Of a stretch of DNA of 36,504 nucleotides, positions 1 to 36,504 are shown piece after piece. The notes beneath the pieces were generated by a model. The model had not been told where the DNA came from. It made no database searches and was given only the letters and a program-made list of their open reading frames with translations. Source of the stretch: Accumulibacter sp. (GTDB lineage Bacteria > Pseudomonadota > Gammaproteobacteria > Burkholderiales > Rhodocyclaceae); assembly GCA_031257115.1 (NCBI GenBank), contig JAIRPF010000090.1, forward strand, positions 1 through 36,504, read 5' to 3'. A program made the translations under genes and the position numbers. Positions within the stretch are counted from its first letter, which is position 1. Each line of letters starts with the position of its first letter.

Positions 1-368
1 TTCTCCGCTTCGGCAGGGCTGTCGATGCGCAGCACGTCGATGGCCTTGCCGCCGTCGGCCGCGAAGCAATAGGCATATTCGACGTTGATGCCCGCGGCGT
101 CGAAGGCTTCGAGCAGGCCGGCGAGGCCGCCGGCCCGGTCGGGCACTTCGACGGCGAAAACCTTGGTCAGCGAGGCCCGGAATCCGGCGGCGCCGAGGAT
201 TTCGCAGGCCCTGGCGGGCGTGTCGGCGACGATGCGAACCACGCCGTAGTTGGCGGTATCGGCCACGGTCAGGGCGTGCATGGAGATGCCGGCCTCGCCC
301 AGGGCGCGGCAGAGCGCGGCCAGACGGCCCTTGTCGTTTTCCAGGAAGACGGTGATTTGATCGATCAT
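1..368 (-). CDS. ACT-domain protein (C-terminus cut by window edge)
   Basis: A small regulatory-type protein whose 3' end lies outside the window; the frame is open from the ATG at 368 to position 1 (about 122 residues visible). The reading starts MIDQITVFLENDKGRLA, a typical ACT-domain opening. A second similar half begins near residue 70 (KVFAVEVPDRAGGLAGLLEA), so there are probably two tandem ACT modules. ACT domains bind amino acids or related small ligands and usually control metabolic enzymes. The gene starts one base after the phenylacetate-CoA ligase stop, so the two are almost certainly co-transcribed and translationally coupled. ACT proteins are often found next to paaK-type ligases; the ligand here is unknown. 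The family call is firm, the function is inferred. Confidence 0.85.
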   Translation of the reverse strand, partial: MIDQITVFLENDKGRLAALCRALGEAGISMHALTVADTANYGVVRIVADTPARACEILGAAGFRASLTKVFAVEVPDRAGGLAGLLEAFDAAGINVEYAYCFAADGGKAIDVLRIDSPAEAE

Positions 369-369
369 T

Positions 370-1719
370 TCAGTTGCCTTTCTCGCGGAGGTCGATGACG
401 CGGCGGGCCTTGCCTTCGCTGCGCTCGATGGATTTTGGCTCGGAGACCTGTACGTCGACGCTCACTTGCAGGTTGCTCTTGAGTTCGGCGTTGATGCGTT
501 TTTGCAGGTTCTCGATCTTGCGGATTTCGTCGAAATCGAATTCCGGCACGGTTTCCACCTTCAGGGTCACGTAATCCAGAGGCCCCTTGCTCGTCAGGAC
601 GATCTGGTAGTAGGAGGTGACTTCGGGGAAGTTGGCCAGCACTTCCTGGAACTGGCTTGGGAAGACGTTAACGCCGCGGATGATGAGCATGTCGTCGGTG
701 CGGCCGGTGATGCGGTCCATGCGGCGCAGGGTGCGGCCGCACGGACATTCGCCGGGCAGGATGCGCGAAATGTCGCGCGTGCGGTAGCGGATCAGCGGCG
801 AGCATTCCTTGGACAGCGTGGTGAAGGCCACTTCGCCCCATTCGCCGTCCGGCACGGGCTGGAGGGTGGCGGGATCGAGGATTTCGATGATGAAATGGTC
901 TTCCGCGACGTGCAGGCCGGTCTGGTAGCGGCACTCGCAGGAGACGCCCGGCCCCATGACCTCGGAAAGGCCGTAGATGTCGACCATCTTGACGCCGAGC
1001 TTGGTCTCGATGTCGCGGCGCATCCCCTCGGAACAGGGTTCGGCGCCGAGGATGGCGCCGGTGATCTTGAAATCGTTGGCCGGGTCAAAGCCCATCTCGA
1101 TCGCCGTGTCGGCGATCAGCAGGGCGTAGGACGGCGTGCAGGCCAGGATGTCGACGCCGAAGTCCTTCATCATCTGCACCTGGCGGCGGGTGTTGCCGCT
1201 GCTCATCGGCAGGATGGTCGAGCGCATGCGGATGCCGCCCTCGTGCGCGCCAAGCCCGCCGGTAAACAGGCCGTAGCCGTAGGACACCTGCAGGATGGCG
1301 CGCTCGCCGTGGCCGACCTGGGCGATGGCCCGCGCGAACGTATCGCCCCACACGTCGATGTCGTTCTGGGTGTAGCCGACGACCGTCGCGTTGCCGGTCG
1401 TGCCGGACGAGGCGTGCAGGCGCTGCACCCTGGCGTCGTTAACCGGAATGGCGAACAGCTTGAAGGGATAGGCGTCGCGCATGTCCTGCTTGGTGGTGAA
1501 GGGCAGCTTCACGAGGTCGTCGAGGGAGCGCACGTCATCGGGCCGGATTCCCGCCGCGTCGAACTGCCGCTTGTAGAAAGGGATGCTCTCGTAGCACAGC
1601 CTGACGGTCTTTTTCAGACGCTCCAGTTGCAACGCCCTCAACGCTTCCGGGTCCATTTTCTCGATTTCGGGCTGGAAATAACGCTCCGGCCCCGCCACCT
1701 TGCCTGCTGAATTAGCCAC
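370..1719 (-). CDS. paaK: Phenylacetate-CoA ligase
   Basis: AMP-forming ligase that activates phenylacetate (or a related aryl acid) to its CoA thioester in the cytoplasm. The 449-residue reading has the phosphate-binding loop SSGTTG at about residues 104-109, the YGLSE adenylate motif, and a C-terminal domain with GRTDDMLIIRGVNVFPSQ. This is the usual length and layout for PaaK. I chose the GTG at 1719 because GAGG lies 5 bases upstream and the family usually starts just before the RYF.PEIE segment. The frame is open further upstream, and an internal ATG at 1656 is an alternative start. It is followed one base later by the ACT-domain gene. The pair could serve phenylacetate breakdown or aryl-acid salvage from amino acids. 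Substrate specificity cannot be read from sequence alone. Confidence 0.93.
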   Translation of the reverse strand: MANSAGKVAGPERYFQPEIEKMDPEALRALQLERLKKTVRLCYESIPFYKRQFDAAGIRPDDVRSLDDLVKLPFTTKQDMRDAYPFKLFAIPVNDARVQRLHASSGTTGNATVVGYTQNDIDVWGDTFARAIAQVGHGERAILQVSYGYGLFTGGLGAHEGGIRMRSTILPMSSGNTRRQVQMMKDFGVDILACTPSYALLIADTAIEMGFDPANDFKITGAILGAEPCSEGMRRDIETKLGVKMVDIYGLSEVMGPGVSCECRYQTGLHVAEDHFIIEILDPATLQPVPDGEWGEVAFTTLSKECSPLIRYRTRDISRILPGECPCGRTLRRMDRITGRTDDMLIIRGVNVFPSQFQEVLANFPEVTSYYQIVLTSKGPLDYVTLKVETVPEFDFDEIRKIENLQKRINAELKSNLQVSVDVQVSEPKSIERSEGKARRVIDLREKGN

Positions 1720-1813
1720 CTTTTCCTCGCTTTCCCTTTTTCTTGAAAACTTCTCCCGCCCGGTTTCATGCGGATGCCGGAGAAAAACCACGTTTCGGAC
1801 GATTCGTTTCGTG

Positions 1814-1819
1814 ATTGTA
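1814..1819 (-). promoter_or_regulatory. Possible -10 box upstream of paaK
   Basis: On the minus strand this reads TACAAT, five of six matches to the sigma-70 -10 consensus, about 95 bases before the proposed GTG start. The hexamer 17 bases upstream is TGTGGT, a poor -35, so the assignment is weak. It is the best promoter-like site in the guaC-paaK spacer. Confidence 0.3.
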
Positions 1820-1872
1820 CTGAAATCGCCGCAAAAACCACAGGGCGGCGTCATCTTGCTTCAATGCACGCG

Positions 1873-1894
1873 CCTGGCGGCACGTCGCGCCAGG
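1873..1894. terminator. Hairpin downstream of guaC
   Basis: A perfect 7-bp stem (CCTGGCG and CGCCAGG, 8-base loop) lies about 70 bases after the guaC stop. There is no T-run on either side, so it is not a classical Rho-independent terminator. It may be an mRNA 3' end stabiliser or chance. Confidence 0.25.
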
Positions 1895-1963
1895 GCGATC
1901 CGTCCGGGCCGGCGGGCGCTTGTCGAGCGTCCACGGTTCCGCGCCCGGAACACCCCGGCGTCG

Positions 1964-3013
1964 CTACGCCGCGCCGAACACTTCGTTCAACTGCTGCGTG
2001 ACGCGCACGAAGGTCGTGCGCTTGGAGAGTTCCTTGAGCTTTCTCGCGCCGACGTAGGTGCAGGCCGAGCGCACGCCGCCGAGAATGTCCTGCAAGGTAT
2101 TCTCGACCGGGCCGCGATAGTCGAGCAGGACTTCCTTGCCCTCCGAGGCGCGATAGTCGGCGACGCCGCCCGCGTATTTGTTCATGGCCTCGCGCGAACT
2201 CATGCCGTAGAAACGCATCTTGCGCTCGCCGTTGATTTCGACGATCTCCGAATTGCTTTCGTCGTGGCCGGCGAGCATGCCGCCGAGCATCACGAAGTCG
2301 GCGCCGGCGCCGAACGCCTTGGCCAGATCGCCCGGCGAGGTGCAACCGCCGTCGGCGCAAATCAGCCCGCGCAGACCGTGCGCGGCGTCGGCGCATTCGA
2401 TGATGGCCGAGAGCTGCGGATAACCGACGCCGGCCACCTTGCGCGTGGTGCACACCGAACCGGGGCCGATGCCGACCTTGACGATGTCCACGCCGTCGAG
2501 GATCAATTCCTCGGTCATCTCGCCGGTGACCACGTTGCCGGCCATCAGCGTGATCGACGGGAATTCGGCCCGGAACCTGTGGATGAAGCGGATGAACGCC
2601 TTGGTGTAGCCGTTGGCGACGTCGATGCAGACGTTCTCGATCGCGCCGCCGGCCTCTCCACTGGCTTCCATGACGCGGCGGAATTTCCCGAAATCGGGCG
2701 CGGTGATGCCCATCGAATAGAACGTGGAGCCGCCGGCGGGCGGCGCGGCGAAGAAGTCGAGCAATTCAGCCTCGCCGTAATGCTTGTGCAGGGCCACCGA
2801 CAGTTCGTGCCGCGCCAGCGCCCGCGCCATTTCGAAAGTGCCGGTGGTGTCCATGTTGGCGGCGATGACGGGAATGCCGTGATAGGTCTTCCGCGAATGC
2901 GGGAAGACATAATCGCGGGAAATGTCGACCTCCGAACGCGAGGTCAGGGTCGAACGCTTGGGGCGGATCAGCACGTCCTTGAAATCGAGCTTGATGTCCT
3001 GTTCGATGCGCAT
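1964..3013 (-). CDS. guaC: GMP reductase
   Basis: NADPH-dependent enzyme that converts GMP to IMP and ammonia, returning guanine nucleotides to the purine pool. The 349 residues match the E. coli GuaC length. The protein lacks the CBS pair found in IMP dehydrogenase, which separates it from GuaB. The catalytic loop [20 protein letters not shown] carries the active-site Cys and is the GMP-reductase form of the loop. The barrel motifs [12 protein letters not shown] and [15 protein letters not shown] follow. The ATG at 3013 has GAAAGGAC just upstream. It appears to be a single-gene unit: 185 bases separate it from the upstream hydrolase gene, and that gap holds a long inverted repeat. Confidence 0.95.
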
Positions 3014-3065
3014 GGCGAAGTCCTTTCGATGGCGTGGCGGGTGAACCCCGGAGGGCGCGGAAAAA

Positions 3066-3179
3066 CACGGAGAAAATTCTTTCAACCACGACGGTCACGA
3101 CGCAAGGCAAAAAATTTCCTGTTCCCCGTTGTGATCGCCGTGTTCGTCGTGGTTGAAAAGATTTTCGCTTTTCTCCGTG
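3066..3179. repeat. Long imperfect inverted repeat, CCACGACG family
   Basis: The left arm (3066-3093) reads CACGGAGAAAA then TTCTTTCAACCACGACG. The right arm (3145-3179) is its reverse complement, with a short extra stretch between CACGGAGAAAA and CTTTTCAACCACGACG. The arms enclose about 50 bases. The transcript could fold into a long hairpin between the hydrolase gene and guaC. Related single copies with CCACGG/CACGGAG words occur near 18.9, 24.2, 24.4 and 28.7 kb, so this is a dispersed intergenic family and not a gene-specific signal. Confidence 0.75.
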
Positions 3180-3198
3180 CCCTCCACACTCTCCGTAA

Positions 3199-3963
3199 TC
3201 AGCATTTTCCGATGACCGGCAGCGAGCCGGAGAGTTTCCTCAGCGCGTCGCGGGCGTTCCGGTAATCGGGAAAGTATTGTCCGACGATCGCCCAGAAGCG
3301 CGCGCCGTGGTTCATTTCGCGCAAGTGCGCCAGTTCGTGCACGATCACGTAGTCGATGAGATCCGGTTCGCAGTGGATCAGACGCCAGTTCAGGCGGATG
3401 CCGGATTTCAGGCTGCAACTTCCCCAGCGGGTGCGCGCCGACGAGAGCGCGAGCCGGGGCGCGGCGACGCCGAAGCGCGCGGCCTGCCGCGCCAGCCGCT
3501 CGCCGAGGACGGCCAGCGCCCGGTCGCGCAGCGCCCGGGCGAGCAGGACGTCGGCCTGGTCCGGGGAGCGCGGCAGCAGGGTCAGCGTCGGCGCGTCGCC
3601 GTCCGTCCAGAACGCCTGGCCGCGGCCGTGCCCCAGGCGAACCCGCAGCCAGCCGCCGAGATAGGGCAGGCGCAGGCCGTCGGCCAGCGGAAGCGGCGCG
3701 GCGCGGCGACGCTCGCGCCATTCGTCGAGTTTTTGCGTCACCCAGCCCGCGTGCCGGCGAATCAGGTTTTCGACGTCGGCGAGCGGCGTCCGGTGCGGCG
3801 CGCCGACGCGCAGGCCGCGCTGGTCGATGGACAGGCCGACGGTGCGCCGCCGGGCGCGGCGCAAGACGTAGGGCACGATGCGGTCGTCGAGCGCGATGGT
3901 TCTCGACGTTTCGCCTTCAGCCGGCCGATCCGGGGCGAATGGAAGCTCAGCCTGCCGGAGCAT
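3199..3963 (-). CDS. YgjP-type zinc metallohydrolase (DUF45)
   Basis: A 254-residue protein of the YgjP/DUF45 family of predicted zinc metallopeptidases. The C-terminal half has RTRWGSCSLKSGIRLNW followed by the zinc motif HELAH (residues 209-213) and a third His in MNHG (219), the complete set of ligands for this family. The cellular substrate is not known. The ATG at 3963 overlaps the end of plsC by 17 bases and has GGAGAG upstream. The frame is open further, but the upstream part is plsC in another frame. Its place at the end of the glyS-gmhB-plsC run fits the order I recall from Betaproteobacteria. Confidence 0.9.
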   Translation of the reverse strand: MLRQAELPFAPDRPAEGETSRTIALDDRIVPYVLRRARRRTVGLSIDQRGLRVGAPHRTPLADVENLIRRHAGWVTQKLDEWRERRRAAPLPLADGLRLPYLGGWLRVRLGHGRGQAFWTDGDAPTLTLLPRSPDQADVLLARALRDRALAVLGERLARQAARFGVAAPRLALSSARTRWGSCSLKSGIRLNWRLIHCEPDLIDYVIVHELAHLREMNHGARFWAIVGQYFPDYRNARDALRKLSGSLPVIGKC

Positions 3964-4693
3964 GGGCGCTCTCCGGGTAGCGGTGCGGCGAAATTTTCCG
4001 CATTTCGGCCTCGATCCATCGCTCGGCCAGGGCATTGACTTCCTCGGCGGTTTTCCCCTGGGGATCGATGGCCGGCCCGATGCTGACGGTGATTCGTCCG
4101 GGCTTTTTGACGAAGGCGTTCCTGGCCCAGAATTCGCCGGCGTCGTGCGCCACGGGGACGACCGGGACGCCCGCGGAGACCGCGAGCAAGGCGCCGCCTC
4201 CCTTGAAGCGGCGGCTTTCGCCGGGCGCGGTGCGCGTCCCTTCGGGAAAGACGACGACCCAGTAGCCGGCGCGCAGGCGCTCGATTCCCTGCTTTTCCAC
4301 CTGTTTCAGGGCGTTCTTGCCGGCCTTGCGGTCGATCGAGATCATCTTGACGGCGGCGAACGCCCAGCCCAGGAAAGGGATCAGCAGCAGCGAGCGCTTG
4401 AGCACGAACACCTGCGGCGGAAAGATGTCCTGCAAGCCGACGGTTTCCCAGGCGGATTGGTGCTTGGAGAGGATGACCGACGGCGTCGCGGGAATGTTTT
4501 CGCGCCCGATCACGCGATAGCGCAGGCCCAGCACGCGCGCGCAGAGCGCCATGAACAGCGCGCGCCACGCCGCGATGACGCGAAAGCGCCAGCGCATCGG
4601 CAACACGACCGCGAGCGTGACGAAGAGGCCCGCCGGGGCGGTAATCAGGATGGCGAGGAAAAGGAACAGGGCGGATCGGATCAGCGCGATCAT
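3947..4693 (-). CDS. plsC: 1-acyl-sn-glycerol-3-phosphate acyltransferase
   Basis: Inner-membrane enzyme that adds the second acyl chain to lysophosphatidic acid to give phosphatidic acid, the precursor of all membrane phospholipids. The 248 residues begin with one or two hydrophobic segments (about 5-32). The catalytic block appears as SKHQSAWE (His78 to Glu83), an HX4E form of the usual HX4D motif. FPEGTR (149-154), the glycerol-phosphate-binding motif, follows. The start codon overlaps the gmhB stop in an ATGA junction, so the two are translationally coupled. The 3' end overlaps the YgjP hydrolase gene. Confidence 0.93.
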   Translation of the reverse strand: MIALIRSALFLFLAILITAPAGLFVTLAVVLPMRWRFRVIAAWRALFMALCARVLGLRYRVIGRENIPATPSVILSKHQSAWETVGLQDIFPPQVFVLKRSLLLIPFLGWAFAAVKMISIDRKAGKNALKQVEKQGIERLRAGYWVVVFPEGTRTAPGESRRFKGGGALLAVSAGVPVVPVAHDAGEFWARNAFVKKPGRITVSIGPAIDPQGKTAEEVNALAERWIEAEMRKISPHRYPESAHAPAG

Positions 4694-5226
4694 GACGTCA
4701 GGATGTACTCGGCGGTGGCGGCGAGATCGTCGAAGACGAGCGTGCTTTCGGGAATTCCGGCCTCATTCCGCGTCTCCCGGCCCTTGCCCGAAAGGACCAG
4801 CACCGGCCGCGCGCCGGCCGCGGCGGCCGCCAGCAGGTCGCGCAGCGAATCGCCGACGGCGTGGACGTCGGCCAGATCGATGTTGAAGCATCCGGCGATC
4901 CGCTCGAACATTCCGGGCTTGGGCTTGCGGCAGCCGCAGTTCGAGTCGGCCGAGTGGGGGCAGTAGAAAATGGCGTCGATGCGCCCGCCGGCGGCCTTGA
5001 CGGCGCGGTGCATCTTGTCGTGGATGGCGTTCAGGGTGTCCATGTCGAAGAGGCCGCGGTCGATTCCGGACTGGTTCGACGCGACCACCACCCGGTAGCC
5101 CGCCTGGGTCAGGCGGGCGATGGCTTCCAGGCTGCCGGGGATGGGCTTCCATTCCTCCGGCGACTTGATGAAGTGATCCGAGTCGTGATTGATCACGCCG
5201 TCGCGGTCGAGAATGACGAGTTTCAT
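4690..5226 (-). CDS. gmhB: D-glycero-beta-D-manno-heptose-1,7-bisphosphate 7-phosphatase
   Basis: HAD-superfamily phosphatase of the ADP-heptose pathway for the LPS inner core. It removes the 7-phosphate from heptose-1,7-bisphosphate in the cytoplasm. The 178-residue protein opens with the nucleophile motif DRDGVIN and has SNQSG as motif II. Its structural zinc loop reads CPHSADSNCGCRKPKP, with three Cys and one His, diagnostic of GmhB. GDSLRD near the end is the metal-binding motif. It begins 37 bases after the glyS stop and shares an ATGA overlap with plsC, so it belongs to the glyS-led operon. Confidence 0.94.
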   Translation of the reverse strand: MKLVILDRDGVINHDSDHFIKSPEEWKPIPGSLEAIARLTQAGYRVVVASNQSGIDRGLFDMDTLNAIHDKMHRAVKAAGGRIDAIFYCPHSADSNCGCRKPKPGMFERIAGCFNIDLADVHAVGDSLRDLLAAAAAGARPVLVLSGKGRETRNEAGIPESTLVFDDLAATAEYILTS

Positions 5227-5263
5227 GACCTTGCCTCCATGCGCGGAAATCGGCCCGGAAACC

Positions 5264-7375
5264 TCAAGCCGAGAGCTTCGAAAGATCGGCGACGCGGTTC
5301 ATCGCGTCGTGAAGGCGGGCGAGCAGCGCGAGCCGATTGGCGCGCACGGCCCTGTCCTCGGCGTTGACCATCACCTTGTCGAAGAATTCGTCGACCGGGC
5401 CGCGCAAGGTGGCGAGCATCCGCAGGGAACGGGCATGATCACCCGCCGCGAACGCGGCGTCGGCCCTGGGCACGATGTCGTCCAAGGCCCTGGCGAGCGC
5501 GATTTCAGCGTCTTCCTTCAACAACGAGGCGTCCACCCGACCGCCCACGCCGCCCTCGGCTTTTTTCAGGATGTTGCCGACGCGCTTGTTGGCGGCGGCG
5601 AGCGCCTCGGCCTCGGGCAGGGCGGAGAAGGCGCGCACGGCGGCGAGGCGCTTGGGGACGTCGCTCAGGATTTGCGGCCGGAGACTCACGACGGCGTCGA
5701 CTTCGCGCGCGGTATAGCCCTGTTCGCGCAGGAGGCCGGAAAGCCGGTCGTAGATGAATTCCCGAAGGCTGCCGAGGATTCCGTCCCCGACGGGAGGACG
5801 GAAACTGCCCGCCGCTCCGGCGAGCAAGTCGTCGAGCGGCAGGTCGATCCCGCTTTCCATCAGCATTCTGATTACGCCCACCGCATGGCGGCGCAGCGCG
5901 AACGGGTCCTTGTCGCCGGTCGGCGACTGTCCGATGCCGAACAGGCCGATCAGCGTTTCCAGCTTGTCGGCGAGAGCCACCGCGACGCCGACCCTGCCGC
6001 GCGGCAGATCGTCGCCCGCGAAACGCGGCTTGTAGTGATCCTCGATGGCGTCGGCGATTTCCGGCGACAGGCCGTCGTTCAGGGCGTAGTAACGCCCCAT
6101 GACGCCTTGCAGTTCGGGGAATTCGCCCACCATGTCGGTCAACAGATCGGCCTTGGCGAGCCGCGCGGCCTGCTCGGCCTGCCGCGTCGGTTCGCCGCCG
6201 CCAAGTTTTTCGGCGATGGCGCGGACAATGTCCACCACACGCTTGCAACGCTCGCCCTGGCTGCCGAGCTTGTTGTGATAGACCACCTTGTCCAGCCCCG
6301 CCACGCGCGATTCCAGCGTTTTCTTGCGATCTTGGTCGAAGAAGAAACGCGCGTCGGCCAGGCGCGGGCGCACCACGCGCTCGTTGCCGCCGACGATGGC
6401 CGACGGGTCGGCGGGCGAAAGATTGCTGACCATCAGGAAACGGTTGCTCAGCTTCCCGGCGGCGTCGAGCAGCGGGAAGTATTTCTGGTTCGCCTTCATG
6501 GTCAGGATCAGGCATTCCTGCGGCACTTCCAGGAATTCCGGCTCGAACCGCCCGGCGAGCACGTTCGGGCGCTCGACCAGCGCCGTTACTTCGTCGAGCA
6601 GCGCGTCGTCCTCGATGGGGCGCAGTCCGTCCCCCGCCTTTTCGGCGGCGGCCGCCAGCTGCCGGGCGATCTCGGCGCGGCGTTCGGCGAAGGAGGCGAT
6701 GACCGCGCCTTTCACAAGCAGGGTTTCGGCGTAACGGTCGGCGTGCTCGATGACGATCGGATCGGCGTTCGCCTCGAAGCGGTGCCCGCGCGTCGTATTG
6801 CCCGATCGCAGGCCGAGAACGGAAACCGGCACGACCGCGTTGCCGTGCAGCGCCATCAACCCATGCGCGGGACGCACGAAGTCGACGCTCGTCCAGCCGT
6901 CGGCCAGTTGATAATTCATCACCTTCGGAATCGGCAGCGCCGCCAGCGCCGCGTCGAGCGCCTTCTGCAAGCCCTCGGCGAGCGTCGCGCCCCTGACGAC
7001 GGAATCGAGGAACAGGGTTTCCGCCTTGCCCTCGCCCTCGCGGCGCAGGCGCGGCACGGCGGCGGCGTCCGCGCCGAGCGCGGCGAGCTTCTTCAACAGC
7101 GCCGGCGTGGCTTGGCCCGCCGCGTCCAGCCCGACGGAAACCGGCATCAATTTTTGCGCCACGGGCCTGTCGATGGCGGCGGCGAGCACATCCACGACGT
7201 GCGCGGCCAGGCGGCGCGGCGTCGCGTAGGAGGTAACGGCGGCGGCGTCGGCGGCCAGGCCGTCGCGCCGCAGAGAGGCGGCGAGCGCCGAGGCGAACGC
7301 CTCGCCCAGGTTCTTCAACGCCTTGGGCGGCAATTCTTCGACGAAAATTTCGACCAGCAGGTTTTGGGCAATCAT
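5264..7375 (-). CDS. glyS: Glycyl-tRNA synthetase beta subunit
   Basis: Beta chain of the alpha2beta2 bacterial glycyl-tRNA synthetase; it carries the tRNA-binding parts needed to charge tRNA-Gly. The 703-residue product starts MIAQNLLVEIFVEELPPKAL, the canonical opening. It holds the HD-like core (ANQKYFPLLDAAGKLSNRFL) and a C-terminal anticodon-binding region (residues about 590-700). I prefer the ATG at 7375; a TTG at 7432 is in frame but adds a non-conserved 19 residues. No strong Shine-Dalgarno sequence precedes 7375. The partner glyQ normally lies immediately upstream, but here the two are about 1.9 kb apart, separated by an amidotransferase and a toxin-antitoxin pair. Confidence 0.96.
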   Translation of the reverse strand: MIAQNLLVEIFVEELPPKALKNLGEAFASALAASLRRDGLAADAAAVTSYATPRRLAAHVVDVLAAAIDRPVAQKLMPVSVGLDAAGQATPALLKKLAALGADAAAVPRLRREGEGKAETLFLDSVVRGATLAEGLQKALDAALAALPIPKVMNYQLADGWTSVDFVRPAHGLMALHGNAVVPVSVLGLRSGNTTRGHRFEANADPIVIEHADRYAETLLVKGAVIASFAERRAEIARQLAAAAEKAGDGLRPIEDDALLDEVTALVERPNVLAGRFEPEFLEVPQECLILTMKANQKYFPLLDAAGKLSNRFLMVSNLSPADPSAIVGGNERVVRPRLADARFFFDQDRKKTLESRVAGLDKVVYHNKLGSQGERCKRVVDIVRAIAEKLGGGEPTRQAEQAARLAKADLLTDMVGEFPELQGVMGRYYALNDGLSPEIADAIEDHYKPRFAGDDLPRGRVGVAVALADKLETLIGLFGIGQSPTGDKDPFALRRHAVGVIRMLMESGIDLPLDDLLAGAAGSFRPPVGDGILGSLREFIYDRLSGLLREQGYTAREVDAVVSLRPQILSDVPKRLAAVRAFSALPEAEALAAANKRVGNILKKAEGGVGGRVDASLLKEDAEIALARALDDIVPRADAAFAAGDHARSLRMLATLRGPVDEFFDKVMVNAEDRAVRANRLALLARLHDAMNRVADLSKLSA

Positions 7376-7479
7376 GTTCAAATCGTATGGAGGCGCGCCC
7401 TGGAGCAAGGCGGGCAAAGGTTGAGTGAGCAAACCGCCATTCTATCGGTTCCCGTGGAGATATGCGCCCGGACTCGTGT

Positions 7480-8247
7480 TCAAACCCGGCGCTCCCCCAG
7501 ATAAAACAACCGCCAATCACCGGGCGCGATGCGCTGCCACGTCTCATTTCCGGTCAGGGGCTGGGTAGCGATGACCGTCACCACATCGTTGGGCGTGGTC
7601 TGTTTCCGGAAATCGATTTCCACATCCTGGTCAAGCAATCTGGCTTTGCCAAAAGGAGCGCGGCGCGTAATCCAGAACAGGTTGGTCGAGCAATACGCCA
7701 TCAGGTAGCGGCCATCGGACAGCAGCATGTTGAATACGCCCTTGCGGCGCAATTCATGGGACAACTCGGCGACATGACGGAAAACCTGTGGCCAACTGCG
7801 CGGCGTTTCCGTATAACGAGCCGCCAGACTGCGCAACAGCCAGCAGAATGCTTTTTCACTATCGGTTTCGCCAACCGGGCGAAAAGAGCCGGTTTCCAGC
7901 CCGCGATACCCGCGCAATTGGCCATTGTGGGCATAAGTCCAGTGACGCCCCCACAACTCGCGGGTAAATGGATGCGTATTCTCCAGCGAAACGCGCCCGC
8001 GATTCGCTTGGCGGATATGCGCCACCACCGCGCAGGACTTGATCGGATACTCGCTCACCAACCGGGCAATCGGCGATTCATAGCTAGGCTGCGGATCCTT
8101 GAATGTGCGGCAACCCTTGTTTTCGTAAAAAGTGATGCCCCAGCCATCCCGATGCGGCCCCGTCCCGCCGCCGCGCCGCACCAGCCCGGCAAAACTGAAA
8201 CAGATGTCAGTCGGGACATTGGCGCTCATTCCGAGGAGTTCGCACAT
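7480..8247 (-). CDS. YafJ-type class II glutamine amidotransferase
   Basis: A 255-residue N-terminal-nucleophile hydrolase of the YafJ/Gn-AT_II group. It starts Met-Cys-Glu-Leu-Leu-Gly, so removal of Met exposes the catalytic Cys2. Other glutaminase-domain signatures are [29 protein letters not shown] and [10 protein letters not shown]...AHNGQLRG. There is no synthase domain, so the acceptor of the ammonia is unknown; YafJ homologues generally lack a settled role. It is on the same strand as glyQ and glyS, 27 bases after the toxin gene and 104 bases before glyS. No clear ribosome-binding site precedes the ATG. It is part of the block separating the two synthetase genes. Confidence 0.9.
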
Positions 8248-8274
8248 GATGGGTAGATTGGACGTAAATGGCCG

Positions 8275-9021
8275 TTATTCGATTTTTTCCCAAGGTAACG
8301 CGCCATCCGCGTACCCAGCCAATACGCTCCAGGCTTGAGTACGACTACTGAAATCGTAATTTTCTGTCAAAACAAAGCCATCTCTGCCGTTTGGCAATTT
8401 ACTCGGTTCAAGAATCCCCTTATCAATAAGCTCACGTCGTTTCTTTTCGTTTTCAGGTCTATAAGTTTTCAAAGATTCTTTTTCACTTGCAACCGCAAAT
8501 GCTCCCCTCAGAACCGTGAAATGCCCATCCGATTGAAGAATTCCCTCAGCTTCGATTCCCGTTTTATCAGCCCGCAAACGAAAGCGTTCGCCGATCGGAT
8601 GGTGTTCATCAAACGGATTAAGCAATTGAACGCCAGTTTTCATAAAATGCTTTGCATTTCTGGTGACAAGAATCAGATTATGCGCCAAGGCAGTTGCAGC
8701 AATTTGTTTATCAAGAGCGTTTTCAGAATGTGGCACACACAAACGCCCCCATATCTGCGCCACATTCTTATCAAAAGGCAGGATTTCGTCTGCGTAAAAC
8801 TCCAACACGCCAAGCAACCAATCATCAAGACGCGGCGCTTGTTCCAGATCGCCGCGATGGCGAAGCAGATCCACTCCACGCCGTAATTCACCAATAGTGA
8901 CAGCAGACAAAAAAACGTTCTGCGCCGTTGCGCAGGGATTGTTCAAAAAAGTACGCACACCGGGATTGGCGCGCTTATCTTTTCTCGACTCGCTAATGAT
9001 GTTGGTATCAATTAAATACAT
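8275..9021 (-). CDS. VapC-type PIN toxin fused to a DUF4357-like domain
   Basis: Residues 1 to about 140 form a PIN-domain ribonuclease of VapC/FitB type. They begin MYLIDTNIISE with acidic Asp5, then Glu45 (TIGELRRG) and Asp104 (NALDKQIAATA). The fourth position, usually acidic in TRNxxDF, is TRNAKHF here. VapC toxins normally end near residue 140, but this frame runs without a break to 248. The extra part resembles DUF4357: FTVLRGAFAVAS, RRELIDKGIL, then YDFSSRTQAWSVLAGYADG and PWEKI, echoing the family's FSS...A..VVLG..NG...W pattern. DUF4357 is better known on GIY-YIG nucleases and restriction-linked proteins. The ATG overlaps the antitoxin stop by 14 bases. The region is AT-richer than its neighbours, which suggests transfer. 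The PIN call is firm; the DUF4357 call is by eye. Confidence 0.85.
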   Translation of the reverse strand: MYLIDTNIISESRKDKRANPGVRTFLNNPCATAQNVFLSAVTIGELRRGVDLLRHRGDLEQAPRLDDWLLGVLEFYADEILPFDKNVAQIWGRLCVPHSENALDKQIAATALAHNLILVTRNAKHFMKTGVQLLNPFDEHHPIGERFRLRADKTGIEAEGILQSDGHFTVLRGAFAVASEKESLKTYRPENEKKRRELIDKGILEPSKLPNGRDGFVLTENYDFSSRTQAWSVLAGYADGALPWEKIE

Positions 9022-9235
9022 CTGGTTCAACCCGCGTATCTTGCATACGCTCAAAATCCTCATCCCGCCCTACATCAGGCATCCGACTAAGTATTTCCGC
9101 CAGAGGCGGACGCCTCAAAGCCGCGGCGAGAATGGCACGATGTTCGGCTTCCAGACTCCGGCCATGCGCCGCTGCTCGTTCGCGCAGACGTTCAACAAGG
9201 GAATCGTCCAGATTGCGTAAAACCAATTGGGTCAT
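9008..9235 (-). CDS. FitA/VapB-like ribbon-helix-helix antitoxin
   Basis: A 75-residue antitoxin. The N-terminal part (MTQLVLRNLDDSLVERLRER, then GRSLEAEHRAILAAAL) is a ribbon-helix-helix DNA-binding fold typical of FitA-type antitoxins. The C-terminal tail (about 45-75) would wrap the PIN toxin. Such antitoxins neutralise the RNase and repress their own promoter. GGAG lies 7 bases before the ATG. The gene ends 14 bases inside the toxin gene, the usual coupled arrangement. It begins 37 bases after glyQ, so it may be read through from the glyQ promoter as well as from any promoter of its own. Confidence 0.88.
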   Translation of the reverse strand: MTQLVLRNLDDSLVERLRERAAAHGRSLEAEHRAILAAALRRPPLAEILSRMPDVGRDEDFERMQDTRVEPDVFN

Positions 9236-9272
9236 GGGAAAACTCCATTAGTCTCTTGAAACCCTCAACGCC

Positions 9273-10187
9273 TCACGCCACCGCCTTCAACCTCGCCAAC
9301 ACCTCTTCCGCCCGTTCCCGTTTCGCCATCGGAAAGCCCAGCCGGGCGCGGGAATCGAGATAGCTTTGCGCCACGCTCCGCGCGAGGTTGCGGATGCGGC
9401 CGATGTAAGCCGCCCGCTCGGTGACGGAAATCGCGCCGCGCGCGTCGAGCAGGTTGAAGGTATGCGCGGCTTTCAAGACTTGTTCGTAGGCGGGCAGCGC
9501 CAGCCGCGCGTCCATCAGAACCTTGGCTTCCTTCTCGTGAGCGTTGAAGGCTTCAAACAGAAACGCGACGTCGGAATGCTCGAAGTTGTAGGCCGATTGC
9601 TCGACTTCGTTCTGGTGGTAGACGTCGCCGTAGGTGAGACCTTCCGTCCACACGAGATCGAAGACGTTCTCCACGCCTTGCAGGTACATCGCCAGACGTT
9701 CCAGCCCGTAGGTGATTTCGCCGGTGATGGGTTTGCAGTCGATGCCGCCGACCTGCTGGAAATAGGTGAACTGCGTGATCTCCATGCCGTTCATCCACAC
9801 CTCCCAGCCCAGACCCCACGCGCCCAGCGTGGGATTTTCCCAATCGTCCTCGACGAAACGCACGTCGTTTTTTTTCAGGTCGAAGCCCAGGGCTTCGAGC
9901 GAACCGAGGTAGAGATCGAGAATGTCGGCCGGAGCGGGCTTCAAAACCACCTGATACTGGTAATAATGCTGCATCCGGTTGGGATTTTCCCCATCGCGCC
10001 CGTCCCTGGGCCGCCGCGAGGGCTGCACGTAAGCCGCCTTCCAGGGTTCCGGCCCGATGGCGCGCAGAAAAGTGGCGGTATGGCTCGTGCCCGCGCCGAC
10101 TTCCATATCGTAGGGCTGAAGCAGGGCGCAACCCCGTTCGTCCCAGAAATTCTGGAGACGCAGAATGACTTCCTGAAATGTAGGCAT
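9273..10187 (-). CDS. glyQ: Glycyl-tRNA synthetase alpha subunit
   Basis: Catalytic chain of the tetrameric glycyl-tRNA synthetase; it activates glycine with ATP and forms the class II active site. The 304 residues match the usual length. Motifs include [20 protein letters not shown] at the start, [38 protein letters not shown] (motif 2 region) and [16 protein letters not shown] (motif 3 region). It heads a same-strand run that reaches glyS only after an antitoxin, a toxin and an amidotransferase gene. Normal glyQ-glyS pairs are adjacent, so the spacing is the odd feature here, not the protein itself. Confidence 0.97.
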
Positions 10188-10229
10188 GTGAGGCTTCGGA
10201 AAAATGTTGAAAAGACGCGACGGAGCGTG

Positions 10230-10235
10230 ATTTTA
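10230..10235 (-). promoter_or_regulatory. Possible -10 box for glyQ
   Basis: The minus strand reads TAAAAT, five of six matches to the sigma-70 -10, about 43 bases before the glyQ ATG. The -35 region is poor (TTCTTG at 17-base spacing). This is the best candidate for the promoter of the glyQ-led run. The rest of the 361-base spacer (10188-10548) shows no gene I can support. Confidence 0.35.
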
Positions 10236-10548
10236 CTTGGTTTTCGCCACGGCAAGAAAGCGCGCGGCCCGGCCGGGCGGCAAGCGGCGAACAGCGCCTT
10301 CGCCCGGCCTGCCGCGCCACCTTTCGGCGCCGTCGCGCATGATGGGACGCCCGCAGAGGCGTTGGCGGCGGCATCGGAGGCGGAATTTGACTTTTTGAAT
10401 GAAAAGAAGAAAACTGAATATCATCAACCCCTTGAGACACCGAGACCGAACCCGCGCCCCCATTCACGTGAATTCCCGGCGTCTCCTGCCGCGATTGTGA
10501 AGGCGCTGGACATTTCGGAAGCAAGATATTTGGCGGCGCATGAGAACA

Positions 10549-11170
10549 ATGACCATTCGAGATGAAGTCCCGCCGGACATTTGCGCAATCCATGAACTGA
10601 CGCTTCTGGCTTTCCGAACATACCGAACAACTCGTGGTCGATGCACTGCGGAACGCGGGAGCGTTGTCGGTTTCACTTGTCGCCGAACTCGACGGAAAGA
10701 TTGTTGGACACATCGCGTTTTCACCCGTGACCATTGCCGACGGCAGCGAAGGCTGGTACGGACTCGGTCCGATTTCGGTGACGCCCGACGAGCAGCGGCG
10801 CGGCATCGGCTCCATGCTGATACGCGCCAGCCTTGAACGCCTGAAGAAAATGGGCGGCAAGGGATGCGCGCTGGTCGGCGATCCCGCGTATTATGTACGC
10901 TTCGGGTTCAGGAACCCTCCGGAGTTGATTCACGAGGGCGTGCCGCAAGATGTCTTTTTGGCGCTCGGCTTCGACCAACGGCCCAAGGCGAAGATGCCAC
11001 GGGGATCCGTCGCCTTCCATGAGGCGTTTCTCGTGAAAGCCTGGCCCTCTCGATCCGATGGCGTTGCGGAATCCGATCGATGCCGCCCATTTTGCGGACA
11101 AGATTTTGGGCCTCCGCTTCCACCATTTTTCTTCGGCGATGGCCGGATCGAGACTGAAGAGGAGAATTGA
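10549..11170 (+). pseudogene. GNAT N-acetyltransferase, frameshifted
   Basis: A YhbS-like GNAT acetyltransferase split across two frames. Frame one starts at the ATG at 10549 (MTIRDEVPPDICAIHELTLLAF) and ends at about 10614. The rest continues in the next frame from about 10613 (SEHTEQLVVDALRNAGALSV), through the acetyl-CoA loop EQRRGIGSMLIRASLERL, to GSVAFHEAFL. Compared with the family as I recall it, about five residues are missing at the joint, which fits a deletion of about 17 bases. The second frame also runs some 40 residues past the usual end of the family. A GTG at 10634 could start a shortened product, but it would lack the first helix and strand. I judge it inactive; a sequencing error is possible. 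Confidence 0.7.
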
Positions 11171-11171
11171 A

Positions 11172-11537
11172 ATGAAAAGCACGTCTCCCCTTTATATTTC
11201 TGTCGCGCTCGTGATCGGCCTTTCGTCGATGACGGCCACGGCCCTGGACTGCGTGAGGTTCCGCAACGGCCGGGTCGTGTGCCAGCAGCCAGATTCCCGA
11301 TGCGTCAGGAACCATGACGGAGAAATCTTCTGTTCGACTCCGGGCGGCGGTATCGAATTCGATCTTTACGGCGTACCGGTCTGCGGCCCAGGCTACTGCG
11401 TCAGAGGCCGGTCGGGAGACGTCGTCTGTTCAAGCCAACCGCGAGGCCCCGCCAGCACGGATCAATACGGTACTCCGGTATGTTCCGTATCCTGCGTCCC
11501 CGCCGACAAGGCGGCTTGTGTAAAACTCGAACCTTGA
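11172..11537 (+). CDS. Secreted Cys-rich repeat protein, unknown function
   Basis: A 121-residue protein with an N-terminal signal peptide (about 1-25, hydrophobic YISVALVIGLSS, cleavage near ATA). I do not recognise the family. The mature part has ten Cys in fewer than 100 residues and clear internal repeats. The pattern C-V-R-x3-G-x3-C occurs three times (27-37, 44-54, 76-86), and D-x-Y-G-x-P-V-C occurs twice (64-71, 97-104). This suggests small disulfide-linked or metal-binding loops. GGAG lies 7 bases before the ATG, a good ribosome-binding site. The gene lies just upstream of the ZraS-like kinase on the same strand, so it may be co-transcribed with the sensor. Function is not known; a metal or thiol role is inference from composition and context. 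Confidence 0.8.
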   Translation: MKSTSPLYISVALVIGLSSMTATALDCVRFRNGRVVCQQPDSRCVRNHDGEIFCSTPGGGIEFDLYGVPVCGPGYCVRGRSGDVVCSSQPRGPASTDQYGTPVCSVSCVPADKAACVKLEP

Positions 11538-11655
11538 GCCGACCGCGGACAGGCTCTTGGCGCAAGCGATGGCGGCGAGGATCGGACACATTTCATTTCC
11601 TTCCATGCCGTTGTTTAGAAACATGAATGTCTCCGATCCATTAAACTCATGTCTC

Positions 11656-13473
11656 ATGACTAACGCACGCAAATCCAGTACGCCGGACGCCGGGTCGCAG
11701 AAAATTTCCGCCTGTTCCCGTCTGTTGTTCGGCTTCTCTCCACGGCTCGTCGTCGGCTTTTCCGCCATCCTGGCCTTGGCGATCGCTTTGTTCGCGTGGC
11801 GGAACACGGAACGGGAGCGGGAGCACATTACGCAAAATTTTCTCGACAGGGCGGATGCGCTCGTCTGGGCGCTGGAAGCGGCCACGAGGACGGAAATAAG
11901 CCTCGGCGAAGGCGTCAGGATTCTGCAGAAGTTCGTCATGGAAACCGCCCGGCGGCGGGGCATACTGTACATTGCCATCGTCGACGAAGACGGGCGCGTC
12001 CTGGCGCACAGCAATCCCCAGGAGGTCGGGAAAATCCTTCCCAGGCAAAGACTGCCTTCCGCCGAGCCGCCCAAGGACGTTGCCTGGCATACCGTCCAAG
12101 GCTCCGACAGCCATGCCTTCGAAGTCTACCGGGAGTTTTCCCCGGCGCCAGGCTACCACCACAGTCCGCTCGATTTTCACGACGATTTTCACGAGAACAG
12201 GCATACGCACGGCAAAAACGGGGAGCGGGACGATCAGTCGGAACACGCTCCGCACAGTTTTGCCATGATCGGTTTCGACAACAGGCCTTATGAGGCCATT
12301 CTCGCCAGTGACCGCTTCAACAATTCGATGGCCGCCGCCGTCGCGGTGATATTGGCCCTCGGCAGTTCTTTTTCCCTTTTCTGGGCGGAGGGCTACCGGC
12401 GCTCGCGGCGTCTGCTGAAAGATACCCGCGCCTTGGCCTCGGAAGTCGTGACCAACCTGCCCGTGGGGCTGATCACCTGCGATCCGCGCGGCGTCATGGG
12501 CATGACCAATGAAACGGCGCTCGCCATGTTGCGCATGAGTCGGGAAACGGTCGCCGGGACTCCGATGGACGCCGTTCCCGGCCTCGACTGGAAGGGAATC
12601 ATTACCACGCTCTCGCGGAACAAAAAAATCATCGAGCATGAGATGGAGTTCCGCGTAAACGGCGACGTCACTCCCGTCAGTGTCAGCGCCTCGCAAATCC
12701 GTGATGAAGACGGCCTTTTCCTGGGGCATCTTTTCATCCTGCGGGACATTTCCGAAATGAAGCGGCTACAGGCCGAGGCGCGACGCAACGACAAACTTGC
12801 CGCGCTTGGAAACCTGGCCGCCGGCGTGGCGCATGAAATCCGCAATCCGCTCAGTTCCATAAAAGGGATCGCGACGTTCCTGGCGGCGAGAGTGCGTTCC
12901 TCGGAACCGGAAGAAGAAGCCGCGAAAACGATGATTTCCGAAGCGGATCGCCTGAACCGCGTGGTATCGCAATTGCTTGAATTCGCCAAACCGGGCGTCA
13001 TGAAACTTGCCGACGCGAACATCAATGAGGTCGTCGCCCGCGCCCTGCGGCTTGCCGGCGCGGATATCCGGGCGAAAAAAATCCACGTCGTTTTCGACGA
13101 GGACGAAACATTGCCCAGGATTCCCATGAACGCGGAACGTTTCACGCAAGCCTTGCTCAACCTGTTTCTCAATGCCGTCCAGGCCATGAAGCCGGGCGGC
13201 ACGCTGGAAATTTCCATCAGGCCGCGCGACGAGGAAAACATGTGCGTCCTATGCGTCAGGGATGACGGCGAGGGAATGTCGCAAGAAGTCCTGGCCTCCA
13301 TCTTCACGCCGTACTTCACGACGAAAGCGTCCGGAACCGGCCTCGGTCTGGCGATCGTCCATCAGATCATCGAGGGGCATGGCGGCGGCATCTCGGTGAA
13401 AAGCGCCCCGGGTTCGGGAAGCGCCTTCACGCTGTCCATTCCCATGCGGAGACACCACAAGGAAGAGGTATGA
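11656..13473 (+). CDS. ZraS-like sensor histidine kinase with His-rich periplasmic loop
   Basis: Membrane sensor kinase partnered with the NtrC-type regulator that follows. With the ATG at 11656 it has 605 residues: TM1 at about 28-48, a periplasmic sensor, TM2 at about 224-244, then a PAS domain (VVTNLPVGLITCDPRG). HisKA follows with H-box AAGVAHEIRNPLSSIKG, then an HATPase with N-box FLNAVQAM and boxes DDGEGM and GTGLGLAIVHQ. Just before TM2 the sensor carries a segment (about 168-200, nt 12157-12255) with eight His in 33 residues and many Asp/Glu (FHDDFHENRHTHG), strongly suggestive of metal binding. ZraS senses zinc in enteric bacteria, and the architecture matches. The start is uncertain: no candidate (TTG 11557, ATG 11605, 11623, 11656) has a clear ribosome-binding site. 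The stop overlaps the regulator start. Confidence 0.92.
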   Translation: MTNARKSSTPDAGSQKISACSRLLFGFSPRLVVGFSAILALAIALFAWRNTEREREHITQNFLDRADALVWALEAATRTEISLGEGVRILQKFVMETARRRGILYIAIVDEDGRVLAHSNPQEVGKILPRQRLPSAEPPKDVAWHTVQGSDSHAFEVYREFSPAPGYHHSPLDFHDDFHENRHTHGKNGERDDQSEHAPHSFAMIGFDNRPYEAILASDRFNNSMAAAVAVILALGSSFSLFWAEGYRRSRRLLKDTRALASEVVTNLPVGLITCDPRGVMGMTNETALAMLRMSRETVAGTPMDAVPGLDWKGIITTLSRNKKIIEHEMEFRVNGDVTPVSVSASQIRDEDGLFLGHLFILRDISEMKRLQAEARRNDKLAALGNLAAGVAHEIRNPLSSIKGIATFLAARVRSSEPEEEAAKTMISEADRLNRVVSQLLEFAKPGVMKLADANINEVVARALRLAGADIRAKKIHVVFDEDETLPRIPMNAERFTQALLNLFLNAVQAMKPGGTLEISIRPRDEENMCVLCVRDDGEGMSQEVLASIFTPYFTTKASGTGLGLAIVHQIIEGHGGGISVKSAPGSGSAFTLSIPMRRHHKEEV

Positions 13474-14822
13474 CACAAAACGCCAGGATCAAGCTGCTGG
13501 TGGTAGACGACGATGGCAGCCACCGCCGGACCCTGATCGCGCTTTCCTCGGAATGGGGATATGCGGCAAGCGGGGCGGAAAGCGGAGAGGCCGCCATCGC
13601 CGCGTGCAAGGCGGAGCCTTTCGACCTCGTGCTCATGGACGTCCGGATGACCGGCGTCAGCGGCATCGAAGCCCTCAAGGAAATCAAGGCGTACAACCCG
13701 GCCATCCCGATCCTGATCATGACCGCGTATTCCGGCGTCGATGACGCCGTGGCAGCCATCAAGTCCGGAGCGTATGACTATCTGACGAAACCCCTGGATT
13801 TCGACGAACTGAAGCTCACCCTGGAAAGGGCCGCGGACCATGCCAGCCTGCGCAACGAGAACGAAGCGCCGCGCAGTATGCTCCCTCCGGAATTCGGGCG
13901 GAGCGAAATCATCGGTCAAAGTCCGGCCATGCGCCGGATTCTGGACATGGCCGCCAGCGTGGCTTCATCCGAAGTCACCGTGCTGATCGGCGGCGAATCC
14001 GGCACCGGCAAGGAGTTGCTGGCGAAACTGATCCATGCCAACAGCAAGCGGCGGGCCGGCCCCTATGTCGCCGTCAACTGCGCCGCCCTGACGGAAACGC
14101 TGCTGGAATCGGAATTGTTCGGGCACGAGAGAGGCGCTTTCACCGGCGCTGAAAAACGGCGCGAGGGCCGTTTCCTGGCCGCAAGCGGCGGAACAATCTT
14201 CCTGGACGAGATAGGCGAAATGCTTCTGCCCATGCAGGCAAAACTGCTGCGCGCGATCCAGGAGCGGGAAATCCAGCGCGTCGGAGGCGACCGGGCGATA
14301 AAAGTGGATATCCGCATCCTGGCGGCGACCAATAAAAACCTCAGGGAAGAAGTCGAAAAAGGAAATTTCAGGCAAGACCTGTACTATCGGCTCAACGTGG
14401 TTTCTCTTGAGCTTCCCGCGCTGCGGGAACGGGTCGAGGACATCCCGCTCCTCGCCGCGCATTTTCTCAGGCAACACGCCGCGAAAAACGAAAAGACGGT
14501 GAAGGGTTTTACGCCGGGCGCCATGGACAGGATGGTGAAATACCCCTGGCCGGGCAATGTGCGGGAACTCGAAAATACCGTGGAACGCGCGGTGGTGCTC
14601 CTCATGGGGGAATACATCAGCGAACGGGAACTGCCGCCCAACCTTCTGGACGGAGAAGGGGACGGGGCGGCCCGTGGAATGAATTTCGCCGGCATGACGC
14701 TCGAAGAAATCGAGAAAATCATCGTGACCCAGACCGTGGAAAATGTCGGCGGCAACAAAAGCGAAGCGGCCAGACGCCTGGGAATCACAAGAAAAACGCT
14801 GGCGTCCAAAATGCAGGGCTGA
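13470..14822 (+). CDS. ZraR-like sigma-54 response regulator
   Basis: A 450-residue NtrC-family activator. The receiver domain (about 8-120) has VVDDD, the phospho-acceptor Asp57 in VLMDVRMTG, and Lys in YLTKPLD. The AAA+ domain has Walker A GESGTGKE (about 175-182) and the sigma-54 contact loop GAFTGA (222-227). GTIFLDEIGEM is Walker B. A Fis-type helix-turn-helix ends the protein (GGNKSEAARRLGITRKTL). It should therefore act at RpoN-dependent promoters. Its ATG overlaps the kinase stop (ATGA), so it is coupled to the kinase. I could not find a convincing -24/-12 promoter nearby. Targets are unknown; the flanking Cys-rich and His-rich genes are the obvious candidates. Confidence 0.95.
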   Translation: MTQNARIKLLVVDDDGSHRRTLIALSSEWGYAASGAESGEAAIAACKAEPFDLVLMDVRMTGVSGIEALKEIKAYNPAIPILIMTAYSGVDDAVAAIKSGAYDYLTKPLDFDELKLTLERAADHASLRNENEAPRSMLPPEFGRSEIIGQSPAMRRILDMAASVASSEVTVLIGGESGTGKELLAKLIHANSKRRAGPYVAVNCAALTETLLESELFGHERGAFTGAEKRREGRFLAASGGTIFLDEIGEMLLPMQAKLLRAIQEREIQRVGGDRAIKVDIRILAATNKNLREEVEKGNFRQDLYYRLNVVSLELPALRERVEDIPLLAAHFLRQHAAKNEKTVKGFTPGAMDRMVKYPWPGNVRELENTVERAVVLLMGEYISERELPPNLLDGEGDGAARGMNFAGMTLEEIEKIIVTQTVENVGGNKSEAARRLGITRKTLASKMQG

Positions 14823-14899
14823 CGGATCGGCCCATGACCGGACCACCGGAGCGGCCCGGATGGATCGATGCCATGTGTTTTCGTGCCCGCCCTTGCATG

Positions 14900-15271
14900 T
14901 CAATGGTGGCCATAGTGGTGATTCGGCGCGCTGACGGTGAATCGATGATGCTCGTCGCCGTTGTAGTGCCCGGCGTGATTGACATCGTGATGCCAGACGA
15001 CGTCATATTGCCCATAGGGAAGATCGACGTAGGTCGTTGCCGCGGTCAAGGCCACGCCGTCCTGGCTGTAGGGATCTCCGGAACGGGTCGTGCCGCTGAT
15101 GTCGAGGGATTGGCCGGAACCCCACGCCGGATCGGCCGAAAATCCGATCCGGGAAGTCGGATCTCCCGGCGGAGCCGCCACGCCGTCCCCTCCGCCCCCG
15201 CCTCCGCCACATGCGGCAAGAATGAAAGCCCCCGCCAGGATTTCAAGACCCAGGAAGACTTTTTTCGACAT
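14900..15271 (-). CDS. His-rich lipoprotein, unknown function
   Basis: A 123-residue predicted lipoprotein, convergent with the ZraR-like gene. The signal ends in the lipobox ILAAC (Cys21) and is followed by a Gly-rich linker (seven Gly). No retention Asp follows the Cys, so outer-membrane sorting is likely. The C-terminal 30 residues hold ten His (94, 95, 99, 102, 108, 109, 118, 119, 122, 123) among Asp and Asn, ending NHHYGHH, which looks like a transition-metal-binding tail. The centre (about 40-90) reads like a beta-sandwich with repeated DP-x-G/S motifs, not recognised. GAGGAGA lies just before the ATG. Only 77 bases separate it from the zraR-like stop. The metal-buffering role is inference. 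Confidence 0.82.
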   Translation of the reverse strand: MSKKVFLGLEILAGAFILAACGGGGGGGDGVAAPPGDPTSRIGFSADPAWGSGQSLDISGTTRSGDPYSQDGVALTAATTYVDLPYGQYDVVWHHDVNHAGHYNGDEHHRFTVSAPNHHYGHH

Positions 15272-15743
15272 TTGATCTCTCCTCTATGAATACATGTCCA
15301 ATGAAAAATTGTCTGTCGATAAAGACACAGAGCAAATAAGCAATTTATATGCCGCGATGAAAATCCGCTTGCGGCCAACCGGCCGGCGGATCACTATTCC
15401 ATTGCCGAAAATCATTGCCGACAGGCATGATTGGCCGGAAATCCGCGGCAAACGAACGGTCTCGGGGGGCATTGGGGATGAACGGGAAATTTCGGCAAAC
15501 GATGTCCGGCGCATTGGACAGATACGTGGAGCCATGCGACATGTGAGTGCTTTTTACTCAAACGATCAAGGCATTCGAGTAAAAATTGGACGGTGCCTCA
15601 CTTGTCCAGCCTACACGCATCCTCCCGACGCGGAGCGCCGCAAACATTGGAGCGCGGGCGTCCTGCCCGCAAAAACAAGGGGACAGAGACATTTGGTTTT
15701 CTTCCAGCGGTTTTTATTCGAAAACATAAATGTCTTTATCCCC
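15272..15743. other. Intergenic region with palindromes, no supported gene
   Basis: This 472-base spacer between the His-rich lipoprotein and kdpE-like genes is AT-richer than its surroundings. A plus-strand frame (15294-15764) lacks a ribosome-binding site and recognisable motifs and ends in repeat sequence, so I do not call it. The left end should hold the lipoprotein promoter. The right half carries the inverted repeats listed separately, plus a perfect hairpin GCGGGC-gtcct-GCCCGC at 15654-15670. Confidence 0.6.
15551..15585. repeat. 9-bp perfect inverted repeat (operator-like)
   Basis: TTTTTACTC (15551-15559) and GAGTAAAAA (15577-15585) are exact inverted copies separated by 17 bases, giving half-site centres about 26 bases apart. 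The AT-rich arms and spacing could suit a dimeric regulator, or a hairpin. It lies about 280 bases upstream of the His-rich lipoprotein start and 160 bases beyond the kdpE-like stop. Confidence 0.55.
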
Positions 15744-15744
15744 T
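15678..15744. repeat. 67-bp REP-like hairpin at the kdpE stop
   Basis: The arms AGGGGACAGAGACATTT (15678-15694) and AAATGTCTTTATCCCCT (15728-15744) pair at 15 of 17 positions. After a 1-2 base bulge the stem continues with GTTTTC (15696-15701) and GAAAAC (15720-15725), leaving an 18-base loop. The right arm touches the stop codon of the kdpE-like gene. The GGGGACAGAG start resembles REP-type elements that RAYT transposases mobilise, but I cannot confirm a copy elsewhere in this window. Confidence 0.7.
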
Positions 15745-16463
15745 CAAGCAAATCTCTTGAATAAATCCTCTTCCAGAAGGCGATAGCCGACGCCAGGTTC
15801 CGTGAAGATGTATTCCGGGTCGGCGGGTTTTTTCTCTATTTTTCGCCGGATATTCGCCATGTTGACGCGCAGAAGCTGATTGTTTCCAACGGCATGAGGT
15901 CCCCATATCTCCCTCAGGAGGTAATCGTGGGTGATGACCTTGCCGGCATGGCGGCTCAGGAGAACCATGATCCTGTACTCGTTTCTCGTGAGGCCGGCGT
16001 TGACGCCGGAGATGGATGCCTGGTGTTTGTCGTAGTCGATCGTCAGGTCGCCGGTTTGGTATTTGCCCGCGCGCGCGGCGTCCCCGGCGTTTCCCTGGGC
16101 GTGGCGAAGCGCCGTGCGAATGCGGGCCGACAGCTCCGACGGCCCGAAAGGTTTGGTGATGTAGTCGTCGGCCCCCGCATCCAATGCCGTCACCTTGTCT
16201 TTTTCGTGCATCCTGGCGGAAACGACCACGATGGGTATCCGCGACCATTCCCGGATCGACTTGATGATGGAAATCCCGTCGATGTCGGGAAGCCCCAGGT
16301 CCAGCAACACCAGATCGGGGCACCGGGAGACGACGGCGGCATACGCTTCCGCGCCGGTATGCGCGACGACGGCCTCGTAGCCCTGGGATTCCAGGATGGT
16401 CGTCATGAAACGGCAGATGCCGTTTTCATCATCTACGACCAGGATGCGGCATTTATGGGGCAT
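15744..16463 (-). CDS. kdpE: KdpE-like OmpR-family response regulator
   Basis: A 239-residue transcriptional regulator. The receiver domain (1-118) has VVDDE, phospho-acceptor Asp55 in VLLDLGLPD, and Lys in YITKPFG. The C-terminal winged helix (about 135-235) reads LTRNEYRIMVLLSRHAGKVITH, then LLRVNMANIRRKIE and PGVGYRL, the KdpE form of the OmpR fold. I chose the ATG at 16463, which overlaps the kinase stop by 11 bases. In canonical systems KdpE activates kdpFABC, the high-affinity potassium pump. No pump genes are present in this window, so the target here is open. Confidence 0.88.
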   Translation of the reverse strand: MPHKCRILVVDDENGICRFMTTILESQGYEAVVAHTGAEAYAAVVSRCPDLVLLDLGLPDIDGISIIKSIREWSRIPIVVVSARMHEKDKVTALDAGADDYITKPFGPSELSARIRTALRHAQGNAGDAARAGKYQTGDLTIDYDKHQASISGVNAGLTRNEYRIMVLLSRHAGKVITHDYLLREIWGPHAVGNNQLLRVNMANIRRKIEKKPADPEYIFTEPGVGYRLLEEDLFKRFA

Positions 16464-17541
16464 TCTGCGCCTCTTCATCCAGTGGCAGCGAAAAACGAAA
16501 GCGGACTCCACCGGTAGACAGGTTTTCCGCTGAAATTTCTCCGCCGTGCACCTTGATGATGGCGGCGCAAACCGACAGGCCGATCCTCATGCCGCGCCCG
16601 CCGTCGGACTTTCTTCCTTCCTTGCCCCACATGCCGTATCTGTCAAAAAGATGGGGCAAAAACTCCTCGTCGATCCATACGCCATCGTTCTCTATCGAAA
16701 AGACCGCTTTTTTCCCGCCTGTTTTTTCCAGTGTGACCGAAAGCGTGATTTCCGTCAGGCTTTTCCCGTGGATCGCCGCGTTTTCCAGAAGGTTTACCAA
16801 AACCTGTCCGATGAGGATGACATCCACGTGGATAAAGATCAATTCGTTTGGTATCGACACGCGCAACGGGATGGCGGGGTAATTCTTGCGGAATTTCTGG
16901 GCGGTAAACCCGATGAGTTCTTCCAGGGCTTCCTGCTGTTTGCTGATGACGGTTTCTCCCGCCATGCGCGTGACGGACAAAAGATTTTCCACCATCCGGA
17001 TGAGCCAGGAGGCGTCGTCCCTGATCTCTTCGAGCAAGGCGTGTTCCTGCTCGTTCGTCATTTCTTTTTCGTTTTCCAGAAGGACCGCGCTGGCGCCGAC
17101 GATGGAAGCCAGCGGCGTTCTCAGGTCATGGGAAATCGCGCGCAGCAGGTTCGAGCGCAACTTTTCCTTTTCGGCCTCGATCTGCAATTCTTCCTGTTGT
17201 TTGATCTGCGTCGTCAGCGCGCTGGTAATGAGCGATACCGCCAGCATCGTGCAGAACGTCAGGGGATAGCCGCTCAGCGTGAAGTCAAAGGCGAAATATG
17301 GATACGTAAAAACGAAGTTGACGCTGAACAGGGCGGCGAACGAGGTCAGCACGCCGTAAAAATAACCCTCGGTCAGCCTGGAGACGACCAGAACGGCCAG
17401 GATGAAAATCAGCGGCGCATGGGTATCCGACTTGCCGAAAAAACTCAAGACGCCGCACAGCAGGCACGCAACCACGATCGCGAGGGCGGCTATCAGCAGA
17501 TCCTTGGCGGACAGACGAAACGGACGTTTCTTGTTCCTCAT
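16453..17541 (-). CDS. Short KdpD-like sensor kinase
   Basis: A 362-residue membrane kinase with the DUF4118 four-helix sensor (about 14-110), HisKA with H-box AISHDLRTPLASIVG (His138) and an HATPase (N-box LLENAAIHG). Full KdpD is about 900 residues. This protein lacks the N-terminal KdpD (ATP-binding) and Usp domains and starts directly at the membrane part, so it is a short form. The G1 box reads ENDGVW instead of D-x-G-x-G, and the G2 region is GGRGMRIGLSVC. That resembles short KdpD-like kinases I recall from Firmicutes and other anaerobes. The ATG at 17541 has no clear ribosome-binding site. Its 3' end overlaps kdpE. Lacking the usual cytoplasmic sensory domains, it may sense something other than potassium. 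Confidence 0.85.
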   Translation of the reverse strand: MRNKKRPFRLSAKDLLIAALAIVVACLLCGVLSFFGKSDTHAPLIFILAVLVVSRLTEGYFYGVLTSFAALFSVNFVFTYPYFAFDFTLSGYPLTFCTMLAVSLITSALTTQIKQQEELQIEAEKEKLRSNLLRAISHDLRTPLASIVGASAVLLENEKEMTNEQEHALLEEIRDDASWLIRMVENLLSVTRMAGETVISKQQEALEELIGFTAQKFRKNYPAIPLRVSIPNELIFIHVDVILIGQVLVNLLENAAIHGKSLTEITLSVTLEKTGGKKAVFSIENDGVWIDEEFLPHLFDRYGMWGKEGRKSDGGRGMRIGLSVCAAIIKVHGGEISAENLSTGGVRFRFSLPLDEEAQNAP

Positions 17542-17658
17542 GATGATTTGTCATGGCCTGGGCGAGCCATCTTACATCAGGCCGTGTTGGCCTCCAAACG
17601 CCCGCCGCCGAAGCGGCCGCATGACGCCGCGATGAAACGGGAATCCGGCAAGCCGGCC

Positions 17659-17680
17659 GCGAGGGCAAAATCGCCCTCGC
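17659..17680. terminator. Hairpin after the PH-like gene
   Basis: A perfect 8-bp stem, GCGAGGGC and GCCCTCGC with a 6-base loop, lies 12 bases beyond the stop of the PH-like membrane gene (minus strand). There is no T-run after it, so it may attenuate or stabilise the mRNA more than terminate. The short kdpD-like gene starts about 118 bases further on. Confidence 0.4.
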
Positions 17681-17691
17681 CAATGCGGCGG

Positions 17692-18288
17692 TCAAGCGTG
17701 CCGAGGCGCCAAGGGTTGCAGCAGGACGCGCAGTGTACTCTCGGCCCCGGCGCTTATGTTGTAAAACACCACTCCCTTGGAAGTCTTGACTTTGTCCTCG
17801 CCTTCCGCGTCCTGCCCGTGCATGGCCAATGCCGTCAGTTTCTTCCCGGAAGCTCCCGAAATGGAAGAGCCGAGCAGGATATGGCAGGTTTCGGGGCCGG
17901 CCTGTACGACGCGCATGGCGTCGAGCGCCGACAGGGGCATGGTGATTGCCTTGTCCGTCTCCGTCGAGAGAGCAATCACTCTTTTGTCCGTGATGGCGTA
18001 CCTCATGCTGGAGAGATGTTTTCTGGTCGAGATCGGGCTCCAGATGACCAGCAGGGAAATGCCCAGGCAAAGGAATATGATGACGTTTTTCAATTCTATG
18101 TTCCGGGACAGGCAAAGCCACAAATAGCCTCCGGTAAGAAAAATTCCCACGGCCAAACCCACGGCCATGGACATGGACGTCGATTTCTTGTGCGCTTCGT
18201 CGAAAAGCCCGTAGGCTTGCGTCGAACTGTTCCACCGTATCGTTTCGCCCTTTTCGAGAATTTCCCGCAATTTGTCGCCGTCCGCCAT
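17692..18288 (-). CDS. PH-domain-like membrane protein, unknown function
   Basis: A 198-residue protein with a short cytoplasmic start (LREILEKGETIRW), two membrane segments (about 40-60 and 68-86) and a C-terminal domain beginning RYAITDKRVIALS. The W...G start plus the T-D-K-R-V-I strand is typical of bacterial PH-like domains (bPH/YdbT-like group). These have no settled biochemical role and are often linked to envelope stress or lipid binding. AGGAGGAAG just before the ATG is a strong ribosome-binding site. It lies 150 bases upstream of the short kdpD-like gene on the same strand, with a hairpin between, so partial co-transcription is possible. The family call is by eye. Confidence 0.72.
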   Translation of the reverse strand: MADGDKLREILEKGETIRWNSSTQAYGLFDEAHKKSTSMSMAVGLAVGIFLTGGYLWLCLSRNIELKNVIIFLCLGISLLVIWSPISTRKHLSSMRYAITDKRVIALSTETDKAITMPLSALDAMRVVQAGPETCHILLGSSISGASGKKLTALAMHGQDAEGEDKVKTSKGVVFYNISAGAESTLRVLLQPLAPRHA

Positions 18289-18369
18289 TTTCTTCCTCCT
18301 GATGTTTACCGGTCATTGGATTCAGCCAAACCGCCGCATGGAAACCGATTCGGCACAGGACGTATTATT

Positions 18370-18464
18370 CGTTCAAGGCGCGTTAAGAATCTATTTTCGA
18401 TCTCGCCAAAGCCATCAAGAAATCATAAAAAACAATCAAGAATTCTTAACATGCGGCTTGAACG
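18370..18464. mobile_element. 95-bp MITE-like inverted repeat
   Basis: The left end reads CGTTCAAG, gCGC, GTTAAGAAT (18370-18390). The right end, read on the minus strand, is CGTTCAAG, cCGCAT, GTTAAGAAT (18464-18442). The arms thus match at 20 of 21 positions apart from a 2-base insertion. They enclose about 51 AT-rich bases with no coding capacity. The size and terminal inverted repeats fit a miniature inverted-repeat element, or a long regulatory hairpin. No clear target-site duplication is visible. It lies about 80 bases upstream of the PH-like gene start and may hold its promoter. Confidence 0.6.
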
Positions 18465-18517
18465 CACGCGGAAATCCAGTTTGTTCCTGGCTAGGCGAAA
18501 GGCTGCTGTGAATATGC

Positions 18518-18572
18518 GGCGCTTCGCGCCGGAATGTACATTCTGGATTCCCGCTTTCGCGGGAATGACGGG
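18518..18572. repeat. Palindromic repeat, GGATTCCCGC family
   Basis: A copy of the dispersed TGGATTCCCGC-TTTC-GCGGGAATGACGG palindrome spans about 18543-18572. It is preceded by a small hairpin GGCGC-ttc-GCGCC. The same family appears at 24311-24340, 24365-24394 and 34840-34871, always between genes. Confidence 0.75.
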
Positions 18573-18660
18573 TTTTCCTGTTTATTCGTGTCTGGAAATC
18601 CGACTGCTTCACTCTTTCATCGTTTTTCCAACCGCGTTCGGAAATTCCACCGCCCAAATC

Positions 18661-18760
18661 CTTCCGTCACGCCTTCGGCGTGACACCTCCCTTGAGAGGG
18701 ATGCCCTGGCTTGGCGGCGCGTTCCGCGCCGCTCAATTGACGTTGATGTGGCGTCAGCGG
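18661..18760. repeat. Cluster of perfect short hairpins
   Basis: GTCACGCC-ttc-GGCGTGAC (18666-18684) is followed by CCCT-tgag-AGGG. Then come GCGGCGCG-ttc-CGCGCCGC (18714-18732) and TGACG/CGTCA. The first two form a unit (CGCCTTCGGCGTGAC then CTCCCT...AGGGA) that recurs in degraded form at about 35287-35322. The 18289-19029 spacer holds no gene I can support; it consists of these repeats plus CCACGG-family sequence from about 18893 on. Confidence 0.65.
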
Positions 18761-18892
18761 CTTGAACCCCAGCGGGCGCGGCAAGCGGTGAAAACTTCAA
18801 TCACGGCGATACCTTGGTTCCGGCGAAAAGCGAACCCGTGAAAAAATCCCCGTCATTCCTTTGCCCGCTGGAAACATGACGGGGCTTTTCTT

Positions 18893-19016
18893 TCGCCGTT
18901 CTCCGTGTCTCTTCGCGCCCTCCGTGGTCAAGGCTTTTCGTTCCTGTTCTTCGCTGTGTGCGTCGTGCTCGCCGTGGTCAATCGCTTTTTCCAGCTTTTC
19001 GTCGCGGCCGCCGTGC
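18893..19016. repeat. CCACGG-family intergenic sequence
   Basis: Repeated words CTCCGTG, CCTCCGTGGTC and CGCCGTGGTC with intervening CTTTTC runs mark several decayed tandem units of the family seen at 3066-3179 and 24.2-24.5 kb. There is no coding signal. It lies just downstream of the sulfhydrylase stop. Confidence 0.5.
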
Positions 19017-19029
19017 CTGGCCCGCCGTT

Positions 19030-20310
19030 TCAGGTCTTCGACAGGGCGCGGTCGATGTCCCAAAGGATGTCGTCAAGGGTTTCGAGGCCGATCGAGAGGC
19101 GGATCAGGTCGGGCGGCACGCCGGCGGCGATCTGCTGCTCCTCGCTCATCTGCCGGTGCGTCGTCGAGGCCGGATGAATGACCAGCGTTTTCGCGTCGCC
19201 GATGTTGGCGAGATGCGACAGGAACTCAACACTATCGATGAATTTCTGCCCGGCCGCCACGCCGCCCTTGATGCCGAAGGACAGCACCGCTCCGCCGCCG
19301 CGCGGGAGATATTTTTGCGCCAGCGCATGATATTTTCCCGACGGCAGCGCCGGGTAATTGACCCAGGCGACTTTCGGATGCGCTTCGAGGAAACGGGCGA
19401 TGGCGAGGGCGTTCGAGCAATGCCGCTCCATTCGCAGCGAGAGCGTTTCCACGCCCTGGAGAAGCAGGAAGGCGTTGAACGGCGAGAGCGTCGGCCCGAA
19501 AGTGCGCAGTATTTCCATTCGGCATTTCGCCGTGAAGCCGAAATCTCCAAACGTCTCGTAAAACCGGACGTCATGGTAGCCGACCGATGGCTCGGTCATG
19601 CAGGGAAAGTTTCCGTTATCCCAGGGGAATTTTCCGGATTCGACGACGATGCCGCCCATCGTCGTGCCGTGTCCGCCGATGAATTTGGTCGCCGAATGCA
19701 GAACGACCGCCGCGCCCCATTCGAAGGGGCGGCAGAGCCAGGGGGAGGCGAACGTGTTGTCGACGAAAAGAGGCAGTCCGGCGGCATTGGCGATGCTGGC
19801 GACGCGCTCGATGTCGAGCACGTTGAGCGACGGATTGCCCAGCGTTTCGGCATACAGGACTTTCGTTCTCGGCGTGATGGCACGGGCGAAATTTTCCGGG
19901 TCGTCGGAATCGACGAAATGCGTCCGGATGCCGAGTTTGCGGAAATTGACGTCGAGCTGCGAATAGGTGCCGCCGTAGAGCGTCCGCGCCGCGACGATTT
20001 CGTCGCCGGCTTCGAGGATGTTGAGCAACGCCGCCATCTGCGCCGCGAGTCCGCTCGCCGTGGCGACGGCGGCGCGTCCGCCCTCCAGCGCGGCGACGCG
20101 CTCTTCGAGCACCGCGACCGTCGGGTTGGAAAGACGCGAATAGACGTTGCCAAAAGTCTGGAGGTTGAACAGGCTGGCGGCGTGATCGGGCGAATCGAAG
20201 ACGTAAGAGGTCGTCTGGTAGATCGGCACGGCGCGGCTGCCCGTCGCGGCATCCGGAATCTGTCCGGCATGAAGGCTCAGGGTTTCGAATCCGTATTTGC
20301 GGTCGGCCAT
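19030..20310 (-). CDS. metY: O-acetylhomoserine sulfhydrylase
   Basis: PLP enzyme that makes homocysteine from O-acetylhomoserine and sulfide in the cytoplasm (direct sulfhydrylation in methionine synthesis). The 426 residues match the family length. Signatures are FETLSLHAGQIPDAATGSRA at the start, YSRLSNPTVAVLEERVAALE, FVDNTFASPWLCRPFEWGA and the PLP-lysine motif HSATKFIGGHG (Lys209). The C-terminus has LSHLANIGDAKTLVIHPAST, with the HPAST typical of this subgroup. The ATG at 20310 has GAGGAGAAGGAC upstream. It follows the CoA-binding protein gene by only 10 bases, so they form an operon. O-succinylhomoserine as substrate is less likely but cannot be excluded. Confidence 0.94.
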   Translation of the reverse strand: MADRKYGFETLSLHAGQIPDAATGSRAVPIYQTTSYVFDSPDHAASLFNLQTFGNVYSRLSNPTVAVLEERVAALEGGRAAVATASGLAAQMAALLNILEAGDEIVAARTLYGGTYSQLDVNFRKLGIRTHFVDSDDPENFARAITPRTKVLYAETLGNPSLNVLDIERVASIANAAGLPLFVDNTFASPWLCRPFEWGAAVVLHSATKFIGGHGTTMGGIVVESGKFPWDNGNFPCMTEPSVGYHDVRFYETFGDFGFTAKCRMEILRTFGPTLSPFNAFLLLQGVETLSLRMERHCSNALAIARFLEAHPKVAWVNYPALPSGKYHALAQKYLPRGGGAVLSFGIKGGVAAGQKFIDSVEFLSHLANIGDAKTLVIHPASTTHRQMSEEQQIAAGVPPDLIRLSIGLETLDDILWDIDRALSKT

Positions 20311-20320
20311 GTCCTTCTCC

Positions 20321-20785
20321 TCAGAGCGCGGTTTGCCGGCGCGATGAAATGACGCCGGTATTGACGCCCAGCCAGTTGAGACCTCCGAACAGGCGGGCAT
20401 ATTCGATCTTGACGCAACGATCCATGACGACGTCGAGTCCGGCGTCCTCGGCGATTTTCCTGGCCTCCTCGTTGACGACGCCGATTTGCAGCCAGAGCGT
20501 TTTCGCGCCGATGGCGATGGCATCGCGCGCGATCGGAACGCAATCCTTCGGTTTGCGGAAAACGTCGACGAGATCGACCGGAAAAGGAATCGAGACGAGA
20601 TCAGGATAGCTTTTTTCGCCCAGGATTTCCGGATACTTCGGATTGACCGGAACGATCCGGTAACCGTGCTCCTGCATGTACTTTGCCGCGAAATAGCTGG
20701 GCCTGTACCAGTCGCCCGAAAGCCCGACGATGGCCAGGGTATGCGCGCGGCGCAGCAAGCGCCGCAAGGTGAGGATGTCGCTCAT
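20321..20785 (-). CDS. CoA-binding domain protein (YccU-like)
   Basis: A 154-residue single-domain protein of the CoA-binding/YccU family with a Rossmann fold. It starts LRRLLRRAHTLAIVGLSGDWYRPSY, then YMQEHGYRIVPVNPKYPEILGEKSYPDL, and ends with VVMDRCVKIEYARLFGGLNWLGVN. These are the standard conserved blocks, including Asp-Arg-Cys. The precise role is unknown. It lies directly upstream of metY, a neighbour arrangement seen elsewhere, which hints at a link to sulfur or CoA metabolism. GAAGG precedes the ATG. A strong hairpin (20813-20848) separates it from the upstream crotonase gene. Confidence 0.9.
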   Translation of the reverse strand: MSDILTLRRLLRRAHTLAIVGLSGDWYRPSYFAAKYMQEHGYRIVPVNPKYPEILGEKSYPDLVSIPFPVDLVDVFRKPKDCVPIARDAIAIGAKTLWLQIGVVNEEARKIAEDAGLDVVMDRCVKIEYARLFGGLNWLGVNTGVISSRRQTAL

Positions 20786-20812
20786 GAGAAAACCTTCGCA
20801 GACAGGTGAAAC

Positions 20813-20848
20813 GCTTCTTTCCCGGTTCTTTCGCGCCGGGAAAGAAGC
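20813..20848 (-). terminator. Strong hairpin terminator after the crotonase gene
   Basis: GCTTCTTTCCCGG (20813-20825) and CCGGGAAAGAAGC (20836-20848) form a perfect 13-bp stem with a 10-base loop, starting 3 bases after the crotonase stop on the minus strand. Only a short GTTT follows, so U-tract support is modest. Its position makes it a likely end of the CoA-transferase/crotonase transcript. Confidence 0.65.
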
Positions 20849-20851
20849 AGA

Positions 20852-21664
20852 TCAGGAATTGCGCCAGACCGGGGTGCGTTTGTCGATGAAAGCGCAAATG
20901 CCTTCCTGCGCGTCGAGCGAACGCAAATTGTTCACCATCACGTTTTGCGCGTAGGCGTAGGCGGCGGCGAGCGGCAGTTCGGCCTGGCGGTAGAAGGCTC
21001 CCTTGCCGATGGCCAGCGTATGCCGCGACTTGGCGGCGATTTTCGCCGCCAGCGCGGCGACTGCGGCGTCGAGTTCCGCTTCGGGCACGATTTCGTTGAC
21101 CAGGCCGAAGCGCAGGGCGGTCGGCGCGTCGATGAGGTCGCCGGTCAAGAGCATCTGCATGGCATGTTTGTGGCTGACGTTGCGCGACAGCGCGACCATC
21201 GGCGTGGAACAGAAAAACCCGATATTGACGCCCGGCGTGGCGAAGCGGGTGGTATCCGCGGCGATGGCCAGGTCGCAGGTGGCGACGAGCTGCGCGCCGG
21301 CGGCCGTGGCGACGCCGTGCGCCCGCGCGATGACCGGTTGGGGCAGCGAGACGATGCGCTGCATCAGCTTTCCGCAGGTGTCGAAAAGTTTTCCCGCGTA
21401 GGCATGATCGAAACCGGTGGCGCGCATTTCCTTGAGGTCGTGCCCCGCGCAGAAAGCCGGTCCCGCGCCGGCGAGAACGACGACGGAGGCGCTCTCGTCC
21501 GCCGCGACGGCGTCGAATTCTTCCAGCAGCGCGTCGAGCATGGCCTGGGAGAGCGCGTTGCGCGCGCGGGGGCGGTTGAGCGTGAGGAAAACGATGCCGT
21601 TCTCCTGCCTTTTCAGGATGAAGGGTTCTTGCGTATCGGGCGTTTCTTGCGCGTTCGTCGTCAT
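20852..21664 (-). CDS. ECHDC3-like crotonase-family protein
   Basis: A 270-residue crotonase-superfamily protein, probably acting on a CoA thioester in the cytoplasm. The oxyanion-hole segments are present (ARNALSQAM, and AGAGPAFCAGHDLKEM at about 65-80). The two Glu residues that add water in classical enoyl-CoA hydratase are replaced: the block AAGAQLVATCDLA has Gln125, and FATPGVNIGFFCSTP has Gly145. Both segments match the ECHDC3 subfamily, which naturally lacks them. Calling it a plain hydratase would therefore be unsafe. AAAGGAGAT precedes the ATG at 21664. It lies 56 bases downstream of the CoA-transferase beta gene, same strand, and is the last gene before a strong hairpin. A crotonase next to a GctAB/IpdAB-like pair recalls the actinobacterial ipdAB-echA20 group, a loose parallel. 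Confidence 0.9.
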   Translation of the reverse strand: MTTNAQETPDTQEPFILKRQENGIVFLTLNRPRARNALSQAMLDALLEEFDAVAADESASVVVLAGAGPAFCAGHDLKEMRATGFDHAYAGKLFDTCGKLMQRIVSLPQPVIARAHGVATAAGAQLVATCDLAIAADTTRFATPGVNIGFFCSTPMVALSRNVSHKHAMQMLLTGDLIDAPTALRFGLVNEIVPEAELDAAVAALAAKIAAKSRHTLAIGKGAFYRQAELPLAAAYAYAQNVMVNNLRSLDAQEGICAFIDKRTPVWRNS

Positions 21665-21720
21665 GATGAATATCTCCTTTATGCTTTCGTCAAAATCGTT
21701 CCGGGCGGGCGTTCACTCAT

Positions 21721-22515
21721 TCACTTCTTGCGCAACATGCCCGTCCGGTCGACGGCGCGCAGGGCGGCAAGCTCCGCCTCGCCCGGTTCAGCCGCCTGGA
21801 CGGCGTCTTTCGAGATTTTCAGATCCCATCCCGTGCTGGCGCGGATTTCCTCGACGCTGGAAAAAGAAAACCATTCGGTCAATTCAAATTCCTTCGTTCG
21901 CGGATGCGGGCGCAGGATGCCGAGCGTGGTGACGATGGCCGAAGGGCCGCCGCCCGCGAAGCCGTGGCGCCGACGCGCGTCGCCGCCGTCAAGATAACCC
22001 GGCGAGGAAATATATTCAACCTTGTCGACGAAACGCTTTTTCTCGTGCGCCGCCATGATGACGAAACGCCGCGCGCCGCTGGCGATGTCGTTGGCCCCGC
22101 CCGCGCCGGTCAGCCGCGTCCCCGGCGGAGAATAATGCCCGCCGATTTCGCGCCCCCAGATTCCGGTCGTGTTGACGTTGCCGAACTTGTCGACCTGCGC
22201 GGCGCCGATCACGCCGACGTCGCAGCGCCCGGAGGCCACCAGAAAGCCGAGCGCGTCGATCGCGTTCGTGAAACTCACGGCATTGGAAGAAATGCGGTTG
22301 CACTCGATTCCCCAGGGCAGGCCGCCGACCGGCGTCGCGCCGAAAACGCCGCCTTCCGTGATCGAGCGGACATTGGGCGCGTGATGGGCCTGCGCGAAAT
22401 AACCCGCCAGCATGGAGAGGCCGACGCCGAAAATCGCCAGCTCACCGTCGCGTATTTCCCTGCCGGTCGCAATGGCCATCATTTCCTGCCGCGTATAGGA
22501 AAGATTTGTACTCAT
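21721..22515 (-). CDS. CoA-transferase beta subunit (GctB/IpdB-like)
   Basis: Second chain of a class I CoA-transferase-type heteromer, 264 residues. Motifs include GVGLSMLAGYFAQ near the start, SITEGGVFGATPVGG, and NVNTTGIWGREIGGHYSPPG. Glu54 lies where the CoA-carrying glutamate of glutaconate CoA-transferase beta sits, so real transferase activity is plausible; the related IpdAB hydrolases are the alternative. RLTGAGGANDIASGA is the typical glycine-rich loop. The ATG at 22515 overlaps the alpha stop in an ATGA junction, showing tight coupling. The substrate is unknown; the gene set suggests ring-derived or dicarboxylic acyl-CoAs. Confidence 0.87.
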   Translation of the reverse strand: MSTNLSYTRQEMMAIATGREIRDGELAIFGVGLSMLAGYFAQAHHAPNVRSITEGGVFGATPVGGLPWGIECNRISSNAVSFTNAIDALGFLVASGRCDVGVIGAAQVDKFGNVNTTGIWGREIGGHYSPPGTRLTGAGGANDIASGARRFVIMAAHEKKRFVDKVEYISSPGYLDGGDARRRHGFAGGGPSAIVTTLGILRPHPRTKEFELTEWFSFSSVEEIRASTGWDLKISKDAVQAAEPGEAELAALRAVDRTGMLRKK

Positions 22516-23519
22516 GGAGTTTCTCCCCGCGAAGCGTTTTGCGCGAGGAGCGATTCGATTTCCTCGCGCGGTTTGATCCATTTCCGGTAGGGATCGAGCA
22601 GAAAGCTCGACGAGCTTTTTTGCAGCCGTTCGATGGCCTCGCCGCCGATCCGCGCCAGGTAATCGTCCAGGCTGTCGACGCCCGTCACGAATTCCGCGAC
22701 GTAGCTGGCCGTGCCTTCCTCGGTGGAGAGCCGCCCGTTCATCAGGCGCATGTGCTCCTCGTCAATGTCATAAGCGCCCGGCGACCCCTGCGGCCAGGCG
22801 GCGAAGGGCTGCCAGACGACGGCATCGACGACGACGCCGGGAATGCGCACGAGATTGGGGAACTGCCGGACGCAATCGGTATCGACGATGTGGTCGGCGA
22901 GCAGCACGACCTTTTTCGCCGCGCGCGAAAGCTCGAAACGGCTCCATTCGGTGCCGATCATGATCGCGTTGCCATCGGGATCGGAGAGCGTGACGTGAAT
23001 CGCCGCCAGATCCGGCTTGAGCGGCGAAAGCGCGCCGAGTTCGCGGCCGGTGAACGGATCGGAGATCGCCGGAATTTTCTTCTCCGAAGGATGGTCGTCC
23101 GGTGAAAAGGCGCTGCGCCAGGCGATGTCCGACCCGACGTTGACCGTCGCCGGAACAAAAGGCCAGTCCAGCGCCCCGCCAAGAAAGCGCAAGGCCATCG
23201 AAAGATTCGAATAGTCCTCCAGGACGACGCGCCCGCTCTCGACGGCGCGCCGCAGTCCGTTGGCGAAGCCGAAAACTTCGAGACCGGAGAAACCGCATTC
23301 GGCCTTGCCGACGGCCCCGGCCGCGGCCAGCAGGTTGAGCTGCTGCGAATTGCAGTGAAACAGCGCGTGCAGTCCTTTGCGCCCCTGCCGCAGCAGCTCG
23401 CGCCCGAAGGCGACGGCGTCCGAGCCGACGGGCAGGGCCGCGCCGCTGGCGTACTGGATGCCGTCGGAAGCAAAGCGCGAGACGGCTTCCTTGAGTGAAA
23501 CGAGTTTGTTCGGATTCAT
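22512..23519 (-). CDS. CoA-transferase alpha subunit (GctA/IpdA-like)
   Basis: First chain of the CoA-transferase, 335 residues. It starts NKLVSLKEAVSRFASDGIQYASGA, then PVGSDAVAFGRELLRQG. The core block SPFTG-like segment (SDPFTGRELGALSPLKPDLAAIHV) is the region around the CoA-binding site in this family. The C-terminal part (about 255-320) has a helical segment ending YLARIGGEAIERLQ. It heads the CoA-transferase/crotonase operon and is co-translated with the beta chain. The neighbourhood (paaK 20 kb away, ABC importer downstream) is compatible with aromatic or alicyclic acid use, but no specific pathway can be assigned. Confidence 0.87.
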   Translation of the reverse strand: MNPNKLVSLKEAVSRFASDGIQYASGAALPVGSDAVAFGRELLRQGRKGLHALFHCNSQQLNLLAAAGAVGKAECGFSGLEVFGFANGLRRAVESGRVVLEDYSNLSMALRFLGGALDWPFVPATVNVGSDIAWRSAFSPDDHPSEKKIPAISDPFTGRELGALSPLKPDLAAIHVTLSDPDGNAIMIGTEWSRFELSRAAKKVVLLADHIVDTDCVRQFPNLVRIPGVVVDAVVWQPFAAWPQGSPGAYDIDEEHMRLMNGRLSTEEGTASYVAEFVTGVDSLDDYLARIGGEAIERLQKSSSSFLLDPYRKWIKPREEIESLLAQNASRGETP

Positions 23520-23606
23520 GACTTCGTCTTTTTTTGGTTGATGAAAGCGGATGGGAAGCGAGTGAAAGGCGGCCGCCGTGGGCGCGGCGGAGGCGACCGG
23601 AAAATT

Positions 23607-24176
23607 TTATTGGCCGCCGTGCCCGCCGTGTTTGTTGCCCCCGGATTCGTTCTTCATGTTCTCCGAATGCGAACGCGCGCGAAGATAATCGGAGAACGGC
23701 TGTTCCTCGTAAATGGCCTCCGAAACGAAACGTCCGAGGGCCAGGAAATCCGCCGGGCGCGCCAGACTTCCCGTATGACGGTATTCCACGCGGCCGCCGG
23801 AATCGAAGAAAACGAAGGACGGCGCGGCGAAAACGCGCCATCGTTCCGCGAGTTCCGCCGGCGCGCGCCGCTCGCCCCCGGCGTCAACGACGGGGACGGT
23901 GGAAACGAGACCGATCCGCCGCGTCCGGTAGCGGCGTCCGAACCGTTCTTCCACGGCGGGATCGGAAAAGACGCGGCGTTTCATTTCCAGGCAATCGGGG
24001 CAGTCGGGCAGTTCGAAAAAAACGGCCAGCCGGCGGCCTTCCCGCCCGGCGGCGCGGATTTCGGCCTGGAGATCAGCCGCCTCGGCGTCGAAAAGCGCCG
24101 CCCACGCCGGCGCGGAAAACGCGAGCGCGAGAAACACGAGCGTGTTCGCGGAAATGGCCAATCGCTTTCTCATCAT
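23607..24176 (-). CDS. Periplasmic thioredoxin-fold protein
   Basis: A 189-residue exported protein (signal about 1-26, SAPAWA cleavage) with a thioredoxin-like fold. The redox motif is Cys59-Pro-Asp-Cys62 in FFELPDCPDCLEMKR. The cis-Pro region appears as FAAPSFVFFDSGG. This layout is like SoxW-type or DsbD-gamma-like periplasmic thioredoxins. The C-terminal tail GGNKHGGHGGQ is Gly/His-rich, possibly metal-binding. Either of two adjacent ATGs (24176, 24173) could start it. The upstream 363 bases are repeat sequence, and no strong ribosome-binding site is visible. Its partner is not evident; dsbC lies about 3.8 kb away. Confidence 0.8.
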   Translation of the reverse strand: MMRKRLAISANTLVFLALAFSAPAWAALFDAEAADLQAEIRAAGREGRRLAVFFELPDCPDCLEMKRRVFSDPAVEERFGRRYRTRRIGLVSTVPVVDAGGERRAPAELAERWRVFAAPSFVFFDSGGRVEYRHTGSLARPADFLALGRFVSEAIYEEQPFSDYLRARSHSENMKNESGGNKHGGHGGQ

Positions 24177-24190
24177 GGACGACAGGAAAC

Positions 24191-24225
24191 CTTCAACCAC
24201 GGAGTTTACGGAGAGACACGGAAAT
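24191..24225. repeat. CCACGGAG-type repeat upstream of the thioredoxin-fold gene
   Basis: CTTCAACCACGGAGTTTACGGAGAGACACGGA is a recognisable unit of the dispersed CCACGG family. It sits immediately before the thioredoxin-fold gene and may contribute to its 5' leader. Another decayed stretch of the same family spans about 24405-24535. Confidence 0.6.
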
Positions 24226-24310
24226 CTCATGACACCCCCCCGTTTTCCCCGTGACCCACGGTTTCCGCCTTTCGCCGCGCTTGCCACGCCCCTTGATGGC
24301 CGCTGAAAAA

Positions 24311-24394
24311 CCGTCATGCCGGCGAAAGCCGGTATCCAGAGGTTTTCGGTTTCCCCACCGCCGTTCTGGATTCCGGCTTGCGCCGGAATGACGG
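24311..24394. repeat. Back-to-back pair of GGATTCCCGC-type palindromes
   Basis: Unit one (24311-24340) and unit two (24365-24394) are inverted copies of each other, agreeing at about 26 of 30 positions, with 24 bases between. Each is itself palindromic around CCGGC...GCCGG. This is the classic layout of a bacterial interspersed mosaic element. The 24177-24539 spacer otherwise holds only CCACGG-family sequence. Confidence 0.75.
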
Positions 24395-24539
24395 GGTCTT
24401 TCTTCGCTCGTCTCCGCATTCTCCGTGGCTGACGTTTTTGCTTTTCGCCGTGCCCGCCGAGGGCAAAGCGCTTGCCTTCCGCCGCGCCCGCCGTGGTCAT
24501 CCACTTTCTCAAGGTTTTCTCCGTATCCCTTTTCGCCGT

Positions 24540-25403
24540 TCAGCGCAGCCAGAAAAGCGCCCGGTGGCGAAGTTTGTCCAGCAGGGTCATGCAGAACCAG
24601 GTGACCGCGCCGGTATAGACGATTCCGGCGACCATCCGCGGATAGTCGGCGAAATCGGCGTAATACTGGATGAAGCGGCCGAGGCCGGCGTTCGCGCCGA
24701 ACAGTTCGGCGACCGTGAGCAGGATGAACGAAAAACCGAGTCCGACGCCCATGCCGGCGAAAATGTGCGGCAGGCTCGCCGGAAGAACGACGCGCGTGAG
24801 CGATTCGAGACGCGTGAAGCCGAGAACGCGCGCGTTGTCGCGGTAGCGCGACTCGATCGATTGCGCGCCGATCGCGGCGTTGTGGAAAACGGGCCAGAAA
24901 GCGCCGACGAAAACGACGAACGCGGCCGAGACGCGGAACGTCGGGAGCACGGCGATGGCATACGGAATGTAGACCGTCGGCGGAATCGGCGAGACGACCT
25001 TGGCGAACGGGAAAAAGGCGCGCCCCAGGCCGGGCAGCAGCCCGGCGAACAGTCCCATCGCGGCGCCGCCGGCGACCGCCAGCGCATAACCGGGAAGCAG
25101 GATGTAGAACGAGGAAACGGTGCCCTTCCAGAGTTCGGGGAGCGAATCGATCAGCGCCCGCCAGACCGTCGCCGGAGCGGGCAGGAGCGGGTTGGCCTGC
25201 TGGTCGATGAAGAAGGAGGAAATCTGCCAGGCGGCGAGCAGGAGCGCCCACAGCGCCAGCGCCTCCCAGGCGACGAACGCCCGGACGCCCCGCGCGCCGC
25301 CGGACGCGCTTCCGGCCGGCGCCGGATCGCCCCCGGCAATCCGCGGCGCGCCGTTCTCGTCCATTTGCCCGGAGGGTTCCTTGAGAAGAATGGTTTTGAG
25401 CAT
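24540..25403 (-). CDS. ABC importer permease (SsuC/TauC/NrtB class)
   Basis: A 287-residue inner-membrane permease of the nitrate/sulfonate/taurine importer class. About six membrane segments follow an N-terminal cytoplasmic stretch of 45 residues. The EAA-type loop (NARVLGFTRLESLTRVVLPASLPHIFAGM), which docks the ATPase, is intact. ATG 25403 is 21 bases after the ATPase gene stop, so it is the third gene of the SBP-ATPase-permease operon. The ligand cannot be read from sequence. Confidence 0.9.
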   Translation of the reverse strand: MLKTILLKEPSGQMDENGAPRIAGGDPAPAGSASGGARGVRAFVAWEALALWALLLAAWQISSFFIDQQANPLLPAPATVWRALIDSLPELWKGTVSSFYILLPGYALAVAGGAAMGLFAGLLPGLGRAFFPFAKVVSPIPPTVYIPYAIAVLPTFRVSAAFVVFVGAFWPVFHNAAIGAQSIESRYRDNARVLGFTRLESLTRVVLPASLPHIFAGMGVGLGFSFILLTVAELFGANAGLGRFIQYYADFADYPRMVAGIVYTGAVTWFCMTLLDKLRHRALFWLR

Positions 25404-25424
25404 GAGTCTTTACCTTGGCCCGCG

Positions 25425-26249
25425 TCAATTGGCGGCGAGGCCGGAAATGACGTCCGCGTCGAGCCGCTCGGCGATGTCCTCGCGCAGCGCGCGGAATTGC
25501 GCCGAAGCGAAAAACGCGGCGCGCGGACGCGGGCGCGGCAGCGATACGTCGATCTCGGCCAGCAGCCGTTTGCCCTGGCCGGCGCCCAGAAGCGCCACGC
25601 GGTCGCCGAGATAGACGGCCTCGTCGATGTCGTGGGTGACGAAAATGATGGTCCGGCGCGGCGAGCTGTTTTTCCACGCCTCGATCAGCAGATCCTGGAG
25701 CCTGCCGCGATTGACCGGGTCGAGCGCGCCGAAAGGCTCGTCCATCAGCAGCACGGGCGCTTCGAGCGCCAGCGCGCGGGCGATGGCCGCGCGCTGCTGC
25801 ATTCCGCCGGAGAGCTGCAAGGGATACTTTTCGGCCGCGGCCGCGAGGCCGACGCGCGCGAGATATTCGCGGGCGAGCGCGAGGCGCTGCGCGCGGGTGA
25901 AATCCGGATGCGCCTTGCCCACCGCCAGCGCGACGTTCGCCTGCGCGGTAAACCACGGGAAAAGCGAATAATTCTGGAAGACGACGGCGCGGTCGATACC
26001 CGGCCCGGAAATTTCGACGCCCTTCCACGCGATGCGCCCGCGCGTCGGTTTCTCCAGCCCCGCGATCAGGCGCAACAGCGTCGATTTGCCCGACCCGCTC
26101 GGCCCGAGCAAGCTGACGAACTGCCCTTCGGGCACGGCCAGCGTGACGCGGCGCAGGACGGGTTCGTCCCGGTACGCGAAAGAGACGTCGTCGATGCAAA
26201 GACCGCCCGCGCCAGCGGCGGCGGAGAACAAGGCCGGGACCGGATTCAC
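25425..26249 (-). CDS. ABC importer ATP-binding protein
   Basis: A 274-residue ATPase of the SsuB/TauB/NrtD class. It carries Walker A GPSGSGKSTLL, Q-loop VVFQNYSLFPW, signature LSGGMQQRAAIARAL and Walker B VLLMDEPFGALDP, and the H-loop VTHDIDEAV. I chose the GTG at 26249 because it overlaps the substrate-binding protein stop in a GTGA junction and has AAGGA upstream. The frame is open further, but only within that upstream gene. The C-terminal extension (about 235-274) is unremarkable. Confidence 0.92.
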   Translation of the reverse strand: MNPVPALFSAAAGAGGLCIDDVSFAYRDEPVLRRVTLAVPEGQFVSLLGPSGSGKSTLLRLIAGLEKPTRGRIAWKGVEISGPGIDRAVVFQNYSLFPWFTAQANVALAVGKAHPDFTRAQRLALAREYLARVGLAAAAEKYPLQLSGGMQQRAAIARALALEAPVLLMDEPFGALDPVNRGRLQDLLIEAWKNSSPRRTIIFVTHDIDEAVYLGDRVALLGAGQGKRLLAEIDVSLPRPRPRAAFFASAQFRALREDIAERLDADVISGLAAN

Positions 26250-27277
26250 GGGTTGCGTTCCTTGAACTGCGCCAGGCGCGCCCGGTAGAACGCATCCTTC
26301 GGGTTTTCGCTGGCCAGCGATTCGATCGCCTTCCGGTACGGCTCGATGGCGAAAATGGGATCGAGCGGACGCTTGCCGTCGATGAAATCCGCGGCGACGA
26401 GCGAGAGCCAGAATTTTTCCACGCCCTTCACGTTGGGGTCGGTCGTCTGGTCGAGATTGGGCGTATAGAAGCTCTTTTCGAGCGTGTCGCGGTCGAGCTT
26501 GACGTATTTGGCGATCGAATCGATCGTCTCCTTGCGATGATCCTGCGAGAAGCGTTCGGCTTGCAGCAGCGCGCGGAGAAAACGCTCGACGACTTCGGGT
26601 TTCTTGAGCTGCGCGCTCGTCACGATCAGGCGGCAGCACGGATGGCCGGGGTAGATGTCGCCCGAACGGACGATGACTTTCAGCCCCTGCTGCTCGGCCC
26701 GGAGATCGAACGGCCCCCAGACGACACCGGCGTCGACCTGCCCGGATTTGACGGACTCGATGACCGCGGGCGGATTCTTCAGCTCGAAGATTTCGAGGTC
26801 GGCGCGCCAATCGATGCCGGCGTCCTTGAGCGCCGCGCGCAGCACGGCGTCGCTCGACGCCAGGCGGACGGTGGCGACCTTCTTGCCGCGCAGGTCGGGG
26901 ATTGAGCGGATTTCGGACGCGCGTTCGGGCTTGACGATGATCGAGCCGTCCTGCCCCATGATGCCGCCGACGATCTTGATGTCCGATCCCTTGGAATAGA
27001 ACAGCAGGGGCGCGGGCGTGCTGAACGATCCCGTATCCAGCTTGCCGCTGATGACCGCGTTGATGCCGTCGGCCGAATTCTGGAATTCGACGAGTTCGAC
27101 GTCGAGGTTCTCTTTCTTGAAGAACCCCTGTTCGTGGGCGATGAAATACTTCGCGTGCCCGATGGCCGGCAGATAGCCGACACGCACCGGCTCCACCGCC
27201 GCGCGCCCGGCGGCGGCGGCCAGCAGCGCGGCGGCGGCGGAGGCGGCGAGAACGACAGATTTGAGCGAGGATTTCAT
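26246..27277 (-). CDS. ABC importer substrate-binding protein (NMT1/SsuA-like)
   Basis: A 343-residue periplasmic binding protein with a signal peptide (about 1-27, Ala-rich). The mature part starts VEPVRVGYLPAIGHAKYFIAHEQGFF, typical of the NMT1/nitrate-sulfonate family. It continues with SADGINAVISGKLDTGSF, and RGKKVATVRLASSDAVL in the second lobe. The Cys-Cys pair in YPGHPCCRLIV is unusual and is seen in a subset of such proteins. GGAAGGAAATCC precedes the ATG at 27277. It is the first gene of the importer operon. Ligands for this class include sulfonates, taurine, nitrate, pyrimidine precursors and aromatic acids; I cannot choose between them. Confidence 0.9.
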   Translation of the reverse strand: MKSSLKSVVLAASAAAALLAAAAGRAAVEPVRVGYLPAIGHAKYFIAHEQGFFKKENLDVELVEFQNSADGINAVISGKLDTGSFSTPAPLLFYSKGSDIKIVGGIMGQDGSIIVKPERASEIRSIPDLRGKKVATVRLASSDAVLRAALKDAGIDWRADLEIFELKNPPAVIESVKSGQVDAGVVWGPFDLRAEQQGLKVIVRSGDIYPGHPCCRLIVTSAQLKKPEVVERFLRALLQAERFSQDHRKETIDSIAKYVKLDRDTLEKSFYTPNLDQTTDPNVKGVEKFWLSLVAADFIDGKRPLDPIFAIEPYRKAIESLASENPKDAFYRARLAQFKERNP

Positions 27278-27380
27278 GGATTTCCTTCCGGACAAAAAAC
27301 TTGAGGCCACACCTTAGCCAAACGGCCGGCCGGGGTGAACGAAGAATTTCTTCTATGCTTATGTTTTCCGGGCGACGGTC

Positions 27381-27758
27381 TTATTCCGGCGCATCCCCGC
27401 GCGCCGCCGCCATCGCGCCGACCGTTCCCCGCCGTCCGCGCTTGAGCAGCCGCGCGAGCCGCCGCTCCGCCTCGCGCGGCGTCGCGCAAAGCTCGCCGAC
27501 GAAAGCGTTGCAGGCAGCCCAGCGCCCGTCGGCGAGCGCGATGGCCGCCACGCTCCGCCCGCCATCGATCCGCGCCACGATGCACCGTCCGCGCCCGTCC
27601 GCCCAGGCCGCCGCCGCCAGGTCCATCGCCTCGTCCCGCGGAACGCGCAGGCCGACCAGCGCGTCGATCGGCGAATCGTATTCGGCGCGAATCACCGCCG
27701 GAAAATAGACTTCGCGGCGCTCGTCCAGACTCTTTTTCATGGAGGCGATTTCTACCAT
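27381..27758 (-). CDS. Unknown small protein upstream of the ABC importer
   Basis: A 125-residue protein I do not recognise (119 if the in-frame ATG at 27740 is used). It begins MVEIASMKKSLDERREVYFP and has a central strand-rich part (RCIVARIDGGRSVAAIALADGRW), then an Arg-rich helix (PREAERRLARLLKRGRRG). There is no signal peptide or membrane segment. AGGG lies 10 bases before the ATG at 27758, which favours the longer start. It is on the same strand as the importer genes, about 100 bases before the binding protein, and may be its first cistron. The frame shows coding-like composition but no diagnostic motif. Confidence 0.5.
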   Translation of the reverse strand: MVEIASMKKSLDERREVYFPAVIRAEYDSPIDALVGLRVPRDEAMDLAAAAWADGRGRCIVARIDGGRSVAAIALADGRWAACNAFVGELCATPREAERRLARLLKRGRRGTVGAMAAARGDAPE

Positions 27759-27939
27759 CGCGCCGCATCCCTGTAAAACACGGGCGGCGCGCGGCGAAAA
27801 CGCCCCGCTCCGGAAAGCGCGGCGCGCGCCGCGTCCGTTTTTTTGTGAGACACTACGCGGCGTGAAAGGGCGCGCGTCCCGGACACGCGGCTTTCCACCC
27901 CGTCGCGCGCCGGTTTTTCCTCGTTTATGGAGATGGATC

Positions 27940-28650
27940 ATGTCGAAGATATTTTTCTCGTTCCTGCTGGCGATCGTCCTTGCCCAACCGGCGCTGGCCG
28001 ACGAAGCCAGCGTGAAAAAGGCCGTCGAGGACAAGCTCGGCGGCAAGGTCGGCAGCGTGACGAAAACCGGCTATCTCGGCCTGTACGAAGTCTATGTCGA
28101 CGGCCAGATTTTCTATACCGACGAGAATATCTCGGCGATCCTGGCCGGCTCACTGATCGACGGCCGGACCATGCAGAACGTCACCGCCGAACGCCTGCAA
28201 AAGCTCTCGGCCATCAATTTTTCCGAACTCCCCCTCGACCTGGCCATCAAGCGGGTGCGCGGCGACGGAAAGCGCGTGTTCGCCACGTTCGAGGATCCCA
28301 ATTGCGGCTACTGCAAGCGCCTGGCCAAGGAGATGACCAGTCTGGACAACGTGACCATCTACACGTTCCTCATGCCGATCCTCTCCCCCGATTCGCTGGA
28401 AAAATCCAACCGCATCTGGTGTTCGGCCAACCGGGGCAAGGCCTGGACCGACTGGATGATCGACGGCAAGGCCCCCACCGGCAAGGGCGACTGCGACACC
28501 AGCGCCGTGCGGAAAACGGTCGAGCTTGGCCAGAAACTGAAAATTTCCGGAACGCCCACCCTGTTCTTCACCGACGGAACGCGCATCCCCGGCGCCGTGC
28601 CGCTCGCCCAGATTCAACAAAAACTCGACCAACTGGCCGCCGCCCGGTAA
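27940..28650 (+). CDS. dsbC: Disulfide isomerase DsbC
   Basis: Periplasmic protein that reshuffles wrong disulfides; in other bacteria the inner-membrane protein DsbD keeps it reduced. The 236-residue precursor has a signal peptide (1-20, PALA then DEAS). Its N-terminal dimerisation domain (about 21-85) includes GLYEVYVDGQIFYTDE. The catalytic thioredoxin domain has Cys122-Gly-Tyr-Cys125 in EDPNCGYCKRL and cis-Pro in SGTPTLFFTDG. A second Cys pair (IWCSAN, GDCDTS) matches the structural disulfide of DsbC. GGAG lies 7 bases before the ATG. It is transcribed divergently from the unknown gene at 27758; the 181-base gap should hold its promoter. Confidence 0.95.
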   Translation: MSKIFFSFLLAIVLAQPALADEASVKKAVEDKLGGKVGSVTKTGYLGLYEVYVDGQIFYTDENISAILAGSLIDGRTMQNVTAERLQKLSAINFSELPLDLAIKRVRGDGKRVFATFEDPNCGYCKRLAKEMTSLDNVTIYTFLMPILSPDSLEKSNRIWCSANRGKAWTDWMIDGKAPTGKGDCDTSAVRKTVELGQKLKISGTPTLFFTDGTRIPGAVPLAQIQQKLDQLAAAR

Positions 28651-28774
28651 ATCCGGGCCGACCGGATTCGACCACGGCGGACACGACGAAAGACAAGCCG
28701 GGCGAAAAGCGAAAAATTTCCCGCTCTTGCGATACGCCGCGCCGAAACGAACAACCGCGCGGAAAAATGCCGTC

Positions 28775-28840
28775 GCTGGTTTCGCCTCCCTCCTGAGGAA
28801 GGCGGCCCACGCGATGGCGTGGGTCGGAGGGCGTTGGGCG
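28775..28840. repeat. Hairpin-rich spacer after dsbC
   Basis: The block CCTCCCTCCTGAGG is followed by a perfect stem CCCACGC-gatg-GCGTGGG (28806-28823). It resembles the CTCCCT-type units at 18.67 and 35.3 kb. CCACGG-family sequence lies at about 28668-28695. The 28651-28943 spacer has no gene I can support. Confidence 0.55.
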
Positions 28841-28943
28841 GTCGTGCTTCCGGACGCGGCCAGGAGAATCGATGAAGGAGCAGGGCGATCGAATTTTTCG
28901 GCGTGACAAATGGAAGCCCGTCATTCCTTTGCGTCGGAACGCG

Positions 28944-29696
28944 CTAATACCTCAGTTTGTACCCCTTGCGCAGCAGGGTCAGCGTGCATATCGCCACCGC
29001 CAAGAAGGACGCGGCGGAAACGCTCAGGCTCATGAGCGGGGGGACGTCGGAAACTCCGAAAAAGCCGTAGCGGAAGCCGTCGATCAGGTAGAAGACGGGA
29101 TTCATGTGGGAGGCCTTCTGCCAGAAAGGCGGCAGCGAGTGGATGGAGTAGAAGACGCCGGAGAGCATGGTCAGCGGCAGGATCAGGAAATTCTGGAAGG
29201 CGGCCAGCTGGTCGAATTTTTCCGCCCAGATGCCCGCGACCATGCCGAGCGATCCCATGATTCCCCCGCCGAGCAGCGCGAAGGCGAGAATCCACCACGG
29301 CGCCGCGAATTGCAGGGGCGCGAACCACGCCGTGACCGCCAGCACGCCCAGGCCGACCATGACGCCGCGCAGCACCGCCGCGCCGGCGTAGGCGAGAAAG
29401 AATTCGCCGTAGGAGATCGGCGGCAGAAGCACGAAGATGATGCTGCCGGCCACCTTGGCCTGGATCAGGCTGGACGAGCTGTTGGCGAAGGCGTTTTGCA
29501 GCACCGACATCATGACCAGTCCCGGAAGCAGAAAAGCCGTGTAACGCAGGCCGTTGATCTCGATGCGGCTTTCCAGCACGTGGGCGAAGATCAGCAGGTA
29601 GAGCAGCGCGGTGAGCACCGGCGCGGCCACGGTCTGAAAGGCAACCTTCCAGAAACGCAGGACTTCCTTGTAGAGCAGGGTGCGAAAGCCGCTCAT
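28944..29696 (-). CDS. ABC-2 type exporter permease (YadH-like)
   Basis: A 250-residue inner-membrane permease with about six membrane segments. It starts SGFRTLLYKEVLRFWKVAFQTVAAP and has the ABC-2 signature region FDQLAAFQNFLILPLTMLSGVFYS, with NPVFYLIDGFRYGFFG near the end. This is the YadH/NodJ layout. It overlaps the ATPase stop by an ATGA junction, so the two form a half-transporter pair. The substrate is unknown. Position after mlaB is the order I recall for Betaproteobacteria, suggesting an envelope-lipid or glycan link. Confidence 0.9.
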   Translation of the reverse strand: MSGFRTLLYKEVLRFWKVAFQTVAAPVLTALLYLLIFAHVLESRIEINGLRYTAFLLPGLVMMSVLQNAFANSSSSLIQAKVAGSIIFVLLPPISYGEFFLAYAGAAVLRGVMVGLGVLAVTAWFAPLQFAAPWWILAFALLGGGIMGSLGMVAGIWAEKFDQLAAFQNFLILPLTMLSGVFYSIHSLPPFWQKASHMNPVFYLIDGFRYGFFGVSDVPPLMSLSVSAASFLAVAICTLTLLRKGYKLRY

Positions 29697-30646
29697 CGCG
29701 CCTCTCCCGATTTTTCCGGGTTTTCCGGTTTTTCCTGGCTTTCCATATCCCGCCCGTTCATGATCTCGATGAACACGTCTTCCAGATCGGTCGTGCTCAT
29801 GCGCATGTCCTCGATCGGGCAGCCCGCTTCGCGGATGGCGGCGAGCAGCGGTTCGACTTCGTCCGGGCCGCGCAGCTGGAAATCCAGGGTTCCATTGGCG
29901 AGCGGAGCACGCCGCGCCACCGCGTCGGGAAGCCTGTCCGCGCTGCCGATCCGCAGGCTCAGTTTGTATACGGAGAAACGCTCCAGCAGGTGGCGCGTCG
30001 AATCAAGGGCGACGACGCGCCCTTGCTTGAGCATGGCGATCCGTCCGCAGAGCGCCTCGGCCTCCTCGATGTAGTGCGTGGTGAGGATGACCGTATGCCC
30101 TTCGCCGTTCAGGCGCTGCACGAACTGCCACAAACCTTGGCGCAATTCCACGTCGACGCCCGCCGTCGGCTCGTCCAGCACGATGACGGGCGGCCTGTGC
30201 ACCAGGGCCTGCGCCACGAGCACGCGCCGTTTCATGCCGCCGGACAGGCGGCGCATGTTGGTGTCCGCCTTGGCCGTCAGGTCGAGGTTTTCGAGGATCT
30301 CGTCGATCCAGGCGTCGTTCCGGCGCAGGCCGAAATAGCCGGACTGGATGCGCAGGGTCTCGCGCACAGTGAAGAACGGGTCGAACACCAGTTCCTGCGG
30401 AACCACTCCCAGTTGCCGGCGCGCTTCCCGGTAGCGGTTCTGCACGTCGAAACCCATCACGCTCACCTGGCCGGAATCGGGGCGCGCCAGTCCGGCGAGA
30501 CAGGAAATCAGGGTCGTTTTTCCGGCGCCGTTAGGGCCGAGCAGCCCGAAGAATTCGCCTTCACCGATTTCGAGGTCGACGCCGTCCAGGGCCTGGACAT
30601 TGCCGAAACGCTTGCTGATCCGCCGGATCGAAACGGCAACGCCCAT
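29693..30646 (-). CDS. ABC exporter ATP-binding protein (YadG-like)
   Basis: A 317-residue ATPase with Walker A GPNGAGKTTL, signature LSGGMKRRVLVAQAL and Walker B VIVLDEPTAGVD, of the YadG/CcmA group. The C-terminal region (about 225-317) is the extended tail seen in this group. It starts 37 bases after mlaB and is coupled to the permease gene that follows. The ribosome-binding site is weak. It drives the ABC-2 permease. Confidence 0.91.
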   Translation of the reverse strand: MGVAVSIRRISKRFGNVQALDGVDLEIGEGEFFGLLGPNGAGKTTLISCLAGLARPDSGQVSVMGFDVQNRYREARRQLGVVPQELVFDPFFTVRETLRIQSGYFGLRRNDAWIDEILENLDLTAKADTNMRRLSGGMKRRVLVAQALVHRPPVIVLDEPTAGVDVELRQGLWQFVQRLNGEGHTVILTTHYIEEAEALCGRIAMLKQGRVVALDSTRHLLERFSVYKLSLRIGSADRLPDAVARRAPLANGTLDFQLRGPDEVEPLLAAIREAGCPIEDMRMSTTDLEDVFIEIMNGRDMESQEKPENPEKSGEAR

Positions 30647-30683
30647 GACATCCGCCGGTCGAGGGGTGATCGCGCGCCGCCGG

Positions 30684-30974
30684 TCAGGCGAGCGGCGGCG
30701 ATCCGGCGACGCCGTAGAGGCCGGCGAGGCTCAGGAGACTCGCCGGGGGATTGGCCACGGAGAGCGCCAGCCCGCGCGCGGCGGCGGCGCGTTGCAGCCC
30801 GAAGAGAACGGAGAGCGCCGAGGAATCGACTTCCCGCACCGACGCCAGGTCGAGCGTCACGTCCTTTTCCGCTTCCGCGGCGAGGAGGCCGCGCCCCGCC
30901 GCCAGCAGGGCGCGCGCGTTGGCGATGATCATGGGCGAGGCCACCCGGTACGTGTTTCCGTCCCTGTCGATCAT
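30684..30974 (-). CDS. mlaB: MlaB-like STAS-domain protein
   Basis: A 96-residue STAS-domain protein, the cytoplasmic partner that stabilises and regulates the MlaF ATPase. The central part LDLASVREVDSSALSVLFGLQRAA is the STAS core, with the conserved D-S-S-A-L. The ATG overlaps the mlaC stop in an ATGA junction. MlaB proteins are poorly conserved, so context supplies much of the evidence. Confidence 0.87.
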   Translation of the reverse strand: MIDRDGNTYRVASPMIIANARALLAAGRGLLAAEAEKDVTLDLASVREVDSSALSVLFGLQRAAAARGLALSVANPPASLLSLAGLYGVAGSPPLA

Positions 30975-31594
30975 TTCTTGCCGGCTTCGAGCTGTTTATT
31001 CTTGTCGGATAGCATCTTGACGAGGCCGTCGACGCCGTTGGCGCGCACTTCCTGGTTGAAGGTGTCGCGGTAGTTGGTCACCAGGCTGACGCCCGCGACC
31101 GTCACGTCGTAGATCTTCCAGCCGTCCGCCCCTTTTTCGACGGAATAGTCGATCTGAACCGGCTTGCCGCCCGATTGCAGCACTTCCGTCCTGACCACCG
31201 CGTCCCCCCCGTCGCCGGCCGGCTTGTTGAACGGCCTGTAGCGCACGATCTGATCCTTGTACCCGGTCAGCGCGTTCGAATACGTGCGCACCAGCAGCGT
31301 CCTGAATTCGTCGACCAGCCTTTCCCGCTGGCCGGGATCGGCCTTTTTCCAGTCCCGCCCCATCGCCAGCGCCGTCATGCGCTGGAAATTGAAATGCGGC
31401 AGGGCCTTGGCCTCGACCAGTTCGATGGCCTTGCGCGTATCGCCGCCCTGGATGTCCCTATCCTCGCGGACAATGGAGAGCACATCCTCGGTGATTTGCC
31501 TGATGAGCGCGTCGGGCGAAACCACTTGCTCCTGCGCCGGCGCGGACGGAACGGACAGGACGAAACCCAGGATCAGCGGGAAAAACCATTTCAT
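30971..31594 (-). CDS. mlaC: Periplasmic phospholipid carrier MlaC
   Basis: Periplasmic shuttle that carries phospholipid between the MlaA complex at the outer membrane and MlaFEDB at the inner membrane. The 207-residue precursor has a signal peptide (about 1-20). The mature part shows HFNFQRMTALAMGRDWKKA, then LVDEFRTLLVRTYSNALTGY, and the later strands VQIDYSV and GWKIYDVTVAGVSLVTNYRDTF, all typical of the family. GAGGTGAGC precedes the ATG at 31594. It lies between mlaA and mlaB in the operon. Confidence 0.94.
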   Translation of the reverse strand: MKWFFPLILGFVLSVPSAPAQEQVVSPDALIRQITEDVLSIVREDRDIQGGDTRKAIELVEAKALPHFNFQRMTALAMGRDWKKADPGQRERLVDEFRTLLVRTYSNALTGYKDQIVRYRPFNKPAGDGGDAVVRTEVLQSGGKPVQIDYSVEKGADGWKIYDVTVAGVSLVTNYRDTFNQEVRANGVDGLVKMLSDKNKQLEAGKK

Positions 31595-31613
31595 GGCGCT
31601 CACCTCGAAAAAA

Positions 31614-32372
31614 TCATTTCTCGTCATCATCCTCATCCTCCTCCGCGTCATCGGGCGGCGGATTTCCGTCGTACAGGGCGCTGCGCCGCATCTGGAAGTA
31701 GGCGTTGCGGATATAGCTGTATTTGTCGAACGCCGCTTCCTCGACCACCTTGTCGGCCGGCAGCAGGCTGGCGCGCACGTCGACGAAGCGCACGCCGGTC
31801 AGGGTATTGCGCGTGGGCACGTCATGCACGCGCGACAGCGGGTCGACGGAAGCGTCGACGACGAAACCGAACGTATCCCGCACGTTCCTCGGCCCAAGGA
31901 TCGGCCAATACAGGTACGGCCCCTCGCCGACGCCCCATCGGCCCAGCGTCTGCCCGAAATCCTCGGCGTGCTTTTCCAGCCCCAGGCTGCTCGCCACGTC
32001 GATCAGGCCGGCGATTCCCACCGTCGAATTGACCAGCACGCGCCCGACGTCCGACGCGCCCTCGGTAATCTTTCCCTGCAACAGATTGTTGATGGCGATC
32101 CACACATCCGCGATGTTGCCGAAGAAATTTCCGATACCCGTCCTGACCGGGCCTGGAACGATCGCTTCGTAGCCCTGGGCGACCGGCTTGGCCACGACGT
32201 CGAGACCTTCGTTGATCGAGAACATGGCCCGGTTGAACCCTTCGAAAGGGTCTTTCGGGTTTCTCGCCGTCGACGCGCACCCGGCCATGCCCGCCGCCAC
32301 CACGAATACCGCGAGGGCGACGCCGCAACGCCTGGCAATATGGCTTTTCACGACTCCCATCCTTCCGCTCAC
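31614..32372 (-). CDS. mlaA: Outer-membrane lipoprotein MlaA (VacJ)
   Basis: Outer-membrane lipoprotein that removes mislocalised phospholipid from the outer leaflet. The signal ends in lipobox MAGC (Cys32). Core motifs are NPKDPFEGFNRAMFSINEGLD, then VRTGIGNFFGNI, LGRWGVGEGPYLYWPILGPR and PLSRV, all standard for VacJ. The acidic tail (PDDAEEDEDDDE) is an addition. The GTG at 32372 overlaps the mlaD stop; an ATG at 32360 is the alternative start and changes only four residues of the signal. In enteric bacteria mlaA lies apart; here it is inside the operon. Confidence 0.94.
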   Translation of the reverse strand: MSGRMGVVKSHIARRCGVALAVFVVAAGMAGCASTARNPKDPFEGFNRAMFSINEGLDVVAKPVAQGYEAIVPGPVRTGIGNFFGNIADVWIAINNLLQGKITEGASDVGRVLVNSTVGIAGLIDVASSLGLEKHAEDFGQTLGRWGVGEGPYLYWPILGPRNVRDTFGFVVDASVDPLSRVHDVPTRNTLTGVRFVDVRASLLPADKVVEEAAFDKYSYIRNAYFQMRRSALYDGNPPPDDAEEDEDDDEK

Positions 32373-32842
32373 TTGCTTTCGAGATTTTCGGACGCCTTGT
32401 TGAACATGAACTGGCCGATGAGTTTTTCCAGCACGACCGCCGACTGGGTCTTGGCGAACGTGTCGCCGGCCTGCAACATCTTGTCGTCGCCGCCGGCGTC
32501 GAGGCCGATGTACTGTTCACCGAGCAGCCCCGCCGTCAGAATCGACGCGAACGTGTCTTTCGGAAACTTGTAACGCTCGTCGATCGTCACGGTCACCAGG
32601 GCTTCGTAGCTCTGCGGATCGAAACGGATTTCCGCCACCCGGCCGACGACGACGCCGGCGCTCTTCACCGGGCCGCGCACCTTCAGCCCGCCGATGTTGT
32701 CGAAGCGGGCGGTGAGCCGGTACGTTTCGGCGAAATTGCCCGACGAGACATTGCCCACGCGCAGCGCCAAGAACAGGACGGCGGCGAAACCGACGGCCAC
32801 GAAAAAGCCCACCCAGAGATCAAGCAGCTTGCGATTCATCAA
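32369..32842 (-). CDS. mlaD: MCE-domain protein MlaD
   Basis: Inner-membrane-anchored MCE protein that forms the periplasmic ring of the MlaFEDB complex and binds phospholipid. The 157 residues have one N-terminal membrane segment (about 8-28) and a single MCE domain (about 38-115). It has IGGLKVRGPVKSAGVVVGRV and LLGEQYIGLDAGG, the family signatures. It overlaps mlaE at its start and mlaA at its stop, both as 4-base junctions. Confidence 0.95.
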   Translation of the reverse strand: MMNRKLLDLWVGFFVAVGFAAVLFLALRVGNVSSGNFAETYRLTARFDNIGGLKVRGPVKSAGVVVGRVAEIRFDPQSYEALVTVTIDERYKFPKDTFASILTAGLLGEQYIGLDAGGDDKMLQAGDTFAKTQSAVVLEKLIGQFMFNKASENLESK

Positions 32843-33645
32843 ATCCCCCGGAACATGAACGAGGTCAACACGAGATCCAGCGCGAGGATCGCCAGCGCCG
32901 AGTACACCACCGTCCTCTTGATCGAAGCCGAAACGCCCTCGGCCGTCGGCACGGCGTCGTAGCCCTCGAAGACCGCGATCAGCGAGACCGCGACGCCGAA
33001 GACGAAACTCTTGACGATGCCGTTCACGATGTCGAGATGAAAATCCACCGATCCCTGCATCTGCGACCAGAACGCCCCCTCGTCGACGCCGATCAGCACG
33101 ACGCCGACCAGATACCCGCCGAAGACCCCGATGGCCGAGAACAGCGCCGCCAGGAGCGGCATCGAGACGACGCCGCCCCAGAAACGCGGCGCCACCACGC
33201 GGGCGATCGGGTTGACGGCCATCATGTCCATCGCGGTCAACTGCTCGGTCGCCTTCATCAGGCCGATCTCGGCGGTGATCGAGGAACCGGCGCGCGAGGC
33301 GAAGAGCAGCGCGGAGACCACCGGCCCAAGCTCGCGGGTGAGCGACAGCGCCACCAGCACGCCGAGCGCCTCGGACGAACCGTAGCGTTGCAGGGTCTCA
33401 TAGCCCTGCATACCGAGCACCATGCCGATGAACAGGCCGGAAACGAGGATGATCACGAGCGACTGAAAGCCGGAAAAGTAGATTTCGCGGATCGTCAGAT
33501 GCAAACGGCGGAACGACTGGCCCGAATACGCCAGGATCGTCACGAAGAAACGGGACGCGAAACCGAGCGTCTGCAGCGCGTCGTTGACGCGGCGGCCCAG
33601 CGCGCGGACCAGTTCGATCGCGCAGGAAAATGTTCCGCTACGCAT
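32839..33645 (-). CDS. mlaE: Phospholipid transport permease MlaE
   Basis: Permease of the MlaFEDB complex, 268 residues, with about five membrane helices. Conserved blocks are VSALLFASRAGSSITAEIGLMKATEQLTAM and MDMMAVNPIARVVAPR, which contact the ATPase; PTAEGV near the end is also typical. The ATG at 33645 lies 8 bases inside the mlaF gene, and the stop overlaps the mlaD start. Confidence 0.95.
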   Translation of the reverse strand: MRSGTFSCAIELVRALGRRVNDALQTLGFASRFFVTILAYSGQSFRRLHLTIREIYFSGFQSLVIILVSGLFIGMVLGMQGYETLQRYGSSEALGVLVALSLTRELGPVVSALLFASRAGSSITAEIGLMKATEQLTAMDMMAVNPIARVVAPRFWGGVVSMPLLAALFSAIGVFGGYLVGVVLIGVDEGAFWSQMQGSVDFHLDIVNGIVKSFVFGVAVSLIAVFEGYDAVPTAEGVSASIKRTVVYSALAILALDLVLTSFMFRGI

Positions 33646-34450
33646 GGCCGGTGTTCCGCGCCAGATCCTCCCCGAAGGGAGGCGCCGGATAATGGAAATG
33701 GACGGGGCCGTCGGCCTCGCCGAACACGAACTGATGCACGAACGGATCGCGCGAGGCGCGGATTTCGTCGGGCGTTCCCTGGGCCACGATCTGCCCGTCG
33801 GAGACGAAATACACGTAATCGACGATGAGCAGCGCCTCCTGCACGTCGTGAGTCACCAGCAGCGTGGTGGCGCCCAGCGCGTCGTTCAGGCGGCGGATCA
33901 ACTGCCCGATCACCCCCATCGAAATCGGATCGAGGCCGGCGAAAGGCTCGTCGTACATGATGAGCATCGGATCGAGCGCGATCGCCCGCGCCAGCGCCAC
34001 GCGCCGGGCCATCCCGCCGGACAGCTCGGCGGGCATCAGGTGGTGCGCGCCGCGCAGGCCGACGGCGTTCAACTTCATCAGGACCATGTCGCGGATGATC
34101 TCATCGGGCAGGTCGGTGTGCTCGCGCATCAGGTAGGCCACGTTCTCGAAGACCGAAATATCCGTAAACAGCGCGCCGAACTGGAACAGCATCCCCATGC
34201 GCCGGCGCATGGCGTACAGTTCGCCGTGCGTCATCCGTGGCACCGACTCGCCATCGACCAGGATTTCCCCGCTGACGGGCTTCAACTGCCCGCCGATCAG
34301 GCGCAGCAGCGTCGTCTTGCCGCAGCCGGAATTCCCCATGATGGCGACCAGCTGCCCACGGGGAATCTCCATGTCGATCCCCTTGAGGATCGAACGGTCG
34401 TCATAGGCAAAATTGACGTCGGTGATTTTTACCAGGCACTCCGCCGACAC
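33638..34450 (-). CDS. mlaF: Phospholipid transport ATPase MlaF
   Basis: ATPase of the MlaFEDB transporter. A start at the GTG at 34450 gives 270 residues, the usual MlaF length (E. coli 269). Walker A is GNSGCGKTTLL, the signature LSGGMARRVALARA, and Walker B LIMYDEPFAGLDP, all intact; FQFGALFTD is the Q-loop region typical of this subgroup. The GTG start has no clear ribosome-binding site; a second GTG lies one codon upstream. It is the first gene of the mlaFEDACB-yadGH run. Confidence 0.94.
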   Translation of the reverse strand: MSAECLVKITDVNFAYDDRSILKGIDMEIPRGQLVAIMGNSGCGKTTLLRLIGGQLKPVSGEILVDGESVPRMTHGELYAMRRRMGMLFQFGALFTDISVFENVAYLMREHTDLPDEIIRDMVLMKLNAVGLRGAHHLMPAELSGGMARRVALARAIALDPMLIMYDEPFAGLDPISMGVIGQLIRRLNDALGATTLLVTHDVQEALLIVDYVYFVSDGQIVAQGTPDEIRASRDPFVHQFVFGEADGPVHFHYPAPPFGEDLARNTGHA

Positions 34451-34479
34451 AACGGTATTCCAGGACGAAATAAATGCGT

Positions 34480-34485
34480 AGTATA
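34480..34485 (-). promoter_or_regulatory. Possible -10 box of the mla operon
   Basis: The minus strand reads TATACT, five of six matches to the sigma-70 -10, about 30 bases before the mlaF GTG start. The -35 region is weak. A transcript starting about 7 bases on would have a leader of about 23 bases, which fits a GTG start without a strong ribosome-binding site. Confidence 0.35.
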
Positions 34486-34749
34486 GCCCAAAGCCGCGCC
34501 GCCACGGAAATTCCGGCCGTGCCGACGGCTTGTCGGCCACCACGGGCGCGAAGACGCGGAGAGAGTGCATGGCGAATCGCCGTCGACGATGATCGGCGGC
34601 GGTTGGCCTTCAGACGCTGCCGATGTGGCGATGGTGGTGCTGCCGATGCGGCGTCGGCCATGAACATGTCTACCGAATCCGGTGAATCGGTGTCTCATTG
34701 GAGCGTTTCTGAATCAGCCGCCTGTAAATTCCCATCAAAACGCCCACGA

Positions 34750-34893
34750 ATTCCCGTCATCCCCTCGACAAGCGGAAATCCGGCGTCCCCACGTCGTTCC
34801 TGCCCCGTCGTTTCCGCCCCCTCGTCATTCCCGCCCCCGCGTCATTCCCCCGAAAGCGGGAATCCAGTCCCTTGCCTCCAGCCCGAAGGGCTG
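34750..34893. repeat. Palindromic repeat cluster upstream of the relBE remnant
   Basis: A GGATTCCCGC-type palindrome spans 34840-34871, preceded by several partial CGTCATTCC units (from about 34755). It is followed by a perfect hairpin CAGCCC-gaa-GGGCTG (34879-34893). The 34451-34913 spacer contains this cluster and the mla promoter region, and no gene I can support. The cluster ends about 20 bases before the surviving antitoxin codons, so it may have replaced the front of that gene. Confidence 0.65.
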
Positions 34894-34913
34894 CAAAGGA
34901 CAGATCCGGGCAC

Positions 34914-35000
34914 GGTCTTGTAAATCAATACATTCGCGCCGGGCGCACTCAGATCGTACCGCTCGAAAAAGTCATGAAGCGTTATGGCATGGAAAGTTGA
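34914..35000 (+). pseudogene. RelB-type antitoxin remnant (C-terminus only)
   Basis: Only the last 28 codons remain in frame, ending IVPLEKVMKRYGMES and a stop at 35000. The P-L-x-x-V-M-K-x-x-G ending is typical of RelB-type antitoxins paired with a toxin starting MAWK. Its stop lies 17 bases inside the following toxin remnant, the usual coupled overlap. No start or DNA-binding part is visible upstream, where repeat sequence begins. Confidence 0.6.
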
Positions 35001-35252
35001 GCTAGACCCCGCCGCCGAGCGCGAACTTGACAAGATCGACCCGCAACATGCCCGCCGCATCCTGGCCTTTCTGCATGAGCGCGTGGCGCCGTTGGACGAC
35101 CGCGCGCCATTGGCGAAGCGCTCAAGGGTTCGCGCCTTGGCATCTATTGGGAATATCGCGTTGGTGATTACCGCATCATTAGCAGCATCGAGGACAACGC
35201 TTAGCGTATCCTTGCGGTGCGGATCGGAAACCGCCGCGACGTGTACCGATGA
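34984..35252 (+). pseudogene. RelE-type toxin with frameshift and nonsense mutation
   Basis: A RelE/ParE-superfamily mRNA-interferase toxin that is doubly broken. The first 39 codons (MAWKVELDPAAERELDKID, then FLHERVAPLDD) read normally. One C is missing next to 35100, where GACGACCCGCGCGCC would be expected. In the following frame the family sequence resumes as IGEALKGSRLGIYWEYRVGDYRIISSIEDNA. It then meets a TAG at 35202-35204 where a Leu codon is expected, and continues with RILAVRIGNRRDVYR to a stop at 35252. Both lesions are needed to explain it, so a single sequencing error would not restore the gene. The toxin should be inactive. Confidence 0.85.
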
Positions 35253-35559
35253 GATTCATTCATCCGAAAGGGTGTCATTAAATGGGCCGCCTTCGGCGTG
35301 ACGCTTCCCTCGCTAAGGAGGTTTTATTTCAGCGCGCTGTGCGCGGGAAAAACGGGCGGATGCCATCCTCCTCCACGAAAATCATGCGTAATAAAATTAT
35401 TTTGCGGATGTGTTGGATACAGGGGCGAGCGTGTTCCGTACCACTACTTCAGCGAAAGTCTTGATCATGGCATGGCTTCCGGAGAGGTTCGCAGCGGATA
35501 CCAAATTATCAGGCGGTTCCCATAAGAGGTAACACGCCGTATCAACTCTATTGATCTTC

Positions 35560-36504
35560 TCATTCTGCCGTCAGATAAGGGCTTAATATCCGCTCGACAA
35601 CAAATCTACCACCAGCGGAAGGTGAGATGTGGTTGGAATCAGAATATAAGGGGACGTTGTTTTCATCAAAGAGAAGGCATTCGCCAGTCGCGGCGGGGCA
35701 GTATGCGTCGATTGAAAAAATAATCGTTGCTCCCTTGACGTAAGAAAGCGCCTCCAGATAATTTTTCTGTCGTTTCAAAACATCTTCTCTATAGAGACGT
35801 AAATCTGCTCGACGTTTATGTAATGATGCTCTAAGAGGTTGATTTACAAATACACTCCTTGGATTGAATGGCAAATATGGATTGTCGGCAAGAATAAAAA
35901 CTTTCTTCTCCATTTCGGAAAATCTGGTTATAGCCTCCTGCGTTGCTTTCTCGAATTCTTTGTAGTTGCGGACTTTTCTTTCCTTGCAGACGTTTTCTCT
36001 ACATGCAGGGTCCGGGTGAACATAATCACTCGCCGTGACGATGAAAACCTTTCGTATGCTGCTATCCGACCTTATTGCTTGATAGAGACTTTCCGTATTG
36101 TCAAAATCAGCCGCCCAACCGTAAAACACATTGTTATTTCCTGCGTGCGCAAGCAACACAGTGTTAATTCCGTTGTTGGCATTGAATTTGGCAATTGCGT
36201 CAAACAACATCCAGGCATGACTGTCCCCGACCAGAGCGATCGTTTCTTTCCCACCAACGTTTTTATAAAGGCAAAACGGTTTTTCTTCGTATTGCGTACC
36301 TTTCAACTTATATTTTTGTAGACAAACCGAATCGCTTCGTTGGTCAGGCCATTTCAATGCCATTGTTACTGCTTTTTGTTGTTGTACGGCCCCTCTCGTT
36401 CCCACCCCCTTTTCCCGATGGACCCACCCGCCCGCGCAACCGACACCGGCGATCAGCGCCGCCAAGATAACGGCTTTCACGCCCCTCGCCCGTTTCCCGA
36501 ACCG
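35560..36504 (-). CDS. SGNH-domain protein, probable C-terminus of an acyltransferase (5' end outside window)
   Basis: The frame is open to the window edge, so the true start is probably outside. About 314 codons are visible. The GTG at 36480 is only a formal start. After a membrane segment (KAVILAALIAGVGCAGGWV) comes an SGNH hydrolase-like domain with block I VGDSHAWMLFDA and block V DSNHISPSAGGR. The N block may be HAGNNN. This matches the C-terminal domain of OafA/OafB-type acyltransferase-3 proteins that O-acetylate LPS or other surface glycans. The SGNH part is clearly AT-richer than neighbouring genes, suggesting recent acquisition. If instead it starts at 36480, it would be a stand-alone exported SGNH protein. 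Confidence 0.75.
   Translation of the reverse strand, partial: RFGKRARGVKAVILAALIAGVGCAGGWVHREKGVGTRGAVQQQKAVTMALKWPDQRSDSVCLQKYKLKGTQYEEKPFCLYKNVGGKETIALVGDSHAWMLFDAIAKFNANNGINTVLLAHAGNNNVFYGWAADFDNTESLYQAIRSDSSIRKVFIVTASDYVHPDPACRENVCKERKVRNYKEFEKATQEAITRFSEMEKKVFILADNPYLPFNPRSVFVNQPLRASLHKRRADLRLYREDVLKRQKNYLEALSYVKGATIIFSIDAYCPAATGECLLFDENNVPLYSDSNHISPSAGGRFVVERILSPYLTAE

Follow-up and report, generated by a model that had tools for sequence, protein, structure and literature searches.

FitAB of Neisseria gonorrhoeae is a toxin-antitoxin system of the VapBC type with a ribbon-helix-helix (RHH) antitoxin (PDB 2bsq, 2h1o). The PIN domain of such toxins is an RNase, as distinct from GIY-YIG, HNH and PD-(D/E)XK, which are DNA-nuclease types. 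GmrSD type IV restriction enzymes carry DUF4357 as an accessory domain (PMC4619093). The gene described here joins a PIN toxin to DUF4357 and can be compared with several systems. With FitAB it shares the PIN toxin, the RHH antitoxin and the overlapping antitoxin-toxin order, but FitB stops after the PIN domain, whereas this toxin continues with a 110-residue DUF4357 tail. In GmrSD, DUF4357 is likewise accessory to a nuclease, but that nuclease is of the DUF262/DUF1524 type, acts on modified DNA, and is accompanied by neither a PIN domain nor an antitoxin (PMC4619093). GIY-YIG-DUF4357 proteins (PADLOC candidate PDC-S14) have the same C-terminal domain, but their N-terminal nuclease is GIY-YIG and they lack an antitoxin. 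The closest counterparts are HSDR_N-DUF4357 genes of three relatives (G054, G392 and G406), which occupy the same chromosomal slot and encode the same C-terminal domain, in G392 next to the same glutamine amidotransferase (GATase) gene; their effector half, however, is PD-(D/E)XK, and there is no antitoxin. We found no description of a PIN partner for DUF4357 in the literature.

The fusion lies in a stretch of 36,504 nucleotides from Accumulibacter sp. (contig JAIRPF010000090.1), referred to as the window, where the gene order is glyQ–vapB–PIN-DUF4357–GATase–glyS. The features are as follows.

9273..10187, minus strand: glyQ, glycyl-tRNA synthetase alpha subunit, bounding the cargo slot on its upstream side (PF02091, 7e-148)
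9241..9249, minus strand: AATGGAGTT leader with a Shine-Dalgarno-like GGAG; in G392 the identical nine bases stand ahead of the HSDR_N-DUF4357 start codon
9008..9235, minus strand: vapB/fitA-type antitoxin, 75 aa, RHH (PF22513, 7.5e-17; FitA chain 2bsq_E, E=0.0018)
8275-9021, minus strand: PIN-DUF4357 fusion, a single open frame of 248 aa with its ATG at 9021
8608..9021, minus strand: PIN part of the fusion, FitB/VapC-type toxin, residues 1-138 (PF01850 and FitB 2bsq_A)
8275..8607, minus strand: DUF4357 tail, residues 139-248 plus stop, in frame with PIN (independent HMM, PF14267 and structure model)
7480..8247, minus strand: GATase_4, class-II glutamine amidotransferase, downstream border, common to G392 (92% aa identity; PF13230, 3.4e-113)
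5264..7432, minus strand: glyS, glycyl-tRNA synthetase beta subunit (TIGR00211, 1.7e-232)

The toxin half is a PIN domain of the FitB/VapC type. Pfam PF01850 spans residues 2-124 of the fusion above its cut-off (7.3e-12), and Neisseria FitB (2bsq_A) aligns with residues 1-141 (E=3.3e-14). Acidic active-site residues D5, E45 and D104 align with acidic positions of FitB; at the fourth position the fusion has N121 where FitB has D, and N is likewise found in the close relatives aligned. The gene of the FitA-like antitoxin lies directly upstream, with a 14-nt overlap at the start of the toxin gene. The VapC-type toxin and its coupled antitoxin are both as the first-pass annotation had described them, and the pair is intact. 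By analogy with these families, the fusion protein is probably a metal-dependent RNase kept inactive by its FitA-type antitoxin. Toxins of this kind end where the tail begins: VapCs of relatives stop at residues 136-138 with NPFE or NPFV directly before the stop codon, exactly at the junction of the fusion, which reads LLNPF on the PIN side and DEHHPIGERFRLR on the other. When the whole protein was used as a tblastn query against 101 family genomes, nearly all of the toxin matches (the best 60% identical) broke off around residue 139. GC content is the same on both sides of the PIN/tail boundary (45.9 and 45.8%), and a search for microhomology at the junction yielded only unconvincing matches of 8-10 bp.

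The first-pass annotation had also seen a resemblance to DUF4357 in the approximately 100 residues that follow. Pfam PF14267 matches the full fusion only below its 38.4-bit cut-off (residues 195-238, E=0.0018, 18.6 bits) and the tail alone at 21.0 bits, still under this gathering score. The Pfam model, however, has 54 positions, about half of the domain, which in the fusion extends over residues ~144-248, and among the relatives with the domain beside glyQ it falls short for G392 (14.8 bits) while G406 passes (44.7 bits). We built an independent HMM of the whole domain from other proteins only, leaving out the window and the three glyQ-linked tails. This HMM matched the tail with 46.7 bits (E=3.6e-12), whereas none of 20,000 shuffled tails scored higher than 12.8 bits. 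The window tail keeps 16 of the 24 conserved DUF4357 columns, compared with 17, 19 and 18 in the three glyQ-linked relatives. When the bases of the tail are shuffled, all 110 codons stay open in just 0.04% of trials. In an AlphaFold prediction of the whole protein made without an alignment, the tail was the sole part folded with some confidence, and the model of the tail alone (window 8278-8619; ma7ec2322a7b9) has a mean pLDDT of 91.8. This model had no fold match in PDB or BFVD at E<=0.001; the DUF4357 fold is possibly an unsolved one. Among PDB sequences the tail profile hit fused RecA chains (E=0.003), which we judged to be spurious matches. Support in the tree of DUF4357 tails was too low to place the window tail. 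On profile evidence the tail is DUF4357, and since the frame, the PIN domain, the antitoxin, the independent tail profile and the tail model all agree, the anatomy proposed in the first-pass annotation is right.

A search for other PIN-DUF4357 proteins, which that annotation had recommended, produced none in sampled genomes, in plasmids and phages, or in contigs of viral origin. Specifically, there were none by whole-protein tblastn in the 101 family genomes, by PF14267 in 200 genomes of the order, by tail profiles in 369 genomes of the class and 398 of the phylum, by tblastn in plasmids and phages, or in GTDB contigs (tail as query) and IMG/VR (whole protein as query); all of these searches covered samples, and in the contig scans only close relatives could be detected. 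One plasmid match (H28, Rhizobium leguminosarum; 84% coverage, 30% identity) was read as a chance extension, because it runs into a neighbouring annotated gene and is missed by the tail-only plasmid search. Among 83 DUF4357 frames fetched, repeat fetches included, only that of the window has a PIN domain; the others have GIY-YIG domains, HSDR_N at glyQ, or in one case HNH, and a few N-termini are unassigned. The view of DUF4357 as a domain of nucleases and restriction proteins thus agrees both with these partners and with the literature (PMC4619093), and PIN is a new partner among the nucleases found here joined to it (GIY-YIG, HNH, PD-(D/E)XK). The same genome encodes a second DUF4357 protein, of the GIY-YIG type (L035, C130:21745-21867, 308 aa). 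The GIY-YIG-DUF4357 gene at L044:344-2185 comes after what by eye looks like a NERD-type nuclease gene, and the two perhaps form a defence unit.

The origin of the tail is indicated by its chromosomal position, as its best matches are proteins encoded next to glyQ elsewhere in the family. An HSDR_N nuclease with C-terminal DUF4357 directly follows glyQ in G054, G392 and G406: genes of 426 aa (G054) and 379 aa (G406) lie between glyQ and glyS, and one of 350 aa (G392) lies between glyQ and the GATase gene that also flanks the window fusion. In the other loci compared, glyQ adjoins glyS, and the gap between them does not exceed about 210 bp. Searching 250 family genomes with the G054 protein recovered an HSDR_N half with a DUF4357 tail in these three only; the window was picked up too, but through its tail and nothing else. 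Every HSDR_N-DUF4357 gene seen in the family is therefore located at the glyQ slot, as is the window fusion. HSDR_N homologues inspected in further genomes have other C-termini. Three HSDR_N proteins (L100:3197, L101 and L102:2626) share a different C-terminal domain (TRRYxAxNxxxLYPGRPDL...), and since this domain occurs in the family, HSDR_N also takes several tails. DNA of the window and G392 is 86% identical through glyQ and 85% through GATase, and the match breaks at the glyQ stop codon and restarts 4 bp ahead of the GATase start. Because slot and flanks are homologous and free VapCs end at the junction, vapBC apparently replaced the nuclease half in frame. The first-pass annotation had named two results that would tell against it. 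One, a lack of any DUF4357 match, did not occur. The other, homologues showing two separate genes joined here, is in substance what was seen, the tail of relatives belonging to HSDR_N-DUF4357 and free VapCs ending at the junction; the fusion frame itself is real. For the same reasons we regard the fusion as a single-genome domain swap so far and not as a conserved PIN-DUF4357 toxin family.

Taken together, these comparisons make a replacement at the slot the likelier scenario, although by no means a certain one. A FitAB/VapBC-type module would have entered the glyQ-glyS interval, where a nuclease-DUF4357 gene was resident, and displaced the N-terminal PD-(D/E)XK (HSDR_N) part of that gene; the PIN toxin of the module would have been joined in frame to the remaining tail. 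The PIN RNase, held inactive by the FitA-type antitoxin, would then be tethered, or its site of action biased, by a tail that binds nucleic acid. The anatomy and origin of the fusion are well supported by the sequence comparisons; for the direction of change, we infer HSDR_N to PIN from the three HSDR_N carriers against one PIN carrier. The AATGGAGTT sequence before the start codons of both the fusion locus and the G392 gene weakly suggests, being short, that a leader behind glyQ was kept through the swap. Three observations count against the replacement scenario: the fusion is present in a single genome; the flanks are 92-95% identical to those of G392 whereas the tail is only 37-42% identical at the amino acid level, the exact parent gene not having been found; and GC content is unchanged at the PIN/tail boundary, where joining in place might have left a step. 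The HSDR_N-DUF4357 proteins of the slot are 33-39% identical to each other while their glyQs are 86-91% identical. Slot alleles accordingly are exchanged or diverge quickly, and the tail in the window is no more remote than the rest. At every locus the cargo is AT-rich, with a GC3 of 31-44% compared with 55-89% for those flanking genes that were measured.

The unchanged GC content leaves some room for a fusion formed elsewhere, namely for an older PIN-DUF4357 module that recombined into the glyQ-glyS slot and swapped with an HSDR_N-DUF4357 allele through the shared tail or flanks. The equally low GC of PIN and tail would fit such a history, as would the exchange of slot alleles. We nevertheless consider it distinctly unlikely, given that PIN-DUF4357 was found nowhere else in the searches made and that it would take a coincidence for such a fusion to land on the very slot of the rare HSDR_N-DUF4357 genes. 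The main rival to the replacement scenario concerns its outcome: vapBC may have landed in a nuclease-DUF4357 gene with the tail merely read through, so that the locus is an ordinary VapBC whose tail will be lost in time. FitB-type toxins work without a tail, slot alleles turn over quickly, and the fusion is kept in no relative; because it is known from one draft genome only, a hitch-hiking tail retains an appreciable, if minor, probability. The frame open to the end of the domain, the retained conserved columns and the good predicted fold speak for a tail in use, but a recent event would look alike.

The surroundings of the fusion have a history of their own. The window glyQ is 95% identical at the amino acid level to that of G392 (genus g54) against 76-80% to its own genus, and glyS is 80% identical to that of G902 (also g54) against ~52-59%. 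By contrast, gmhB just past glyS (78%) and a distal ABC ATPase (84-88%) have their best matches in the own genus. Since glyQ and glyS are foreign to the genus while these two genes are native, the glyQ-cargo-glyS block was probably acquired as one piece from a g54-like donor, and a cargo-bearing xenologue seems to have taken the place of an essential tRNA synthetase. A misbinned contig was ruled out on the same grounds, as gmhB and the ABC ATPase match the own genus best, in spite of the foreign glyQ and glyS. For the GATase, identity to proteins of Enterobacterales (Mixta, Erwinia, Pantoea) reaches 88%, which suggests that it moved across orders. The deviating kinship of glyQ, glyS and GATase, together with the draft state of the genome (212 contigs), could also be taken to mean that assembly brought together a vapBC locus and a DUF4357 gene which lie separately in the actual genome. 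Such an artefact is very improbable: the reading frame is kept across the join, which falls precisely between the domains and at the place where relatives carry a DUF4357 gene, and a chance misjoin would rarely produce this.

What the tail might do can be approached through its relatives. PDC-S14 candidate profiles of PADLOC match it at 7e-11 (6.9e-11 over profile positions 202-298 of 320), which lends indirect support to the possible link to phage defence raised in the first-pass annotation; the fusion as a whole has no full-length match to the PDC-S14 profile, and since only the C-terminal third matches, we did not file it as a member. The RAMA domain (PF18755) overlaps DUF4357 in L285:91-984 and L286:1441-2412 (1e-7 and 3e-6, under the cut-off), hinting that the two domains are related; in the window tail there was no RAMA profile match at E<=10 and no PDB fold match. 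The G054 tail matches the C-terminal part of the PADLOC DUF3780 profile (1.4e-5), and fusions to RAMA occur in some members of the DUF3780 family (PMC12839542). In MPND, the RAMA domain binds double-stranded DNA, its preference for 6mA being disputed (PMC9963953). The constant partnership with nucleases, the sub-threshold RAMA overlap and the DUF3780 match of the G054 tail together argue for a reader role, and by analogy with these families the DUF4357 tail may bind nucleic acid. A bolder idea, which we consider doubtful, is that DUF4357 is a plug-in sensor: foreign or modified nucleic acid would free or direct the PIN toxin and so elicit an abortive-type response instead of DNA cleavage, effectors being exchanged at a fixed glyQ-glyS slot.

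The domain exchange itself, which equipped a VapC-type RNase with a restriction-type tail, is real, clean and so far unique, and the fused protein may plausibly have a function of its own. An RNase toxin here occupies the effector position of a nuclease-DUF4357 gene whose other versions (HSDR_N, GIY-YIG, HNH) are of DNA-nuclease types, and the presumed states before and after the exchange can be compared at one chromosomal place. If the fusion works, it would offer a direct route to testing what DUF4357, a domain for which we found no related solved structure, recognizes, and it would be a toxin-antitoxin module tied to a restriction-type recognition domain.
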